From: Flavihumibacter profundi | Lineage (GTDB): Bacteria > Bacteroidota > Bacteroidia > Chitinophagales > Chitinophagaceae | Length of the DNA stretch: 64,000 nt | NCBI RefSeq assembly: GCF_020076305.1 | Contig: NZ_JAIQXE010000003.1 | Coordinates: forward strand, 682,001 to 746,000 | Reading direction: 5' to 3' | Part shown: positions 1-64,000 of the stretch, piece by piece | Numbering within the stretch: the first letter of the stretch is position 1 | Layout of the letters: each line of letters begins with the position of its first letter | Translations under genes and position numbers: made by a program | Notes under the pieces: model-generated | Seen by the model: the letters and a program-made list of their open reading frames with translations, nothing else | The model's database searches: none | What the model was told of the DNA's origin: nothing

Positions 1-1524
1 TGCCTGCTGGTTGATATTGTTTACAACCAGGTCGAGGTCTCCGTCGTTGTCCAGGTCAGCATATATTGCACCATTACTATTAGAGGCCTGGTTAATGCCC
101 CAGTCCTGGTTTTTATTCTGGAATTCACTGCCTTTCTTATTTTGGAAAATATAATTAAGCACATTAGAGGAAGGCATTTCCTTAATGATTTCCATTACAT
201 CTTCGCGCTGAAGCCGTCCTTTAGCCTGCACGTACTCATTCATGTAATTAATAAAATCAAGGTTAGTGTAATCCCTGTAATATCCATTAGTAACGTATAG
301 GTCTTTCCAGCCATCATTATCATAATCTGCAAGGAGTGCCGACCAGCTCCAGTCAGTATTGGATATGCCAGCGATCTGGCCGGTTTCACTAAAAGTACCG
401 TTGCCGTTATTCAACTGAAGCATATTCCGCATGTATTGGTAATAAAACCCACTTCGAACATTCAGGTTAAATTTGTCGTAATTATCCGGGGATAGTAACA
501 ATTTCTGCCTGTGGTTATCTTCCGGCAACATATCGAGGGTAAAAATATCGGGAAGGCCGTCATTGTTGACGTCTGCCACATCATTGCCCATTGAAAACTG
601 GCTGGTATGGCCAATGCTTTTATTAAGCAGGTTGGAAAAGGTCCCGTTTTTATTATTGATATAGTAATAATCCGGCACAGCATAATCATTAGACACATAA
701 AAATCAGGCCAGCCATCCCCATTAAAATCAGAGATACCAAGCCCTAACCCATAACTCAATTCAGAACCATTAATGCCGCTGCTTGTTGTAACATCTTCAA
801 ATTTGCCATTTGCCTGCCTGAATAAACGCAGACCCTTTTCAGGGCTATCCTGCTTGAAAAGTTCAGCTGTACTGACCTCATTCAGGATGGGCAGGTTTTT
901 TGGATTATGGTTCAACAGCAGCATATCAAGGTCACCATCTTTATCATAATCGAGAAAATAAGACTGGTTGCTGAACCCAGTACTTGCCAGTCCGTATTCT
1001 GCAGCTTTCTCTTCAAAGACTGGAATTCCCTGGTCATTATTTCCCTTGTTAATAAATAACTGGTTTACCCTTTTTTCTGCTGGCATTGCACCGGAATAAC
1101 AGAGGTAAATATCCAGTTTGCCATCTGCATTAATATCAACAGCGTTTACACCTGTTTTCCACGGACCAGGCCTGCCGCCTGCATTTGATGGAAGGGTAAT
1201 ATCCTGGAACTGTAAATTGCCTTTATTAAGGTAGAACTTGTTTTCACCCATATTTGAAGTGAAATAGAGATCCACCAGTCCGTCATTATTGAAGTCTCCG
1301 GCAGCAATACCACCGCCATTATAGAAATACTCGTACATCAGGATATTCGTATTTAATCCTTCCGTAAGGGTATTTTGAAAATTGATATTTGTAGCCGAAG
1401 AATCCAGTAAAGTGAACAACTGTTTACCAGTTGCTGCTTTGCCAGAATCGCCTTTATTATTGCAACTACTCATGGCCCAAAAGCAAATGAAAAAGGCAAT
1501 ATGGTATACTTTTTTAGGATTCAT
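1..1524 (-). CDS. FG-GAP/VCBS-repeat lipoprotein (C-terminus outside window)
   Basis: The reading frame is open from the ATG at 1524 to the window edge, at least 508 codons, so the C-terminus is missing. The N-terminus is a lipoprotein signal: a short basic start, a hydrophobic stretch and a lipobox ending MSSC (Cys about residue 20). The rest carries repeated FG-GAP/VCBS calcium-binding blocks of the form DxDGxxDL, such as FNNDGLVDLYF near residue 85 and LDNDGDLDLV at the window edge. Such repeats fold as a beta-propeller, often in surface proteins that bind glycans or proteins; many Bacteroidota homologues add a C-terminal ASPIC/UnbV domain, which would lie outside. It follows susCD on the same strand but behind a terminator. 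Its placement suggests an accessory surface protein of that nutrient system; the ligand is unknown. Confidence 0.85.
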   Translation of the reverse strand, partial: MNPKKVYHIAFFICFWAMSSCNNKGDSGKAATGKQLFTLLDSSATNINFQNTLTEGLNTNILMYEYFYNGGGIAAGDFNNDGLVDLYFTSNMGENKFYLNKGNLQFQDITLPSNAGGRPGPWKTGVNAVDINADGKLDIYLCYSGAMPAEKRVNQLFINKGNNDQGIPVFEEKAAEYGLASTGFSNQSYFLDYDKDGDLDMLLLNHNPKNLPILNEVSTAELFKQDSPEKGLRLFRQANGKFEDVTTSSGINGSELSYGLGLGISDFNGDGWPDFYVSNDYAVPDYYYINNKNGTFSNLLNKSIGHTSQFSMGNDVADVNNDGLPDIFTLDMLPEDNHRQKLLLSPDNYDKFNLNVRSGFYYQYMRNMLQLNNGNGTFSETGQIAGISNTDWSWSALLADYDNDGWKDLYVTNGYYRDYTNLDFINYMNEYVQAKGRLQREDVMEIIKEMPSSNVLNYIFQNKKGSEFQNKNQDWGINQASNSNGAIYADLDNDGDLDLVVNNINQQA

Positions 1525-1540
1525 TTGGAATGGGTAATAT

Positions 1541-1577
1541 AAAAAAATCTATCCCATTTCCGGGATAGATTTTTTTC
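1541..1577 (-). terminator. Rho-independent terminator after susD
   Basis: A perfect inverted repeat (AATCTATCCC / GGGATAGATT, six-base loop) is flanked by an A run on one side and a T run on the other, so it can act in both directions. On the minus strand it lies about 20 bases after the susD stop and before the FG-GAP lipoprotein gene. It would end or attenuate the susCD message. Confidence 0.8.
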
Positions 1578-1595
1578 AATTTGCTAAATATCTGT

Positions 1596-3479
1596 TTAAT
1601 ACCCAGGATTCTGAACCAGTTTGTTATTCCTGCTCATTTCATCACGGGTAATAGGACGGTAATACATTTTATCATCCCATTTACGCCTTTCGTTTTCTGT
1701 ATTGTCTACTGGAGTGTATGTATAATCATAAACAGAAGTATCGTGCCTGTAAGGAACAAGGGCTGTTTTCCCAGTCTTCAGTTTTGCCGTTACATTAATG
1801 GCTTTAATTCCCCGACCAACTGTTTGCTCCGGAATCATCCAGCGTCTTGCATCATGGTAACGATGTTCTTCATAAACCAGTTCTATTCTCCGTTCATTAC
1901 GATAGAGGTTTACCAGGTCTGCACCGGTAACTGTATTTGGAATAGCAGGCATACCTGCACGGAACCTGATTTTATTCAGCCAATCCCTTGCTGAAGCTTC
2001 GTCTCCAAGCGCCAGGCTTGCTTCCACAAAATTCAGTACCATTTCTGTATAGCGGATAAATGGCCATGGTATAACCTGGGCGCTTGATTGATTATCTGCC
2101 AGGGCTGGGTTAGGATCAATAAACTTCCTGGTATAATAATGGGTGCGGCTGCCGTTCCAGTTCTCAACCGGGGATTCCCGGGTGTCTACACCATTAACAA
2201 TACCACCTTTACCATCATCATAATAACCGGATTGTATTTGGTTTACCTCATCTAATCCTTTTACATCTGAGGGTCTTGGTTTCCAATCAGCCCCATCAAA
2301 CAAAATGGTAGCATAAAAGCGCGGGTCACGGTTTACATAAGGATCAGCTTTATGTTTGGCAGAATCCCAGCTAAACTTAGAACCATCCATCATTTCATAG
2401 TCATCCACCAAATTCTGAATGGGTGTATTTCCCGCCCAGTTGTGGTAACCATTGGGGCCATTATTGATACCATAATGAATACCACCCAAAGGCCAGTTGT
2501 CTTCCTGGGTATACAAAGCGGTATGTGTACGCTGGAAGATCAGTTCTGTAGCGGCAGCGGCATCACCAACTGCACTTTGTCCACCAAGCGCAATGGACAT
2601 GTAATTATTTTTCCCTTCTTCTCGTGAAGCTGGTGCAGTAAGATTCAATTTATAACCCTGGCCGGCCTGTAGTACTGCATTTGCAGCATCCCTGGCAGCC
2701 TGCCATCTTGCCTCCCTGCTTCCGCTGGTATAAGCAACCAGTGCAATATTTGCACCATAAGCACTTAAGGTAGCAGATTTTGATTGTGCAGTTGGACCAT
2801 CATGAATATCGCTTGCTGCATACAACAAAACGCGGGCTTTAAGCGCCATTGCTGCCAGTTTCGAGGTACGACCCGGTTGCATGGTTTTTCCATTAAGTAA
2901 AAGCGCAGCACTATCGAGATCTGATACAATTGAATTTATACACTCTTCATAAGTGTTCCTGGCAATAGAATAGTCTTCATTAAGTTCATATGGCCTTTTA
3001 ATGAGTGGAACTCCACCATAGTACCTAACCAGCTGCTGATAATAATAGGCCCTCAGGAAATAGGATTCCCCCAATAATTGGTCCCTCAGGGTTTTATCTT
3101 CAAAAGTAGAGGTTGGCAAGCGGTTGATCGCCACATTAGCTTCCCGGATCGCATAATACATCCTGCTCCAGCCATAGGTATCGCTAACCCAGGCTACGTT
3201 GGAAGGCGTTTCAGTGGCTTCCGTAAAAGTATTGATATTCCTACCGGCGTGGGTAAACATAGCTTCATCCGTATAGGCTGCCAAGGCCTGCTCTTCAAAG
3301 CCGCCATAACCCAGGAAGGAGTACACACCAAAAACAAAAGCTTCGGATAATGGCCCATCCGCCCAGGTTGCTTCACTGGAGATTTTATCCAGTGGTTGGG
3401 TATTCAGGCCCTTTTTACAGGATGCAGCGAATACCAGCGACGCAGCTACTAACCCGATTATGATTTTAATATTTTTCAT
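1596..3479 (-). CDS. SusD/RagB family nutrient-binding outer-membrane lipoprotein
   Basis: 627 residues, usual for SusD-like proteins. The signal peptide ends in a lipobox (FAASC, Cys21), so the protein should be lipid-anchored on the outer membrane. The N-terminal part matches the SusD_RagB fold: helical repeats with FLRAYYYQQLVRYYGGVPL near residues 140-160, a hallmark of the family. The C-terminal part has the typical motif WLNKIRFRAGMPAIP and an RNERRIELVYEEHRYHDARRW block. SusD proteins cap the SusC transporter and bind oligosaccharide or peptide before TonB-dependent uptake. The gene lies 12 bases after susC, so the two are surely co-transcribed. The substrate cannot be read from sequence, since no glycosidase is directly linked. 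Confidence 0.95.
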   Translation of the reverse strand: MKNIKIIIGLVAASLVFAASCKKGLNTQPLDKISSEATWADGPLSEAFVFGVYSFLGYGGFEEQALAAYTDEAMFTHAGRNINTFTEATETPSNVAWVSDTYGWSRMYYAIREANVAINRLPTSTFEDKTLRDQLLGESYFLRAYYYQQLVRYYGGVPLIKRPYELNEDYSIARNTYEECINSIVSDLDSAALLLNGKTMQPGRTSKLAAMALKARVLLYAASDIHDGPTAQSKSATLSAYGANIALVAYTSGSREARWQAARDAANAVLQAGQGYKLNLTAPASREEGKNNYMSIALGGQSAVGDAAAATELIFQRTHTALYTQEDNWPLGGIHYGINNGPNGYHNWAGNTPIQNLVDDYEMMDGSKFSWDSAKHKADPYVNRDPRFYATILFDGADWKPRPSDVKGLDEVNQIQSGYYDDGKGGIVNGVDTRESPVENWNGSRTHYYTRKFIDPNPALADNQSSAQVIPWPFIRYTEMVLNFVEASLALGDEASARDWLNKIRFRAGMPAIPNTVTGADLVNLYRNERRIELVYEEHRYHDARRWMIPEQTVGRGIKAINVTAKLKTGKTALVPYRHDTSVYDYTYTPVDNTENERRKWDDKMYYRPITRDEMSRNNKLVQNPGY

Positions 3480-3491
3480 ACGTCTAATAGT

Positions 3492-6400
3492 TTAAAAAGT
3501 TAAGCTCAATCCTAAATTGACTGTCCTGGATTGTGGGTAATAAACTCCGCTTTCTGCGGTTGCTTCCGGATCAAATACTTTCATTTTATCTATCGTAAAT
3601 ACATTCAATCCGTTTGCAAAAAGCCTCAGATTGCTGATATTGGCTTTGCTTAAAAGATTTGCCGGTAAATTATATCCCAGCTCAATATTTTTCAAGCGGA
3701 GGTAATTCTTACTGAACAGGTAATAGGTATTGTTTCCAAAATTACCACCAGTATAATAAGTATCGCCCCTGCTAGCAAGCCTTGGATCTGTGCTGCTTGG
3801 TTTATCAATAGACCACCTATGATCGTAAAAATACTGCAAATAGTTGCCTATGTCACCAGATTCTGTCTGGATCCGCATAACAGCGCCACTTGCGCCCTGG
3901 AAAAGGATGCTTAGGTCAAAGCCTTTATAGCGAACATCCAATGTCATACCGTAGTTTAAGGTTGGCGTACCGTTCTTATCCATCCGCACTTTGTCGTCAG
4001 CATTAATTTTTCCATCGCCATTAACATCCTTAAATTTCATGTCACCCGGTTTCAACTGGCTGGTAACGCCACTATAATCAAGGGTGTTCTTGTTAATATC
4101 ATCCTGGTTTAAGAATGCGCCATCAGACTGATAAACCAATACGGCATCAATTGGCTTACCCTCTTGTTTCTGGTATTCCGGGGCTCCGGGTATTTCATCC
4201 ATAAATACCACTTTATTTTTAGCATAGCCTCCGTTGATGCCAGCCTTAATATGCCAGTCTCTGCCAATATTTGCATTATAAGCAACCATGAATTCATATC
4301 CTGAATTATCAACCTTTCCAGCATTTACAGGAGGTAATAACGTGGTCATACCAGTAGAAGCAGGAGTAGAACCATTCTTTTGAATAAGGATCTGATCGCG
4401 CTTATTCATGAAATATTCTAAGGTCAGGTCAATTTTATTATTGAAGAAGGATCCATCAAGGCCGATGTTATAGTTATTCGCCCTCTCCCAGGTGAAACTG
4501 GGGTTCGCCACTACCGTTTCGCCCAATGTCGTCACAACTTCATTATTGATAGGATATGAACCAAACGAATATGTAGACAGATAATCATATTGGTGTAAAG
4601 TACCATTAAAATAAACCTGGTCATTACCCATCTGGCCATAAGAGGCCCGCAATTTCAGGTAATTAATCCCCTTCACTTTAAACCAGTCTTCGTTGGTCAT
4701 GTTCCAGCCTAACAATAATCCAGGGAAAAATCCCCACCGATGATCCTCGGGGAAGTAGGATGAACCATCATAACGCCATACAAATTCTGCCAGGTATTTT
4801 TCCTTATAGTTGTATTGCGCCCTGCCATAATAGCCCGTACGTGCAGTCTCATAAGCATTTCCATCAGTATTTTGTTGTAAGGAACCACCTGCGAACAGCT
4901 GGTCAACTGCAGTGGAAATGTAATTCCTGCGAAATGCCAGGAATCCTTCGCCAGTGAATTTCTCCTGGGTTGCGCCTGCCAATAACCCAAAGGAATGGGC
5001 AGTACCAATTTTGAAGTCATAGTTCAACATGGCGGTCAGGTTTGTATTCAGAACCTGTCCGTAAGACTGGGTCAACCTTGGGTCTTTAAAATTTGAACGA
5101 ACTGCCCCAACCAATAATGGGGTTACCCCATCAGCCTCATAGGTAACTTTATCCCAGTAATACAGCTCCCAGGGAGTCTGCCATACTTTGTTAGTCTGGC
5201 TGTTTTTATCAACGGCACCAGATAAGGTAAGTTTAAGCCCTTTTATCCATGGATTGGTAATTTCAAATGAACCATTTGCCTGCATATAGTCTTTAGGGTT
5301 CTTGGTATACCCTGTAGCATTGGTTGTGATTACGTATGGATTCTGGCCGTTTTCAATATCCGGACCGGGCTTACCATTTGGCCAAACTTCCGGTTCAGTT
5401 GGACGTCCCCGCATTAGCATACGGAAAATTGATCCGGCACTTTCAGTAGGGTAATTCCGGTCTTCCCTGCGAACCATCAAGCCAAAGTTTGCGGAGATAT
5501 ACTTATTTACTTTAGCCGTAAGGTTGGTCCGCATCTGGTACTGCTTGTAAAAAGTTGCAGAGTTATTGTAAATAGCATCCTGGTTCACATAACCAAGAGA
5601 AGTAAAGTACCGTACATTCTCATTCCCGCCACTCAAAGCAAGATTGTGCCGTGATTGTGGGGCCCATGTTTTAAAAGCATCTCCAAACCAGTCAGTATTA
5701 GGATATCCCCATGGATCAGATCCATCTGCAAATTTTTTAACTGCATCAGGACTGTAATTAGCACTTATGGCAGAAACACCTGGTGTAGGCGAAACATATT
5801 TACCGGTTGACTTGATGGCTTCAGAAGCTGCGGCCCACTCATTTACAGGTATTGTCTGATAAATAGGGATTTCATTCATAATACTGGCGTATTCTGGTGA
5901 ACTCGCCATTTTAGGGACCCTGCCCGGCTGGCTCCAGCCCTGGTTAAAATCATAGGTCACCTTTGGTTTCCCCGTGCTTCCTTTTTTTGTCGTAATCAGG
6001 ATAGCTCCATTAGCTGCCCTTGCACCATAAATGGCTGCCGAGGCATCTTTTAAGACAGAGATGTTCTCAACATCCCTTGGATTTAAACGGCCGAGGCCAC
6101 CATCTCGATCTGGAATCCCATCAATTACGATAAGAGGATCGCTTTTACCCAGAGTATTTGTTCCGCGAATAGAAATGGTTGCCCCATCATACCCCGGTTC
6201 ACCACCTTGCTGGATAACAACAAGTCCGGGTAAACGACCTGCGAGTGAGTTTGACATATCAACTGCAGGAGACTTTACCAGTACCTCGCCTTTTACAGCA
6301 CTAACCGCACCAGTTACAGTCACCTTCTTTTGTGTGCCATATCCTACTACAACAACATCAGATAAGGTTCCCGATTCCTGTGCAAGAACAATAGAAACTG

Positions 6401-6746
6401 AATTGGAACTGTTCAGTTTGTACTCTTGTGTTTTGTACCCGACAAAACTAATCATCAGTGAATTTTTCCCTTCCGGAACATTTAATTTAAAAATTCCATC
6501 ATCATTAGTAGTTGTTCCGATGGATGTTCCTTTCACAACTACACTTACATTCCCTATTGGAATGCCCTTTTCATCAACAATCCGGCCACTGACTTGCCGG
6601 TCTGCAAAAAAGGGGGCGCCAGCGTGATCCGCAGGGTTGGCATAACTAAATGCCGGTGCCGCTGCGGTTAATCCTATAAGAGCAATAAGCATTAAGCTTA
6701 GTCTCTTCTTTCCAAAAATTTGGTGAAGCGTAAATGAATTATTCAT
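3492..6746 (-). CDS. SusC/RagA family TonB-linked outer-membrane transporter
   Basis: 1084 residues. Order of domains: signal peptide (about 1-36), CarboxypepD_reg-like beta-sandwich (about 52-125, VSGRIVDEKGIPIGNVSVVV), plug domain opened by the SusC signature DVVVVGYGTQKK near residue 132, then a 22-strand barrel ending in a C-terminal aromatic strand (VNLGLSLTF). It imports a bulky nutrient across the outer membrane with energy from TonB-ExbBD, working with the SusD-like lipoprotein encoded next. There is no STN domain and no neighbouring FecI/FecR pair, so control by an anti-sigma relay is unlikely; no regulator sits upstream. No clear -7 box was found in front of it. Confidence 0.95.
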   Translation of the reverse strand: MNNSFTLHQIFGKKRLSLMLIALIGLTAAAPAFSYANPADHAGAPFFADRQVSGRIVDEKGIPIGNVSVVVKGTSIGTTTNDDGIFKLNVPEGKNSLMISFVGYKTQEYKLNSSNSVSIVLAQESGTLSDVVVVGYGTQKKVTVTGAVSAVKGEVLVKSPAVDMSNSLAGRLPGLVVIQQGGEPGYDGATISIRGTNTLGKSDPLIVIDGIPDRDGGLGRLNPRDVENISVLKDASAAIYGARAANGAILITTKKGSTGKPKVTYDFNQGWSQPGRVPKMASSPEYASIMNEIPIYQTIPVNEWAAASEAIKSTGKYVSPTPGVSAISANYSPDAVKKFADGSDPWGYPNTDWFGDAFKTWAPQSRHNLALSGGNENVRYFTSLGYVNQDAIYNNSATFYKQYQMRTNLTAKVNKYISANFGLMVRREDRNYPTESAGSIFRMLMRGRPTEPEVWPNGKPGPDIENGQNPYVITTNATGYTKNPKDYMQANGSFEITNPWIKGLKLTLSGAVDKNSQTNKVWQTPWELYYWDKVTYEADGVTPLLVGAVRSNFKDPRLTQSYGQVLNTNLTAMLNYDFKIGTAHSFGLLAGATQEKFTGEGFLAFRRNYISTAVDQLFAGGSLQQNTDGNAYETARTGYYGRAQYNYKEKYLAEFVWRYDGSSYFPEDHRWGFFPGLLLGWNMTNEDWFKVKGINYLKLRASYGQMGNDQVYFNGTLHQYDYLSTYSFGSYPINNEVVTTLGETVVANPSFTWERANNYNIGLDGSFFNNKIDLTLEYFMNKRDQILIQKNGSTPASTGMTTLLPPVNAGKVDNSGYEFMVAYNANIGRDWHIKAGINGGYAKNKVVFMDEIPGAPEYQKQEGKPIDAVLVYQSDGAFLNQDDINKNTLDYSGVTSQLKPGDMKFKDVNGDGKINADDKVRMDKNGTPTLNYGMTLDVRYKGFDLSILFQGASGAVMRIQTESGDIGNYLQYFYDHRWSIDKPSSTDPRLASRGDTYYTGGNFGNNTYYLFSKNYLRLKNIELGYNLPANLLSKANISNLRLFANGLNVFTIDKMKVFDPEATAESGVYYPQSRTVNLGLSLTF

Positions 6747-7012
6747 TTAAGTTAATTGACAATGGTTAAACAATAGTCCTGCATCATCTGTGGTGCATGC
6801 ATCCTTTAATTACTCATGTATCAGGTTTCAGCCCGATAGTAATTTTGCTTGTCTGAACTATAAATCTTTTGAAGATTTGAAGGAAAGTGGTCGTGGAAGA
6901 CATCACTTCTTACATGGCGGAGCCATTGGAGCAATCGTGTCATAATTGGCAGTTTTGGTTAATCCCAGTTACCAATATTAACAAATATTTTATAAAAGTC
7001 AACATTACACTT
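6747..7012. other. Intergenic stretch upstream of susC
   Basis: These 266 bases, together with the terminator that follows, separate susC from the acyl-CoA dehydrogenase gene; both genes read on the minus strand. I see no convincing coding region. A + strand TAATTTTG (6838-6845) resembles a -7 box but points at no gene. The susC promoter must lie here, but I could not identify it. Confidence 0.4.
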
Positions 7013-7040
7013 AAAAAAAATCCCGGTTTTCAAGCCGGGA
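7013..7040 (-). terminator. Terminator after the acyl-CoA dehydrogenase gene
   Basis: On the minus strand the stem TCCCGG / CCGGGA is followed directly by eight T. It lies about 50 bases after the stop of the acyl-CoA dehydrogenase gene, which reads towards it. Confidence 0.8.
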
Positions 7041-7093
7041 CTTTCCTGGGGAGGGTTTTTCCCCCCATAAACATATCAAGACCAGTCCTTTAA

Positions 7094-8890
7094 TTAAAGC
7101 GGGTACTTGTTTTCTGAAATAATTTTAGCCGAAATCCTGCGTCTGGCTTCCTTACAATTGAAAGCTGCAACTTTAGTAAACCTTTTTAAGCCAAGCAGCA
7201 TCATGCGCTGTTCATCCCCATCGGCAAAAGCATTTATAGCGTCTTTTCCGAATTTATTGATCCTGTCGGCAGCATCATATATATATGTCCTGACAATATC
7301 CAGTTCAAACTTGCAGGCAGGCTCACCGCGCTGTTCAACGAGTTTCATCACCCTCAACAGCGCGCATTCGGCATTAAAAGTCTCAATTGCCATATCAGCA
7401 ATCTGCATAAGAATTTCCTGCTCATTTTCGATTTTAGCCATTAATTTCTGAACCGCACCGCCGGCAGTCATCAAAATGGCTTTCTTAAAATTCGCAATTG
7501 CTTTCTTTTCCGCATCAAAAGGCTGGTCATCACCTGCTCCGAAATCCGGAATACTCATAAGTTCCTTCATCACATTCGTTGCAGGCCCCATCAGGTCAAG
7601 CTTTCCTTTCATGGCCCGTTTCAATACCATATCAACTGTAAGAAGCCTGTTAATTTCATTGGTGCCTTCGTAGATCCTGTTGATGCGGCTATCCCGGTAG
7701 GCTCTTGAAATAACATATTCATCGCTATAGCCATTTCCCCCATGGATCTGAACGCCTTCATCAACAATAAAGTCCAGCACTTCACTGCCGTATACTTTCA
7801 ACATGGCACACTCAATAGCATATTCCTCTGCTGCCCCAAGTAGCGCCTCTGCAAAGGATTTGCCGCTTGCTACCATCTCTACTTCCTTGTTGTCGATCCA
7901 CTTGGAAGTACGATATAAGGCCGACTCACAAACCCATATCCTGATGGCCATTTCGGCAATCTTATTTTTTATGGCGCCGAAATTACTGATGGGCTGCTTG
8001 AATTGTTCGCGCGTATTTGCATAAACTATGGAAGTATTAAAAGCCCTTTTAGCGCCACCTAATGCAGCTGCGCATAACTTAAGGCGACCGATATTCAAAA
8101 TGTTGAATGCTATAATATGGCCCTTTCCAATTTCACCCAGCACATTTTCAACAGGCACTTTACAATCCTGGAAATACAATTGAACGGTTGATGATCCTTT
8201 GATACCCATTTTATGCTCTTCCGGACCTTGGGTAAATCCTTCCATACCCCTTTCTATAATAAATCCGGTAAACTTATCACCATCAACTTTCGCAAATACA
8301 GTATATACATCAGCAAACCCGCCATTGGTAATCCAGCATTTTTGACCATTTAGTATATAAAACTTCCCGTCATCGCTTAGTTTGGCAGATGTTTTTGCAC
8401 CAAGCGCATCACTGCCACTGTTCGGCTCCGTTAGTCCATATGCCCCTTTCCATTCGCCGCTCGCCAGCCTTGTAACATATTTTTCTTTCTGGGCCTGGGT
8501 GCCAAAATATAATATTGGTAAAGTGCCAATTCCTGTATGCGCTGCTATGGCCACAGAGAAGGAAAACCCCCCACCCAAACCTTCATTTACAAGGGTTGAT
8601 GTAATAAAATCTTTCCCTAATCCACCCAACTCCTCCGGTACAGAAGTGCCCAAAAGTCCTTGTTCACCGGCTTTTTCAACCAGGGAAGGCATTAGCCCCG
8701 CCTCCAGTTTATCAATGCGATCAATGATGGGCAGGACTTCCGCATCCAGAAATCCGGCACACATGTCTTTTACCATCTGCTGCTCCTCATTAAAATCTTC
8801 CGGAATGAAGGTTTCAAAAGGAGCACTTTCTTTAATGAGCCATTCGCCGCCCTTCAGGACAGAAGCTTGTTGTTGTGCTGCATTTGACAT
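7094..8890 (-). CDS. Acyl-CoA dehydrogenase (long form)
   Basis: 598 residues, longer than the roughly 380 of short-chain enzymes and similar to the VLCAD-like bacterial group with a C-terminal helical extension. The N-terminal helical domain comes first, then the FAD-binding signatures GAYGLTEPNSGSDA and KCWITNGG near residues 150-190, then the C-terminal four-helix domain with QIHGGNGYSDEY and RIYEGTNEINR. Glu408 in that last motif is the expected catalytic base. It would oxidise acyl-CoA to trans-2-enoyl-CoA in fatty-acid beta-oxidation, passing electrons to ETF. The MarR-type gene lies 61 bases upstream on the same strand, so the two probably form an operon and the regulator may respond to a fatty-acid or aromatic ligand. 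The chain-length preference is an inference only. Confidence 0.93.
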   Translation of the reverse strand: MSNAAQQQASVLKGGEWLIKESAPFETFIPEDFNEEQQMVKDMCAGFLDAEVLPIIDRIDKLEAGLMPSLVEKAGEQGLLGTSVPEELGGLGKDFITSTLVNEGLGGGFSFSVAIAAHTGIGTLPILYFGTQAQKEKYVTRLASGEWKGAYGLTEPNSGSDALGAKTSAKLSDDGKFYILNGQKCWITNGGFADVYTVFAKVDGDKFTGFIIERGMEGFTQGPEEHKMGIKGSSTVQLYFQDCKVPVENVLGEIGKGHIIAFNILNIGRLKLCAAALGGAKRAFNTSIVYANTREQFKQPISNFGAIKNKIAEMAIRIWVCESALYRTSKWIDNKEVEMVASGKSFAEALLGAAEEYAIECAMLKVYGSEVLDFIVDEGVQIHGGNGYSDEYVISRAYRDSRINRIYEGTNEINRLLTVDMVLKRAMKGKLDLMGPATNVMKELMSIPDFGAGDDQPFDAEKKAIANFKKAILMTAGGAVQKLMAKIENEQEILMQIADMAIETFNAECALLRVMKLVEQRGEPACKFELDIVRTYIYDAADRINKFGKDAINAFADGDEQRMMLLGLKRFTKVAAFNCKEARRRISAKIISENKYPL

Positions 8891-8951
8891 GGTTATAAAT
8901 TTATATGGTCAAAAAAAATTTCTCTTCTGCTCAGCGTTTGGCGCTTACGAC

Positions 8952-9392
8952 TTACCTCAGGTTATCGTAAACAATCTGTAAAACCTGCTTACAGACTTCT
9001 ACTTGGTCTGCCGGCACTTTCTCCAGGGCTTCATTCAAAGTCTCTTCCGCCAGCTCCATGGATGCTTCCTCCATTTTTCTTGCTTCATTAGTAAGAAAAA
9101 TCATATTCATACGGCGGTCTTCCTTCGAGGAAACCCGCTTCACCAATTTTAATTTTTCAAGGTTGTCTACCAGGCGTGTAATGCTGGGCTTGTCGCGAAA
9201 TGTAGCATTGCATAATTCCTGCTGGCTGATTCCATCCTGCTTCCATAAATGGTACAAAACGCTCCATTGCTCAATGGTTAAATTAAGATTGGCCGCATTG
9301 AATTTTTTCTGCAGCCTTCGGGCGATGGCTGTTGATGCCTTACCCGTAATAAAACTGTATAACTCCCCCTTCTTAAATTGGTTGTTTGGCAT
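8952..9392 (-). CDS. MarR family transcriptional regulator
   Basis: 146 residues from the ATG at 9392. An upstream ATG at 9416 is in frame, but it falls inside the predicted promoter and operator, so the shorter start is preferred. The centre holds the winged helix: a recognition helix region SQQELCNATFRDKPSITRLVDNL split over residues about 57-80, followed by the wing with the conserved DRR (SKEDRRMNMIFLT). The flanking helices form the dimer interface. MarR proteins repress their own and adjacent genes until a small ligand or oxidant releases them. The gene leads into the acyl-CoA dehydrogenase gene and is divergent from a hydrolase gene; both may be targets. Confidence 0.92.
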   Translation of the reverse strand: MPNNQFKKGELYSFITGKASTAIARRLQKKFNAANLNLTIEQWSVLYHLWKQDGISQQELCNATFRDKPSITRLVDNLEKLKLVKRVSSKEDRRMNMIFLTNEARKMEEASMELAEETLNEALEKVPADQVEVCKQVLQIVYDNLR

Positions 9393-9396
9393 ATAG

Positions 9397-9445
9397 TTAG
9401 TTAAACAACTAATCAAATTTAAGGGTATTCTTTCATTTTTGCAAG
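9397..9445 (-). promoter_or_regulatory. Promoter and palindromic operator of the MarR gene
   Basis: On the minus strand a -7 box TAAATTTG (complement of 9414-9421) matches Bacteroidota TAnnTTTG. A TTG -33 element (complement of 9442-9444) lies 20 bases upstream of it. Transcription would start near 9407. A perfect 6-bp inverted repeat with a four-base spacer, TTAGTT-N4-AACTAA, at 9397-9412 covers that start point. This is the size and place expected for an autoregulatory MarR operator; binding is inferred. Confidence 0.55.
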
Positions 9446-9518
9446 TTCTTTTTTAAGGGGGGTTACGTATTACCGTCAGTCCCATTATCTTCGGTCCGAG
9501 ATCAGTCGCAAAAGCCCC

Positions 9519-10334
9519 ATGGAAGTAAATATCAAGCAGCATACCATTCACTATGAACGATACGGTTCTGGCCCGGAACTGCTGTTTTGCCTGCATGGCT
9601 ATGGGGAACGCGGACAGGATTTTGAAGCCCTGGCCAATCACCTTGGCCATCGTTTTACCATTATTTGCCCTGACCTTCCACTACATGGTAAAACAAATTG
9701 GAACGACCATGTTTTTGAACTTACTGACTTACGAAACTGCTTATCTGAACTCGCAAAAAAAGAAAGATTCAAGACGCAACAATTCAGTCTTGCCGGATAC
9801 AGTATGGGTGGAAGATTGGCCATGGAATATGCGGAACACTTTCCGGAGCAACTCAGGCAATTAATCCTTATTGCACCCGATGGGCTCAAAATAAATTTTT
9901 GGTACTGGCTAACCACCCAGACAAAAGCAGGAAACAGGCTGTTTTTCAAAACCATGCAACATCCTGAGTGGCTTTTCTTTGGTATGAAATGGGCCAGGAA
10001 ATTCAGACTCCTTAATGAAAGCATTTTTAAATTCAGTCACCGGTACCTTGATGATCCACAACAAAGAAATGAGCTTTATAAGCGTTGGACCCTCTTCAGG
10101 AATTTTAAACCCAATTTGCAAAAACTGGGGTATAACTTAAACAAGTCACCTTTGCCGACTCTCCTAATATTCGGAAAGTTCGACAGGATCATCCCCCCGA
10201 AACTTGGCCAGCGCTTAAAAGCAGGAAACGCAGGCTCAAACTCTATAATAGTACTTGAAGCGGGCCACCGTTTGCTTAAACCGCAATTTGCCAGTACCAT
10301 TGCAGAATATATTAACACTATGCGAAAAAGATGA
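9519..10334 (+). CDS. Alpha/beta-fold hydrolase
   Basis: 271 residues with no signal peptide, so probably cytoplasmic. The catalytic triad can be placed: nucleophile Ser95 in GYSMGG, acid Asp222 in FGKFDRIIP and His250 in EAGHRL. The oxyanion-hole motif is LHGYGERG near residue 26. A lid-like helical insert covers about residues 125-200. Closest general class is the AB-hydrolase 1 esterase/lyase group; the substrate is unknown. Its stop overlaps the start of the glycosyltransferase gene by four bases, so the two are translationally coupled. It is divergent from the MarR gene and may share its operator region. Confidence 0.85.
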   Translation: MEVNIKQHTIHYERYGSGPELLFCLHGYGERGQDFEALANHLGHRFTIICPDLPLHGKTNWNDHVFELTDLRNCLSELAKKERFKTQQFSLAGYSMGGRLAMEYAEHFPEQLRQLILIAPDGLKINFWYWLTTQTKAGNRLFFKTMQHPEWLFFGMKWARKFRLLNESIFKFSHRYLDDPQQRNELYKRWTLFRNFKPNLQKLGYNLNKSPLPTLLIFGKFDRIIPPKLGQRLKAGNAGSNSIIVLEAGHRLLKPQFASTIAEYINTMRKR

Positions 10335-11473
10335 TACTCGTATATACAATAACTTCAATTCTTCTAACGACATATGCTGTATTGCTGGGCTACTACCACA
10401 GAAGTTTTAAACAAATACCAGAAGACGAAATAGTTCCCGTAGATTTTGTACCACAAACAAGAATCAGTGTCCTGGTTCCGGCAAGAAATGAAGAACACAA
10501 TATTTCCTATTGCATTGGATCTTTACTAGCACAAAACTATCCCGCAAATCTCCTGCAGTTCATCATAATTGACGATCATTCTGAAGATGCAACAGCTCAA
10601 ATTGTAAAGAACTACAAGAACCCAAAGCTAGTCCTGCTTTCACTGGAAGAACACCTGCCCGCTGAAGCCATTAACGCCTATAAGAAAAAAGCCATTGATA
10701 CAGGTATTGAACATGCAAATGGGGAACTAATAGTTACCACAGATGCCGACTGCATTGCTCCGCCGTTTTGGCTCAGGAATATAGCCTATACCTATGAAAG
10801 CAAAGACTCCTGCTTTATTGCAGGTCCGGTAAAAATGGAACTCCAACAGGGTTGGTTAACCAAATTTCAGGCGCTGGACTTCCTGAGCCTGCAGGGCATC
10901 ACTGCGGCATCGGTATACAAAGGATTTCATAGCATGTGCAATGGCGCCAACCTCGCCTACTCCAGGTCTGCGTTTCATTCTGTAAATGGCTTTCGGGGAA
11001 TCGACGCTATCGCTTCAGGAGACGATATGCTGCTGATGTATAAAATTGCCCAACAGTTCCCTGGAAAAATCACTTACCTGAAAAATCGCGCGGCAATTGT
11101 AACAACAGAACCCGCCCCTTCCCTGAAAACATTTCTCCACCAGCGAATCCGATGGGCAAGTAAAGCACAGGCCTACGAAGACAAGAGTGTTTTTAGGGTG
11201 TTATTGCTGGTATATATTATGAACCTGCTTATGCTTACTATTTTAATCACAGGTTTTCTTTCACTACAGCAGCTGGCATGGGCATTGCTGTTACTTGCCA
11301 TTAAAACTGGCATTGAATGGCCTTTCATGCATTCAGTAGCCAATTTTTATGGGCAGGGGAAATTAATGAAATACTTCCCCTTCTATCAACCCCTGCATAT
11401 AATTTATACGGTAGTTGCCGGGAGTTTCGGGCAATTTGGGTCATATGAATGGAAAGGCCGGCAAGTCCGCTAA
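10331..11473 (+). CDS. Membrane-bound family 2 glycosyltransferase
   Basis: 380 residues. An N-terminal membrane segment (about 2-22) is followed by a GT-A domain with SVLVPARNEE (46-55), the metal-binding DAD at 138-140, the acceptor-side SGDDML near 229 and a QRIRW motif at 271-275, all typical of processive-type family 2 enzymes. Two or three membrane helices close the protein (about 288-330 and 350-372). It would transfer a nucleotide-activated sugar to a lipid or polysaccharide acceptor at the inner face of the membrane. The start overlaps the end of the hydrolase gene by four bases. Donor and acceptor are not predictable from sequence. Confidence 0.88.
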   Translation: MILVYTITSILLTTYAVLLGYYHRSFKQIPEDEIVPVDFVPQTRISVLVPARNEEHNISYCIGSLLAQNYPANLLQFIIIDDHSEDATAQIVKNYKNPKLVLLSLEEHLPAEAINAYKKKAIDTGIEHANGELIVTTDADCIAPPFWLRNIAYTYESKDSCFIAGPVKMELQQGWLTKFQALDFLSLQGITAASVYKGFHSMCNGANLAYSRSAFHSVNGFRGIDAIASGDDMLLMYKIAQQFPGKITYLKNRAAIVTTEPAPSLKTFLHQRIRWASKAQAYEDKSVFRVLLLVYIMNLLMLTILITGFLSLQQLAWALLLLAIKTGIEWPFMHSVANFYGQGKLMKYFPFYQPLHIIYTVVAGSFGQFGSYEWKGRQVR

Positions 11474-11509
11474 ACAGATGATACCAATGGTATTCTTTAT
11501 TTTTAATGG

Positions 11510-12592
11510 ATGACGACGAATCCAACGGCGAATGGATGGCAGAAACTCATCAAACACGGGGGTGCATTGACAGGCATAGTAATTATCGCCTTTTCCGGGT
11601 TCATTGCTATTTTTGCCTATTTGATTGCTCCCGATGCAACGCCAAATGCCAACCGGATGATAGTTGAAATTGGCGGTAAGCAACCTGGCTTTAAACAGCA
11701 ATTTTTCCTATACCCAAAAGAAACTGTTGAAAACCCAGGAAATTGGATAAGCCTAGCCGTCCACGGCCGGCCTGATGCATTTCAATTTATTCCCGTTGAT
11801 GGTTATACAGTAAAAGACCATAGATTAATCATTAAAAAATATATCGATGAAGGCATCTCGGAAAAGATTGAATATTCATTGTCCCGTTTGAAGGTACCAG
11901 TAGAAAAAAACTTTGTTACCAGGACCTTCCTGCTTGGAACCGATAAATATGGACGTGATATGATGAGCCGTTTGCTTGTTGGTGTTCGCGTGAGCCTTCT
12001 CGTTGGAGGCATCGCCATGTTATTATCACTTACTATTGGTGTGCTGTTAGGTGCTTTAGCTGGTTATTATGGTGGTAAAATGGATAGCTGGATCATGTGG
12101 CTGATCAATGTTATCTGGAGTATCCCTACACTTTTACTGGTCTTTGCAGTAACCCTTTTACTCGGCAAGGGATTTATGCAGGTATTCATAGCTGTCGGGT
12201 TGACAATGTGGGTAAATGTAGCCCGCATCGTAAGGGGACAAATGCTAGGTATACGCAAACTTGAATATGTTGAAGCTGCAAAGGCACTGGGTTATTCTGA
12301 CCTACGGATAATCACCAAACATATATTACCAAATATCATGGGACCAGTGCTGGTGGTTGCTGCTGCAAATTTTGCATCTGCTATTATCATTGAAGCCGGA
12401 CTAAGTTTCCTTGGTGTTGGTGTTCAGCCGCCTCAACCAAGTTGGGGTGGTATGATCAGGGAAAATTATAATTTCATTATTACCAATAATCCCATGCTTG
12501 CACTTGCACCTGGCTTTGCCATTATGCTTTTAGTCCTTGCTTTTAATTTACTGGGTAATGGCATCCGGGATGTATTGGATGTGAGAGGTTAA
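11510..12592 (+). CDS. ABC transporter permease, DppC/OppC type
   Basis: 360 residues. A first membrane helix (about 19-42) is followed by a roughly 100-residue extracytoplasmic insert, then the family entry motif LLGTDKYGRDMMSR near residue 145 and a five-helix core. The cytoplasmic EAA loop EAAKALGYSDLRIITKHILPN near 255 contacts the ATPase. This is the C-type permease of peptide/nickel importers. Its usual partners, a B-type permease, two ATPases and a binding protein, are not adjacent in this window, so the protein must pair with subunits encoded elsewhere or have another role. It lies 36 bases after the glycosyltransferase gene. The gene ends in convergent orientation to a small lipoprotein gene. 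Confidence 0.9.
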   Translation: MTTNPTANGWQKLIKHGGALTGIVIIAFSGFIAIFAYLIAPDATPNANRMIVEIGGKQPGFKQQFFLYPKETVENPGNWISLAVHGRPDAFQFIPVDGYTVKDHRLIIKKYIDEGISEKIEYSLSRLKVPVEKNFVTRTFLLGTDKYGRDMMSRLLVGVRVSLLVGGIAMLLSLTIGVLLGALAGYYGGKMDSWIMWLINVIWSIPTLLLVFAVTLLLGKGFMQVFIAVGLTMWVNVARIVRGQMLGIRKLEYVEAAKALGYSDLRIITKHILPNIMGPVLVVAAANFASAIIIEAGLSFLGVGVQPPQPSWGGMIRENYNFIITNNPMLALAPGFAIMLLVLAFNLLGNGIRDVLDVRG

Positions 12593-12605
12593 AAAAATCC
12601 ACCAC

Positions 12606-13022
12606 TTATTTCTTCGAATACAAATAAAATCCGGTCACGGTATTTGTTGACTTAGAGACTGAAGTAACGGTTACGGTTACGCGGCATATTACTCCTTGTG
12701 GAGTATTAGTTATCACAAAATTTGAAGTACTTACGCTGGTAGTCTTTGTGTCATTGTAAAAATCTGTAGCTGAACCGTCCTCCCTGGCAGAAACTTCAAC
12801 CTTTACACCCTGAGGCGGCATTTTGGAGGTAACAGTTACCGCAAGCGGGAAATTAGGTCCGGGCGCAGCAACTTCTGACTGGCCGCCTATTGCAGGTGTA
12901 GAACTTATAACAAGGTTTTCTTCAGCAGGTGGTTCAGTAGTTTTACTTCCGCCACCGCAGGACGGGAGGATAAGAATGGAAACTCCGGCCGCAAAAAAAA
13001 GGAACACCAATGCTCTTTTCAT
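12606..13022 (-). CDS. Small putative lipoprotein of unknown function
   Basis: 138 residues. The N-terminus is a lipoprotein signal with a lipobox ending LPSCGGG (Cys about 22). The mature part is Thr/Ser/Val-rich, with alternating hydrophobic residues that suggest a single beta-sandwich domain of about 100 residues. I do not recognise the family. It lies downstream of the Lrp/AsnC gene on the same strand with a gap of about 95 bases, and its stop faces the permease gene on the other strand. Confidence 0.7.
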   Translation of the reverse strand: MKRALVFLFFAAGVSILILPSCGGGSKTTEPPAEENLVISSTPAIGGQSEVAAPGPNFPLAVTVTSKMPPQGVKVEVSAREDGSATDFYNDTKTTSVSTSNFVITNTPQGVICRVTVTVTSVSKSTNTVTGFYLYSKK

Positions 13023-13116
13023 ATATGGGGATTATTTCTTTGCACTAAACATATAAAGATACTGGTAATGCTGGCTTTTTAAAACTATTGCAACTAATTG
13101 CCCGGTTAATATTAAT

Positions 13117-13584
13117 TTATGGCTGAACCATTACATTTCTATTCAGGCTTTCATCCAGGGAAATAAAGGTTTCCGTCCTTTCAATGCCTTTAATTTTTTG
13201 CAACTGGTCGTGTAAAACGTTTCGCAACTGGTTTATATCTTTACACACTATCTCAGCAAATATGCTGTAATTTCCAGTGGTATAATTCATGCGGACGATT
13301 TCCGGAATTTTTCCCAATTCACGTGCTACTGTATCATATAAGGAGCTCTTTTCCAGGTATATTCCTATAAAGGCGATAACATCATACCCTAATAATTTAA
13401 GGTCTACATTCAGGCGGGTACCTTTAACTACACCCATTTCCTGAAGTTTCTTGATCCGAACATGTATGGTTCCGCCAGAAACAAAAAGCTTTTTGCCAAG
13501 GTCAGCATAAGAAGTTTCGGCATTCTCCATCATTTCATGGATAATCTGGTAATCGAGTTTGTCTAAATTTAATTTGATAGCCAT
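13117..13584 (-). CDS. Lrp/AsnC family transcriptional regulator
   Basis: 155 residues, the normal family length. The N-terminal helix-turn-helix (about 8-52) opens with LDKLDYQIIHEMMENAE and contains the recognition helix SGGTIHVRIKKLQEMGVVKG. The C-terminal RAM domain (about 70-145) binds small effectors, usually amino acids, and drives oligomerisation; TTGNYSIFAEIV and the IKGIERTETFISL strand are typical. It is divergent from the tRNA-like RNA genes, with about 143 bases between its start and the first of them. Whether it controls those RNAs is unknown. Confidence 0.92.
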   Translation of the reverse strand: MAIKLNLDKLDYQIIHEMMENAETSYADLGKKLFVSGGTIHVRIKKLQEMGVVKGTRLNVDLKLLGYDVIAFIGIYLEKSSLYDTVARELGKIPEIVRMNYTTGNYSIFAEIVCKDINQLRNVLHDQLQKIKGIERTETFISLDESLNRNVMVQP

Positions 13585-13693
13585 TTTTTACTTCGATTTT
13601 TGATATTATCTACTTGAAGGTAGTATTTTTTGAACAATTTCGATAGTTTTTAATTTTTACTTGAATTATCTGCAAGAAATAGGCCGATCACCG

Positions 13694-13701
13694 TATATTT
13701 G
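13694..13701 (+). promoter_or_regulatory. -7 box in front of the first tRNA-like gene
   Basis: TATATTTG matches Bacteroidota TAnnTTTG and lies 34 bases before the first acceptor-stem base. No convincing -33 element was found at the usual spacing. The second RNA gene has a similar but shortened sequence, TATTTTG, at 13854-13860. Confidence 0.45.
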
Positions 13702-13727
13702 CTTTATCAAAGTTCTTAAGACATATA

Positions 13728-13848
13728 CTGTGGGATGATGAAATTTTCGGCAGACATGCCCTCTCGTCTCGGGGGTGGGGAAAATCGGATAAAACAGGTG
13801 AAAGCCTGGCTAACGACCCCGTGGAGGTTCGACTCCTCCTCCTACAGC
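13728..13848 (+). ncRNA. tRNA-like RNA, copy 1 (type II cloverleaf, abnormal anticodon loop)
   Basis: A full cloverleaf can be drawn. The acceptor TGTGGGA (13729-13735) pairs with TCCTACA (13840-13846), and an eighth pair C13728-G13847 is possible. The D stem is ATG/CAT with a leucine-like loop ending GGCAGA. The anticodon stem CCCTC/GGGGG (13759-13763, 13771-13775) has the loop UCGUCUC. The variable-arm stem is GGGG/CCCC (13777-13780, 13817-13820). The T arm GGAGG-TTCGACT-CCTCC is normal. Position 33 is C, not the near-universal U, and 37 is U, not a purine, so ordinary decoding is unlikely. The variable arm has a 36-nt insert with its own hairpin (CAGG/CCTG). CCA is not encoded. A tRNA-Leu-derived non-decoding RNA is my reading. 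Confidence 0.7.
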
Positions 13849-13876
13849 GACCGTATTTTGTTAATTGTTCTTTATA

Positions 13877-14067
13877 CTGTGGGGTGATGAAATCTTTGGC
13901 AGACATGCCCTCTCGTCTCGGGGGTGGGGAGTCCAGGATAAACGTAGCATAGAGCCGACTGGTATTCCAGTTCCGTAAGGAATCGGAATGAAGCCGACCA
14001 GGGTTGACCACTAATCTTTGTACTACAGCTAACTGCCCCGTGGAGGTTCGACTCCTCCCCCTACAGC
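13877..14067 (+). ncRNA. tRNA-like RNA, copy 2 (giant variable arm)
   Basis: This is a second copy about 30 bases after the first. The acceptor TGTGGGG (13878-13884) pairs with CCCTACA (14059-14065); pair 7-66 is G-C here and A-T in copy 1, a compensatory change. D stem, anticodon arm and T arm are retained, and the stretch from CAGACATG through the variable-arm GGGG is identical to copy 1. The anticodon loop is again UCGUCUC. The variable-arm stem GGGG/CCCC (13926-13929, 14036-14039) encloses a 106-nt insert with hairpins CTGG/CCAG (13959-13970) and TTCCG/CGGAA (13971-13988). Both inserts share GGATAAA near the 5' side and GCTAAC near the 3' side. The total of about 190 nt is far above a normal tRNA. 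The strong terminator after it suggests that both copies are expressed together. Confidence 0.7.
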
Positions 14068-14075
14068 TTTTTAAA

Positions 14076-14102
14076 ATCCCGCCCCGCTGGTGGGATTTTT
14101 TT
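14076..14102 (+). terminator. Rho-independent terminator of the tRNA-like pair
   Basis: The stem ATCCCGCC / GGTGGGAT is 8 bp with one G-T pair, the loop is CCGCT, and six T follow at once. It starts about 10 bases after the second tRNA-like gene and fits a single plus-strand transcript of both copies. Confidence 0.85.
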
Positions 14103-14191
14103 GTACCGCAAGCAACGATTGTGACCTGTAAGGATCGCAAAAAATTTGGTACACACTGTTTTTCTCATGTGTGTGTTTACAGCTGTTAGGT
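14103..14191 (+). other. Short structured segment between two terminators
   Basis: This stretch lies between the end of one plus-strand terminator and the stem of another. Beginning one base upstream, TGTACC (14102-14107) can pair with GGTACA (14148-14153). An inner CGAT/ATCG plus CCT/AGG hairpin lies between them, and ACACAC is opposite GTGTGT (14169-14174). No promoter and no credible reading frame were seen. It could be a third small RNA or only spacer. Confidence 0.25.
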
Positions 14192-14218
14192 AGCCCCTCT
14201 TTAAAGAGGGGCTTTTTT
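14192..14218 (+). terminator. Second plus-strand terminator
   Basis: A perfect 11-bp inverted repeat AGCCCCTCTTT / AAAGAGGGGCT runs into six T on the plus strand. The minus-strand glycosidase gene ends just beyond it at 14223, but on that strand no T tract follows, so its direction is plus. It has no protein-coding gene in front of it. Confidence 0.7.
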
Positions 14219-14222
14219 ATAC

Positions 14223-15332
14223 TCAGTTCTTTTTGCGTAAGTCCCGCCATGTCTGTAATACAGGCCTGGCCTTGTGGTTCTCGTCATATAACCCGATATC
14301 CCTCCAAAAAAGAAACAAAGGCTGATAGTCACCGGTGGATTTCAGCGTTTCAATTAAAGCATCGTAATCTGTATGACAAAACCATAGCAAAAACTGGCCT
14401 TTTCGTGTCCGCATCAAATCACCCAGTTTTTCCAGGTATCGATTCTGCCATTCAGGCCTGCCTTCCTTATGCAGATTGTATTCGGGCACATCCAGATTTT
14501 GGGCAATATATCCAGTCTCTGAAAAGCACCAGGGTTTTTCCGGAGAAAGGTCGAGCCAATGCTCAAAATACCCGGTCGGAAACAGGTCCGGATTGGTATT
14601 ACCACTTGCACTGCTGCTAACAGTAACATAAGGATAGGCACTCATCGCAACCCAATCGGTATAAGGCATTAATTCTTTTGCATTCTGGTAAGCCTTTGGT
14701 GCTTCACTGACCATTACACTCAGGAAGACCGGCGTTCCGGGATGGGATTTTTTCAATGCCGTATATACTGCCCTACAAAAAATCTTGTACCGCTGGAACT
14801 CAGTTTCATCCCAACTTTCAGAATTACTCTCCACTCCAAAATTGATCCAGGCCGGCGAAAACTCACCAACCAGGTAATTCACAAAATTAACATACGCTGT
14901 TATTACATCCGGATGGTCAAAAGGAAGTGATTCCCAATACTGTCGTATGGCGGAGGGAGTACCTTCATTATTCCGCCAGTAACCAACCTTTTTTTTCCGG
15001 CTGAGGTCCAAAGCAGACACACTCAAAAAAATAGCCTTGCCACTTGGTGTATTCTCTTTACGGAATTTAACCTCATTAACAAGTGATACTGGCATTGGCC
15101 GGTGATTAAATGCCTCGTCATAAGGAATTCCTTCATCAATATGGTGGGATACAAAATCACAATCACTTCCTATAAATGCATAAGCCTGCTGTTGATCGGC
15201 CAAAGAGTAAGCGGCCGGCCAGGGTGTTACCCCAAGCCTTACCGGCTCCGGAACCTGGTCCTTTTTTTTACTGCAAAACGGAAATAAAAGCCCTGTCAAA
15301 ACTGCGACTATGATAAATCTTTTTCTACACAT
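14223..15332 (-). CDS. Putative TIM-barrel glycoside hydrolase lipoprotein
   Basis: 369 residues. The signal has a lipobox ending LLFPFC (Cys about 20), followed by KKK, so it is an anchored envelope protein. The body looks like a (beta/alpha)8 clan GH-A-type glycosidase. A strand-4 acid candidate lies in WINFGVESNSE (about 160-170) and a strand-7 nucleophile candidate in PWCFSETGY (about 270). The order of barrel strands, ending with FLLWFCHTDYD, resembles endo-galactanase or cellulase-like folds. I cannot assign a numbered family with confidence. It is divergent from the GH95-like gene, and the two probably act on plant or exopolysaccharide material. Confidence 0.65.
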   Translation of the reverse strand: MCRKRFIIVAVLTGLLFPFCSKKKDQVPEPVRLGVTPWPAAYSLADQQQAYAFIGSDCDFVSHHIDEGIPYDEAFNHRPMPVSLVNEVKFRKENTPSGKAIFLSVSALDLSRKKKVGYWRNNEGTPSAIRQYWESLPFDHPDVITAYVNFVNYLVGEFSPAWINFGVESNSESWDETEFQRYKIFCRAVYTALKKSHPGTPVFLSVMVSEAPKAYQNAKELMPYTDWVAMSAYPYVTVSSSASGNTNPDLFPTGYFEHWLDLSPEKPWCFSETGYIAQNLDVPEYNLHKEGRPEWQNRYLEKLGDLMRTRKGQFLLWFCHTDYDALIETLKSTGDYQPLFLFWRDIGLYDENHKARPVLQTWRDLRKKN

Positions 15333-15444
15333 TGCCTTGTATTTGAGTTACAACAACATCCCGGATTATTATCAACGCCATTCTGTACCATTTTCTCATA
15401 TTTACTGCAGTATTTCTCCTAATTTTCATTAGAAACCACTGTAA

Positions 15445-17721
15445 ATGAAGAAAATTCTCTGCTTTTTGTCAATCCTCTGCTTTTCAATTTTTGTATCCGG
15501 CCAGCCCTCTGTCCATGATCTTCATTTCAATAGTCTGGCCCCTCAATGGGATGAAGCCATTCCTCTTGGCAATGGCATGCTAGGTGCCCTGGTCTGGCAA
15601 AAAGACCAGCAACTGCGATTTTCCCTAGACCGGGCCGACCTATGGGATGAACGCCCAATGAAAGGACTGCACCGCAAGGAATTCAGTTATGCGTGGGTAC
15701 AAGAACAGGTAAGGAATAACAATTACGGAGTTGTTCAGCAATATTTCGATAGCCCTTATGACCACGAACCGGCTCCTTCGAAAATCCCTGGCGGCGCAAT
15801 TAATTTTAATTCAGGCGCCTGGGGAAAAGTCCTGTCTGTTCACCTATTCGTTCAATCTGCGGTTTGTGAAGTTGCCTGGGAGAATGGAACACGCCTCCGG
15901 ACATTTGTGCAGGCTGATTCCCCGGTAGGCTGGTTTCGTTTTGACCACCTGTCTGGACAATTTAAACCCCAACTGATAGCCCCAAAATACCAGGGTGAAG
16001 TTAAAAACAGCGGTGATCCAGTGGGTGGTGATGACCTTTCCAGGTTGGGATACAAACAAGGGCAAATTCAGCAACACAAAAACAGCATTACCTATCTGCA
16101 GGAAGGATGGAATGGATTTACCTATGAAATTGCCCTGCGCTGGAAAAACCTGAATGATTCCACTATTGAAGGGGTTTGGAGCATTTCCAGCCAACAGGCT
16201 AAACAGCCAAAACAAACTACTGCAGATGCGCTAACACTTAATGCAGTTAAAACTTCTTTTAATGCCGCCTTACAACTTCACCGCAAATGGTGGACTGATT
16301 TCTGGAATAAATCCAATATTCATGTGCCGGACCCTATAATCGAAAAACAATGGTGGCTTGAACTCTATAAGTTTGGGTCCACTGCCCGGAAAGACGCACC
16401 GCCTATATCTCTGCAGGCGGTCTGGACAGCAGACAATGGCCGGCTGCCCCCCTGGAAAGGTGATTTCCACCATGATCTCAATACCCAGCTAAGTTACTGG
16501 CCAGCCTATTCCGGCAACCACCTCCTGGAAGCGACCGGATACCTGAAACACCTCGAAAAAAACAAGCCTAATTATAAACGTTATACCCAGGATTATTTCG
16601 GGGTAACTGGATTGGCTGTACCTGGTGTTACCACTCTCAATGGAACTGAAATGGGGGGCTGGATCCAATATTCATTATCGCCAACTGTTTCCTCATGGTT
16701 GGCGCAACATTTTTACTGGCAGTGGAAGTATAGTATGGACCGGGGGTTTTTACAGAAAAGTGCATACCCATGGATTAAAGACGTAGCTACATTCCTGGAA
16801 AGAATTACGATCATAGACCCTAATGGCAAAAGAAAATTACCCATTAGCTCAAGCCCGGAAATTAATGACAATTCTATTAAAGCGTGGTTCAGCCAAAATA
16901 CGAATTATGACCTGGCCCTAATGAAGTTTACTTTCAAAGCAGCAGAAGAAATGGCCCTGGTGCTGAATTTACCTGGGGAAGCTGCTCACTGGAAAAAAAT
17001 CAATGGCCAAATCAATGAATTAAGCCTTACTGCAAATAATGAACTAATGTTCGCGCCATCAATGGCCTACAATCAATCACACCGCCACTTTTCTCACATG
17101 ATGGCTGTCTTTCCCTTAGGCCTGATCCGATGGGAAGATGGTGAACAGGCCAGAAGCATTATCAAAAACAGTATTGAGCAACTTGATAGTGTGGGCTCCG
17201 ATAATTGGATGGGCTATTCTTATGCCTGGCTGGCTAATTTGAAAGCAAGGGCCAAGGATGGTAGTGGCGCTGCTAAGGCACTCTCAATTTTTGCAAAAGC
17301 CTTTTGTTCTGCCAATAGCTTCCATTTAAATGGCGATCAGACCCAATTAGGGTATTCCACTGCACATTACCGGCCATTTACCCTGGAAGGAAACTTTGCC
17401 TTCGCATCGGGTTTGCAGGAAATGCTGCTCCAGAGTTATGCAGGTTATATTTCTATTTTCCCGGCAATCCCACCAGAATGGAAAACGGTATCTTTTGACC
17501 ATTTAAGGGCTGAAGGGGCTTTTCTGGTTAGTGCTGAAATGAAAGGCGGCGAAATCAGCCGGATTAAAATTTATTCGGAAAAAGGCGGACAAACAAAACT
17601 TAAATTTCCTGATTCCACCTTGCAGGTTAGTGAAATGAAGGGAATGCAAAAAAAATATAGTTTGGATGGAATGATCGAATTGAAGGCATCACCTGGCGGG
17701 TACATCATTTGGACGAAGTAA
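15445..17721 (+). CDS. GH95-like glycoside hydrolase
   Basis: 758 residues with a signal peptide ending VSGQ (about residue 20). The N-terminal beta-sandwich has the family opening EAIPLGNGMLGALVW (37-51). The centre is an (alpha/alpha)6 barrel, and a C-terminal beta-domain closes it. The GH95 landmarks are SSPE (Glu472, expected acid), HRHFSH and EMLLQS. Two of the expected base-activating positions differ from characterised alpha-L-fucosidases: the NxN pair reads Asp344-Leu-Asn346, and the usual DGNFG Asp is Glu648 in EGNF. It should act in the periplasm or at the surface on terminal alpha-linked deoxy- or galacto-sugars, but the changes make specificity uncertain. Its end lies 33 bases before trmB. 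Confidence 0.82.
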   Translation: MKKILCFLSILCFSIFVSGQPSVHDLHFNSLAPQWDEAIPLGNGMLGALVWQKDQQLRFSLDRADLWDERPMKGLHRKEFSYAWVQEQVRNNNYGVVQQYFDSPYDHEPAPSKIPGGAINFNSGAWGKVLSVHLFVQSAVCEVAWENGTRLRTFVQADSPVGWFRFDHLSGQFKPQLIAPKYQGEVKNSGDPVGGDDLSRLGYKQGQIQQHKNSITYLQEGWNGFTYEIALRWKNLNDSTIEGVWSISSQQAKQPKQTTADALTLNAVKTSFNAALQLHRKWWTDFWNKSNIHVPDPIIEKQWWLELYKFGSTARKDAPPISLQAVWTADNGRLPPWKGDFHHDLNTQLSYWPAYSGNHLLEATGYLKHLEKNKPNYKRYTQDYFGVTGLAVPGVTTLNGTEMGGWIQYSLSPTVSSWLAQHFYWQWKYSMDRGFLQKSAYPWIKDVATFLERITIIDPNGKRKLPISSSPEINDNSIKAWFSQNTNYDLALMKFTFKAAEEMALVLNLPGEAAHWKKINGQINELSLTANNELMFAPSMAYNQSHRHFSHMMAVFPLGLIRWEDGEQARSIIKNSIEQLDSVGSDNWMGYSYAWLANLKARAKDGSGAAKALSIFAKAFCSANSFHLNGDQTQLGYSTAHYRPFTLEGNFAFASGLQEMLLQSYAGYISIFPAIPPEWKTVSFDHLRAEGAFLVSAEMKGGEISRIKIYSEKGGQTKLKFPDSTLQVSEMKGMQKKYSLDGMIELKASPGGYIIWTK

Positions 17722-17741
17722 TAATAAAAGAATGGATTCAC

Positions 17742-17749
17742 TAGCTTTG
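17742..17749 (+). promoter_or_regulatory. -7 box of trmB (possible leaderless start)
   Basis: TAGCTTTG fits TAnnTTTG and ends only five bases before the trmB ATG. Transcription would begin at or very near the start codon. No -33 element at usual spacing is evident. Confidence 0.45.
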
Positions 17750-17754
17750 CGACC

Positions 17755-18465
17755 ATGGGTCAAAATAAACTCGTTCGGTTTGAGGCGATAAAGGGTTTTT
17801 CCAATGTTTTGCAAAACCCTCCCGGTATGCAGGGTCAATGGCATAAACAATTCGGAAACCGGAATCCCATTACATTGGAATTGGCTTGCGGAAAGGGAGA
17901 ATATACCGTTGGACTTTCCGCTTTATACCCAGAAAGGAATTTTGTAGGTGTTGATGTTAAAGGTAACCGCCTTTATGTTGGTGCAAAACAATGTATTGCT
18001 GCTAACCGCCATAATGCTGCCTTCCTACGTACCAAAATTGACCAGATTGCCGATTATTTCGGTGAGGGTGAAATAAGTGAAATCTGGATAACTTTTCCAG
18101 ATCCCCAGTTACGTCGTTCCCATGCAAAAAAAAGACTGACCCACCCAAAGTTTTTACGCTTATACCAACAATTTCTGGTTCCCGGTGGTTTAATACACTT
18201 GAAAACGGATTCACCGGTGCTCTATCGCTTTACCCTGATGGTCATTGAAATGTATAAACTGGAATTGGTCACCAAGACAGATAATCTGTATGCAAAACCG
18301 GATATTAGCCCTGAGTTACAGATTAAAACACATTATGAAGCATTAGATATCGCGGGTAGCAACCGGATTCACTATATTACTTTCAAGCTCCCGGCTACAC
18401 AATTGGTAAATCTGGACAAAGAACTTCAAGAACTGGTATTTCAATATGAAGAAGCGACTCATTGA
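17755..18465 (+). CDS. trmB: tRNA (guanine-N7-)-methyltransferase
   Basis: 236 residues, normal for TrmB. It methylates G46 of tRNA with S-adenosylmethionine. Visible features: the Rossmann motif I LELACGKGEYT (41-51), motif II acidic end FVGVDVKGNRLYVG (63-76), and the family signature TFPDPQLRRSHAKKRL (113-128), where the conserved Asp and basic patch bind tRNA. The C-terminal half has HLKTDSPVLY and the terminal HYITFKLP strand. The start chosen is the ATG six bases after the -7 box. The 3' end overlaps the next gene by 20 bases, indicating an operon with the Cys-rich protein and the alkyltransferase-like protein. Confidence 0.95.
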   Translation: MGQNKLVRFEAIKGFSNVLQNPPGMQGQWHKQFGNRNPITLELACGKGEYTVGLSALYPERNFVGVDVKGNRLYVGAKQCIAANRHNAAFLRTKIDQIADYFGEGEISEIWITFPDPQLRRSHAKKRLTHPKFLRLYQQFLVPGGLIHLKTDSPVLYRFTLMVIEMYKLELVTKTDNLYAKPDISPELQIKTHYEALDIAGSNRIHYITFKLPATQLVNLDKELQELVFQYEEATH

Positions 18466-18670
18466 GGGAATTGATTTCTATTATAATAAGGAAGGCTTTA
18501 TTGTACTTACTGAAAAATACCACCTTGAAAAAGGGGTATGCTGCGGAAATGGTTGCCTGCACTGCCCATATGACTATATTCAGGTTGAGGAACCAAGGCG
18601 TTCCCATTTATTGCTAAATAAAGTCAGTAACCATGGCCAGGTCAGTGAAATCGACAAAACAGCGCCCTAA
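18446..18670 (+). CDS. DUF5522-type small cysteine-rich protein
   Basis: 74 residues. The core EGIDFYYNKEGFIVLTEKY is followed by the cysteine cluster CCGNGCLHCPYDY (about 31-43). This pattern is recognisable as the small DUF5522-type family, common in Bacteroidota and some Proteobacteria. The four cysteines could bind zinc or an iron-sulfur centre, but no function is established. The start lies inside trmB and the end overlaps the following gene by 38 bases, so translation is tightly linked to both. The tail after residue 48 is polar and probably disordered. Confidence 0.8.
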   Translation: MKKRLIEGIDFYYNKEGFIVLTEKYHLEKGVCCGNGCLHCPYDYIQVEEPRRSHLLLNKVSNHGQVSEIDKTAP

Positions 18671-19055
18671 AAAGAGTGAAACCAACACCTTCCCCTTAAA
18701 AAAGCTGCAACCATCCGGCAAAGCAGAATCATCCTTTTTTGAACAGGTTTTTGATATTGTTGAGCAGGTACCGAGGGGAAAAGTAACCACTTATGGAGCT
18801 ATTGCAAAAGCTTTAGGATCGGGTTTGTCTGCAAGGATGGTGGGTTGGGCACTGAATAGCGCCCATTCCCAGACACGGCCAATTCCTGCACAACGGGTCG
18901 TGAACAGAAACGGCCAACTCAGCGGCAAAGGGCACTTCGCAACACCGACTTTAATGCAGGAACTTTTGGAAAAAGAAGGGATTTCTATCGAAAACGATAC
19001 TATAAAAAACTTCAGTAAACATTTTTGGGATCCTGCAAGTGAACATGAATCCTGA
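18633..19055 (+). CDS. Alkyltransferase-like (MGMT-family) DNA-binding protein
   Basis: 140 residues. The helix-turn-helix DNA-binding domain of O6-alkylguanine transferases is clear (PRGKVTTYGAIAKALG, about 47-62, and ARMVGWALN). The active-site loop, normally PCHRV, reads PAQRV at 85-89, so the alkyl-accepting cysteine is replaced by alanine (Ala86). It is therefore an alkyltransferase-like protein that can bind damaged guanine but not repair it alone; family members flag lesions for nucleotide excision repair. An N-terminal basic extension of about 30 residues (RPKK, PLKK) may aid DNA contact. Overlap with the preceding gene places it in the trmB operon. Confidence 0.88.
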   Translation: MARSVKSTKQRPKKSETNTFPLKKLQPSGKAESSFFEQVFDIVEQVPRGKVTTYGAIAKALGSGLSARMVGWALNSAHSQTRPIPAQRVVNRNGQLSGKGHFATPTLMQELLEKEGISIENDTIKNFSKHFWDPASEHES

Positions 19056-19068
19056 CAAAAAACCCCGG

Positions 19069-19542
19069 TCACATTCCTGCTACATCAGTATCGTTTAAGC
19101 GCAATTGCAACATCACTTTTTGCTTGAAAGGGTTTAATCCACCAAATACAGCCAGCAGCATAATGGCCAAACCCAGGAAAGACCAGTTGCCGGTAATGAC
19201 ATAACAAATGATGCAAAAGATACCAGCCCCTTCGAGCAATGCCCACTGTACTATTGAAGCACTCTTATATTGAGCCAGCTTATCCCTGACAGGGATTTCC
19301 AGGGCCTTGATAGATTCAAGCCTGCGGCGGAATAATTGAAGTCCGACTATAACAGCAATAAAGGAATAAAAAACGGCGATGACCTGCAGCAGCCTGTCCA
19401 GTGATTCAGAGGCAAAGGGTTCAAAAATGCTTAACTGCACCAATAACAGGGCAATTATCCAAAAACCTATCTGGCTATATAACAATACCCGGTAGATAGT
19501 TTGTAATTCCCGAAATGGGGAGGATGGCAGCATAGTCATCAC
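19069..19542 (-). CDS. Four-helix membrane protein of unknown function
   Basis: 157 residues with four likely membrane segments (about 16-36, 52-72, 100-120 and 124-142), separated by a charged cytoplasmic loop with RRRLESIKALEIPVRDK. No catalytic motif is visible and I do not recognise the family. It is convergent with the alkyltransferase-like gene. On its own strand it follows the large permease gene after a gap of about 100 bases, so it could be read through from the ybbA-ybbP operon. Confidence 0.65.
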   Translation of the reverse strand: MMTMLPSSPFRELQTIYRVLLYSQIGFWIIALLLVQLSIFEPFASESLDRLLQVIAVFYSFIAVIVGLQLFRRRLESIKALEIPVRDKLAQYKSASIVQWALLEGAGIFCIICYVITGNWSFLGLAIMLLAVFGGLNPFKQKVMLQLRLNDTDVAGM

Positions 19543-19644
19543 TGAAAATTATTGGTGGAAAGTTACGTAAAAGACAATCCATAGCAACGGTTACTAAACG
19601 CTAATCCTTCAACCAGCTTACAATCAGGTATATACGAAGCCAAC

Positions 19645-22197
19645 TTATAGGTCATTCCGTAACACTTCAAGTGGGGGACGGTTCAGAATATCACGACTAT
19701 TGAAGAGGCCGATCAGCACGGTGATGCAGCAAATTCCCAGGAATATAAACAGTACGGGCAATGGTGCTGGCGCAAAGCTTGCTTTAAAAGTGAAACGTGC
19801 CAGAGCCCAGCCGCCGGCCACGGCAAGCAGGATGCCTGTCAATGCCGCCAGGGAACCCAGAAAGAAATATTCAAGTGCGGTAATGGCAAGGATTTGCTTA
19901 CCCGTACCACCAAGGGTTCGTAATAAGACCGTTTCGCGTATTCGCTGATATTTGCTGATTATGATAGAAGCAATTAGTACCACAAGCCCGGTGATAATGC
20001 TGAATCCGCCTATAAAACGAACCACAAATCCAATTTTATCAAGAACATCATCTACTACAGTCAGGATTAATCCCAGGTCAATGACCGATACGGTCGGGAA
20101 AGAATTTACCAGTGCCTGTTGGAATTTGGCAGAAACTTCGGGTGAAGGTACCCTTGTGACCAGCACATAGAATTTTGGCGCAGATTCCAATACACCAGAA
20201 GGGAAGACCACCCTGAAATTGGTCTGCACCCGGTTCCAGTCCACATCCCTTAAACTGCCGACGGTAGTATGTACCAGCGCACCCTGTACATTGAAAATGA
20301 TCCGGTCGCCTAGTTTTACATGAAGCCAGCGTGCATACCCTTTTTCCAGTGATACCAAAATGCTGTCGCGGCCTGAATTTGCCGCCTGTAATGAGCCTTC
20401 CTGTAGTTTTTCAGAATCAGTCAGCGTATCACGGTAGGTGGCCCTGATCTCGCCCTCAAAAGCCCGTGGGGAAATTTCGAGGGTTGAATCTTTTCTTGCT
20501 ATAGTTGCATTTATACCATTGATCTCTTCGATCCGCATCGTCACGATGGGAACCTCCTGGTTAACTGGCAGCCGGAAGGATTGGGTTAGATCTGCCACCT
20601 GTCTTTTTTGGCTTTCCTGGATATCAAAGATCACCATATTGGGCTGGTTGCCACTGGATGATAGTTGCACTTTCCGGGTAAGAATATTTTGTACAAAATA
20701 TAACAGGCAGATAAATGATGTGCCAAGCCCGATAGCAACCACCAGGACCACCGTCTGGTTATTGGGACGGAATAGATTTGCAAATCCCTGGCGCCACAAA
20801 TAACCCCAGGTTGACGGAAAGAACTTACGTGAAAGCCACATTACCAGCATGGCCACGCCTGCCAGCAATCCGAAAGCCCCGATAACACTAACGGTGAAGG
20901 TCATGGCCTTGAATAAATTGTTCAGTTGTAACCAGCTGAAGAAAAATATAAAAAGGATGATTAATGATCCTACCAGCCATTGCAGCGGATCACGAAAAAA
21001 ACTGCTTTGGTATTCGCTGACACGTAGCGTATTTAGCGGAGAAATGTTCCGGATGGCGACAAGTGGCAGGAGGGCAAATAAAACCGACACAAGCAATCCC
21101 ACGGCAACACCCTGGCCAATGGCCCTCCAGGAAACCTGAATATGAATATCAAAGGGCAGGAAGTCCTTTAGCAGTGCCGGTAATAAAAACTGTATTCCCG
21201 TACCCAGCAAAGCCCCGATTATGGAACCAATCAACCCGATACCTGCGATTTGAATGAGATAGATCAGGAATGCCTGGCGGTTTGTAGCACCTAAACATTT
21301 CAGCATGGAAATAGATGCCAGTTTTTCACGGATATAAATATGGATCGAACTTGCTACACCTATACATCCCAGTAAGAGGGCAATAAAACTGACCAGTTGC
21401 AGAAAATCATTCAGGTCCTCAAAAGATCTTGCAGTATTTCGCTTTCTGGTTGCAACGGTTTCCACATCAATGCCATCAGCCTCCATCCTGGGTTCAATAT
21501 TGGCCAGCAATTTTTCAATGTTTACGGGCGTATCGAATTTAACATACTGCGTATAAGTGATGCGGCTTCCCTTTTGCAACAAACCGGTTGCATCGAGGTA
21601 TTGCAAGGGGATCCATACAGCAGGTGCCACAGCTGACGAAAAACCTGTTTTACCGGGTGCTTTGCTGATTTCTCCAACGATCATGAAACTGAGTTGCCCC
21701 ACCTTGATGGAATCTCCAACTCTTGCCTGGAATTGCAGCATTAGGGTTTTATCCACTAATGCTTGCCTGGCCTGCTGAAATTTTTTTGCGGCATCGGCTG
21801 GCTTTGTTTCAATGCTGCCATAAAAAGGAAAGCCGCCCTCTAACGCCCTGACCTGTGCCAGTCTTGTTCCGCCGGTTTTAATAAAATACACCATCGAAGC
21901 GAAACTTCTTTCCCTTGACTTTCGGTCACCTATAGAATCAATTAATGCCTGAGCAGTGGGACTGAAGGGCCGGTTATTGTCAAATACAAGATCAGCGCCG
22001 ATCAGTGTTTTTGCCTGGGCTTCTATATCCTTTTCAATGGTAAAGCCCAGGGAATAAATCGCTACCAATGCGGCAATGCCCAATAAGACAGAGGATACAA
22101 AGAGAAAAAGCCTGCTGCGGTTTTTGCGGCTATCGCGCCAGGCCATTTGTAGTAGCCAGCTAAATTTCAGGGGTGACTTGTTGATTTCGCTTTTCAT
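19645..22197 (-). CDS. FtsX-family ABC transporter permease, YbbP-like
   Basis: 850 residues. The plan is one N-terminal helix (about 25-48), a large periplasmic domain, two sets of FtsX helices (about 255-380 and 700-840) and further central helices (about 405-490): the ten-helix form typical of YbbP rather than the four-helix MacB form. The motif SMLKCLGATNRQAFLIYLIQ near residue 300 and its C-terminal counterpart LLRTLGGTGKQILAITALEY are FtsX coupling-helix regions. The start overlaps the end of the ATPase gene by four bases, so they form one transporter. With the divergent tesA-like gene this repeats the E. coli tesA-ybbA-ybbP grouping. Substrate unproven; a link to lipid or hydrophobic compound export is an inference. 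Confidence 0.9.
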   Translation of the reverse strand: MKSEINKSPLKFSWLLQMAWRDSRKNRSRLFLFVSSVLLGIAALVAIYSLGFTIEKDIEAQAKTLIGADLVFDNNRPFSPTAQALIDSIGDRKSRERSFASMVYFIKTGGTRLAQVRALEGGFPFYGSIETKPADAAKKFQQARQALVDKTLMLQFQARVGDSIKVGQLSFMIVGEISKAPGKTGFSSAVAPAVWIPLQYLDATGLLQKGSRITYTQYVKFDTPVNIEKLLANIEPRMEADGIDVETVATRKRNTARSFEDLNDFLQLVSFIALLLGCIGVASSIHIYIREKLASISMLKCLGATNRQAFLIYLIQIAGIGLIGSIIGALLGTGIQFLLPALLKDFLPFDIHIQVSWRAIGQGVAVGLLVSVLFALLPLVAIRNISPLNTLRVSEYQSSFFRDPLQWLVGSLIILFIFFFSWLQLNNLFKAMTFTVSVIGAFGLLAGVAMLVMWLSRKFFPSTWGYLWRQGFANLFRPNNQTVVLVVAIGLGTSFICLLYFVQNILTRKVQLSSSGNQPNMVIFDIQESQKRQVADLTQSFRLPVNQEVPIVTMRIEEINGINATIARKDSTLEISPRAFEGEIRATYRDTLTDSEKLQEGSLQAANSGRDSILVSLEKGYARWLHVKLGDRIIFNVQGALVHTTVGSLRDVDWNRVQTNFRVVFPSGVLESAPKFYVLVTRVPSPEVSAKFQQALVNSFPTVSVIDLGLILTVVDDVLDKIGFVVRFIGGFSIITGLVVLIASIIISKYQRIRETVLLRTLGGTGKQILAITALEYFFLGSLAALTGILLAVAGGWALARFTFKASFAPAPLPVLFIFLGICCITVLIGLFNSRDILNRPPLEVLRNDL

Positions 22198-22898
22198 ACG
22201 GCGGCGTCTTCGTTTTGAGCAATTCTTTCATCTGAAATGATATGTCCGCCTTTTAGTTTAATGATACGATCCGTTTTTGCAGCAAGTTCCAGGTTGTGGG
22301 TTACAATCACCAGTGTGGTTCCGGCTTCCCTGTTCAGGTCAAAAAGCAGTTTTACTATTATTTCGCTCGTCTCAGCATCGAGGTTGCCCGTAGGTTCATC
22401 TGCAAAAAGGATCCTGGGGTCATTAGAAAATGCCCTGGCAATAGAAACGCGTTGTTGTTCTCCGCCCGACAATTGAGATGGATAATGGTGAACCCTATCT
22501 GCAAGCCCCACTTTATCGAGAAGGCTCAGTGCCCGTTCGCGGATATTTTTTTCTCCCCTGAGTTCCAGTGGTACCATCACATTTTCAAGCGCGGTTAAGG
22601 TGGGCAGCAACTGGAAGTTCTGGAAAATAAATCCAACATACTGGTTACGTATACGGGCCAGCTGGTCTTCACTTAACTGGTTAAGCGCAATCTGGTTTAA
22701 TTCAACCAGGCCGGTACTGGCGCGGTCAAGGCCGGCGCACAAACCCAGCAAAGTTGTCTTTCCGCTTCCCGAAGGCCCAACAATACTTAAGGTTTCGCCG
22801 GCAATCACCTCAAAATTGATGTCTGACAATACATGCAGGGTCCTGCCTGCATTCTGGTAATTTTTACTCAACTGAGCTACCCTAAGAATTGTTTCCAC
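22194..22898 (-). CDS. ABC transporter ATPase, YbbA/LolD type
   Basis: 234 residues. Walker A is GPSGSGKTT (about 40-48), the Q-loop is FIFQNFQLLPTLTALEN, the signature is LSGGEQQRVSIARA (about 142-155), Walker B is ILFADEPTGNLD, and the switch His is VTHN. The sequence is closest to the MacB/LolD/YbbA group that drives FtsX permeases. It powers the 850-residue permease encoded directly after it, with a four-base overlap. It is divergent from the esterase gene, with a 35-base gap that must contain both promoters. Confidence 0.93.
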   Translation of the reverse strand: METILRVAQLSKNYQNAGRTLHVLSDINFEVIAGETLSIVGPSGSGKTTLLGLCAGLDRASTGLVELNQIALNQLSEDQLARIRNQYVGFIFQNFQLLPTLTALENVMVPLELRGEKNIRERALSLLDKVGLADRVHHYPSQLSGGEQQRVSIARAFSNDPRILFADEPTGNLDAETSEIIVKLLFDLNREAGTTLVIVTHNLELAAKTDRIIKLKGGHIISDERIAQNEDAAV

Positions 22899-22903
22899 AA
22901 TTG

Positions 22904-22911
22904 TATATTTG
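22904..22911 (+). promoter_or_regulatory. -7 box of the tesA-like gene
   Basis: TATATTTG fits TAnnTTTG and lies 22 bases before the ATG at 22934, in the short gap shared with the divergent ybbA gene. No matching -33 element was seen. Confidence 0.4.
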
Positions 22912-22933
22912 GTTAAAGGTATTTTGACCTATT

Positions 22934-23614
22934 ATGCCAAGAAACATTTTAATTTATCTTTTTGTTTTTGCAATAACAATTTGGGCTTGTGGCAATAATG
23001 CTTCAGCACCATCAAAAAAAGCGGAAACTAAAACCACAATTGCACGAGCTGTAAAAGACTCCGCCAAAACTATTTTATTCTTTGGTAACAGTCTTACTGC
23101 GGGTTATGGTGTCGACCAGGCTGAAGCATTCCCAGCCCTCATCCAGCTTAAGATTGATTCACTACAATTACCCTACAAGGTAATTAATGCAGGGTTGAGT
23201 GGCGAAACATCCTCTGGTGGTCTGAGCAGAATTGACTGGCTGCTGAAACAGAACGTAGATGTATTTGTACTGGAACTGGGTGCCAATGATGGCTTGAGGG
23301 GTATACCATTGGTACAAACACAAAAAAACCTGCAAGCCATCATTGATAGGGTTAAGTTAAAAAATCCTGCTGTGGTACTCGTTCTGGCAGGTATGCAGGT
23401 ACCACCAAATATGGGCCAGGTTTATGCGACAGAATTCCAAACGGTGTACAAAGACCTTAGCGTAAAGAATAAAATGATTCTGATGCCTTTCCTGCTTGAA
23501 GGAGTAGGCGGTAACCCAGAACTGAACCAGTCGGATGGCATACATCCCACCCCTGAAGGGCATAAGATCGTTGCCAATAATTTGTGGGAATATTTAAAAC
23601 CTGTGATTAGATGA
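22934..23614 (+). CDS. SGNH/GDSL-family esterase, TesA-like lipoprotein
   Basis: 226 residues. The signal has a lipobox (TIWAC, Cys about 19), so unlike E. coli TesA it is probably membrane-anchored. SGNH blocks: block I FGNSLTAGYG with nucleophile Ser (about residue 54; Asn replaces the usual Asp before it), block II Gly in NAGLSGETSSGG, block III GANDG (Asn), block V DGIHPTPEGH with the catalytic Asp and His. It would hydrolyse acyl or aryl esters or thioesters in the periplasm. Divergent placement next to ybbA-ybbP is conserved across phyla and suggests a joint role in handling lipid-like compounds. Confidence 0.92.
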   Translation: MPRNILIYLFVFAITIWACGNNASAPSKKAETKTTIARAVKDSAKTILFFGNSLTAGYGVDQAEAFPALIQLKIDSLQLPYKVINAGLSGETSSGGLSRIDWLLKQNVDVFVLELGANDGLRGIPLVQTQKNLQAIIDRVKLKNPAVVLVLAGMQVPPNMGQVYATEFQTVYKDLSVKNKMILMPFLLEGVGGNPELNQSDGIHPTPEGHKIVANNLWEYLKPVIR

Positions 23615-23721
23615 CAGGAGCCTGGTTTATCTGATTCATACATTGACCTTTTTGAATATCTGGAATCAAAATTGAATTTTTCGGCAACTGGTCGGAAGTT
23701 TATCATTAAATACACTAACAA

Positions 23722-25044
23722 ATGCTTGACAGAAGAAAATTCCTGATTCAATCCGCCTTGGCCGGAACCGGCCTGATACTTGGCGGCGGATTGAATGCTC
23801 TGGCGAAAAGCCCTAATGAAAAAATTATCATAGGTGCAGTTGGTACGAATAGCAGGGGGTTTTACCTGGCCAGGATGTTTGCTGTTTTACCCAATATAGA
23901 AGTTGCCTATATCTGTGATGTAGATGATAATGTGCTGGCCAAAACTATTGCAGAGATTGAAAAACTAAGTGGTAAAAGGCCAAAAGGCTTCAAAGATGTA
24001 CGGAAACTCCTGGAATTAAAGGACCTGGATGCTATAGTAATTGCAACTCCAGATCATTGGCATGCACCAGCTACACTCATGGCGCTTCAGGCTGGAAAAC
24101 ATGTATACGTGGAAAAACCCTGTTCGCATAATCCGGCTGAAGGCGAATTGCTGGTAGCAGGCCAGCAGAAATACGGAAAGCTGATCCAGATGGGTAACCA
24201 GCGCAGGTCTTTCCCGAATGTTATAGCCGCTATGAATGAGTTGCACAATAGTGTTATCGGCCGGGTCTATTTTGCTAAAGGATGGTATGCTGCAAACCGG
24301 AAATCAATTGGAAATGGTAAGCCTGCCGCAGTGCCAGCCTATCTTGATTTTGACCTCTGGCAAGGCCCTGCACCAAGAAAAAATTATATGGATAACCTTG
24401 TTCCATATAACTGGCATTGGTTCTGGCATTGGGGTACTGGTGAAGCGCTGAACAATGGCACCCATGAGCTGGACGTGATGCGCTGGGGACTGGGAGTGAA
24501 CTATCCGACAAAAGTAGTATCTGCCGGTGGCAGATTTGCGTTTAATGATGACTGGGAGACACCCGATACCCAGACTATTACCTTTGAATTCCCCGATAAA
24601 AAAGCAATGCTATGGGAAAGCCGCAGTTGCAATCCTTTTGAAGAACAGGGAAGCAGCAGGGGGGTAATTTTCTATGGTGAAAAAGGCACTATGGTTATTC
24701 CCGGTGGCGATGATTACAAAATTTTTGACCAGGAAAACAAGCTGGTCAGGGAGGTGAAAACATCCATACAAAAAGCCGATACCACCAATACCATGGGTGC
24801 GGGTGAAAAGTTGGATTCCCTGCATTTAGTAAATTTTGCAGAGGCCATAAGGGGCAAATCACAATTGGTGTCACCCATCCAGGAAGGATTCAGGTCAACG
24901 CTATTACCACAATTAGGTAATATCGCTTACAGGACTGGAAGAGCACTGCACTGTGACCCTTCCAATGGCCACATTTTGAATGATGCGGATGCATTGAAAC
25001 TATGGAGGCGAGAATATGCGCCAGGATGGGAAATGAAATTATAA
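23722..25044 (+). CDS. Gfo/Idh/MocA family oxidoreductase with Tat signal
   Basis: 440 residues. The N-terminus has a twin-arginine signal (RRKFLIQS with a Gly/Leu-rich helix), so the folded, cofactor-loaded enzyme is probably exported. The Rossmann NAD(P)-binding domain follows (IIGAVGTNSRGFYLARM near 34) with the family motif EKPCSHN (about 131-137) containing the conserved Lys. The C-terminal alpha/beta domain has WHWFWHWGTGEALNNGTHELD, with His and Asp that bind substrate. Such exported enzymes oxidise sugars or sugar glycosides at C3. The DUF1080 gene lies 34 bases downstream, a pairing that supports a 3-keto-sugar route. Confidence 0.92.
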   Translation: MLDRRKFLIQSALAGTGLILGGGLNALAKSPNEKIIIGAVGTNSRGFYLARMFAVLPNIEVAYICDVDDNVLAKTIAEIEKLSGKRPKGFKDVRKLLELKDLDAIVIATPDHWHAPATLMALQAGKHVYVEKPCSHNPAEGELLVAGQQKYGKLIQMGNQRRSFPNVIAAMNELHNSVIGRVYFAKGWYAANRKSIGNGKPAAVPAYLDFDLWQGPAPRKNYMDNLVPYNWHWFWHWGTGEALNNGTHELDVMRWGLGVNYPTKVVSAGGRFAFNDDWETPDTQTITFEFPDKKAMLWESRSCNPFEEQGSSRGVIFYGEKGTMVIPGGDDYKIFDQENKLVREVKTSIQKADTTNTMGAGEKLDSLHLVNFAEAIRGKSQLVSPIQEGFRSTLLPQLGNIAYRTGRALHCDPSNGHILNDADALKLWRREYAPGWEMKL

Positions 25045-25078
25045 CCATATTTACCGGGTAACCCCATTAATTAAAATA

Positions 25079-26440
25079 ATGAAAAGGATTTCGCTGTTAA
25101 CGTTATTTACAGGTTGGGTAATCTTGCTGACTGCACAGGTGAAGCCAACAAAAGAAAATTGGATCAGCTTATTCAACGGGAAGGATCTTAGCGGCTGGAA
25201 GCAATTGAACGGGCAGGCAAAATATGAAGTGAAAAATGGTTTCATTGTGGGCACAACCGTTTTTAATCAGCCCAATTCATTCCTGGCAACAGAAAAGAAT
25301 TATGATGATTTTATCCTTGAGCTTGAATTCAAGGTGGATCCTCATATGAATTCCGGGATTCAGTTCAGGAGTGAAAGCAAACCTGACTATAATAATGGCA
25401 GAGTTCATGGTTACCAAATGGAAATTGATCCATCAGAGCGGGCCTGGAGCGGTGGCATTTACGATGAGGGAAGACGCAACTGGCTATATCCCCTTGAGTA
25501 CAATGAATCAGCCAAAAAAGCATTCCATAATGGCGAATGGAACCTATACCGTATTGAATGCATCGGCAATACAATTCGGACCTGGGTCAATGGAGTTCCT
25601 GCTGCCCACTTGGTGGATAGTCTGAAAACCAAAGGATTTATTGCATTACAGGTGCATTCCATCGGCAAGCCCGAGGAAGCAGGCCACGAGATTTTGTGGC
25701 GCAACATCAGGATTCAAACGACTAACCTAAAGCCTTCTCCGGAAACGGGAATTTTTGTGGCCAATCTTGTTCCAAACAATCTAACTGAATCAGAAAAAAA
25801 GAACGGGGTTAAATTGCTTTGGAACGGTATAAATTCCGACGGCTGGCGTGGTGCCAAAAAAGATAAATTTCCGGAAAAGGGCTGGATAATCGAAAATGGT
25901 CTCTTACGGGTAATGCCATTTGACGGTGGTGAATCCGTTAATGGTGGTGATATAGTAACCAATGAAATGTTTGCTGCATTTGAACTTCAGTTTGAATTCC
26001 GGCTGACTGACGGGGCTAATAGTGGTGTGAAATATTTTGTTACAGAACAGGAACAAAATACCGGCTCTGCAATTGGCCTGGAATACCAGATACTGGATGA
26101 TGATAAACACCCTGATGCAAAACTGGGTGTTGTTGGTAACCGCACAATGGCTTCACTGTATGACCTGATCCCTTCACTTAAATTGAATGCGGCAAAAAAA
26201 GATATCGGCGAATGGAACCGGGGCATGGTCAGGGTATATCCCGACAACCGGATCGAACATTTTCTCAATGGTTACAAAGTCGTTGAATACAAGCGGGGTA
26301 CACCTATTTTTTATGCACTGGTGGCGCGAAGCAAATATGCCAACTGGCCCAATTTCGGTATGGCTGAAAAAGGCAGGATCTTATTGCAGGACCATGGTAA
26401 CGCAGTTGATTTCAGGAGTATCAAAATCCGGGAATTATAA
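25079..26440 (+). CDS. Tandem DUF1080 (3-keto-disaccharide hydrolase-like) protein
   Basis: 453 residues with a signal peptide (cut near residue 20, LLTAQ). Two DUF1080 domains occur in series: residues about 25-218 (WISLFNGKDLSGWKQLNG, NSGIQFRSES) and about 235-450 (KLLWNGINSDGWRGAKK, NSGVKYFVTEQ). The fold is a concanavalin-like jelly roll. DUF1080 proteins include enzymes that cleave 3-keto-glycosides made by Gfo/Idh/MocA dehydrogenases, which is exactly the enzyme encoded upstream. The two genes form an operon. The exact sugar is unknown, and one of the two domains may be a binding module only. Confidence 0.9.
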   Translation: MKRISLLTLFTGWVILLTAQVKPTKENWISLFNGKDLSGWKQLNGQAKYEVKNGFIVGTTVFNQPNSFLATEKNYDDFILELEFKVDPHMNSGIQFRSESKPDYNNGRVHGYQMEIDPSERAWSGGIYDEGRRNWLYPLEYNESAKKAFHNGEWNLYRIECIGNTIRTWVNGVPAAHLVDSLKTKGFIALQVHSIGKPEEAGHEILWRNIRIQTTNLKPSPETGIFVANLVPNNLTESEKKNGVKLLWNGINSDGWRGAKKDKFPEKGWIIENGLLRVMPFDGGESVNGGDIVTNEMFAAFELQFEFRLTDGANSGVKYFVTEQEQNTGSAIGLEYQILDDDKHPDAKLGVVGNRTMASLYDLIPSLKLNAAKKDIGEWNRGMVRVYPDNRIEHFLNGYKVVEYKRGTPIFYALVARSKYANWPNFGMAEKGRILLQDHGNAVDFRSIKIREL

Positions 26441-26447
26441 TCCGGGA

Positions 26448-26996
26448 TTAACCTGCAGAATAATATGGACTGATCAGCAGGTAAACAATCACGCCGGTAG
26501 TAGCAACATAAAACCAGATAGGCCAGGTAATGCGGGCCAGCTTCTTATGTTGGGGAAACTCCGCAACCAGGGCGCGATATGCTGTAAAAAGGATAAAGGG
26601 AAGAATAATCGCAGCAAGTAAAATATGGGTTACCAGTATGAAAAAATAAATTGGCCTTATTAATCCTGTGCCACCAAATTTTGTATCACCTGCAAATAAA
26701 TGATGGCATATGTAGGATACCAGGAATATTGCAGATAAAATAATTGCAGTTATCATAATATTCCGATGCACAGCCAGTTTTCCTTGCTTAACAGCAATTA
26801 AACCGGCCAGCAGCAATACACTAACCATTGAATTGATAACAGCATTGATTTTTGCAAATACATGCACATCAAAACCAAGATCTGCAGTAATTTTTACCCT
26901 TGATAGGAAGACCACTGCCGCAAACACTACAAACGAAACTACGCCAATAAGCACCCTAGCCAGTTTGTCGTTTTTTTTGATCATTGCTTCCAACAT
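26448..26996 (-). CDS. DUF420 membrane protein, cytochrome oxidase-associated
   Basis: 182 residues with five or so membrane helices. Histidines at helix ends (ICHHLFAG, ILVTHILLAAI) match the DUF420/CtaM-like family, whose members help build heme-copper oxidase. It lies 10 bases after the SCO gene and ends the respiratory block. Its stop faces the DUF1080 gene on the other strand with only seven bases between. The chosen start is the ATG at 26996; a second Met six residues in (MIKKNDK) is also possible. Confidence 0.85.
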   Translation of the reverse strand: MLEAMIKKNDKLARVLIGVVSFVVFAAVVFLSRVKITADLGFDVHVFAKINAVINSMVSVLLLAGLIAVKQGKLAVHRNIMITAIILSAIFLVSYICHHLFAGDTKFGGTGLIRPIYFFILVTHILLAAIILPFILFTAYRALVAEFPQHKKLARITWPIWFYVATTGVIVYLLISPYYSAG

Positions 26997-27006
26997 ATCT
27001 CCTGAT

Positions 27007-27726
27007 TTATTTCCTGAAGAAATTCCGTTTTTTCTTTTTGTCCTTCTCCAGCATGATTTTCACAATATCGCCGCCAAGTTCCGCCATCGCCATACTGTCG
27101 AGCCCATCATAATAACCCCTGACAATCCTGTCTTTATCAATCAGTACCATTTTCTGCGTATGTATGAAATTTGTATCAACGCCTTCTCCGTCAACCAATC
27201 CCAATTTCACTTCATTCAGTGCAAAGTCATAGATCGTCTTTTTATCTCCGGTAAGCATCCACCATACATCATGATTAACCCCGAAACGATCAGCGTATTT
27301 TTTCAGTTGAACTGCAGAATCGCGTTCAGGGTCAACAGTGAAAGAAAGAAATTGCACGAAAGTAGTATCGTCCAGGCTGGTTCTGTCTTTCAATTTTAAA
27401 GCATCCTGGATTCGTTTCATATTCCGTGTAAGCGTAGGGCAAATTGAAGGACAATGGGTAAAAAAGAAATCGGCAACTATGACCTTTCCTTTGAGATCAT
27501 CCAGTGATACGGAATTGCCTAATTGATTGGTGAGTTTGAAGTTCCCCACTTTGTGCCATACTGTATCAGTTTCTTCTTTGCCATCTACTACCTTAGTTAA
27601 AACTGTATCAACATAATACCTGCGGGGCATATTTACGGCACCTTCACTATAGGATTTAACAATCCAATAGCAAACCAGCGGAAGAAGCAGCGCGATACAA
27701 AGTCCAAGTAATGCTTTTCTATTCAC
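27007..27726 (-). CDS. SCO family copper chaperone for cytochrome oxidase
   Basis: 239 residues. One N-terminal membrane anchor (about 4-24) precedes a thioredoxin-like domain exposed to the periplasm. The copper site is complete: Cys92 and Cys96 in HCPSICP and His189 in FIHTQ. SCO proteins load or reduce the CuA site of subunit II, encoded upstream in the same block. A basic C-terminal tail (KDKKKKRNFFRK) is unusual but short. A -7 box upstream suggests transcription separate from the oxidase genes. Confidence 0.93.
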   Translation of the reverse strand: MNRKALLGLCIALLLPLVCYWIVKSYSEGAVNMPRRYYVDTVLTKVVDGKEETDTVWHKVGNFKLTNQLGNSVSLDDLKGKVIVADFFFTHCPSICPTLTRNMKRIQDALKLKDRTSLDDTTFVQFLSFTVDPERDSAVQLKKYADRFGVNHDVWWMLTGDKKTIYDFALNEVKLGLVDGEGVDTNFIHTQKMVLIDKDRIVRGYYDGLDSMAMAELGGDIVKIMLEKDKKKKRNFFRK

Positions 27727-27771
27727 TTTAAGCCGATTATTCCTGTTTTATTTAATATAAAAAAACCACCG

Positions 27772-27779
27772 CAAATATA
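27772..27779 (-). promoter_or_regulatory. -7 box of the SCO-DUF420 pair
   Basis: The minus-strand sequence TATATTTG fits TAnnTTTG and lies about 45 bases before the SCO start. The 128-base gap also holds a perfect palindrome ACATCTT-A-AAGATGT (about 27828-27843) between this box and the subunit IV stop; its role is unclear. Confidence 0.4.
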
Positions 27780-27854
27780 CGATGGTTCAGTTCCGTTAAG
27801 AGGATGTTTTACATCTATTGGAATCAAACATCTTAAAGATGTCTGAAAAAAGAA

Positions 27855-28301
27855 TTATTCTTTGCTGCCTTCTTTTTTAGCATCAGGGTGTTCGCCGCCT
27901 TCGTGGGCTGGTGCTTCCACTTTCGTTTTGCTTTGCTCCAGATGGTAAGGATCGTATTTATTTTTCAGGTTTTTGTAGGAATTTCCGTCTGCGAGGAAGG
28001 CGATGATAAACCAGAAAAATAGTAACAAAGGAACCACTATTGTCATAATCATGTTCCGTAACTCATGCTTCAGGTGCATGAAATAGCCAACAATATAAAA
28101 GGCTTTGGCAAGCATTAAAATACAGATAACACCTTTGATGAGGTGGCGCATAAATTGGGCTTCAATACCCATTAGCCAGAATCCCAGTGCAAGTTCAATC
28201 AGTGTAAACACAGTAAGTATTACTGTTACACGGATAACTTCTTTTTTACCGGCTTCCCTGTCAAAACTATGGTGATGTGTTATTTCTTGAATATTCTCCA
28301 T
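27855..28301 (-). CDS. Cytochrome c oxidase subunit IV (small membrane subunit)
   Basis: 148 residues from the ATG at 28301. Upstream in-frame starts overlap the subunit III gene, and the sequence there does not look like this protein. Three membrane helices (about 20-45, 52-75, 82-105) match the small subunit IV family of bacterial aa3/caa3 oxidases. A long charged C-terminal tail (KTKVEAPAHEGGEHPDAKKEG) is probably disordered in the periplasm or cytoplasm. It follows the second subunit III gene in the order usual for Bacteroidota. It has no redox centre; the family stabilises the complex. Confidence 0.85.
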   Translation of the reverse strand: MENIQEITHHHSFDREAGKKEVIRVTVILTVFTLIELALGFWLMGIEAQFMRHLIKGVICILMLAKAFYIVGYFMHLKHELRNMIMTIVVPLLLFFWFIIAFLADGNSYKNLKNKYDPYHLEQSKTKVEAPAHEGGEHPDAKKEGSKE

Positions 28302-28321
28302 AAAATGCATTTCTAGTTTGG

Positions 28322-28993
28322 TTAAATAAGGTAAAAACAAGTGAATACAAATACCCATACCAGGTCTACAAAGTGCCAGTACAAACCAGCCTTTTCAATC
28401 ATCAGGTAATGCCCTTTGCGTTCAAATACATCATTCAGGGTCATGATCAGCATGATAATATTAATGATCACACCGCTGAAAACGTGGAATCCATGAAAAC
28501 CCGTTATCGTAAAAAAGAAATTGGTAAAATTTGTAGAAGCTTTTGTCCCATCTGCATTCAGGAAGGGGTTACTTCCCCACCAGGCACCTTCATGGTGTAA
28601 ATGTGTCCATTCCCAGGCCTGGCAGCTTAAGAAGGCCAACCCGCCAATAATAGTCAGGATCAGGTTTCTGACCACAGCTTTTTTATCCATGGCGTGACCA
28701 GCCTGTACAGCAAGCACCATAGTAACGGAACTGATGATAAGGATAAAAGTCATTAAACTTACAAAAGCAAGGGGGTATCCTGAGCCCAAACCAGGGAACG
28801 ATTGAAATACTTTATTAGGGTCGGGCCATCCATTACTGGCAAAACGAATGGTACCATAAGAGATCAGGAAAGCACCAAAAGTGAAGGCATCACTCATCAG
28901 GAAATACCACATCATCAATTTGCCATATTCCAGATTGAAGGGGCTTTTTCCGCCACTCCACCATTTTTGTTCTGCAGGAACTGCTTGTGCCAT
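28322..28993 (-). CDS. Cytochrome c oxidase subunit III, copy 2
   Basis: 223 residues with five membrane helices. Family marks include WEWTHLHHEGAWWGSNPF and the C-terminal FHGFHVFSGVIIN and YWHFVDLVWVFVF, which carry the conserved His, Glu and Asp residues of heme-copper oxidase subunit III. It has no metal centre and supports proton uptake and stability. It is the larger of two adjacent subunit III genes; both belong to the aa3 block. The N-terminal MAQAVPAEQKWW fixes the start. Confidence 0.9.
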   Translation of the reverse strand: MAQAVPAEQKWWSGGKSPFNLEYGKLMMWYFLMSDAFTFGAFLISYGTIRFASNGWPDPNKVFQSFPGLGSGYPLAFVSLMTFILIISSVTMVLAVQAGHAMDKKAVVRNLILTIIGGLAFLSCQAWEWTHLHHEGAWWGSNPFLNADGTKASTNFTNFFFTITGFHGFHVFSGVIINIIMLIMTLNDVFERKGHYLMIEKAGLYWHFVDLVWVFVFTCFYLI

Positions 28994-29044
28994 GTTCTGT
29001 GTTTAATTGATTCGCAAATTTAATTGGATAATAGGAATATTAAG

Positions 29045-29620
29045 TTATTGCAACAACATAAAAAATACCAACAAATAGATCCATAATGCGTCTACAAAAT
29101 GCCAGTAAGTACTCATTACCTCTACAGGAACAGCATTATAATTCCTGAAACGGGTACTGAATGCATTAAAAAACATAATGATCAGCGCAATTATACCACC
29201 AATTACGTGAAAAGCATGTAAACCGGCAATAATGTACAAAAACTGCCCGCCGCCTGCACCGGCGAATGTTACTCCCGATTGCCAGATCTGTGAAAAACCG
29301 ATCCACTGCATAATTACGAAAGCCATTCCCAGGAGAGCCGTTACAGTAATAAATGTCCTGTATTTAACACGCTCTCTTTGTTTAAACGCCCTTAACGACA
29401 TTTGTATGGTCAGGCTACTGGAAAGGATTACACCCGTTGAATACCAGAAAATTACCGGCATTTCAAAAGTTGACCAATTGGGTTGGCTCCTCTTTACAAT
29501 ATAGGCGCTGGTCAAACCGGCAAACATCATAATGATGCTACCGATAGCCACCCATAATGTAAACTTTGTGGGGTGTATTCTTTTTCTCTGATCCATAACT
29601 ATATCTCTGCTCATACGCAC
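29045..29620 (-). CDS. Cytochrome c oxidase subunit III family, copy 1
   Basis: 191 residues with five membrane helices. It shares LHAFHVIGGIIALIIM and the ending STYWHFVDALWIYLLVF with subunit III proteins, but is shorter than its neighbour. Two subunit III-like genes side by side are common in Bacteroidota oxidase clusters. Three starts are possible within the first nine residues (Met1, Met3, Met9). It lies 22 bases after ctaB, so it is co-transcribed with it. Whether both copies enter one complex cannot be told from sequence. Confidence 0.88.
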   Translation of the reverse strand: MRMSRDIVMDQRKRIHPTKFTLWVAIGSIIMMFAGLTSAYIVKRSQPNWSTFEMPVIFWYSTGVILSSSLTIQMSLRAFKQRERVKYRTFITVTALLGMAFVIMQWIGFSQIWQSGVTFAGAGGGQFLYIIAGLHAFHVIGGIIALIIMFFNAFSTRFRNYNAVPVEVMSTYWHFVDALWIYLLVFFMLLQ

Positions 29621-29642
29621 TAAAATGCTAAATTCTCAGCTA

Positions 29643-30545
29643 CTATAATTTATCTGCCAGCAATGCAAAAAACACCACAAGCAGGTATATATAACTTCCA
29701 AACATCACTTTCCTGGCCGCTTTCACTTCCATATCACGGTATAAACGGATACTCAGATAGATCATTGCCAGGTTCGCGGCCAAAATAATCATCAGGCTCA
29801 GCCATCCGGTAAGACCTGCGAAATAAGGCAATACCCCAACCGGAATCAGCAGTACCGAATAAATGATCGATTGCACGGCTGAATATTTTGTTGGCCCTTT
29901 TTCTGAAGGCAACAATTTGAAACCAGCAGTTTCATAATCCTTGTGTGCAATCCAGGCAATCGCCCAAAAATGGGGAAATTGCCAAAAAAACTGTATCCCA
30001 AATATGGCCCAACCACCAAAATCGATCACGTCATTTCCTGCAGCGTATCCAATAAGGCAGGGCAAAGCTCCGGGAAATGCACCCACCAATACTGAAATTG
30101 AATTCACCTTTTTCAGCGGTGTATATATGAACGCATACAAAAAAAGACTGAACAGGGATAAGGCAGCAGACAATAAGTTAAAATAAAACCCCATCAGGAA
30201 TATGCCTGCTATGCCACAAACCACTGCAAAAATCCAACCCTCTGTTGGTGTCATACGACCAGAGGCCACAGGTCTTTTTGAGGTTCGTTTCATCAATGCA
30301 TCGGTATCTTTCTCCACAATCTGGTTTATTGTATTGGCACTTCCGGTTACAAGGAAACCAGCCAAAAACAAAATGCAGATCATAACGACGTCATAGTCGA
30401 CCACCTTTGGAGCCAGCAGGTAGCTAACTACCGCCGAAAACACCACCATAATTGTCAAAGAGAACTTTACCAGTAGCATATAATCACGCAACCTTGTACC
30501 TATTGAACGGGTATTTACTGGTTGAACCTGATCATTGTGCTGCAT
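29643..30545 (-). CDS. ctaB: Protoheme IX farnesyltransferase (heme O synthase)
   Basis: 300 residues with eight or nine membrane helices. The UbiA-type prenyl-diphosphate sites are present: NTINQIVEKDTDALMKRTSKR (about 90-110, two Asp-rich positions) and the second polar loop AHKDYETAGFKLLP near 215. It adds a farnesyl group to protoheme to give heme O, the precursor of the heme A needed by subunit I. It starts the second segment of the oxidase block, just after a strong terminator that ends ctaCD, so it needs its own promoter or relies on read-through. Confidence 0.94.
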   Translation of the reverse strand: MQHNDQVQPVNTRSIGTRLRDYMLLVKFSLTIMVVFSAVVSYLLAPKVVDYDVVMICILFLAGFLVTGSANTINQIVEKDTDALMKRTSKRPVASGRMTPTEGWIFAVVCGIAGIFLMGFYFNLLSAALSLFSLFLYAFIYTPLKKVNSISVLVGAFPGALPCLIGYAAGNDVIDFGGWAIFGIQFFWQFPHFWAIAWIAHKDYETAGFKLLPSEKGPTKYSAVQSIIYSVLLIPVGVLPYFAGLTGWLSLMIILAANLAMIYLSIRLYRDMEVKAARKVMFGSYIYLLVVFFALLADKL

Positions 30546-30575
30546 GTAAAATATTAAACAAATTTCTGATCTTTT

Positions 30576-30619
30576 AAAAAAAGGCCCCGATGTTCCGATA
30601 AGCCAATCGGTATCAGGGC
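30576..30619 (-). terminator. Terminator between ctaD and ctaB
   Basis: On the minus strand a long stem (GCCCTGAT...ATCGGGGC with an inner CCGAT/ATCGG) is followed by seven T. It lies about 40 bases after the ctaD stop. It separates ctaC-ctaD transcription from ctaB and the small subunit genes. Confidence 0.8.
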
Positions 30620-30660
30620 ATTTTATAATGATTTATTTTATTCCCGGATAAAGAACGTTT

Positions 30661-32484
30661 TTAATGTTTGCTTTCATCAGCACCAACCGGTTCAGTTTGC
30701 GAAATAAAATCACGGCCATCTTTACCGTAATCGTATGCCCAACGATGTACTTCGGGTATTTCACCTTCCCAGTTACCGTGACCCGGATTGATTTGAGTTG
30801 TCCATTCCAGAGTATTTGATCCCCATGGGTTCTGGCTGGTAACTCTTCTTCCTTTAAACATGGAATAGAAGAAATTGAACACAAATAAAAGTTGAACCGC
30901 AAACACGATCATGGTCACTATAGAAATAAACCGGTTCAATCCACCAAACTGGTTGAAAGAAGCCCATCCGCTAAAGTCGAGGTAACGGCGGGGCATACCA
31001 GCCAGTCCTTCATAGTGCATTGGCCAGAAAATCAGGTAGGCACCAACAAGTGTAATCCAGAAATGGATAAATGCCAGGGTATTATTCAGGTACCGGCCAT
31101 ACATTTTGGGGAACCAATGGTAAATACCGGCAAACATTCCGAAGAAAGAAGCCACACCCATTACAATATGGAAGTGTGCTACAACAAAATAGGTATCATG
31201 TAAGTGAATATCCAAAGTTGAGTTTCCCAGAAAGATTCCGGTTAAACCACCAGAAATAAACAAGCTTACAAAACCAAGGGCAAAGAGCATACCCGGTGTG
31301 AACCGCAAATTTCCACGCCAGATAGTTGTAAGCCAGTTAAATACCTTGATCGCAGATGGCACTGCAATCAACAGGGTTAGTAATACAAAGAATGATCCGA
31401 GGAACGGATTCAATCCGGTTACAAACATATGGTGTGCCCAAACCAGGAATGCCAGAACGGTAATTGCGAATAAAGAAGCAATCATGGCCATATATCCGAA
31501 GATGGGCTTACGGGAATTGGTGCTCAATATTTCCGATGCCATTCCCATGGCAGGCAGCAAGATGATATAAACTTCAGGGTGACCCAGGAACCAGAATAAG
31601 TGCTGGTAAAGAATAGCGCTTCCTCCTTCATTGGGCAGTGCTTTCTGTGTAGATGCCAGGAAGATATCTGACAGGTAAAAACTTGTACCTGCATGACGGT
31701 CGAACAGCAACAAAATAAAACCAGAGAACAATACAGGGAAAGAAAGAATACCAAGGACAGCAGTAAAGAACAGCGCCCAAATAGTTAGCGGTAAACGCGT
31801 CATGCTCATTCCCTTCGTGCGCATGTTCAGAATAGTTGAAACGTAGTTCAAGCCTCCCAGCAATGTTGATACAACAAACATTGCCATTGCAACCAGCCAG
31901 AGATCCATTCCAGCCTTGGAGCCTTCTGAAGCATCACCTAAAGCACTTAACGGAGGATAAGAGGTCCAGCCACCAGACGCTGGTCCGGTTTGAACAAAAA
32001 GAGAAGAAACCATGATGATACTGGCAAGGAAGAAAAACCAGTAGCTCAGCATATTCATAAATGGAGATGCCATATCACGTGCACCTATCTGAAGTGGAAT
32101 CAGGAAGTTGGCAAAAGTACCACTTAGGCCTGCCGTCAATACAAAGAAAACCAATACAGTTCCATGCATAGTAACCAGGGCGTAATAGAATTCAGGTTGG
32201 ATTTTTCCACCTGCAGCCCACTTACCCAACAACTCTTCCAGGATCGGGAAAGTCTGGTCGGGATAACCCAGCTGTAAACGGAACAACACTGAAAACAGGC
32301 CGCCGATAATAGCCCAAATAATACCCGTTAGAAGGAATTGCTTGGCAATCATTTTATGATCCTGGCTGAAAACATATTTTGTAATAAATGTTTCCTTGTG
32401 GTGATGCCCATGATGCTCATCATGATGAACATCGTGCGTTGTTACCACCTCTGAATGTCCGTACAAAGTTGCTTCGTTGCTCAT
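30661..32484 (-). CDS. ctaD: Cytochrome c oxidase subunit I
   Basis: 607 residues with twelve or more membrane helices. Metal ligands are all visible: the heme a His in MHGTVLVFF, GHPEVYIILLP (CuB His, with the Glu and Tyr of a type A1 oxidase), the AHHMF pair of CuB His, and HDTYFVVAHFHIV with the heme a3 and heme a His. A His-rich N-terminal tail (HHDEHHGHHH) may bind copper during assembly. It reduces O2 to water and pumps protons. It follows ctaC with a 50-base gap and ends at a terminator. Together with the CuA subunit and ActA/ActE it would form an ACIII-aa3 supercomplex. Confidence 0.96.
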   Translation of the reverse strand: MSNEATLYGHSEVVTTHDVHHDEHHGHHHKETFITKYVFSQDHKMIAKQFLLTGIIWAIIGGLFSVLFRLQLGYPDQTFPILEELLGKWAAGGKIQPEFYYALVTMHGTVLVFFVLTAGLSGTFANFLIPLQIGARDMASPFMNMLSYWFFFLASIIMVSSLFVQTGPASGGWTSYPPLSALGDASEGSKAGMDLWLVAMAMFVVSTLLGGLNYVSTILNMRTKGMSMTRLPLTIWALFFTAVLGILSFPVLFSGFILLLFDRHAGTSFYLSDIFLASTQKALPNEGGSAILYQHLFWFLGHPEVYIILLPAMGMASEILSTNSRKPIFGYMAMIASLFAITVLAFLVWAHHMFVTGLNPFLGSFFVLLTLLIAVPSAIKVFNWLTTIWRGNLRFTPGMLFALGFVSLFISGGLTGIFLGNSTLDIHLHDTYFVVAHFHIVMGVASFFGMFAGIYHWFPKMYGRYLNNTLAFIHFWITLVGAYLIFWPMHYEGLAGMPRRYLDFSGWASFNQFGGLNRFISIVTMIVFAVQLLFVFNFFYSMFKGRRVTSQNPWGSNTLEWTTQINPGHGNWEGEIPEVHRWAYDYGKDGRDFISQTEPVGADESKH

Positions 32485-32534
32485 GTGAATCTGTTTATAA
32501 ACCCCGGGTCAAATCCAACCCCAGGAGGTACGCG

Positions 32535-33593
32535 CTAATTAGATAATGATTTTTTATTGTCAACTGCTGCAGTTGCGGTGCTATCCGTTACTGCCGGCTT
32601 CGCTGCCGGATCCTTATCGGGGAAAACCATAACATAGTTAGGCTTTTGCTTTGCCAGCCATAATGCATATTCAGCTGCAGATACTACTTTAACTATACCC
32701 TTCATTGAATAATGCCCTTTTCCACACATCTGGTCACAGGAAATCTCATATTCAAAATCAGGATTACCTGTTTTTTCTTTCATTTCAGCAGTAGTAAACT
32801 TTGGTGTAAACCACATTGTAGTAGGCGTTCCCGGAACTGCATCCATTTTCATCCGGAAATGTACCAGGCCAAGATCATGCACCACATCGCGACTATTGAT
32901 AATGATCTTCACGGGCTTGTTAACTACCAGGTAAAGGGCTTCGTTAGTTACTACATCATCGTGCGCTGCCTGGTCATCCCAGATCAGGCCAAGCTGGTTA
33001 GATTTACCTTCATCAATATTCTTATAGTATTTCTTTCCAAATACCTTGTCTTTACCCGGATACCTGAAAACCCATCCGAACTGTTTTCCGGTAACTTCTA
33101 CTACAGTAGCATCTTTTGGTGGATCGCCAGTAATTTTGAACCAGTAGAACAAGCCAAAGCCCACCAAAATTGTCAATGCAATGGCTGGAACAACAGTCCA
33201 GAGTACTTCCAGCCTGTTATCATGTGGGAAATAATAAGCTTTTCGCTTTTCAGAGTGCTGGTATTTGAAAGCAAAGTAAAATAAAAGGATCTGCGTGATA
33301 ACGAATACAACACCTGTAAGTGCAATAGTGATGTAGAGCATCGTATCGATCTTTTCACCATGGTCTGATGCTGCTTCGCCAAGGATTCTGCCTTTGAAGA
33401 GCTCATTACACCAGTATACCCCGATCAATCCAAGGATCATGAAGGCCAGCAGCAGGAAACCATTGATACGGTTATTCTGTTCAAAGGTTTTCTTCTCGCC
33501 CTTCAACACCGATACATACTCGCTGGCTTTTGCGATCTGAAAGACCACGATAAAACCCAACAACAGGATCGCAATGATTAATAAAGTTGACAT
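32535..33593 (-). CDS. ctaC: Cytochrome c oxidase subunit II (CuA)
   Basis: 352 residues. Three membrane helices are predicted (about 1-20, 45-67, 88-110 and a further one near 130), followed by the periplasmic cupredoxin domain. The CuA site is complete: Cys286, Cys290, His294 and Met297 in SCDQMCGKGHYSM, with an upstream His in VVHDLGLVHF. There is no fused cytochrome c domain, so the oxidase is aa3 rather than caa3, and electrons should come from ActA/ActE cytochromes. The C-terminal tail after about 315 is Ala/Thr-rich and likely flexible. Confidence 0.95.
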   Translation of the reverse strand: MSTLLIIAILLLGFIVVFQIAKASEYVSVLKGEKKTFEQNNRINGFLLLAFMILGLIGVYWCNELFKGRILGEAASDHGEKIDTMLYITIALTGVVFVITQILLFYFAFKYQHSEKRKAYYFPHDNRLEVLWTVVPAIALTILVGFGLFYWFKITGDPPKDATVVEVTGKQFGWVFRYPGKDKVFGKKYYKNIDEGKSNQLGLIWDDQAAHDDVVTNEALYLVVNKPVKIIINSRDVVHDLGLVHFRMKMDAVPGTPTTMWFTPKFTTAEMKEKTGNPDFEYEISCDQMCGKGHYSMKGIVKVVSAAEYALWLAKQKPNYVMVFPDKDPAAKPAVTDSTATAAVDNKKSLSN

Positions 33594-33668
33594 GTTTTAT
33601 ACCGTGTTTATACAAAGTTTTGAATGAATGCTTATTTGGTCAGCTTTTGTTTAAAGTTTCTACCTTTT

Positions 33669-34892
33669 TTAAGTATGGTGTATAATACTTTCTTTGAAGA
33701 AAGGGTGGTTTTTTGCTAACAGGGAACGCTTGCCTAATGCAATTCCTGTGCTCCACATAATCAGGCCTACAAACCCTGCAGCAACCCCGAAATCAAAGAA
33801 ATTAAACTCAACATGATCTTTTGAAATACTGGCAATAACCATCTGGTAAAAATCCAGCCAGTGGCCACAAATGATCAATACTGACATAAAAACCAGTAAT
33901 GTATAGTTGCGTTTACTGCTTCTTCTCATGAGAATAAGCAAAGGTGCAAGGAAGTTAACGATCAGGTTCAGAAAGAATATACCACGGTATGGACCCTGGA
34001 CACGGTGCTTGAAATAAACTGTTTCCTCCGGAATGTTGGCATACCATATCAGCATATACTGGCTGAACCATAAATATGTCCAAAATATAGAAAAGGCAAA
34101 CATGAATTTTCCGAGGTCATGCAAGTGTTCATCATTAACCAGTTCAAGATATCCCTGGTTTTTGAGGTAAATCACAAATAACGTGATTAATGCTATTCCT
34201 GCAACAAAAGTTGAAGCAAACGTATACCAGCTGTACATAGTACTATACCAGTGTGCGTCAATGCTCATCAGCCACAACCAGGGAACAGTTGACATTACGG
34301 TTAATCCAAACCAAACCAGGAATAACGAGGCCCAGATGGTATTTTTAAAAATGTATTTTTTCCCCTCCTCCACAGACAAAGGGCCAGAAGAGTCAAGTTC
34401 CTTACTAATACTTCTCATTTTAGCACCCAGAGCAATCCACAGGATTATACTTAAACTGGTCCAGACTATGAAGAATGTTGGATTTAAAAATCCGGCTTTA
34501 CCTAAAAGGATTTTATCATCTCCCGGAGTTAGCCAGTGATATATGTGGTGTTGATGGCCAAATACCAGTGCCAGCAATATTACTCCTGAAATGATGCCAA
34601 TGGGGATAACTGCGAATGAAATAGCTTCAGAAACGCGGCGAAATGCCATCTGCCAGCCACCCATAGCCATAGTAGTTGCACAGATAAAGAACATCGAAGC
34701 ATTTACTACCAACAGGAAGAATACACTGTTATACAATAGCGTACCCCAAAAACGGGCTTCGTGGTGTTCATCTCCAGTACCATACATAAAGTAGCCAGCT
34801 AGGATGGAAACCAATCCAACCCCCATCAATATCATCGACCACATTTTGTATTTAGCCGGTATTTCAAATTGTTCTCTGAAAGACATTCTCAA
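33669..34892 (-). CDS. actF: Alternative complex III subunit F
   Basis: 407 residues with about ten membrane helices. The sequence resembles NrfD/ActC, but with the ActF pattern (HHIYHWLTP, WIALGAKMRSISKELD). It lies last in the act group, 35 bases after actE. ActF is the second membrane subunit of the quinol:cytochrome c oxidoreductase and, by structural work on the complex, may help couple quinol oxidation to the oxidase. Start at 34892 or at the Met two codons later. Confidence 0.9.
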   Translation of the reverse strand: MRMSFREQFEIPAKYKMWSMILMGVGLVSILAGYFMYGTGDEHHEARFWGTLLYNSVFFLLVVNASMFFICATTMAMGGWQMAFRRVSEAISFAVIPIGIISGVILLALVFGHQHHIYHWLTPGDDKILLGKAGFLNPTFFIVWTSLSIILWIALGAKMRSISKELDSSGPLSVEEGKKYIFKNTIWASLFLVWFGLTVMSTVPWLWLMSIDAHWYSTMYSWYTFASTFVAGIALITLFVIYLKNQGYLELVNDEHLHDLGKFMFAFSIFWTYLWFSQYMLIWYANIPEETVYFKHRVQGPYRGIFFLNLIVNFLAPLLILMRRSSKRNYTLLVFMSVLIICGHWLDFYQMVIASISKDHVEFNFFDFGVAAGFVGLIMWSTGIALGKRSLLAKNHPFFKESIIHHT

Positions 34893-34927
34893 AAATTTTT
34901 CGTTTGGTCAAATTGGTTGTCGCTCAC

Positions 34928-35560
34928 TTATTTTTTTGCAGCCGTTGAATCAGTTGGGGCTGCAGCGGTGCCAGCTGTTGCCTTACCTGCATTTTGCTTC
35001 GACTTTATATAATGAATTATCATCCAGCGCTGCTTCGGTGAAACCTGTGATGCATAAGATCCCATCATGTTCCTGCCATAAGTAATGGAGTAAAACATGG
35101 TTCCTTCCGCCATTGCTTCGTATTTAGCATCTCCTACAAGTGTGGCAGGCTTAACAGGATAAGGCCCGTCGCCACCCTTGTATAGTGGACCATTGCCATC
35201 TAGTTTTGGCCCGTGGCAAATACCACAGTTAATCAGGTAAAGACGCTCTGCTTCTACCGCTGTAGCGGAATCCAATGGTGCCAGCGGATTATGCAGTTGG
35301 TCTGATTTTAAATAACCTCCTGTTGTATCTGCAAGCATTTTATAAATCACATCTTCGCCACGGCTAACAGTACCAACAACAGGACGAGCAGTATAATTAA
35401 TGCCTTCTGCCTGCAATTCCCTGTGATCGCTATAAGTTTCAACAGCCCTGCTGTAGGCCATATCGGGCATATAAATCGTACCTGGTGTGCGTTTTACATC
35501 ACTGCAGGCTGCTATCGCTACAGCACCGATACAAACCGCTATAATTGATAAATTCTTCAT
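34928..35560 (-). CDS. actE: Alternative complex III subunit E, monoheme cytochrome c lipoprotein
   Basis: 210 residues. The lipobox is AIAACSD (Cys about 19). One heme-binding motif CGICH lies near residue 114, with a candidate Met ligand in NMMGSYASQ. The C-terminal tail is Ala/Thr-rich. ActE carries electrons out of the complex to the oxidase or to soluble cytochrome. It lies between actD and actF with short gaps, in the order found across Bacteroidota. Confidence 0.93.
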   Translation of the reverse strand: MKNLSIIAVCIGAVAIAACSDVKRTPGTIYMPDMAYSRAVETYSDHRELQAEGINYTARPVVGTVSRGEDVIYKMLADTTGGYLKSDQLHNPLAPLDSATAVEAERLYLINCGICHGPKLDGNGPLYKGGDGPYPVKPATLVGDAKYEAMAEGTMFYSITYGRNMMGSYASQVSPKQRWMIIHYIKSKQNAGKATAGTAAAPTDSTAAKK

Positions 35561-35595
35561 TATTCTAAACTATTTTCCGTTATGATGTTTTGGTC

Positions 35596-36192
35596 TCAGG
35601 AGTGTGCAACTTCTGTTGTTCCTTTTGCATAAAGTTCGTCTTCTTTATCATAGCGTCCCAGCCACCAGTCTGCTTCAGCAACCTGGACATTAATTTCTTT
35701 GGCTCCTGCAGCCGCTAAAAAGTTTTTTGCTTCCTCCTCATTCGTTTTGCTGGTGCATTCCAGAACCATGATAAAAAGGTCATCTGTCGCCCTGGCATGA
35801 AAATGGTGTTTTTTCACAAAGGGTGCCAGCTGGCAGATATAGCAAAACGTCAAAACCATCCCCACTGCGGAAAATAATACAGTTAATTCGAAAGTAATCG
35901 GGATAAATGCTGGCAATGGAAAATGTGGTTTACCACCAATGTTTAACGGCCAGTCTTTATTGAATACCCAGCTCATAAAGGTTAATGCAGTTGTTGTACC
36001 TGTAATACCATAAATGAATCCCGCAGTATGCAGGCTGGTATCCCTGAGCCCCATCACTGCATCCAGTCCATGGATTGGAAAAGGCGTGTATACATCATGA
36101 ATCTTATACCCGGCTTTGCGAACTTTTTTCACCGCCGGGAATAAAACCTTTTCATCATCAAAACTACCGACTACAAATTTCTTTATTGCCAT
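35596..36192 (-). CDS. actD: Alternative complex III subunit D (DUF3341)
   Basis: 198 residues. The N-terminal domain (FVVGSFDDEKVLFPAVKKVR) and the central two membrane helices (about 75-97 and 108-135) match DUF3341, the ActD family. The conserved KIHDVYTPFPIHGLD block sits near residues 30-45. It has no redox centre and anchors the peripheral subunits to the membrane part of the complex. It is placed between actC and actE. Confidence 0.93.
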   Translation of the reverse strand: MAIKKFVVGSFDDEKVLFPAVKKVRKAGYKIHDVYTPFPIHGLDAVMGLRDTSLHTAGFIYGITGTTTALTFMSWVFNKDWPLNIGGKPHFPLPAFIPITFELTVLFSAVGMVLTFCYICQLAPFVKKHHFHARATDDLFIMVLECTSKTNEEEAKNFLAAAGAKEINVQVAEADWWLGRYDKEDELYAKGTTEVAHS

Positions 36193-36264
36193 GTCTTTAA
36201 AATTCGTTTGTTGTTAAAATAGCTCCCTCACCATTCTCTATTCACCGTTTATCATGCACACCTG

Positions 36265-37710
36265 TTAATGCGCGTGCGCATGTTCGTGAGCAAAATGCTC
36301 CACAGTATCTTTTTCCTCTTCATCCATGTTTTCTTTAAAACTTTCCCCATTCTTCTTAAGGATATGCTTGATCTCCGCAATTGCAATTACCGGGAAGAAT
36401 TTGGAAAACAGGAAAAAGCAGGTAAAGAACAAGCCAAATGTTCCCATATAAAAGCCAACTTCCCAGACTGTTGGTGCATAATAGGTACTCCAGCTACTTG
36501 GAACATAATCCCTGTAAATAGAGGTTACAATGATCACAAAACGCTCGAACCACATACCTACGTTTACAATGATACTCATGAAGAATGTGAACAACAGGTT
36601 CCTTCTCAATTTCCTGAACCAGAAGAATTGTGGTGCTATTACGTTACAGCTCATCATGAGCCAGTAAGCCCAGCCATAAGGAGTGCTGAGATCCCAACGG
36701 TTACGGAAAGCTGCAGCTTCATATGGGTTCTGACCATACCAGGAAATAAACAATTCCGTAATGTATGCTATACCCACAATCGATCCTGTGAGTACAATTA
36801 CCTTATTCATCACTTCAATATGCTCCATAGTGATATAATCTTCCAGATCCAGCACCTTCCTTGTTATGATCAGCAGGGTCTGCACCATCGCAAAACCCGA
36901 GAAGATCGCACCTGCAACAAAATAGGGTGGGAAGATGGTTGTATGCCAACCTGGAATTACTGAAGTTGCGAAGTCAAAAGATACAATAGTGTGTACTGAA
37001 AGTACCAGTGGGGTACTTAAACCAGCCAAAACCAGTGACAGGGCCTCGTGGCGCTGCCAGTGCTTCGTCGAACCGCTCCAGCCAAATGCAAGAACACCGT
37101 ACATGCGTTTGCGCCATTTTTCTTTTGCACGGTCACGCACAGTTGCAAGATCCGGTAACAATCCAGAATACCAGAACAACAGGGATACGGTGAAATATGT
37201 AGAGATCGCAAAAACGTCCCATAACAAAGGGGAACTGAAATTCACCCATAATGGTCCGCGACTGTTTGGATAAGGCAATACGAAGAATGCCATCCATACC
37301 CGACCCATGTGGAAAATGGGAAACTGGCCCGCACACATTACTGCGAATATTGTCATCGCTTCTGCTGCCCGGTTTACCCCTGTACGCCATCCCTGGCGGA
37401 ACAACAGGAGGATTGCCGAAATAAGGGTTCCCGCGTGACCAATACCTACCCACCAAACGAAGTTGGTTATATCCCAACCCCAGCCGATCGTCTTATTCAG
37501 GTTCCACTCCCCGATACCGTAAACAACTTCACGGTATACAGAATATACCCCGAACAATAAAAACATTACTGAGACAGTAAAGCCGATCTTCCAAAGTTTT
37601 GAAGGCTTTGCTTCAATGGGGCGCACAATGTCTTCAGTAACCTGGTGGTATGTCTTTTCGCCCACTACCAGAGGTTGCCTTACTTGCGATTCGTATCTTA
37701 ATGATGCCAT
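36265..37710 (-). CDS. actC: Alternative complex III subunit C, NrfD-like quinol-oxidising membrane protein
   Basis: 481 residues with ten membrane helices of the NrfD family. It is the probable site of menaquinol oxidation, passing electrons to the iron-sulfur domain of ActB. Marks include WWVGIGHAGTLISAILLLFRQ near residue 90, typical for the quinol-binding bundle. The C-terminal tail is charged and His-rich (EHFAHEHAHAH). The gap to actB is 120 bases, long for this operon, but no terminator lies in it. Confidence 0.93.
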   Translation of the reverse strand: MASLRYESQVRQPLVVGEKTYHQVTEDIVRPIEAKPSKLWKIGFTVSVMFLLFGVYSVYREVVYGIGEWNLNKTIGWGWDITNFVWWVGIGHAGTLISAILLLFRQGWRTGVNRAAEAMTIFAVMCAGQFPIFHMGRVWMAFFVLPYPNSRGPLWVNFSSPLLWDVFAISTYFTVSLLFWYSGLLPDLATVRDRAKEKWRKRMYGVLAFGWSGSTKHWQRHEALSLVLAGLSTPLVLSVHTIVSFDFATSVIPGWHTTIFPPYFVAGAIFSGFAMVQTLLIITRKVLDLEDYITMEHIEVMNKVIVLTGSIVGIAYITELFISWYGQNPYEAAAFRNRWDLSTPYGWAYWLMMSCNVIAPQFFWFRKLRRNLLFTFFMSIIVNVGMWFERFVIIVTSIYRDYVPSSWSTYYAPTVWEVGFYMGTFGLFFTCFFLFSKFFPVIAIAEIKHILKKNGESFKENMDEEEKDTVEHFAHEHAHAH

Positions 37711-37830
37711 ATCGTATAAGCATTTTGTGACCGGGTTTTATCCCTTTCACTGTTGGTTTTAAACTTCGTCTGTTCTTTATAGTTAACAGGATTGAATGCA
37801 GTCCGTTTCTGCAACTTCAAATCCAGGCAT

Positions 37831-40800
37831 TTACTTTGTAGTTTCATGTTCAGCAGGTTCTTTCAACTCCTTCGGAGCTTCGCCACCTTCTTCATGACCA
37901 CTTAACTTATCTGTGTTCCTTACTTTAGCCAGGTAGTTCACATTGGGCAGTACGTGAATCTGCTCCAGCGCATAGAATAACCTGTTCTTATTCTCAGTCC
38001 GCTCCTTTGCAATCGCACTCTTGCTGTTGTTCACGTTTCCGAAAACAATTGCATCAGCCGAACATGCTTGCTGGCAGGCTGTCCTTGCATCACTGTCTTC
38101 CAATGGACGACCTTCTTTCTTTGCTTTCAGTTTTCCTTCCTGCAGGCGCTGCACGCAGAATGAACATTTCTCAATCACACCACGGCTGCGCACAGTTACA
38201 TCAGGATTCAATACCATGCGGGTAAGGTCATCATTCATCATCATTACCACATCATTCATCTCATCCTGGTTGCCCTTAAAGCTGTCTGCCCCTGTATAAT
38301 CAGCCCAGTTAAAGCGGCGTACCTTATATGGACAGTTATTTGCACAATACCTGGTTCCGATACAACGGTTATAGGTCATCTGGTTCAACCCTTCACTACT
38401 GTGATTGGTTGCTGCAACCGGACAAACGTTTTCACATGGTGCATTGTCGCAATGCTGACAAAGCATAGGCTGGAAAACGGTTTGAATACTTTCCGGATCA
38501 TTAATATCACCCGTAAAGTAACGGTCAATCCGCAACCAGTGCATGTCGTGTGCACGCAATACTTCAGGCTTACCTACAACTGAAACGTTATTCTCAGCTG
38601 TACAGGCTACAACGCAGGCGCCGCATCCATAACAGCTGTTCATATCAATGCTCATGCCCCATTTGATGCCGGGTCTGTCATACACCGGATAAATGGTACC
38701 ATCCTTGGCGTAGTTTTCAAGGCCTCCCCATGGTTTCAACTCTTCTTCTCTTTCATTTAAAATCCTTGTCGGATTCTTAATGAGTTCAGTAAGGGTGAGT
38801 TCTTTTACTACTTCATGCCGTCCTTCATAAGAACTGTGCGTTTGGGTAGTTGCAATTTTATATTTGGTTTCTGACTTTTCAACAGTAACATCAGCATAAT
38901 TGATCACTGTATTTCCGTTAAAAGAGGCAAGCTGGTATACATTCTTACCAACTCCAACAGCCGCCCTTCCAATATGCTCGCTCCGGCCATAACCAACAGC
39001 TATAGCTATTGTTTCAGGTTGCATACCTGGTATTAACAATACCGGTAATTCAATTTCTCCTTTATTGCCAACCTTAATTTTTACAACAGGCTTATCAGGG
39101 AAGGCTTCGTACTGGTCAGACTGGGTATTATTTGTAAGATCAATACCAAAAAGTTCCTTACCCATTGCCGGGGCCATCATTACATAATTGTCCCAGGTGG
39201 CACGAGTGATCGGATCAGGCATTTCCTGCAACCAGGGATTATTGGCATGCCGTCCATCAGCGATAGAAGCTTTCTGGTACAATACCAACTCTACCTTGCC
39301 ACCTTTCTTGCCGCTTGTTGCAGCCGCAACCGCAGCGCTAACAACAGCACCGTTGAAAACGGGCGAGCCCATAACTGTTACAGTTGACTCAATAACACCA
39401 TCCTGCAATGCTTTCAGGTAGTTATCATTACTACCCAATTTGGCAATCCAGAAATTCTTCAGGTAATCTGCATAAACTGTAGCATTCCCCGTCCATTTCA
39501 ATAGGGTATCCTGCCATTGGCGGGTTTTAAACAAGGGTGCAATAGTGGGCTGAAGCAAACTTACATAACCCGCTTTATGCTCAGCATCACCCCAGCTTTC
39601 GAGGTAATTGTTGGCAGGAAGTACATATTTGCAGAGCTCAGTGGTTTCATCAAGTTTCTCATTGAAAGAAATTGATACACGGACTTTTTTCAATCCGGCC
39701 TTGAACTTCTCAGCGTCGTAATAATCATAGGCGGGATTGGCATCATAAATAATCAGGGCACCAACAGATCCTGCATTCAGGTCGTCCGTAAGTTTAACCA
39801 TATCGGCATCAATAGCTGCCTTGTTTTGCAATGGAACTGCCCAGTTAATGGTCGTTCCGTTTGCTCCGATGGCTTCGTTAATAGCACTTACTATGATCTG
39901 AATATTCACATCATTGCTTCCACATACTACAAGTGCTTGTCCTTTATGTGCCAGCAGGTCCTTTGCCGCTTTATCGATACCTTTTTTCAGTTTTTCTCCA
40001 TTTACACCAGTTACTCCCTGACCACTAACTGCAGCCAGTAAGGCCGCAGCAACTGAACCTGTTTCAGAAGGGCGATGGGTAAACCTTTCATCAGCATTCG
40101 CGCCTGTCATACTGAGCATGGACTCAAACTGATAATGCTTGCTCATGGTTGGATTGGCCTGGTTGATTTTACGGCCTTTGGTATAACCGCGCTGAAATTC
40201 AACCGGATTTAACCAGGTTCCTAGGAAATCAGCACCAAGGCTCACAATAACTTTCGCCGCATCAAACTGGAAAGACGGGATAGCCCTTTTACCATGTGTA
40301 GCTTCATTGGCGAGCAACAGGCCGGAATAAGAAATCCCATCGTATTGTACATGTCGGCTTCCAGGGTATTTTGCCAGGAATTCACCGATTAATTGTTTTG
40401 AGGATGGGGAGTTGACCGTGCTTGTTAACAAAACAACCGGTGCACCTCCCAGTCCATTTAAAGCATCAGCAACCATTTTATCGAATGCATCGAAAGTGCT
40501 CACTTCCTTTCCATTCGCTATAGGGTAACGTAAACGGGCCGTATCGTAAAGGTCAAGTACAGAAGCCTGCACCTGCGATGTAGTACCACCTTTTGTCCAG
40601 GTAGACAACTCATTACCTTCTATTTTAATAGGGCGACCATCCCTTACTTTGGCAATAACCGGAATGGCATCACCTCCTGAGATATAAGTCGTAGCGTAGT
40701 AATCGGAAACTCCCGGAATAACATCAGCAGGACGGTTAATAAAGGGAATCGCTTTCTTAACCGGGATTTCGCAACTGGCGGCAATTGCAGCGGCAGCTGT

Positions 40801-40974
40801 GCTGAAACCCACATATTTAAGAAAATCTCTCCGCGGTGTTTTAGCATCAGTTAAACCTTGGGCATCAAAATTCTCAAACGGCAACTCCTCCTTGAATTCA
40901 TCCTTTGCGTTCTTTTGATGGGCTTCTGAGTTATTTAACTCACCGAAACTTTGCCAGTACTTTTTTTGCTCCAT
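37831..40974 (-). CDS. actB: Alternative complex III subunit B, molybdopterin-fold and iron-sulfur protein
   Basis: 1047 residues. A twin-arginine-like signal (RRDFLKYVGFSTAAAAIAASC) begins near residue 48 after a hydrophilic leader, the variant typical of ActB. Residues about 90-700 form a molybdopterin-oxidoreductase fold that in this family binds no cofactor. The C-terminal part (about 770-980) is an NrfC-type four-cluster ferredoxin: CYGCGACVVAC, CQHCDNAPCENVC, CANNC, and CSFC with CQQAC. It relays electrons from ActC to the ActA hemes in the periplasm. Confidence 0.95.
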   Translation of the reverse strand: MEQKKYWQSFGELNNSEAHQKNAKDEFKEELPFENFDAQGLTDAKTPRRDFLKYVGFSTAAAAIAASCEIPVKKAIPFINRPADVIPGVSDYYATTYISGGDAIPVIAKVRDGRPIKIEGNELSTWTKGGTTSQVQASVLDLYDTARLRYPIANGKEVSTFDAFDKMVADALNGLGGAPVVLLTSTVNSPSSKQLIGEFLAKYPGSRHVQYDGISYSGLLLANEATHGKRAIPSFQFDAAKVIVSLGADFLGTWLNPVEFQRGYTKGRKINQANPTMSKHYQFESMLSMTGANADERFTHRPSETGSVAAALLAAVSGQGVTGVNGEKLKKGIDKAAKDLLAHKGQALVVCGSNDVNIQIIVSAINEAIGANGTTINWAVPLQNKAAIDADMVKLTDDLNAGSVGALIIYDANPAYDYYDAEKFKAGLKKVRVSISFNEKLDETTELCKYVLPANNYLESWGDAEHKAGYVSLLQPTIAPLFKTRQWQDTLLKWTGNATVYADYLKNFWIAKLGSNDNYLKALQDGVIESTVTVMGSPVFNGAVVSAAVAAATSGKKGGKVELVLYQKASIADGRHANNPWLQEMPDPITRATWDNYVMMAPAMGKELFGIDLTNNTQSDQYEAFPDKPVVKIKVGNKGEIELPVLLIPGMQPETIAIAVGYGRSEHIGRAAVGVGKNVYQLASFNGNTVINYADVTVEKSETKYKIATTQTHSSYEGRHEVVKELTLTELIKNPTRILNEREEELKPWGGLENYAKDGTIYPVYDRPGIKWGMSIDMNSCYGCGACVVACTAENNVSVVGKPEVLRAHDMHWLRIDRYFTGDINDPESIQTVFQPMLCQHCDNAPCENVCPVAATNHSSEGLNQMTYNRCIGTRYCANNCPYKVRRFNWADYTGADSFKGNQDEMNDVVMMMNDDLTRMVLNPDVTVRSRGVIEKCSFCVQRLQEGKLKAKKEGRPLEDSDARTACQQACSADAIVFGNVNNSKSAIAKERTENKNRLFYALEQIHVLPNVNYLAKVRNTDKLSGHEEGGEAPKELKEPAEHETTK

Positions 40975-41080
40975 ATACCCAAACCCCGGAAGGGGCTCTG
41001 ATTTTTTGGTTATGAAAATTGGTTTGTAGTGATCTTCTTATAGCGAAACACGTTGATTCCCAACGGAATACTTGTGTTTA

Positions 41081-42337
41081 TTAATAGTGACATTTTTGAC
41101 ATTCTGTACCACCGATTTTTTCTACGGTTACGCTGTCCAGAGTGCCATTTTTAAGGTCATTATGAAACTTTTCGTAAATGCTGTAAAAATTATTCTGAGT
41201 AAACTGCACTTTGGTTTCCCTGTGGCAGTTAACACACCAACCCATGCTCAGGTCTGAAAACTGGTAAACCTCACCCATGTTCTGTACTTCACCATGACAG
41301 GTCTGGCAAGCAACTTTACCCGCTTTAACGTGCTGTGCATGACTGAAAAAAACATGGTCAGGAAGGTTATGGATTTTTACCCATTCAATTGGCTTAGGTT
41401 CATTGGCATATTTCTTCTGGGCAGGATCCCAGCCAGTGTAAGAATACAGCTTTTTAATTTCATTGGTACCATTAACCTCTGTTCCATCCTCGCGATACAG
41501 TTTTTCTGACTTTTCAGAGTATTCATTAATAGCCATGTGGCAGTTCATACAAATATTCAGGGAAGGAATATTTGCGTGCTTACCATCCTGTGCGCCACCG
41601 TGGCAATAGAGGCAGTTTACCTGGTTAACGCCCGCATGTACTTTATGGGAATAATAAATCGGTTGCTCTGGCTGGTAGTCTTTACTGCGACCCAGTCCAA
41701 TAGCGCCCTGGATTGTATAATATCCGCCAACAACAAATAAAACCACCGCGAACAGGGCGATATAGGCTTTATTTCTCCAGAAAGGAACCGGCTCATAAGA
41801 AGGGATACCTTCTTTTTCATCGCTCAGCTTCTTCAGGTTCGCATTTACCTGCAATAAAGTAAGTACTATGATCGCCAGGATCAGCGTCAGGATCCCGAAA
41901 AGAAGTGAATTGTCTGTGGCTGTTTCTTTCGCTGCAACTTTACCTCCCTCAGCTCCAGGGCCCGCAGTAGCCGCCTTTGCCTGGATGTTAATATAACCCA
42001 GAATGGCGTCAATTTCCCCATCGGTCAGGTTGGGGAACACGTTCATCGGTGTTTTATTGTACTTGGTATACAAATCGGTAAAGTACTTGTTACCAGTAGC
42101 TAAAACCGCCTGATTATTGCGAATCCATGCATGCAAAAGCTTTTTATCCGTTACGCGTTCCTCAACTCCCGCCAATGCCGGTCCGGTCAGATCTTTATTA
42201 ACTGCATGACAGGAAGCACAGTTCTGCTGGAACAAGGCTTTGCCGTCTTGAGCGAATATTTGCTGATCAAAACAAACAACAGTGAGGAGAAGGATACTGA
42301 TTACTAATTGCTTTGTAATCGATCTATAGTGACTCAT
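41081..42337 (-). CDS. actA: Alternative complex III subunit A, multiheme cytochrome c
   Basis: 418 residues from the ATG at 42337. A longer frame to 42454 exists, but the signal peptide begins at 42337 and the promoter lies inside the extension. Six CxxCH motifs are visible: CASCH at 40-44 in an N-terminal monoheme cytochrome domain, then, after a membrane helix, CLYCH, CMNCH, CQTCH, CVNCH and a last CQKCH at the extreme C-terminus. ActA is usually described with five hemes, and the sixth is the fused N-terminal domain. It heads the act operon and receives electrons from ActB. Confidence 0.93.
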   Translation of the reverse strand: MSHYRSITKQLVISILLLTVVCFDQQIFAQDGKALFQQNCASCHAVNKDLTGPALAGVEERVTDKKLLHAWIRNNQAVLATGNKYFTDLYTKYNKTPMNVFPNLTDGEIDAILGYINIQAKAATAGPGAEGGKVAAKETATDNSLLFGILTLILAIIVLTLLQVNANLKKLSDEKEGIPSYEPVPFWRNKAYIALFAVVLFVVGGYYTIQGAIGLGRSKDYQPEQPIYYSHKVHAGVNQVNCLYCHGGAQDGKHANIPSLNICMNCHMAINEYSEKSEKLYREDGTEVNGTNEIKKLYSYTGWDPAQKKYANEPKPIEWVKIHNLPDHVFFSHAQHVKAGKVACQTCHGEVQNMGEVYQFSDLSMGWCVNCHRETKVQFTQNNFYSIYEKFHNDLKNGTLDSVTVEKIGGTECQKCHY

Positions 42338-42384
42338 AAGCTGGAAATGTCTGTTGGTAATGTTAAAATGTGGCGATTCGGTGG

Positions 42385-42417
42385 CAAAAATATGACACGA
42401 TATTGACAAAATATCAA
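42385..42417 (-). promoter_or_regulatory. Promoter region of the act operon
   Basis: On the minus strand a -7 box TATTTTTG (complement of 42385-42392) lies about 48 bases before actA. A TTG (complement of 42415-42417) sits 22 bases upstream as a weak -33. An imperfect palindrome TTGA-N7-TCAA (42403-42417) overlaps the -33 area; it resembles an Fnr half-site pair but the spacing is one base too long. Confidence 0.4.
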
Positions 42418-42538
42418 CATCGGGATTTTTTTTTTGACTGCATAGGGCTTGCATTTCAGCGAATTGTGCAATTGTTCAAATGAATTATTTGTACTATTTG
42501 TAAACAATTTTGTTCAAACATTTCTGTTAGTTTGCGGC

Positions 42539-43402
42539 ATGTTTGAAAAGTTGCAGCATAAATGGAAGGTAGGCGGCATGCAGTTATTGCTCATTATTGC
42601 CACCTTCGCTATAGGAGGTAGCCTTACAGGAATAGCTGCCCGAAACCTGTTACGTTCCCTGCCCGTAGAACAACCGGTTCTCTGGACTATAATATATATT
42701 ATATTAGTTACCCTGGTTTGGCCAATAATGGTATTATTGGTGAGTATCCCTTTTGGACAGTTTTCTTTCTTCCGGAAATACATTAACCGCATCCTGGCGC
42801 GGCTGAAGGGGAAAAATGGTTGCATTCGGGTGGCAATTTTCGCCTCGGGTACTGGTTCCAATGCCAAAAAAATCATGGAGTATTTCGAAAACCACCCAAA
42901 AATCAGGATTTCCCTGGTGGTTAGTAATAAAGCAACCGCCGGAGTGCTTGAAAAAGCTGAATTACACCATATTCCCACCCTTATTATTGAAAAAGAGGCC
43001 TTTTTCAGGGGCGACGCATATGTTCCCTATTTAAAAAAAAATAAGATTGATTTTATCGTACTGGCCGGATTCCTTTGGAAAATTCCCACTGCCCTGATCT
43101 CGGCTTACCCTTTTCGTATCATCAATATTCATCCAGCCTTATTGCCCAAATATGGCGGGAAGGGAATGTATGGACAATTTGTTCATGAAGCGGTTATTGC
43201 TGCGAAAGAAACAGAAAGTGGTATTTCCATTCATTATGTTGATGAACAATATGACCATGGTGGAACAATATTCCAGGCTACCTGTCCTGTTACAGCATAT
43301 GATACACCGGAAAGCCTTGCCCAGAAAATCCATGCCCTCGAGCACCGCCATTTTGCACCAGTTATTGAACAAACGATTCTGTCACAAGAAGTTAAAAAAT
43401 AA
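42539..43402 (+). CDS. purN: DUF6787-phosphoribosylglycinamide formyltransferase fusion
   Basis: 287 residues from the ATG at 42539. Residues 1-92 form a small membrane domain with two helices (about 12-33 and 48-71) that I read as the DUF6787 family of Bacteroidota; a basic linker follows. From residue 95 the frame continues without stop or Met into PurN: substrate-loop IFASGTGSN, catalytic NIHPALLP (Asn and His) and YDHGG (Asp). PurN transfers a formyl group from 10-formyl-tetrahydrofolate to GAR in purine synthesis. In relatives these are usually separate neighbouring genes, so a fused, membrane-tethered PurN would be notable. An internal GTG at the domain junction could allow a soluble form. 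Confidence 0.85.
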   Translation: MFEKLQHKWKVGGMQLLLIIATFAIGGSLTGIAARNLLRSLPVEQPVLWTIIYIILVTLVWPIMVLLVSIPFGQFSFFRKYINRILARLKGKNGCIRVAIFASGTGSNAKKIMEYFENHPKIRISLVVSNKATAGVLEKAELHHIPTLIIEKEAFFRGDAYVPYLKKNKIDFIVLAGFLWKIPTALISAYPFRIINIHPALLPKYGGKGMYGQFVHEAVIAAKETESGISIHYVDEQYDHGGTIFQATCPVTAYDTPESLAQKIHALEHRHFAPVIEQTILSQEVKK

Positions 43403-43449
43403 ATCCCTGTTCCCCGATTCAGGAATTGGTTGTACCGTTGTAACCCTGT

Positions 43450-44217
43450 ATGCGTTGCTTAACTTTTTTCATATTGATTTTTTTGGTGCTTACCTGCTTT
43501 CCAGCCTTTTCACAGGTTCGGATAACCGGCACCGTTTTTGAAAAAAACCGGACTTTCCCTTTGAGCAACGTTAGCGTCTTAAGTTCCAATGGCCGGGGAA
43601 CTGTTACTGATTCCATGGGACATTACAGTATTGTGGTATCTGAAGATGATTCCTTGTATTTTTCTTACCTGGGAAAGCCTACACCAAAATACGCTGTTAC
43701 CAGCATCCCTGCGGTATACCAATTCGATGTTTCCCTTCATGTAAATGTCACCACACTTAAAGAAGTAAGGGTTACACCCAGAAATTATAAACGCGATTCC
43801 ATTCAAAACAGGCTTGACTATGCCAAGGCTTTTGATTTTCAAAAACCAGGCCTCGGTATTTCCAGTTCACCTCCCGGATCAGGAAGTTTTGGGGTTGGTC
43901 TCGACCTGGACCAGCTGATCAATGCATTTCGTTTCCGTAGAAACAGGAGCATGGCCGCATTCCGCGACAGGCTGGTACTGGAAGAGCAGGAAAAATATGT
44001 GGAAAATAAGTTTTCGCGCGCCAAAGTCAGGAAAGTAACCGGGTTAACCGGGCCAGATATTGATACATTTATGCGGTATTATTCACCGCCTTATGAATAT
44101 GTGCAGATTGCCACAGAATACGAACTGCTCGACTACATGAAAAGAGCCGGAGAACAATACAAACGGATCAAAAACCTGGGTGGTAAAATTTACGGTAAAA
44201 AGGAAGAAGAATATTGA
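43450..44217 (+). CDS. Secreted protein with carboxypeptidase regulatory-like domain
   Basis: 255 residues with a signal peptide (cut near residue 21, PAFSQ). The first 90 mature residues are a CarboxypepD_reg-like beta-sandwich (VRITGTVFEKNRTFPLSNVS). The rest (about 120-255) is charged and helical, with RNYKRDSIQNRLDYAKAFDF and basic repeats. No barrel follows, so this is not a TonB receptor. Similar proteins are common in Bacteroidota with no known role. It lies 47 bases after the purN fusion and 75 bases before the LolA-like gene. Confidence 0.75.
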   Translation: MRCLTFFILIFLVLTCFPAFSQVRITGTVFEKNRTFPLSNVSVLSSNGRGTVTDSMGHYSIVVSEDDSLYFSYLGKPTPKYAVTSIPAVYQFDVSLHVNVTTLKEVRVTPRNYKRDSIQNRLDYAKAFDFQKPGLGISSSPPGSGSFGVGLDLDQLINAFRFRRNRSMAAFRDRLVLEEQEKYVENKFSRAKVRKVTGLTGPDIDTFMRYYSPPYEYVQIATEYELLDYMKRAGEQYKRIKNLGGKIYGKKEEEY

Positions 44218-44221
44218 TTTA

Positions 44222-44253
44222 CCTGATTAATATCAACTTTTTTATTGATCAGG
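44222..44253 (+). repeat. Long hairpin between the regulatory-domain gene and the LolA-like gene
   Basis: An 11-bp inverted repeat with one G-T pair (CCTGATTAATA / TATTGATCAGG) has a T-rich loop. No T tract follows, so it is not a classical terminator. It may process or stabilise the message between the two genes. Confidence 0.5.
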
Positions 44254-44292
44254 CTTCTGTTTAATCTGCGTATACTTTCGGAATTTGTTATA

Positions 44293-45048
44293 ATGAACTT
44301 ATTTCCAGTATTGCTACTTTTTGGCTTTACCTGGGTAAGGCCAATTGCTTCCCCTCAACAAGAGTCAGCTACCGAAATAATTCGCAAAGCCGACCTGAAG
44401 ATGCGTGGGAATACTTCTTATGCCTGGCTAACAATCAGGATCATACGCTCTTCCTGGAATCGTGAAATGGAGGCCCGCACCTGGTCAAAAGGAACCCAAC
44501 TGGCCATGATCCGTATTGAGTCCCCGGTAAAAGATAAGGGAACCGTTTACCTAAAACGACAGAAAGAAGTATGGAACTGGATCCCCACCATTGAACGGAA
44601 CATCAAACTCCCGCCCAGTATGATGAGCCAAAGCTGGATGGGAACAGATTTCACGAATGACGACCTGGTGAGGGAATTCTCCATTCTGGAAGACTACACA
44701 CATAAGTTGATTGGGGAAGAAACCATTGGCGACAGGAATTGCTACAAGATCCAGCTTGACCCTAAGCCGCAGGCTGCTGTTGTCTGGGGTAAGATCATAG
44801 CCTGGATCGACAAGAAAGATTACCTGGAATTGAAAGCAGAATACTATGATGACAACAATGCGCTCATAAACCTGATGACAGGGAATGATATAAAAACACT
44901 CGGGGGGCGTTTGCTGCCAACCCGGATAGAGATCACCCCGATAAATAAAAAGGGACAGAAGACCATCATGGTGTACAAGGAAGTCCAGTTCGACCAACCC
45001 ATACCAGACAATTTCTTCACCGTAGAAAACATGAAGAAAGTACAATGA
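44293..45048 (+). CDS. LolA-like outer-membrane lipoprotein-sorting protein
   Basis: 251 residues from the ATG at 44293, where the signal peptide begins (MNLFPVLLLFGF); an upstream ATG at 44245 would add an unsuitable leader. The mature part is the half-barrel seen in LolA/LolB-like proteins (pfam17131-type): EIIRKADLKMRGNTSYAWL, then SMMSQSWMGTDFTNDDLVRE, a hallmark of this subgroup. It should carry a lipid or lipoprotein through the periplasm. The stop overlaps the first permease start by four bases, so it is the first gene of an export-like operon with two FtsX permeases, an ATPase and a predicted barrel protein. Confidence 0.88.
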   Translation: MNLFPVLLLFGFTWVRPIASPQQESATEIIRKADLKMRGNTSYAWLTIRIIRSSWNREMEARTWSKGTQLAMIRIESPVKDKGTVYLKRQKEVWNWIPTIERNIKLPPSMMSQSWMGTDFTNDDLVREFSILEDYTHKLIGEETIGDRNCYKIQLDPKPQAAVVWGKIIAWIDKKDYLELKAEYYDDNNALINLMTGNDIKTLGGRLLPTRIEITPINKKGQKTIMVYKEVQFDQPIPDNFFTVENMKKVQ

Positions 45049-46265
45049 TCTATTTACGCTTAGCATGGCGGAATATCTGGCGAAATACCCGGAGGACCTT
45101 GATCACGGTAGCATCCATCTTCTTCGCCGTTATCCTTGCCACCATAATGTGGTCCATGCTGGAAGGCGTGTACGGCAAAATGATCCATAATATAGTCGCA
45201 TTTTCCTCAGGTTACCTACAGGTGCACAAAAAAGGCTACTGGGAAGAAAAAAATATTGAGAATGTCTTTACAGCTGATACCGCCCTTGCCAAAAAATTAT
45301 CCGGCGTAGAAAACATCACAGCTGTTGTGCCCCGCATCGAAAATTTCGCGCTAGCTTCTACCGGGGAAAATACCGCTGGTGTCATGCTGCTGGGTATTGA
45401 CCCCGAAAAAGAAGATAACATCACCAATCTCAAGACTAAAGTTAAGAATGGAAAATACCTTCGCTCAACTGATAACGGCGTGATGATCGGTAAAGGTGTG
45501 GCACGTAAACTTCGGCTATCTGTTGGCGATACCATTATCCTGCTCAGCCAGGGATATCATGCATCCAGCGCCAATGGGCTCTACAAGGTTTTGGGTATTG
45601 TCAGCTTGCCATCGCCGGAACTGGACAAGGTGATGGTCTATATGCCATTAGCCACCGCTTCAGGGCTGCTCAGCCTGGACAACCATATCAGCTCATGGGC
45701 AGTGATGATCAGCGATGCAAAAAAGTTGGCATCGGTGAAAAAGGAACTGCTGCGGAATATAGATCCTACAGCCTATGAAGTGATGGATTGGAAAGAACTG
45801 ATGCCTGACCTTGATCAGATGATACAGGCAGATGGCAGCGGACATAAAATCACCATACTTGTTTTATACCTGGTGATCAGTTTTGGCATATTCAGTACTG
45901 TGCTGATGATGATGGCAGAACGGCAACACGAATTCGGTATCATGACTGCTATCGGGATGAAGAAACGCCAACTTGCCTTCATCGTTTTCCTTGAAACTGT
46001 TTTTATAACCTTAATAGGTGTTATATCAGGAACCCTTGCCAGCCTGCCTATTACCTTCTACCTATCCGAACACCCTATACAATTGACCGGGGAAGTAAGG
46101 ATTATATATGAGAGTTATGGTTTTGAACCAATAATTGCTGTTTCAACAGCCCCGGTAGTTTTCTTTTCACAGGCAAGGGTAGTATTGCTGATCACCTTAT
46201 TGATTGGTATTTATCCTGTTTATAAGATCCTTCGAATGAATTTAATGAGCGCACTAAGAAGTTAA
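45045..46265 (+). CDS. FtsX-family ABC permease, LolC/LolE-like (first)
   Basis: 406 residues. An N-terminal helix (about 17-40) precedes a periplasmic domain of about 230 residues (MacB_PCD-like) and three C-terminal helices (about 270-395). The FtsX signature MMAERQHEFGIMTAIGMKKRQ lies near residue 285. This is the four-helix form used by LolCE and MacB. It overlaps the LolA-like gene by four bases and lies nine bases before the second permease. The pair likely forms a heterodimer driven by the ATPase encoded third. Confidence 0.92.
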   Translation: MIYLRLAWRNIWRNTRRTLITVASIFFAVILATIMWSMLEGVYGKMIHNIVAFSSGYLQVHKKGYWEEKNIENVFTADTALAKKLSGVENITAVVPRIENFALASTGENTAGVMLLGIDPEKEDNITNLKTKVKNGKYLRSTDNGVMIGKGVARKLRLSVGDTIILLSQGYHASSANGLYKVLGIVSLPSPELDKVMVYMPLATASGLLSLDNHISSWAVMISDAKKLASVKKELLRNIDPTAYEVMDWKELMPDLDQMIQADGSGHKITILVLYLVISFGIFSTVLMMMAERQHEFGIMTAIGMKKRQLAFIVFLETVFITLIGVISGTLASLPITFYLSEHPIQLTGEVRIIYESYGFEPIIAVSTAPVVFFSQARVVLLITLLIGIYPVYKILRMNLMSALRS

Positions 46266-46274
46266 ACGATATTA

Positions 46275-47489
46275 ATGATACTAAGCATCGCCTGGCGAAA
46301 TTTATGGCGTAATCCATTACGCAGCCTGGTCATCATTGGATCGGTCATGACCGGGCTTTTAGCGGGTATCTTCATTCTCGCATTCTTCCGGGGATTGATC
46401 AATGAACAGATCAACACCGGTATTTCGCAACAGCTTTCCCATATCCAGGTGCATAACCCGGTCTTCAGGGAACTGGATGAAGAGCAATACACCATCAATA
46501 ATGTTTCGGGAGTCCTGTCGGCATTGGAAAAAGACGACCAGGTAGCCGGTATAAGTCAACGCCTGGTCATAACCGCAATGGCCTCTTCAGCCTACACTGC
46601 TTCCGGAGTAAGTATCTATGGCGTGGAGCCATTATCGGAAGCTGCCGTTACCGGCTTGAATAAAAGGATCAAAGAAGGACATTACCTGGAAAATTCCGCA
46701 TCTGGTCAGATACTAATGGGAAGAAAACTTGCAAAGAAACTTCACCTCGGCCAGGGAAGTAAAGTGATCCTGACCTTCCAGGATAAAAACAATGAACTTA
46801 TTGCAGCAGCATTCCGGATCACCGGGATCTTTGAGGCCGCCAACAGCAATTTAGAAGAGAACAATGTTTTCGTAAAAAAGAACGAGCTCGATTCGCTGAC
46901 CCTTCTCGGTGGAAGGATACACGAACTGGCCATTCTGCTTAAAGACAATAAGGCTGTCGAAACAACAGCTTTTAAGTTGCGCAATCTCAATACGGGTAAC
47001 AAGGTTGAAACATGGAAGCAACTTTCCCCCGAGATCAGGATGATGATTGATTCTTTCAGCCAGTATATGGTCATCATCATCGGCATTATATTGATTGCCC
47101 TGGTCTTTGGGATCGTCAATACCATGCTCATGGCGGTATTGGAACGATACCGGGAATTAGGTGTTTTAATGGCGATCGGTTTGAACAAGCGTAAGATATT
47201 CAGTATGATCATGACAGAAACCCTGTTGATGACAATTCTTGGCTGCCTGGCCGGATTACCATTGTCCTGGCTTACGGTTTATCTTACGGGAAGAAATGGC
47301 ATCAACCTTTCCAGGTTTTCAGAGGGACTGGCCATGTACGGTTATGGCACAAGGGTATATCCCCAATTGGAACTGTCTTACTACTGGCAGGTTGGGGGAA
47401 TGGCCATCGTGGCTGCGCTCCTGGCATCTGTTTACCCATCGTTGAAAGCATTACAATTGAAACCAGCTACAGCTATCCGAAAAATTTAA
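46275..47489 (+). CDS. FtsX-family ABC permease, LolC/LolE-like (second)
   Basis: 404 residues with the same plan as the gene before it: first helix about 16-40, periplasmic domain, and three helices at about 265-395, with AVLERYRELGVLMAIGLNKRK near 285. The two permeases are homologous but clearly diverged, as LolC and LolE are. Three bases separate it from the ATPase gene. Confidence 0.92.
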   Translation: MILSIAWRNLWRNPLRSLVIIGSVMTGLLAGIFILAFFRGLINEQINTGISQQLSHIQVHNPVFRELDEEQYTINNVSGVLSALEKDDQVAGISQRLVITAMASSAYTASGVSIYGVEPLSEAAVTGLNKRIKEGHYLENSASGQILMGRKLAKKLHLGQGSKVILTFQDKNNELIAAAFRITGIFEAANSNLEENNVFVKKNELDSLTLLGGRIHELAILLKDNKAVETTAFKLRNLNTGNKVETWKQLSPEIRMMIDSFSQYMVIIIGIILIALVFGIVNTMLMAVLERYRELGVLMAIGLNKRKIFSMIMTETLLMTILGCLAGLPLSWLTVYLTGRNGINLSRFSEGLAMYGYGTRVYPQLELSYYWQVGGMAIVAALLASVYPSLKALQLKPATAIRKI

Positions 47490-47492
47490 ACC

Positions 47493-48203
47493 ATGCAGAA
47501 CACGGTTATTGATGCACATAATATCTCCAAGGTATACGACCAGGGTCCGGTTGCTGTCAAAGCGGTGAACAACGTGCACCTGCACATTGAGAAAGGCGAA
47601 TTCGTCGCCCTGGTTGGTCCTTCGGGATCCGGTAAAACAACCTTACTGAACATGATAGGTGGACTGGATGAACCTACCACCGGGAACGTTGTGATTAACG
47701 GGGTGGATATTACTAAGCTTAGCTCGAATGAGCTTATTGATTTTCGATTGAATAATATTGGCTTTGTTTTCCAATCCTTCAACCTGATCCCGGTTCTAAC
47801 TGCAAGGGAGAATATCGAATTCATCATGCTGCTGCAGAAAGTTGGCAAAGAGGAACGGGAAACCCGCGTCCTGAAACTACTTGAAGAAGTTGGCCTGACT
47901 GACAAAGCCAATGCAAAACCAGGGGAACTATCAGGCGGTCAACAACAGCGTGTCGCTGTTGCAAGAGCCCTGGCATCAAAACCCAGGTTTGTGCTCGCCG
48001 ATGAGCCTACAGCCAACCTCGATTCGCAATCCGCTGCCAACCTGCTCGACATTATGGAAAAACTGAACCGGGAAGAAGGAATGACCTTTGTTTTCTCCAC
48101 GCACGACCAACGCGTCATTCAAAGGGCAAGAAGAGTGATAACATTAGTGGATGGCGAAGTCGCAGAAGATACATTGCAAACACCACTTACCCATGCAGGC
48201 TAA
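47493..48203 (+). CDS. LolD/MacB-type ABC ATPase
   Basis: 236 residues. Walker A GPSGSGKTTLLN (about 45-56), Q-loop FVFQSFNLIPVLTAREN, signature LSGGQQQRVAVARA (about 146-159), Walker B FVLADEPTANLD and switch His in STHDQR. It drives the two permeases encoded just upstream. Its last codons overlap the start of the barrel-protein gene by 11 bases. The organism has a second such ATPase in this window (22194-22898), but the two belong to different systems. Confidence 0.94.
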   Translation: MQNTVIDAHNISKVYDQGPVAVKAVNNVHLHIEKGEFVALVGPSGSGKTTLLNMIGGLDEPTTGNVVINGVDITKLSSNELIDFRLNNIGFVFQSFNLIPVLTARENIEFIMLLQKVGKEERETRVLKLLEEVGLTDKANAKPGELSGGQQQRVAVARALASKPRFVLADEPTANLDSQSAANLLDIMEKLNREEGMTFVFSTHDQRVIQRARRVITLVDGEVAEDTLQTPLTHAG

Positions 48204-49362
48204 AACCATATTCATATGTATTGCCTGTTTGTTTTTATTTTTGGTTTCTTACGGCCAATCAACAGATTCAACCAGGATAAAAGCGGAACTACATGGGTAT
48301 ATAAAGAACATGCCATCAATCTACTTTGGAAATAACCTGGATTCGGTAGAGTTTCTCAATGTATTCCATAACCGTTTAAACTTTTCACTGGATTTACCTC
48401 ACAATTTTCTTATTAAAGCTGAAATGCGTAACCGCTTTTTTGCTGGCAGCGAGGTAAAAAAAATTCCCGGCTTTGCAGAAACACTTGACCAGGACGACGG
48501 ATTGTTTGACTTGTCTTTTGTACCCATAAACCAACCGGGATTTATATGGCAAACCAATATTGACCGATCATATATCAATTGGTTCAATGAAAAATGGGAT
48601 GTTACACTGGGGAGGCAAAGAATTAATTGGGGTATTCATACTATTTGGAATCCTAATGACTTATTCAACACTTTTAATTACCTGGATTTTGACTACGAAG
48701 AAAGGCCCGGAAGTGATGCCATCAGGATACAATACAATCTTAAAGCAATGAATAGTTTTGATTTTGCCTGGAAATCGGGTAAAGATGGAAAGGACCAGGT
48801 GGCCGCTTTAATGTATAAGTTTAACAGGCATGGATATGACTGGCAATTCCTGGCAGGTATGTACAAAGAGGACTGGGTTTTGGGAGGCGGTTGGGCAGGA
48901 AGCATTGGCCAGGTAGGCTTCAAAGGTGAAGGCAGCTATTTTCATCCAAAAAAGAATGGCACCGACATGGTAGGAGTACTAAGTTTCACTACCGGCTTAG
49001 ATTATACGCTGGAAAAGGGATGGTACCTTTCAATATCTTATTTGCTGAATACTGCAGGAGACAATAATTATCAACCATATGGAACCGGCATATTGCTGAA
49101 CCCTACCGCGAAATCCCTTTTACCATTCAAGAATACCGGATTTGTGCAGGTTAATAAAATATTTACGCCCCTTTTTTCCGGCGGTTTAGGTGTAATGTAT
49201 GCCCCGGGCGGATCGAATTTTCTGCTGATTTTCCCAAGTGTACAGTATTCGTTTGCAGAAAACTGGGAATTGGCCTTTTTCGGCCAGCACTTCTTTGGAG
49301 AGCAAGACCATTATACAACATTGGGTAATTCCATTTACCTGCGAGTGAAATGGAATTTTTAA
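48193..49362 (+). CDS. Predicted outer-membrane beta-barrel protein of the export operon
   Basis: 389 residues from the ATG at 48193, where a signal peptide begins (IFICIACLFLFLVSYGQ); a longer frame starts inside the ATPase gene. The body has many short amphipathic strands ending in aromatic residues (NFSLDLPHNFLIKAEMRNRF, WDVTLGRQRINWG) and a C-terminal strand IYLRVKWNF, the usual barrel-insertion signal. It resembles DUF1302-like porin-type proteins that accompany LolA-like proteins in other phyla. It would be the outer-membrane end of the export system. Family assignment is tentative. Confidence 0.75.
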   Translation: MQAKTIFICIACLFLFLVSYGQSTDSTRIKAELHGYIKNMPSIYFGNNLDSVEFLNVFHNRLNFSLDLPHNFLIKAEMRNRFFAGSEVKKIPGFAETLDQDDGLFDLSFVPINQPGFIWQTNIDRSYINWFNEKWDVTLGRQRINWGIHTIWNPNDLFNTFNYLDFDYEERPGSDAIRIQYNLKAMNSFDFAWKSGKDGKDQVAALMYKFNRHGYDWQFLAGMYKEDWVLGGGWAGSIGQVGFKGEGSYFHPKKNGTDMVGVLSFTTGLDYTLEKGWYLSISYLLNTAGDNNYQPYGTGILLNPTAKSLLPFKNTGFVQVNKIFTPLFSGGLGVMYAPGGSNFLLIFPSVQYSFAENWELAFFGQHFFGEQDHYTTLGNSIYLRVKWNF

Positions 49363-49388
49363 TCCTTTACCATATTCAAATCAATCTG

Positions 49389-49396
49389 TAATTTTG
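49389..49396 (+). promoter_or_regulatory. -7 box of the serine hydrolase gene
   Basis: TAATTTTG fits TAnnTTTG and ends 11 bases before the ATG at 49408, giving a very short leader. No clear -33 was seen. Confidence 0.45.
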
Positions 49397-49407
49397 TACC
49401 TTTTCCA

Positions 49408-50946
49408 ATGAATAAACTTCTTATGGGAAAAAAAGTTTTCTCTGTCATCTTCATCGGGATATTAAGTTTACCCGGTTTCCAAACCAGAGCACAATCAAAT
49501 TTTATAAATGACAGTCTTGATGTTTATGTAGTATCAGCCATGCAGGAATGGAAAATCCCTGGTGTAGCTATTGCAGTTGTAAAGAATGGCAAGGTACTGG
49601 TAATGAAAGGATATGGGGTTTTGGAAAAAGGTGGCAAAGAAAGAGTAGATGAAAATACCCGGTTTGGAATTGGCAGTAATACAAAAGCATTCACGGCAAC
49701 CAGCCTTGCAATGTTGCAGTCGGAAAAAAAATTATCCCTTGATGATAAGGTGCAAAAATGGGTGCCGGATTTCAAACTTAAAGATCCGTGGGTTAGCAAA
49801 GAGACAACTATCCGTGATCTGTTATGCCATAGACTTGGATTTGAAACCTTCCAGGGAGACTTTATGTATTTTGATTCCGACCTCAGCTATCCGGAAGTAA
49901 AAGAAAAATTCGGTAAAGTTAAACCCCTTTATAGTTTTCGCTCTAAATGGGGATATACTAATGCAGCATTTGCGGTGGCCGGAGAAGTAATTGAGAAGGT
50001 AAGCGGAACAAGCTGGGGAAATTTCCTGCAGCAGAATATTTTTACCCCCCTTGGGATGACCCGCACAATGCCCTATTCTATTCAACTGGATACTGCATCG
50101 AACACAGCGAAAGCCCATACATTAGTGGATGGCCAGCTTAGAAAAATCCCATACGGTCATATTGACAATTTAGCACCTGCCGGAAGTATTTCTTCTTCAG
50201 CACATGACATGGCCAACTGGGCCATGGCATTATTGAAAAATGGCGAATGGGACGGGAAAAAAATTATACCCTCTGAGGCTATAACGGCTACGCGTACACC
50301 ACAATCCATTTTAGGCGATGGTGGACATCCATTTAATAAATCACATTTTTCACTTTATGGGTTAGGCTGGTTCCTGACTGATTATGAAGGCAGGAAGCTG
50401 GTGGAACATACAGGCGGCGTAAATGGATTTGTGACCAGCTTTACCCTTGTTCCGGAAGAACAGGTCGGCATCGTGGTTTTGACAAATACAGATGCAAACG
50501 GTTTTTATGAAGCTATGAAATGGGAGTTATTAGATGCAAGCCTGGGGCTGCCTTACAGGAATTATAATCAACTGGCTCTTGATCAGAATAAAATTGAAAA
50601 TGCCAGAATTAATGGTATACAGAAAAGTCGCAGGGATACTGTGGCAATGAAACTTCCCATGACTTTCCCTGTCACGCAAATTATCGGCAATTATGTGCAT
50701 GAAGTTTATGGAAAAATGACCATTGCGGATGAAAAGGGGAAACTTGTTGCCCGGTTTGAACACCACAAAGGCCGGTATGCTGTTCTTGAACCAATGAAAG
50801 ATAATCGCTTCCTTGCCAGTTTTAATGACCCATTGTATGGAGTAAGGGTCTGGCCATTTAGAGTTGAGAACGGGAAAATAAAAAGTGTAACCGTTAACGT
50901 TAATGGATTCGTTGAATTTACAACTTATGAGTTTTATAAAAAGTGA
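49408..50946 (+). CDS. Class C beta-lactamase-fold serine hydrolase with DUF3471 tail
   Basis: 512 residues with a signal peptide (cut near 28, TRAQS). The catalytic set is complete: Ser90-x-x-Lys93 (SNTK), the Tyr-x-Asn motif YTN near 185, and HTGG near 330 in place of KTG. Residues about 400-512 form the DUF3471 beta-domain often joined to this fold. The family includes esterases, D-aminopeptidases and penicillin-binding-like proteins, so the substrate is open; true beta-lactamase action is unlikely from the HTGG form alone. It lies 45 bases after the export operon with its own -7 box. The next gene begins four bases after its stop. Confidence 0.9.
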   Translation: MNKLLMGKKVFSVIFIGILSLPGFQTRAQSNFINDSLDVYVVSAMQEWKIPGVAIAVVKNGKVLVMKGYGVLEKGGKERVDENTRFGIGSNTKAFTATSLAMLQSEKKLSLDDKVQKWVPDFKLKDPWVSKETTIRDLLCHRLGFETFQGDFMYFDSDLSYPEVKEKFGKVKPLYSFRSKWGYTNAAFAVAGEVIEKVSGTSWGNFLQQNIFTPLGMTRTMPYSIQLDTASNTAKAHTLVDGQLRKIPYGHIDNLAPAGSISSSAHDMANWAMALLKNGEWDGKKIIPSEAITATRTPQSILGDGGHPFNKSHFSLYGLGWFLTDYEGRKLVEHTGGVNGFVTSFTLVPEEQVGIVVLTNTDANGFYEAMKWELLDASLGLPYRNYNQLALDQNKIENARINGIQKSRRDTVAMKLPMTFPVTQIIGNYVHEVYGKMTIADEKGKLVARFEHHKGRYAVLEPMKDNRFLASFNDPLYGVRVWPFRVENGKIKSVTVNVNGFVEFTTYEFYKK

Positions 50947-50949
50947 ATT

Positions 50950-51489
50950 ATGACCGCACTCACCCTCGGAATTGGTACACGTTTACAACACACCCAATTG
51001 GGGCCTGGTGTAATTATAGGCGTCCGCTATGCGACTTACCTGATTTCGTTTATCCACCATGGCATTAAAGAGATCGAAAAAACAGATCATCACCTGGAAG
51101 AAATTATTCCTGAAAACGTGACTGAAGAAATTGAAACACACTCGGAAGTAGAAAAATCATTATTAAAAATACTAAGGCTATGGAATGGCACCAGTGAAGT
51201 TGTACCCCTGGGAGACAGATGGAAAGGAGGAACGATGGTATTACAACCCGGTGATATTTCATTAAAAGGTAAAGAACTGCCGATTGAAGTATTCTTTCAC
51301 AAAATAGTAATGTTAAGGGACCGGCTCCGGGTGATGGAACAGCAGATCAACGCGCATAAAATTATGAGCGATGAAGATAAGGTCAACCTTCAGCAATATA
51401 TTTCCAGGATATATGGTTCACTAACTACTTTCAATGTCTTGTTTAAAAACAAGGAAGAATGGTTTATTGGCGATAAAAGCAGCGAATAA
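50950..51489 (+). CDS. Unknown protein with SH3-like N-terminus
   Basis: 179 residues. The first 45 residues (GTRLQHTQLGPGVIIGVRY) resemble the small SH3-like DUF3553/CarD-type module found in helicases and transcription proteins. The remainder is mostly helical and charged, with a likely coiled coil (about 115-160, EVFFHKIVMLRDRLRVMEQQ). Such proteins occur widely in Chitinophagaceae without assigned function. It is probably co-transcribed with the serine hydrolase gene. A DNA- or RNA-contact role is only a guess. Confidence 0.65.
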   Translation: MTALTLGIGTRLQHTQLGPGVIIGVRYATYLISFIHHGIKEIEKTDHHLEEIIPENVTEEIETHSEVEKSLLKILRLWNGTSEVVPLGDRWKGGTMVLQPGDISLKGKELPIEVFFHKIVMLRDRLRVMEQQINAHKIMSDEDKVNLQQYISRIYGSLTTFNVLFKNKEEWFIGDKSSE

Positions 51490-51491
51490 CT

Positions 51492-51710
51492 TTAAACCTG
51501 GTCAGGCTTTTTTGCGTGGCAGGAATTGAGGCCAAAAATCGCGTAGATAGGGCAAAAGCTGATCACGCTGGTTGCTGCAAAAACTGCACCCAATATAACT
51601 AATACCAATCCCGGTGTACCTGCAATAGTACCTGAAAAATACAGGTAAGCAAACACTGCAGCGAGAATTAAACGAAAAATTCGGTCTGTATTACCAAGGT
51701 TCTTTTTCAT
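51492..51710 (-). CDS. DUF2892 membrane protein
   Basis: 72 residues. The N-terminal KKNLGNTDRIFRLILAAV and two membrane helices (about 13-30 and 33-52) are typical of DUF2892, as is the Cys-Pro after them (FCPIYAIFG). A second Cys follows at NSCHAKK. Family members are often linked to sulfur or redox metabolism and to rhodanese genes. A Crp/Fnr-like palindrome lies about 92 bases upstream. The stop is two bases from the unknown gene on the other strand. Confidence 0.88.
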   Translation of the reverse strand: MKKNLGNTDRIFRLILAAVFAYLYFSGTIAGTPGLVLVILGAVFAATSVISFCPIYAIFGLNSCHAKKPDQV

Positions 51711-51801
51711 GATAAACTAATTATAGTTTTGGAAAAAATGATCCAACTGAATTCAAATCAAAAAATATTATGGCAATTTAAAATATAAAGAAAATAATGC
51801 T

Positions 51802-51817
51802 TGTGACAAAGGTCACT
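51802..51817 (-). promoter_or_regulatory. Crp/Fnr-type palindrome upstream of the DUF2892 gene
   Basis: TGTGA-N6-TCACT at 51802-51817 contains the perfect inner repeat GTGAC/GTCAC. It fits the general Crp/Fnr operator TGTGA-N6-TCACA at nine of ten positions. The likely target is the DUF2892 gene, but the promoter itself was not resolved. The rest of the 280-base gap (51711-51990) holds no gene that I can see. Confidence 0.45.
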
Positions 51818-51990
51818 TATCAATATGATGTTAGGCAGATAAAGCTGTAGCAGATTCTTCCTGGTACTCTGAATATAATTAAACCCAGGGATATATATAC
51901 TTGATTGCAAGCCTGGTCCGTAAAATCCTGTTTTCTTTAGTTTTTGTCCGAGTATTTAAGGTGATCGAAAAAATGAATTAACTAGTTGCC

Positions 51991-53997
51991 TTAATATTTC
52001 AGCAGCTGATGGACAGTTTCCGACAACCTGTTTTTCGCCAGGAAATTCTTCTCCAGTTCAGTATTAAATGGAACCGGCGTATCCAAAGAGGCACAACGCA
52101 TAACAGGTGCATCCAGTAAGGCAAAACAATGCTCGCTGATCCAGGCACTGATCTCGCCTCCAATGCCACCAGTAAGGGTGTCCTCATGCAATACCAATAC
52201 TTTTCCTGTGCGGGAAACAGCTTTTTGAATTGCCTCGTAATCTAGTGGAAGCAGGGTTCTCAGGTCAAGGATATCAATGCTCTTCCCTGGATTTGCATTT
52301 GCATATTCCAATGCCCAGTGCACACCGGCACCATAGGTAATAATGCTGATATCTTCTCCTTCCTGCACATGTCTTGCTTTACCGATGGGTATTTCATAAT
52401 ATCCTTCAGGAACTTTTCCAGTTATACTTCTATACAATACTTTATGTTCAAAAAACAACACCGGGTTGGGATCATTAAAAGATGCAATCAATAAGCCTTT
52501 TGCATCTTCAGGAGTGGATGGATAAACTACTTTCAATCCGGGGGTATGCACAAACCATGCTTCATTACTCTGGCTATGAAAAGGCCCTGCACCTACGCCT
52601 GCACCCGTAGGCATACGCACCACCACATCAGCATTCTGGCCCCACCGGTAATGGATCTTTGCCAGGTTATTTACTATCTGGTTCAGGCCAACACTTACGA
52701 AATCTGCAAACTGCATTTCTACCATACTCTTATACCCCTCCAAAGACAAACCCAATGCTGCACCAAGTATCGCACTTTCACAAAGCGGAGTATTCCTAAC
52801 GCGGCTTTTTCCAAACTCCTGAACAAGTCCCTCTGTAATTTTAAAAGCCCCGCCATACTCAGCTATATCCTGACCCATCAAAACGAGATTAGGATGTTCA
52901 ATCATGGATAATTTCAGGCCCTGCTGAATAGCGTCAATAAACCGAATTTCAGCTAATGGTGAATCAGCCGGAGTTTCCCTGAATGCTGATGCCCGTTGCG
53001 CATATACATCACCTAATTCTTCTTCGGTATTAACCCGCATCTCTTCAGCCTGTTCGGCTGCTAACAACTCTTTTTCAATCAGTGATTTTATTTCTGCCTT
53101 TAAAAATTCAATTTTAGAATAGGTTATAAGTCCATTTAAAATCAACCATTCTTCATAGTTTTTAATAGGGTCGCGATTTGACCACTCTTCAAAAAGTTGG
53201 GGCGGAACATATTTGGTTCCGCTGGCTTCTTCATGCCCCCGCATCCGGAAGGTCATGCATTCAACCAGGTAAGGTTTTTTCTGCCGGATGCAATAATCCC
53301 GCACCCCTTTTATGGTATCGTAAACTTCCAGGAGATTATTCCCATCAATCCTAACACCTTCCATGCCGTATCCCTTTGCCCTTGCAACCAGGCTTTCACA
53401 ACGGTACTGTTCGTTTACCGGGGTACTTAACCCATAACCATTATTTTCTATGATAAATATTACTGGTAAGTCCCATACTGCTGCCGTATTCAGTGCTTCA
53501 TGAAAATCACCCTCGCTTGTTCCGCCATCACCGGTAAATGCAAGCGAAACCTTACCCTCAGCCAGCCCGGATTCCTCCCTTAATTTATTTGCTAATGCAA
53601 CGCCATCGGCAATGGCAAGTTGCGGACCAAGATGTGAAATCATTCCACAGATATGGTGCTCCTTAGATCCAAAATGAAAACTCCTTTCCCGTCCTTTACT
53701 ATACCCATCCTTGCTTCCCTGCCATTGCATGAATAACTTTGCCAGGGGAATTTTACGGGCTGTGAAAACGCCTAAGTTCCGATGTAATGGCATGATCCAT
53801 TCATCTGGCTGGAGTGCCAGTGTTGCACCGATGGAAATGGCTTCCTGGCCTATACCGCTAAACCATTTACTGATTTTACCCTGCCGTAATAAGACCAGCA
53901 TCTTTTCTTCTATCATCCTGGGTAGCAGGATAGATTCGTAAAAATAAATTAGCTGGTCGTTGGTCAGGTCTTTACGGTCGAAATTCATAACATTCAA
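51991..53997 (-). CDS. 2-oxoacid dehydrogenase E1, fused alpha and beta subunits
   Basis: 668 residues. Residues about 10-320 are the E1 alpha part with the thiamine diphosphate motif GDGGTSEGDFHEALN ending in IENNGYG. Residues about 345-668 are the E1 beta part (GQDIAEYGGAFKITEGLV, VRMPTGAGVGAG, ILDLRTLLPLDYEAI). In many bacteria these are two genes. The sequence is nearest the branched-chain (2-oxoisovalerate) type, which decarboxylates keto acids from Val, Leu and Ile for branched fatty acids; a pyruvate or acetoin role cannot be excluded. No E2 or E3 gene is adjacent. Start at 53997 or at the Met three codons later. Confidence 0.9.
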   Translation of the reverse strand: MNVMNFDRKDLTNDQLIYFYESILLPRMIEEKMLVLLRQGKISKWFSGIGQEAISIGATLALQPDEWIMPLHRNLGVFTARKIPLAKLFMQWQGSKDGYSKGRERSFHFGSKEHHICGMISHLGPQLAIADGVALANKLREESGLAEGKVSLAFTGDGGTSEGDFHEALNTAAVWDLPVIFIIENNGYGLSTPVNEQYRCESLVARAKGYGMEGVRIDGNNLLEVYDTIKGVRDYCIRQKKPYLVECMTFRMRGHEEASGTKYVPPQLFEEWSNRDPIKNYEEWLILNGLITYSKIEFLKAEIKSLIEKELLAAEQAEEMRVNTEEELGDVYAQRASAFRETPADSPLAEIRFIDAIQQGLKLSMIEHPNLVLMGQDIAEYGGAFKITEGLVQEFGKSRVRNTPLCESAILGAALGLSLEGYKSMVEMQFADFVSVGLNQIVNNLAKIHYRWGQNADVVVRMPTGAGVGAGPFHSQSNEAWFVHTPGLKVVYPSTPEDAKGLLIASFNDPNPVLFFEHKVLYRSITGKVPEGYYEIPIGKARHVQEGEDISIITYGAGVHWALEYANANPGKSIDILDLRTLLPLDYEAIQKAVSRTGKVLVLHEDTLTGGIGGEISAWISEHCFALLDAPVMRCASLDTPVPFNTELEKNFLAKNRLSETVHQLLKY

Positions 53998-54033
53998 TTA
54001 CCTGCCATGAAGATACCTGAAAACCAGGGATGA

Positions 54034-54372
54034 TTAACTTTTATCAGAAGATTGCAAAATAGACGTGGTAACTGATAACAGGATGCTAAATAATAAGGCC
54101 CACCAGAAACCATCTACTTTAAACCCATCTACTAATTTACTGGCCAGCAAAATAATAGCAGCATTTATAACCAGGAGGAATAATCCCATGGTAATGATGG
54201 TAATCGGTAAGGTCAGGATTACCATTATTGGCTTTAGCAATGTATTAAGGACGGCCAGGACAAGGGCGAGGACCAAAGCAGTAATGAAAGTATCTATATG
54301 GATTCCCGGCAATACATAAGACAAACCAAATGCCACTAAAGCGGAGATGAGTAAGCGTACAAGAAAATTCAT
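54034..54372 (-). CDS. Phage-holin-IV-type small membrane protein
   Basis: 112 residues with four membrane helices. The N-terminal MNFLVRLLISALVAFGLSYV, the central LNTLLKPIMVILTLPITIIT and a final FWWALLFSILLSV match the phage holin family IV/DUF360 group (YvlD-like). Despite the name, such chromosomal proteins are not lysis proteins. No phage gene is nearby. It lies 36 bases before the E1 gene on the same strand. Confidence 0.88.
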   Translation of the reverse strand: MNFLVRLLISALVAFGLSYVLPGIHIDTFITALVLALVLAVLNTLLKPIMVILTLPITIITMGLFLLVINAAIILLASKLVDGFKVDGFWWALLFSILLSVTTSILQSSDKS

Positions 54373-54419
54373 ATCGGTATTTTTAATGATTACAATATTC
54401 TAGTATAAACATGGCCTGA

Positions 54420-55199
54420 CTAAAAATTTTTCCTTAGTTCTACTATCGCTTGTTTAGCCTTATCCAAAGTAATCAATCCGCGATTTGGACGATCAAGGTC
54501 CAACGTACAATAGATAACAAGTGATGACAATAGGCAAAAGCCAACCGCAATGGGCCAATCAACATGGCCTTTTTTATTGGAATATCCCGCTAAAAAAGCA
54601 CTTGTAAGGGTTAATATGAACAACATCATCAGGATTGATTCCGGTACCACCGCATATAGTTGCTGATGGCTGGTGGTGGTGATATCGATCATAGCGTTCA
54701 ATGCAGGAAGCATATTGTTTACTGGAACAAACGCTCCGGTCCTATTAAAATGTCCTATAGCTTCCTGCCAGATTTTTGCAGAAATCGCATTCGCTTTACT
54801 TAGCGATTCATTTAATGCTGCCGTATCCGCTTTGATGTTATAGTAGTCAACCCTGGTTTCTATATACTCTTTAAACAATGGCCTGATTATATTTCGGATC
54901 GAGTCAGGGTAAAGGTCTGCCCGCAAAAGGGCAGTTCCTATATTATTGGCTTCCTGAACCACGATGTTCCTTTTGGCATCATAGCGGCTGGCCGACATAC
55001 TAAAGGCAAAACCCAAAACAAAAGCACTCAGGGCAAAAACAGCCCCAACCAGGCTGCTTGATGTTTTTTCATCATCCTCCACCTGTCGCATTTTTTTTCT
55101 GTGTGCAAGGCGGGTCCCTATATAAAAGGACAACACCATCAGAAGGAACAGGACGAAGGAAATAGTAGCGGCGGAAAAAAAATATAACTGCATTTTCAT
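54420..55199 (-). CDS. DUF4239-type (bestrophin-like) membrane protein
   Basis: 259 residues. Helices lie at about 8-28, 48-68, 188-210 and 215-235, with a large loop between the second and third. FALSAFVLGFAFSMSASRYDAKRNIVVQEANNI is the DUF4239 hallmark, split here over residues about 55-88. The family is distantly related to bestrophin channels, but no transport function is shown. It lies 10 bases after the repeat-domain protein gene, so the two are co-transcribed. Confidence 0.85.
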   Translation of the reverse strand: MKMQLYFFSAATISFVLFLLMVLSFYIGTRLAHRKKMRQVEDDEKTSSSLVGAVFALSAFVLGFAFSMSASRYDAKRNIVVQEANNIGTALLRADLYPDSIRNIIRPLFKEYIETRVDYYNIKADTAALNESLSKANAISAKIWQEAIGHFNRTGAFVPVNNMLPALNAMIDITTTSHQQLYAVVPESILMMLFILTLTSAFLAGYSNKKGHVDWPIAVGFCLLSSLVIYCTLDLDRPNRGLITLDKAKQAIVELRKNF

Positions 55200-55209
55200 A
55201 CTATTTGGT

Positions 55210-57405
55210 TTAATGTCTTTGTCCCCCTCCTGTTCTTGCCGGACGGGTTACTGGACGACTTGGTGCGGTTGACCGGGGAGCAGGCCTGCTTTGCTGATAA
55301 TTATTTTGCCTTGTTGCGCCGCGATCCCTTTGCTGACTGGCGCGGTTCAGGTCATTATTCCGGTCGATATTCCCAGGATTTGCAGGTTTCCAATCGCGAC
55401 TTTGATTATCCCTCTGGTTCCAATTACCCTTGTCATCTTTTCTATAGGCATTGCCCTCGCGGTCTGAAAACACGTTGTTATCCCTATTGATGTCCCGTGC
55501 TGGCTGAGTGGACGGTCGCGATGGGTTGGCCGGATTGGCAGGCCTGGTGCTGGGGGCAGGCCTGGTACCGGGCTTGCTACGATCAACGTCCCTAGTGGCT
55601 ACCCCTGGTTTATTATTATAAATATTCTCCCGGTGATTGATATTGGGATTGACCTGGTTCCCTCTATTGATATTGATGTCTCCGTTATTTATAAATACCG
55701 GTCCCCTGTTCCCATAATATCCCCCGCCATAATATGGTGGGCGATAGGGAGGACGATACATGGGGGGTCCAAACCATCCACCGCCATAGTACCCGCGGCC
55801 ATAGCCAAAACCAAAATGCATAAATCCTACATTAAATCCAAAATTCATACTCCATCCGGTCCAGGGATTATAACTAAAACCAAAACCCCAGGTACAGGGC
55901 CTTGGGTAATAATAAGCACCATACCATGGGGTATAATAATATCCTGTTCCATAAACTACAGTTGGGCCGTAAATATAACTTCCCATATAGCCTGGTGTAT
56001 AACCTACATATACATACTGAGGAGTGGTTTCATAGATATACACATACTTCGTATTATATGCCGGGCTGCTAGGTGGAATTTCATCCACTTCTCCCGGACG
56101 TTCCGCGGAAACCCGCCATGGGCCTTTTGGACTGGTTGACTCAAACCAGATACCATTATCAACAGCGAAATATTTTCCATTGGATTTTATCACTGTCGTA
56201 GTACTATTCGTAGCCAGTTCCATATTTGTTCCTTCTATGGGCTCGAACTTCGGGTTGCCATCATATTTCACATCTGTTTTGGCAGAGTTACGGTCCACTT
56301 TCGCAGTTTGAGGAATCTCGGCATCGATCTTTGCTTCTTCTGCGGCGGTTGTTCCTGCAACACTTGCTAACACCCCGTCTTTTTCAGATCCTTCAGGAAT
56401 CTTAGCGAAATCGGCAGGTAGCTGATTGGACTGAATGTATGTCCAGGGACCATTGAAGCCCGGGGCCTGGTACCATCTTCCGGCGATAAGGACAAAAGTC
56501 TTTTGCGAATTAATATCCTTGAACAGGTCATTCGTAGAATTACTTACATATAAAAGGGAAGTTCCCTCTATCGATTTATATTCAGGTTCCCCTTTTGTTT
56601 GAACCAGCTCGGCAGGTTCGGTGCTGACAATAATTTCCGTGCGCTCCGGGGTTGCAGTTATCGCTTTACCTCCATTGTCCTCTTTTTCCTGTTTTTTAAT
56701 TCGTTCATCTACCGATTTTAGTTTTGTTGAAAGACTTGAATTTGGGGTCCATCCCTCTGCGACGCTAGCAGACTTATACCATAAACCACCAGTATACAAA
56801 TTCCATTGAGCTCCCTCCTTAAAAATAAGGTAGGGTGTATTTATGACCCGCTCTGCATCAAGGTCTTTGTCTTTCTGAATCTTTGGCTCTCCATCGATAA
56901 GAATCAGGCTCGAAGGCTTGTTGGTGTAAATAATTTTTGGTGGGTCATTCTTTAAATTATCAGATGACTTTGTACCGCTTTCCTTATTAATAGTTGCCAC
57001 CAATTGATCTATGGAAATTTCAAGTTTTGACTTACCTGCGGCACCTTCAATCGCCGCAATTACATTGTTCATTTTTGTAATATCATCAACACCGGGAAAT
57101 TTAAGGTTGGTGACCTTTAAAGATTCCAGGGTTGCCATACGGCTATCCCTTTCCGTTGATACAGTAGCTTCAAAAAACATTGCCCCGAATACTGGCTCTG
57201 CACCTTCAGTCTGTTTTACTGAAAGGGCACACCTGCCAACAATCTTATTATTTACATACGACTCAGGCTGCGGCTGGTAAATTGTCACGCTTCCCCCATT
57301 TGCAAGGGTAGTAACCTTCGGCCAGTTCGATTGTGCTAGAATTCCCGATGTGTTAAGTAAAAAAGCCACAAAAAAGATTAAGGTTGCGAAAAAGCTTTTT
57401 TTCAT
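55210..57405 (-). CDS. Exported repeat protein with Tyr/Gly-rich and Arg/Asn/Pro-rich tail
   Basis: 731 residues with a signal peptide (cut near 25, ILAQ). Three similar blocks follow in the middle, each ending with a W-containing strand: LWYKSASVAEGW near 220, RWYQAPGFNGPW near 320, IWFESTSPKGPW near 430. After these come a Gly/Tyr-rich stretch (YYPRP, GYGRGYYGGGWFGPPMYRP, about 455-570) and an Asn/Arg/Pro/Gln-rich tail to the end. Homologues in Bacteroidota are labelled carbohydrate-binding family V/XII. The low-complexity tail may bind peptidoglycan or polyanions. Function unknown. Confidence 0.8.
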   Translation of the reverse strand: MKKSFFATLIFFVAFLLNTSGILAQSNWPKVTTLANGGSVTIYQPQPESYVNNKIVGRCALSVKQTEGAEPVFGAMFFEATVSTERDSRMATLESLKVTNLKFPGVDDITKMNNVIAAIEGAAGKSKLEISIDQLVATINKESGTKSSDNLKNDPPKIIYTNKPSSLILIDGEPKIQKDKDLDAERVINTPYLIFKEGAQWNLYTGGLWYKSASVAEGWTPNSSLSTKLKSVDERIKKQEKEDNGGKAITATPERTEIIVSTEPAELVQTKGEPEYKSIEGTSLLYVSNSTNDLFKDINSQKTFVLIAGRWYQAPGFNGPWTYIQSNQLPADFAKIPEGSEKDGVLASVAGTTAAEEAKIDAEIPQTAKVDRNSAKTDVKYDGNPKFEPIEGTNMELATNSTTTVIKSNGKYFAVDNGIWFESTSPKGPWRVSAERPGEVDEIPPSSPAYNTKYVYIYETTPQYVYVGYTPGYMGSYIYGPTVVYGTGYYYTPWYGAYYYPRPCTWGFGFSYNPWTGWSMNFGFNVGFMHFGFGYGRGYYGGGWFGPPMYRPPYRPPYYGGGYYGNRGPVFINNGDININRGNQVNPNINHRENIYNNKPGVATRDVDRSKPGTRPAPSTRPANPANPSRPSTQPARDINRDNNVFSDREGNAYRKDDKGNWNQRDNQSRDWKPANPGNIDRNNDLNRASQQRDRGATRQNNYQQSRPAPRSTAPSRPVTRPARTGGGQRH

Positions 57406-57454
57406 ATCGAGATAGTTTGAAGATAAATTTTTGTACGCTGCTTACTTTTTCTTC

Positions 57455-57955
57455 CTATTGGATAGCTGATTTAACCTCCCTGGGTTTGGCAATATCACCA
57501 ATGTAGGTAATTGATTGCCGGCTGATAGAAGTAACATGCAGATAAGCAGAACCATTTGTATATACAGTAAGAATTAATTCCTGTATATCAGGAACATCCT
57601 TAGGTTTAATATGTATATCCTTACCATCATTTTTTGCTGGCTCTGTGCTATATGTAAACTCTTTTGAAGTGAATTTAATGCCGCCATCAGTACTACCGAT
57701 ATTTGTTGTATACGCTTTCCCGATATAGGGCAAATCAGCAACTACCTGATCTTTGGATACCAGAAGATAATAGCTGCCTGTTATAGTTCTTTGCTTTCCG
57801 CCCATAGGGGTCATAAACTGGGCATTGAATTGGTACGATTGGTCCTGCAATACCTGGGCAACCTGACCTTCGCTTAGCGATGTGGCTGGTTGGGCACTTC
57901 CGCATGCAGTGACAATAGCAGAAAAAGCAACCGCGTAGAAAAAAATGCTTTTCAT
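57455..57955 (-). CDS. DUF4251 lipoprotein
   Basis: 166 residues from the ATG at 57955, the start of the signal peptide; an in-frame start at 58009 adds a leader without signal character. The lipobox is IVTACGS (Cys about 18). The mature domain (QDQSYQFNAQFMTPMGGKQRTITGSYYLLVSKD) is the DUF4251 family of small Bacteroidota beta-rich proteins. The next gene downstream on its strand begins 50 bases away (55210-57405), so these form an envelope gene cluster. Confidence 0.85.
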   Translation of the reverse strand: MKSIFFYAVAFSAIVTACGSAQPATSLSEGQVAQVLQDQSYQFNAQFMTPMGGKQRTITGSYYLLVSKDQVVADLPYIGKAYTTNIGSTDGGIKFTSKEFTYSTEPAKNDGKDIHIKPKDVPDIQELILTVYTNGSAYLHVTSISRQSITYIGDIAKPREVKSAIQ

Positions 57956-58276
57956 ATATAATGATTTGTAGGCGCCAAACTCCAGATTTTGTTTGCTATT
58001 AAAGTTCATTCATTTTATCGAAATACTTATATTCTTTAGCAGTTTTGTCTTATCGTAGTATACCCTTCGGGACTTTCTTAACGTTTCTGCGTACCCGGCA
58101 ACCAGAATTTTGGAAAAGGCAAAAGACTCAACAAGGACCTGAAAATTCCCCTACTGAAGATCATAACGGAATGTTGCAAACGAAGAAAAGGGACAATTTG
58201 ACCTACAACAAAATCTTTATATTCGTAGTACAGAAGCGATTCGGGATTTAAAGAGAAGTTTATAAAATCTTAAAAT

Positions 58277-58885
58277 ATGAAAAAAGTCATATTACCTGTT
58301 GTCTTTGCTGTTTTAATTACAGCATGCGGACCTTCAACAGTTATTGAAAAAAGCTGGAGGGACCCAAACACCACAATAGTTTCCGGTAGCTGGAATAAGG
58401 TACTTGTAGTTGGCCTGCTTAAAGATGAAACAACCCGCCGGGTTGTGGAAGACCAATTAGTAAAAAGAATGAAAGGCAAAGGTGTTGCATCATATAATTA
58501 TTATGTGGAGAAAGATGTTACAGAAGCTAAAGCAAGTGGGTTCAAAGACAAATTGATTACTGAAGGATTCGATGGGGCTGTTGTGATGCGCCTTGTAAAT
58601 GTGGAAAAAGAGACCAGTTATGTGCCCGGGGCTTCAAGCTTTCCGCCTTATTATGGTGGGTTTGGCCCTTATTACTACAATAGTTGGAATTCATACTATT
58701 CTCCGGGTTATTATACTACAGATAAGATTTATAATGTTGAAACGAATATTTATTCATTCAAACAGGACAAACTTGTTTGGTCTGGGATAACACAAACCAC
58801 AAATCCATCGAAAACGGAAAAGATGTTCAATGAAATCGCGGATGTGATAGGTGCAAAAATGAGAAGTGAAGGTTTCCTGAAATAG
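58277..58885 (+). CDS. Putative lipoprotein with TolB/DUF4136-like fold
   Basis: 202 residues. The lipobox is LITACGP (Cys about 17). The domain opens with VIEKSWRDPNTTIVSGSWNKVLVVGLLKDETTRR, typical of small anti-parallel alpha/beta lipoproteins near DUF4136. A Tyr/Pro/Gly-rich loop (FPPYYGGFGPYYYNSW, about 118-133) sits before the last strands. The C-terminus FNEIADVIGAKMRSEGFL is a classic ending of this group. It is divergent from the DUF4251 gene with a 321-base gap that holds no other gene I can support; TATATTCG near 58219 is a one-mismatch -7 box. Confidence 0.75.
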   Translation: MKKVILPVVFAVLITACGPSTVIEKSWRDPNTTIVSGSWNKVLVVGLLKDETTRRVVEDQLVKRMKGKGVASYNYYVEKDVTEAKASGFKDKLITEGFDGAVVMRLVNVEKETSYVPGASSFPPYYGGFGPYYYNSWNSYYSPGYYTTDKIYNVETNIYSFKQDKLVWSGITQTTNPSKTEKMFNEIADVIGAKMRSEGFLK

Positions 58886-58894
58886 TGATGAACC

Positions 58895-60175
58895 TTATAC
58901 CACAACCAGTTCATAAAAATCTTCAGGACGCAGGTATTTTTCAGCCAGCTTTTGGATGTCTTCAGCACTGGTCGTTTTTATCGTTTCAATTGTTTTATAA
59001 AAGAAATCCTCTTTTAACTCATTCAATATTATTGTTTTCCACCTGCTGATAATATGGAAGGGGCCATCCAGGTCGCCTAATATGCTACCTATGAGGTAAT
59101 TCCTTACAAGCATCAATTCTTCTTCATCGACCAATTCAGTTCTAAGCAATTCCATTTCCTTATAAACTTCGGTAATAGTGGCTTCGCATACATCCCGGCC
59201 GGCCTCTGTTGACACCAGCCAGGCACTATCCTGAATATGGTTCTGAAGGTAACTGTAAATACCATAAGTATACCCTTTGTCTTCCCGGATATTATTCATC
59301 AATCGCGCCCCAAAAAATCCGCCAAAAACTGTATTTAAAATCTGTGCGCCCAAAAAATCGGGGTGATGCCTGTTTGGAAAATGTCTTGCAAGCCGGATAG
59401 CACCCTGAACGCCATTGGGATCGTTACTAATCCTGTATTTTTTTTCACTTGCAGGATGGACTTTATGGATAATCTCTCCAGGTTGGGTGGCATGTAATGG
59501 AAGGTCTCCAAAATTCCCTTCCATTAATTCATATAAATTAACCGGTAGCCTTCCCGCAACAAAGATCATACACTTCCCCTGCTGGTAATATCTTTTATAG
59601 AATTCCTGAATCTCATCGCGATTCAAAACAGCCAGGTCTTCAAACCTGCTATAGCGGCCATAAGGGTGATCAAAACCAAATAAGTATTCATCAATAAGGC
59701 GGTTAGCTACAAAATCATTTTTCTTCAGGTTTACCTCAAGCCTTTGCCTGCTGTTTTGCTGGTATAATTGCAATTCCTGTTCGGGGAAAACAGCATCTGT
59801 CAGCAATTCACGAACAACAGGTAATAATATTCCAAGGTGCTTCGTAAGGCATTGTAAGTTGATCGTGGCTGTTTCATTATAACAGGCCCTGCCCAGCGAT
59901 GCACCATAGTAATCAAAATGCTCATTAATTTCAAAGGCATTTTTTTGTCTTGTGCCATTCTTCAGCAAAAAATTTACAGACGGAGCAAGCATGTTCTTCT
60001 CTTCATACCAGTTTCCTGCCCAAAACACCCATTCAACCTGGAGAACTTCTTCTGCACCTGCATTTACTGCATAAACTTCAACGCCATTCTTCAGCACATA
60101 TTTATCATACGGCTTAAGGCTCAATTCAAATTCAACTGCATCTTTTATCGGAGGCGCTATCTTTCTGTTTAACAT
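58895..60175 (-). CDS. M16 family peptidase-like protein without zinc site
   Basis: 426 residues with the two-domain M16 fold. At the place where HxxEH should occur, the sequence is NMLAPSVNFLLKNGT (about 60-75), so the zinc ligands are lost. The second domain (LAEKYL near the end, DARLMNNIREDKGYTYGIYS near 290) is retained, including the R/Y pair in KGYTYG that helps substrate binding. It lies 21 bases after the active M16 gene and is probably its non-catalytic partner, as in mitochondrial processing peptidase and other paired M16B enzymes. Confidence 0.88.
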   Translation of the reverse strand: MLNRKIAPPIKDAVEFELSLKPYDKYVLKNGVEVYAVNAGAEEVLQVEWVFWAGNWYEEKNMLAPSVNFLLKNGTRQKNAFEINEHFDYYGASLGRACYNETATINLQCLTKHLGILLPVVRELLTDAVFPEQELQLYQQNSRQRLEVNLKKNDFVANRLIDEYLFGFDHPYGRYSRFEDLAVLNRDEIQEFYKRYYQQGKCMIFVAGRLPVNLYELMEGNFGDLPLHATQPGEIIHKVHPASEKKYRISNDPNGVQGAIRLARHFPNRHHPDFLGAQILNTVFGGFFGARLMNNIREDKGYTYGIYSYLQNHIQDSAWLVSTEAGRDVCEATITEVYKEMELLRTELVDEEELMLVRNYLIGSILGDLDGPFHIISRWKTIILNELKEDFFYKTIETIKTTSAEDIQKLAEKYLRPEDFYELVVV

Positions 60176-60196
60176 ATAATCTGTTGTTTCTTACTA

Positions 60197-61432
60197 CTAC
60201 TTCGCCCTGTAATACAAAGTATGGCTGTTCTTCTCATCAAAAATAATCCTGCTTTCCTTTAAAATCTCCTCCGCACTCACTTCATGGTACTTCGATAATT
60301 CAGTATTCATGAGGTTAGCGTCGCCCAATAGTTCATAATAGGCCAGGCTGGCAGCACGGTTCATTACACTTATATCTTCAAACGCCATTGTACTCTCTGT
60401 CTTATTCTTAACCTTCTCCAGTTCGGAAACTGAAATGCCTTCCATTTTCAATTTTTCCAGCAATTGCTCAATGGCTGCTTCAGCTTTCTCCAGGCTTACA
60501 CCTTTAACCAGCTTTCCATCAATACAAATTAAGCCAGCATCGGTTGATCCAAAATGATAGCAATCAATATTGGTAAACAATTGCTGCTCTTTTACCAGGG
60601 CCTGGTATAAACGCGAAGATGCCCCACTGCCAAGCACATCTGTAATAAGGTCTATGGTATAATACCGTGGGTCCATCCTGGCAGGCATATGCCATGTTTT
60701 TAGAAAAGCATCCACGGGAACATCTGCCGTTATATCCATGCGTTTTGGTGCCTGCTGTGGCTTTTCCTGGGGAAGGCTCCTAATATATTTCTCGCCGGAA
60801 GGAATATCACCGAACCATTTCAAGGCCAGTTCATAAACCTGTTCTGTTACTATATTCCCGGCAACAACCAGTATGGCATTTACTGGCGTATAGTGCTTGA
60901 AAAAGAAATTCTTTACATCTGTAAGTGTAGCCTCTTCTATATGACTTAACTCTTTGCCAATAGTCATCCACCTGTAGGGGTGATTTTCGTATGCCATTTC
61001 CCGCATCTTAAACCATACATCCCCATATGGTTTATTCAGGTAATGTTCCTTAAACTCTTCGCTAACTACTTTTCTTTGTACATCGAGGCTTTTCTTACTG
61101 AACGCCAGGCTAAGCATCCGGTCGCTTTCCAGCCAAAAGGCAGTTTCAATATTGGCAGACGGGAGCTGGCAATAATAATTAGTAAGGTCGTTTGTTGTAT
61201 ACGCATTGTTTTCACCCCCCGCTTTTTGCAACTCATCGTCATATTCGGGAATATGGATACTCCCGCCAAACATAAGGTGTTCAAAAAGGTGCGCAAATCC
61301 GGTTTTGGATGGATCTTCATCACGGGCTCCAACATCATATAAAACATTCACTACTGCCATGGGTGTTGAAGCATCCTCATGAACCAACACTCTTAAGCCG
61401 TTTGGCAACTCAAATCTGGAATACTGAATCAT
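60197..61432 (-). CDS. M16 family zinc peptidase (active subunit)
   Basis: 411 residues. The inverted zinc motif HLFEH is present at about 47-51 with the distal Glu in GGENNAYTTNDLTNYY, and the second domain supplies VLGSGASSRLYQALVKE. No signal peptide is obvious, so it may act in the cytoplasm or be exported another way. It pairs with the following inactive homologue. M16B enzymes cleave short peptides or leader peptides; the target is unknown. Confidence 0.92.
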   Translation of the reverse strand: MIQYSRFELPNGLRVLVHEDASTPMAVVNVLYDVGARDEDPSKTGFAHLFEHLMFGGSIHIPEYDDELQKAGGENNAYTTNDLTNYYCQLPSANIETAFWLESDRMLSLAFSKKSLDVQRKVVSEEFKEHYLNKPYGDVWFKMREMAYENHPYRWMTIGKELSHIEEATLTDVKNFFFKHYTPVNAILVVAGNIVTEQVYELALKWFGDIPSGEKYIRSLPQEKPQQAPKRMDITADVPVDAFLKTWHMPARMDPRYYTIDLITDVLGSGASSRLYQALVKEQQLFTNIDCYHFGSTDAGLICIDGKLVKGVSLEKAEAAIEQLLEKLKMEGISVSELEKVKNKTESTMAFEDISVMNRAASLAYYELLGDANLMNTELSKYHEVSAEEILKESRIIFDEKNSHTLYYRAK

Positions 61433-61534
61433 AACTGAAAAATGAACGCCGTTAGCAGCGAGACTGCAAGTTAGTGGTGAAAGCTGAAATAGGGAAAGCT
61501 TGTTTATGCCTTCCCGGGAAGACGGGTATTTAGC

Positions 61535-62746
61535 CTACTTTTTAAGAATGCTGCCCACTTTCATATAGAGCTCAATGAGTTTACCATCACTTTTACGGAT
61601 AACTACAAATTTTAACTTTTCACCTTCCTGCTGCACCATACTACGGTATGCCTGCATATTTCTTGTCATATTATTGTTTATTGCGATTATTATATCGCCC
61701 TCAAGAAATCCGGCTTTTTCGGCAGGCGACCCTTTCATGATGTCGGTAACAGTTACCTGGCCATTTATATAATAAAAACCCAAACCAGTATAGGCATAGT
61801 CGAACCTGTCCCTGAAATGATTATTGGGAATAAGGTAAATATCCCGCCTGTCGTAGTTCAGAATAACGTTAAACCTTCGAAGCAGATCATTGCCAACCAG
61901 GCCACCTAGAAAAGGGTAATTGGTTACATTATATTCATCAGGGAAAATATAGGCAGGTACCTTCCTGAATTTATACGGACCAAACCTGAATTCCTTAACA
62001 GTAGTCAGTTTCATATTGGTCTTTCCGCCCAATCCTTCGGCCTGCGTATAAAATATTTTTTTGTTTTTACTGAAGAGACTACTGTCATTCACGAAATCAT
62101 CAGTAAGCAATAAGGAAAGACCAGCGCCTGTATCAAAAAAATAACGGGTATTGGCAATGTTTTCGTCCTTGATACGCGCGCTGATAATAGGAATTGAAGT
62201 CAGGTTAGGCTTCAGGAGGTGTCCTCCTTTGGGATATTTCATAGTCCCTTTTGAATAAACAAAGACCCTAAGGGTATCATAATCCAGTTTAACAATATAC
62301 CGGGAAAAAAAACTAAAGCCGATAATGCCGTCTATTTTCTCCCCATATACACTGGTTAGAATATCATAGTCGTTGATATGGAAATTCAGGGAATCAACAG
62401 TTAGTCCAGGGAAGAATAATTTGTGGTTATAGGCAAACCGGACTTTTTTTAGTCCGGCAATTCCCCGAATCGTTCTATCTGTAGCTACTGTTGGCAGCTT
62501 TAAATTGACTACGGTTCCTGAATCCAAGGATATGCCACCACTTCCTGTATCTAAAATGAAATTCAGGGAATCGGGGTAATTATCAAGTTTCGCCCTAACC
62601 ATAATTACACCCCCGTTAAATTGGATAAATGGAAAATCAGTCAGTAGCTGTGCCGGGGGGGGTGAAAAATACTCCTGGGAATATGCCTTATCCTGGTTAA
62701 AAACAAGGAATAAGGTTACTAGTGCTATCGTGAATTTATTAAGCAA
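61535..62746 (-). CDS. Retropepsin-like aspartyl protease with C-terminal PDZ domain
   Basis: 403 residues with a signal peptide (cut near 23, AYSQ). Two aspartyl-protease half-sites are visible: ILDTGSGG (about 64-71) and FFDTGAGLS (about 204-212). The C-terminal PDZ domain spans about 310-395 (GSPAEKAGFLEGDIIIAINN). This pairing is common in Bacteroidota; the proteins are probably periplasmic. It lies about 100 bases before the M16 pair on the same strand. The 179-base gap on its upstream side holds only the mqnC promoter. Confidence 0.9.
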   Translation of the reverse strand: MLNKFTIALVTLFLVFNQDKAYSQEYFSPPPAQLLTDFPFIQFNGGVIMVRAKLDNYPDSLNFILDTGSGGISLDSGTVVNLKLPTVATDRTIRGIAGLKKVRFAYNHKLFFPGLTVDSLNFHINDYDILTSVYGEKIDGIIGFSFFSRYIVKLDYDTLRVFVYSKGTMKYPKGGHLLKPNLTSIPIISARIKDENIANTRYFFDTGAGLSLLLTDDFVNDSSLFSKNKKIFYTQAEGLGGKTNMKLTTVKEFRFGPYKFRKVPAYIFPDEYNVTNYPFLGGLVGNDLLRRFNVILNYDRRDIYLIPNNHFRDRFDYAYTGLGFYYINGQVTVTDIMKGSPAEKAGFLEGDIIIAINNNMTRNMQAYRSMVQQEGEKLKFVVIRKSDGKLIELYMKVGSILKK

Positions 62747-62894
62747 ACAGAAGGGGTTTGTAACAATCGGCTGGAAACCAATTGAATTTACTACGTTTTT
62801 TTGGGGGCAACAACACCTTTTAACTGAATATTCCTGCCAGTTGTTCTAATGAATCCCAAACCGGAATATTTCAATGCATTCCATATACATGTGC

Positions 62895-62902
62895 TAATTT
62901 TG
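62895..62902 (+). promoter_or_regulatory. -7 box of mqnC
   Basis: TAATTTTG fits TAnnTTTG and lies 23 bases before the ATG at 62926. No clear -33 was found. Confidence 0.45.
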
Positions 62903-62925
62903 TAGGCCAAATTAAATAAGGCATT

Positions 62926-64000
62926 ATGCACTTATCAGAGCTTTACAGGAAGGCATTGAATTTTGAATTTCTATCTGCTGAAGAAGGTGTTTTCCTTTTC
63001 AGGGAAGCCCCATTGACGGAATTAATGAATATCGCAGACCAGTTAAGGAAAATCCAGGTACCCCATGGAAAGGTAACATGGATCATTGATCGTAATATGA
63101 ATACGACCAATGTTTGTATTGCCAATTGTAAGTTTTGCAACTTTTACAGGATTCCAGGTCATGCAGAGGCATATGTTACAGATATTGAGACCTATAAAAA
63201 GAAAATAGCAGAAACCTTCCGTTATGGTGGTGAGCAATTATTGCTTCAGGGTGGACACCACCCTGATTTGGGCCTGGACTATTATACCGGGCTGTTCAAA
63301 CAACTGAAACAACTTTTCCCTGCACTGAAACTACATACACTCGGGCCGCCGGAAGTTGCCCATATCTGCAAACTTGAAAAGAAATCTCATTATGAAGTCC
63401 TGAAGGCCCTTAAAGATGCCGGGATGGACTCCCTGCCAGGCCCTGGAGCTGAAATATTGGTTGACCGTGTGCGCCGCCTGATCAGTAAAGGAAAATGCGG
63501 GGCACAGGAATGGCTGGATATTATGCATGAAGCCCACAAACTCAATCTGACCACCTCGGCTACCATGATGTTTGGACATGTGGAAACCATAGAAGAACGG
63601 ATGGAGCACCTTGTGAAAATAAGGGATGTCCAGGCCAGGAAACCAGATAATGTAAAAGGATTTATTGCATTTATTCCCTGGACATTCCAGGATGTTGATA
63701 CTTTACTCGCCAAAATCCGGGGCGTACATAACATAACTACTCCTGAGGAATACATTAGGATGATTGCGATTAGCCGGATCATGTTACCCAATGTGAAAAA
63801 TATCCAGGCAAGCTGGCTTACAGTTGGGAAAAATGTTGCGCAGATTTGCCTGCATGCCGGAGCCAATGATTTTGGAAGCATCATGATTGAGGAAAATGTG
63901 GTCAGTGCAGCCGGGGCACCTCACCGCTTTACCTACAAAAGCATTCAGTCAGCGATCCGTGAGGCTGGCTTTGAACCCCAGCTAAGGAATCAGCAATACG
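62926..64000 (+). CDS. mqnC: Cyclic dehypoxanthinyl futalosine synthase (C-terminus outside window)
   Basis: The frame is open to the window edge, 358 complete codons, with only a short C-terminal end missing. The radical SAM cluster motif is C-IAN-C-KF-C near residue 65-72 (VCIANCKFCNFYR). The MqnC-type blocks LLQGGHHPDLGLDYY, HTLGPPEV and GAEILVDRVR follow, then MMFGHVE and FIPWTFQ. It closes the ring of dehypoxanthine futalosine, a step in the futalosine route to menaquinone. Menaquinol is the electron donor for alternative complex III, so the gene suits the respiratory block elsewhere in the window. Confidence 0.95.
   Translation, partial: MHLSELYRKALNFEFLSAEEGVFLFREAPLTELMNIADQLRKIQVPHGKVTWIIDRNMNTTNVCIANCKFCNFYRIPGHAEAYVTDIETYKKKIAETFRYGGEQLLLQGGHHPDLGLDYYTGLFKQLKQLFPALKLHTLGPPEVAHICKLEKKSHYEVLKALKDAGMDSLPGPGAEILVDRVRRLISKGKCGAQEWLDIMHEAHKLNLTTSATMMFGHVETIEERMEHLVKIRDVQARKPDNVKGFIAFIPWTFQDVDTLLAKIRGVHNITTPEEYIRMIAISRIMLPNVKNIQASWLTVGKNVAQICLHAGANDFGSIMIEENVVSAAGAPHRFTYKSIQSAIREAGFEPQLRNQQY

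Follow-up and report, generated by a model that had tools for sequence, protein, structure and literature searches.

A tRNA-like RNA family of Bacteroidota, proposed to be a non-decoding carrier for asparagine supply

Two tRNA-like RNAs in Flavihumibacter profundi

What kind of RNA is encoded by two adjacent tRNA-like sequences of Flavihumibacter profundi that tRNA-finding tools pass over, and what might it do? The preliminary description of this locus placed two genes of an unrecognised type in a protein-free gap of about 640 bases, ahead of one common terminator, and raised two possible roles, as a carrier of an aminoacyl group outside decoding or as a regulator imitating tRNA. Within the window, by which we mean the whole 64,000-nt stretch of DNA that was analysed, this layout holds: the copies lie at 13728-13848 and 13877-14067, 638 nt separate the neighbouring genes (13584, 14223), a single intrinsic-terminator-like hairpin lies 3' of copy 2, and the pair A7-T66 of copy 1 is indeed G7-C66 in copy 2. 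The features of the locus are the following.

13117..13584, minus strand: divergent gene for an Lrp/AsnC-family regulator (Pfam AsnC_trans_reg, E 1.2e-16)
13694-13701, plus strand: promoter-like TATATTTG, from the sequence, upstream of copy 1
13712-13717, plus strand: GTTCTT leader element, boxA-like, from the sequence, upstream of copy 1
13728..13848, plus strand: tRNA-like RNA copy 1, short form, 121 nt, a match of covariance model R1, with Y-1, U1-A72 acceptor, D, anticodon, variable and T arms, G73 (13847) and C74 (13848)
13764..13770, plus strand: copy 1 anticodon loop UCGUCUC, with C33, G34 U35 C36, U37 and C38, from sequence and position counts
13777..13820, plus strand: copy 1 variable arm, with GGGG/CCCC, bulge, UCG/CGA, internal loop GAUAAA/CUAA and a short hairpin (covarying helices 4 and 5)
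13877..14067, plus strand: tRNA-like RNA copy 2, the 191-nt long form, whose variable arm includes an extra domain of 86 nt
13913..13919, plus strand: copy 2 anticodon loop UCGUCUC, from sequence and position counts
13926..14039, plus strand: copy 2 variable arm, with GGGG/CCCC, bulge, CAG/CUG, internal loop GAUAAA/CUAA and the large extra domain, from alignment and covariation
14073..14102, plus strand: intrinsic-terminator-like hairpin with a T run, 3' of copy 2, from the sequence

A second leader stretch with such elements was noted at window 13867-13873. Further downstream, a strong second hairpin with a T run (AGCCCCTCTTTAAAGAGGGGCT) at window 14192-14218 abuts the convergent gene at 14223-15332 and is probably a two-way terminator.

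The standard tools for tRNAs and RNA families do not recognise either copy. ARAGORN found no tRNA in the 64,000-nt window, Rfam gave no match in it at gathering scores, and the 17 Rfam matches up to E 10 in 13585-14225 include neither tRNA (RF00005) nor tmRNA (RF00023). Ordinary tRNAs of this genome, used as a control, are found by an Rfam scan of this kind. The fast filters of Rfam missed a weak homologue in another genome (L290), which reached 40.8 bits against RF00005 once permissive filters were used. Compact relatives are recognised by ARAGORN, which labels 14 of 15 viral copies tRNA-Asp(gtc) and a 78-nt homologue from genome G127 tRNA-Asp(atc). The F. profundi genome itself has 35 tRNA matches, and ordinary tRNA-Asp(GTC), tRNA-Asn and tRNA-Glu are present among its 30 scanned tRNA loci (L033-L062).

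Several identities were considered and rejected. A tmRNA was ruled out by the lack of an RF00023 match and by a separate, normal tmRNA elsewhere in the genome, and tRNA-Sec, which an 8-bp acceptor might suggest, by position -1 being unpaired with G73 in 6 of 55 sequences. C74 was also dropped as a special mark, since ordinary tRNA genes of the genome keep it too: 27 of its 31 distinct tRNAs end in C74 with no encoded CCA (ARAGORN), and CCA is encoded in the genes for Asp, Ala, Ser and one Met.

A structured RNA family across several orders

Homologues are frequent among relatives. Of 59 genomes searched at the DNA level, F. profundi included, 36 gave a match. Besides F. profundi itself, these are 13 of 14 further genomes from its genus, 16 of 21 from elsewhere in its family and 6 of 23 from elsewhere in its order. 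We built a covariance model (R1, whose E-values are rough) from an alignment of 32 copies; the window copies, both among the model's own sequences, score 131.8 bits (E 3.4e-41, copy 1) and 171.4 bits (E 2.9e-54, copy 2). Over 395 Bacteroidota genomes, scores against R1 have a bimodal distribution, with matches of 110-200 nt at E<1e-22 in 40 genomes and the next best at 1.9e-17. A raw tally of 343/395 genomes was set aside, as it contains matches of about 85 nt (E 1e-17 to 1e-4) that look like ordinary tRNAs; of three that were checked, two are tRNA-Leu (G096, G151) and one is the homologue of G127. Missed by the threshold, G127 was added by hand, giving 41 positive genomes, and because its 78-nt homologue escaped in this way, other compact homologues may hide among the genomes counted as negative. 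The G127 homologue itself (L290:2038-2115) is of class-I size with the loop CUAUCUC, and no AsnC-like frame was seen beside it by eye.

A pattern scan of named genomes yielded at least 119 stretches, and at least 114 of these contain a member-range R1 match, two of them cut by contig ends. The genera among the matches listed include Chitinophaga, Niastella, Pedobacter, Mucilaginibacter, Hymenobacter, Pontibacter, Cyclobacterium, Algoriphagus, Flammeovirga, Marivirga, Fulvivirga, Emticicia and Lewinella, along with Saprospiraceae and two metagenome-assembled genomes (MAGs) labelled Flavobacteriales. The family extends over Chitinophagales, Sphingobacteriales, Cytophagales and Saprospirales, plus some viral contigs. 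Five tandem copies each occur in Flammeovirga (L180) and Lewinella (L177). The stretches from MAGs labelled Planctomycetota (L156), Thermoanaerobaculia (L188), Microbacterium (L252) and Dehalococcoidia (L256) are not matched by R1, and an actinobacterial locus (L233), at only 27.6 bits, was not confirmed as a member. Copies also occur on fifteen viral contigs of IMG/VR (L139-L153); one measures 150 nt, and the other 14 are compact, at 95-97 nt. The collections of annotated phage and plasmid records gave no match. Several viral copies adjoin tRNA-Met and tRNA-Leu genes.

For position counts we used 231 full-length bacterial copies (218 distinct sequences), which are the 240 model matches among the matches listed minus nine. 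Five of the nine were partial or cut by a locus end (L223:1-39, L175:3239-3332, L208:1-111, L228:1-52, L236:1-43) and four were weak (L194:4341-4479, L227:2306-2435, L233, L241:142-231).

A single compensatory change between two copies, as cited in the preliminary description, would be weak evidence for a structure, and the comparative evidence decides. Folded singly, the copies are only weakly better than shuffled sequences (z of -1.99 and -0.85 for copies 1 and 2), and a D arm is absent from both minimum-free-energy folds. Unguided RNAalifold on 32 homologues recovered the acceptor, anticodon, variable-arm and T helices, with 11 of 26 pairs doubly changed. The structure that we name here has 28 pairs, made up of acceptor 8 (including -1:73), D 3, anticodon 5, variable arm 4+3 and T 5, the two variable-arm helices flanking a four-base bulge. 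On the 32 copies it pairs 99.8% of cells and has double changes at 12 pairs, values neither of which is reached by any of 500 shuffles. A wider alignment, A3, fitted to the model and reaching other orders with 56 matches (55 distinct), gave 98.2% of cells paired, double changes at 17 of 28 pairs and 209 doubly changed cells; none of 500 shuffles reached these values and slid controls gave 3-5 pairs. One measure was weaker on A3, the number of further pair types, which 25 of 500 shuffles equalled.

Covariation therefore backs the type II cloverleaf of the earlier claim, with its long variable arm, and the family has D, anticodon and T arms together with G18G19 and TTCRA loops. The "normal" D arm stands as a 3-bp D stem of tRNA-Leu type. 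A covariance-model search for homologues had been put forward as the check: it brought further covarying pairs to light, and neither an absence of homologues nor decay without covariation, both looked for as refutation, was seen. Comparison has established the unrecognised type as well. Both copies belong to a large RNA family of Bacteroidota that is absent from Rfam, which confirms the first observation and makes it larger than reported. We found no account of this family in the open-licence PMC literature, a collection that misses most subscription papers, and the available parts of PMC5424206 and PMC8007984 do not mention it.

An internal loop of the variable arm, GAYAAA opposite CUAA, is nearly invariant in the alignment of 32 copies; it may be a motif of the UAA/GAN type or a protein site. 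In the window it lies at 13788-13793 with 13810-13813 and at 13937-13942 with 14029-14032. Beyond it lies a domain for which copy 2 has 86 nt, compared with 16 nt for copy 1. Short forms with no large extra domain run to 115-123 nt, viral forms to 95-97 nt, and a long variable arm is lacking from the 78-nt RNA of G127; since such forms exist, the extra domain and the long variable arm are dispensable.

Identity positions, the AsnC-type neighbour and leader motifs

The available part of PMC9976931 places aspartate identity mainly in G73, G34, U35, C36 and C38, in bacteria also in G1-C72 and G2-C71, and calls G1-C72 crucial for AspRS; it further states that amidation of Asp-tRNA-Asn is conferred by U1-A72 and is prevented in tRNA-Asp by G1-C72 together with U20a. 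Both window copies have all five of G73, G34, U35, C36 and C38. In the 231 bacterial copies among the matches listed, G73 and G2-C71 are each found in 231/231 and G34 in 209/231, while the AspRS element G1-C72 does not belong to the family pattern, its place being held by U1-A72 in 230/231. The viral copies have U1-A72, G2-C71 and G73 in 15/15. U35, C36 and C38 occur in 231/231 among the matches listed, a count partly built in by a search pattern that fixed those letters, and in 56/56 copies of A3, including 40 copies from 26 sources that did not contribute to the model. G10, which we take to be a further AspRS element, is present in only 31/231 copies among the matches listed.

The anticodon loop departs from that of a decoding tRNA. 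Among the matches listed, position 37 is a pyrimidine in 226/231 copies and a purine in only 5/231, and U33 is kept in 190/231 and missing in 41/231, the window copies having C33 and U37. The ordinary tRNAs of the F. profundi genome combine U33 with a purine at 37 in 31/31. Positions 33 and 37 hence look wrong for decoding. The body of the RNA follows tRNA-Leu in its D loop, U44 and GU linker, as judged by eye against the genome's own tRNA-Leu genes, and the genome's own tRNA-Asn has U1-A72.

The most constant neighbour of the RNA is a regulator gene. In F. profundi it lies 144 nt upstream of copy 1 on the opposite strand (13117-13584). Its product scores 162 bits against the NCBIfam model for AsnC (NF008384), below the cut-off of 227, with the next best model at 64.5; among solved structures the closest is AsnC itself (PDB 2cg4, E 3.3e-33; next 4.2e-20). 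By sequence similarity, the window regulator is nearest to E. coli AsnC, a protein that answers to asparagine and controls the divergent asnA. Clustering of the neighbours at 114 loci among the matches listed placed an Lrp/AsnC gene at 64 of them, the next families reaching 10, and all 64 genes lie upstream and divergent at a median distance of 151.5 nt. By tblastn, an AsnC-type gene was divergent and within 400 nt in 82 of 137 loci among the matches listed and absent as neighbour in 55 of 137, and no such gene took any other placement within 3 kb at these 137 loci. For the tblastn count a locus needed 650 nt or more of upstream sequence, which left out 11 of 148 loci; the loci partly overlap in species.

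In Cyclobacterium, Algoriphagus and their relatives the loci (L118, L119, L124, L157, L200, L201, L212, L220, L227, L229) have no AsnC neighbour and share others, which appear by eye to be pseudouridine-synthase-like and PLP-enzyme-like. Where loci of this type have two copies, the copies lie hundreds of bases apart.

Two leader motifs recur among the matches listed: TAnnTTTG in 102 of 148 first-copy leaders (shuffle mean 8.3) and GTTCTT in 38 of 148 (shuffle mean 1.8). We regard TAnnTTTG as resembling Bacteroidota promoters and GTTCTT as resembling the boxA of rRNA leaders, suggesting strong, antiterminated transcription.

Asparagine genes and the proposed carrier role

AsnB, defined as a match to NF006949 at E<=1e-130, occurs in 64 of the 395 genomes (62 over the cut-off) and AsnA in 20. 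For a closer comparison we hand-picked 74 genomes, comprising the 41 positives, 23 in-class negatives and 10 out-of-class negatives. AsnB is present in 0/41 positives and 17/23 in-class negatives, one of the latter (G108) lying just under the cut-off, and AsnA in 4/41 positives (G217, G327, G221, G127). GatB, from which alone we read the presence of GatCAB, is found in all 41 positives and all 10 out-of-class negatives, and in 3 of the 23 in-class negatives. Within the class, the distribution of the RNA follows GatB and opposes AsnB; the Fisher p values of 2.8e-13 (GatB) and 1.9e-10 (AsnB) are overstated, the genomes being related and the in-class negatives hand-picked. AsnRS occurs in 41/41 and GlnRS in 34/41 positives, and because both synthetases are present, GatCAB has no other known need in 34/41. 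Of the 36 tested in-class genomes that have AsnRS, GlnRS and GatB, 34 carry the RNA, and the other two are the genomes with GatB joined to AspRS described below.

Other asparagine-forming enzymes need consideration. Many positives hold paralogues over the cut-off of TIGR01536, and these might make asparagine; the two of F. profundi score 433 and 429 bits against that model and 274 and 227 bits against the AsnB equivalog model, whose cut-off is 499. Five positives (G035, G205, G245, G304, G372) have no AsnA, AsnB or TIGR01536 protein over the cut-off.

The three in-class negatives with GatB each have a background of their own. One, G096, is without GlnRS and therefore needs GatCAB for Gln-tRNA. 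In the others, G209 and G257 (f24), which are without AsnA, AsnB and the RNA, GatB lies in one long frame: in G209 (L293:796-4128) it encodes a GatB-AspRS protein of 1110 aa (Pfam) beside a GatA-like frame, the latter identified by eye, and the AspRS domain encoded in G257 (L297:10906-12666) is 92% identical to that of G209. R1 has no match within the 20-kb stretches that surround these two genes. GatB-AspRS is perhaps a one-piece asparagine-forming enzyme acting on tRNA-Asn, and its occurrence in genomes without AsnA and AsnB is an independent sign that AspRS plus GatCAB supplies asparagine in this phylum. Out of class, 7 of 10 negatives are without GlnRS, and the remaining three (G076, G179, G243) have AsnRS, GlnRS and GatB with no AsnA, AsnB or member-range R1 match, so that GatCAB can exist there without the RNA. 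In the family to which F. profundi belongs, two genomes (G074, G170) are without GatB, AsnA, AsnB and a member-range R1 match, as if RNA and GatCAB had been lost together; G074 is also without a TIGR01536 protein over the cut-off.

The AspRS sequences add a further observation. A histidine in the motif RDHG of AspRS goes with charging of tRNA-Asn. In the AspRS of one positive genome, G027, a small sample, the motif reads RKFG where 1efw, which we take to be the Thermus enzyme, has RDLG and 4rmf, presumably the mycobacterial one, has RDHG; 4rmf, named Aspartate--tRNA(Asp/Asn) ligase, thus has H at the position of F in G027. The closest solved relative of the G027 enzyme, 6wom, has RDKG, and the GatB-AspRS of G209 has RDHG.

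We consider it likely that this RNA is a non-decoding tRNA and a dedicated carrier, charged with aspartate, amidated to asparagine and serving asparagine supply. The aminoacyl-carrier role, one of two that had been suggested at the outset, is supported by the AspRS/GatCAB identity elements, the lost decoding features, the AsnC neighbour and the GatB/AsnB distribution. We infer a course from transcription through charging and amidation to asparagine release, under regulation. The RNA would be processed like a tRNA, and ordinary AspRS would charge it with aspartate via G73, G34-U35-C36 and C38. GatCAB would recognise U1-A72 and amidate Asp-RNA to Asn-RNA, and the anticodon loop, with no fixed U33 and a pyrimidine at 37, would keep the RNA off the ribosome, where an Asn-tRNA bearing a GUC anticodon would cause Asn to be inserted at Asp codons. 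Asparagine would be set free by deacylation, AsnRS would then load it on tRNA-Asn, and the divergent AsnC-type regulator could adjust transcription of the RNA to asparagine. On balance we also favour a broader picture, in which a tRNA out of the genetic code is a metabolic cofactor that replaces AsnB across much of Bacteroidota, is dosed by AsnC, and has phage miniatures supporting host asparagine.

Other explanations have to be weighed against these data. Once charged with Asp and amidated to Asn, the RNA could instead give its asparagine to cell wall, lipid or peptide, or its charging state could signal in an asparagine-sensing circuit with AsnC. The same identity marks and AsnC linkage would fit, non-decoding tRNAs in cell-wall synthesis are known, and copies on viral contigs agree with such a role; we nonetheless judge it unlikely, as it does not by itself explain the absence of AsnB in 41/41 positives, and the neighbour family next in frequency to AsnC is at just 10 of 114 loci (among the matches listed, clusters only). 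It is also conceivable that GatCAB and a non-discriminating AspRS make asparagine on ordinary tRNA-Asn, the tRNA-like RNA being unrelated and having another job. According to the available part of PMC4206432, the tRNA-Asn route has been shown for Bdellovibrio, and 18 genera have AsnRS, GlnRS and GatCAB with no synthetase for asparagine, Bacteroidetes being among the named clades and tRNA-Asn the possible carrier. The U1-A72 of the genome's own tRNA-Asn, the two f24 genomes whose GatB is joined to an RDHG-bearing AspRS with no RNA, and the three out-of-class genomes with the enzymes and no RNA speak for the same route. Against this explanation, the RNA is present in 34 of the 36 tested in-class genomes with AsnRS, GlnRS and GatB, the single AspRS examined from a positive genome is without the RDHG histidine, and the elements for AspRS and GatCAB would have to occur on the RNA by chance; we regard it as quite improbable.

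A regulatory tRNA mimic, uncharged and binding AspRS, AsnRS or a leader RNA, would suit the long and variable extra domain, its conserved internal loop and the adjoining regulator gene. That domain is dispensable, however, while the charging and amidation elements are kept, and the RNA retains C74 just as the genome's ordinary tRNA genes do, which makes such a mimic very improbable. Finally, ARAGORN's labels for 14/15 viral copies and the 78-nt homologue, tRNA-Asp(gtc) and tRNA-Asp(atc), might point to an ordinary extra decoding tRNA-Asp or to pseudo-tRNA remnants. Strong covariation (17 of 28 pairs doubly changed) excludes remnants; a decoding tRNA-Asp sits badly with a purine 37 in only 5/231 copies and a missing U33 in 41/231 (among the matches listed), and with the normal tRNA-Asp(GTC) of the F. 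profundi genome, and we give this pair of readings next to no weight.

If the proposed carrier is real, the missing step of asparagine biosynthesis is provided, in bacteria that are now assigned tRNA-Asn or unknown enzymes, by an RNA family conserved across several orders, and our data offer a carrier other than tRNA-Asn for the Bacteroidetes covered by the available part of the PMC4206432 survey. It would be a living case of RNA as an amino-acid carrier in metabolism, not decoding, would account for GatCAB in genomes that possess AsnRS as well as GlnRS, and would mean that predictions of pathways and auxotrophy need correcting in many environmental Bacteroidota.

Among known systems, the tRNA-Asn of organisms with a non-discriminating AspRS and GatCAB (Deinococcus, Thermus, Bdellovibrio; available part of PMC4206432) is similar in the two-step chemistry proposed here and in U1-A72. 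The gene background, AsnRS, GlnRS and GatCAB without AsnA and AsnB, is also alike. Unlike tRNA-Asn, the RNA has a GUC-type loop with the C38 of tRNA-Asp, no decoding loop, a class II body with a large variable arm, and an AsnC-type gene alongside. Class II tRNA-Leu shares, by eye, its D-loop sequence, A14/A15, U44, GU linker, long variable arm and T arm, but the RNA differs from it in G73 (in place of A73), in U1-A72, in the GUC-type loop and in the 114-nt variable arm of copy 2 with its internal loop and extra domain. With tmRNA the family has in common tRNA-like ends and a large insert, which here sits in the variable arm while the anticodon arm is kept. The staphylococcal non-decoding tRNA-Gly carries its amino acid outside the ribosome, for cell-wall synthesis, and differs in amino acid, elements and pathway. 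In E. coli, asnC is divergent from the asparagine synthetase A gene; here too an AsnC-type gene is divergent from a proposed asparagine-supply gene, but the partner is an RNA gene and not asparagine synthetase A.
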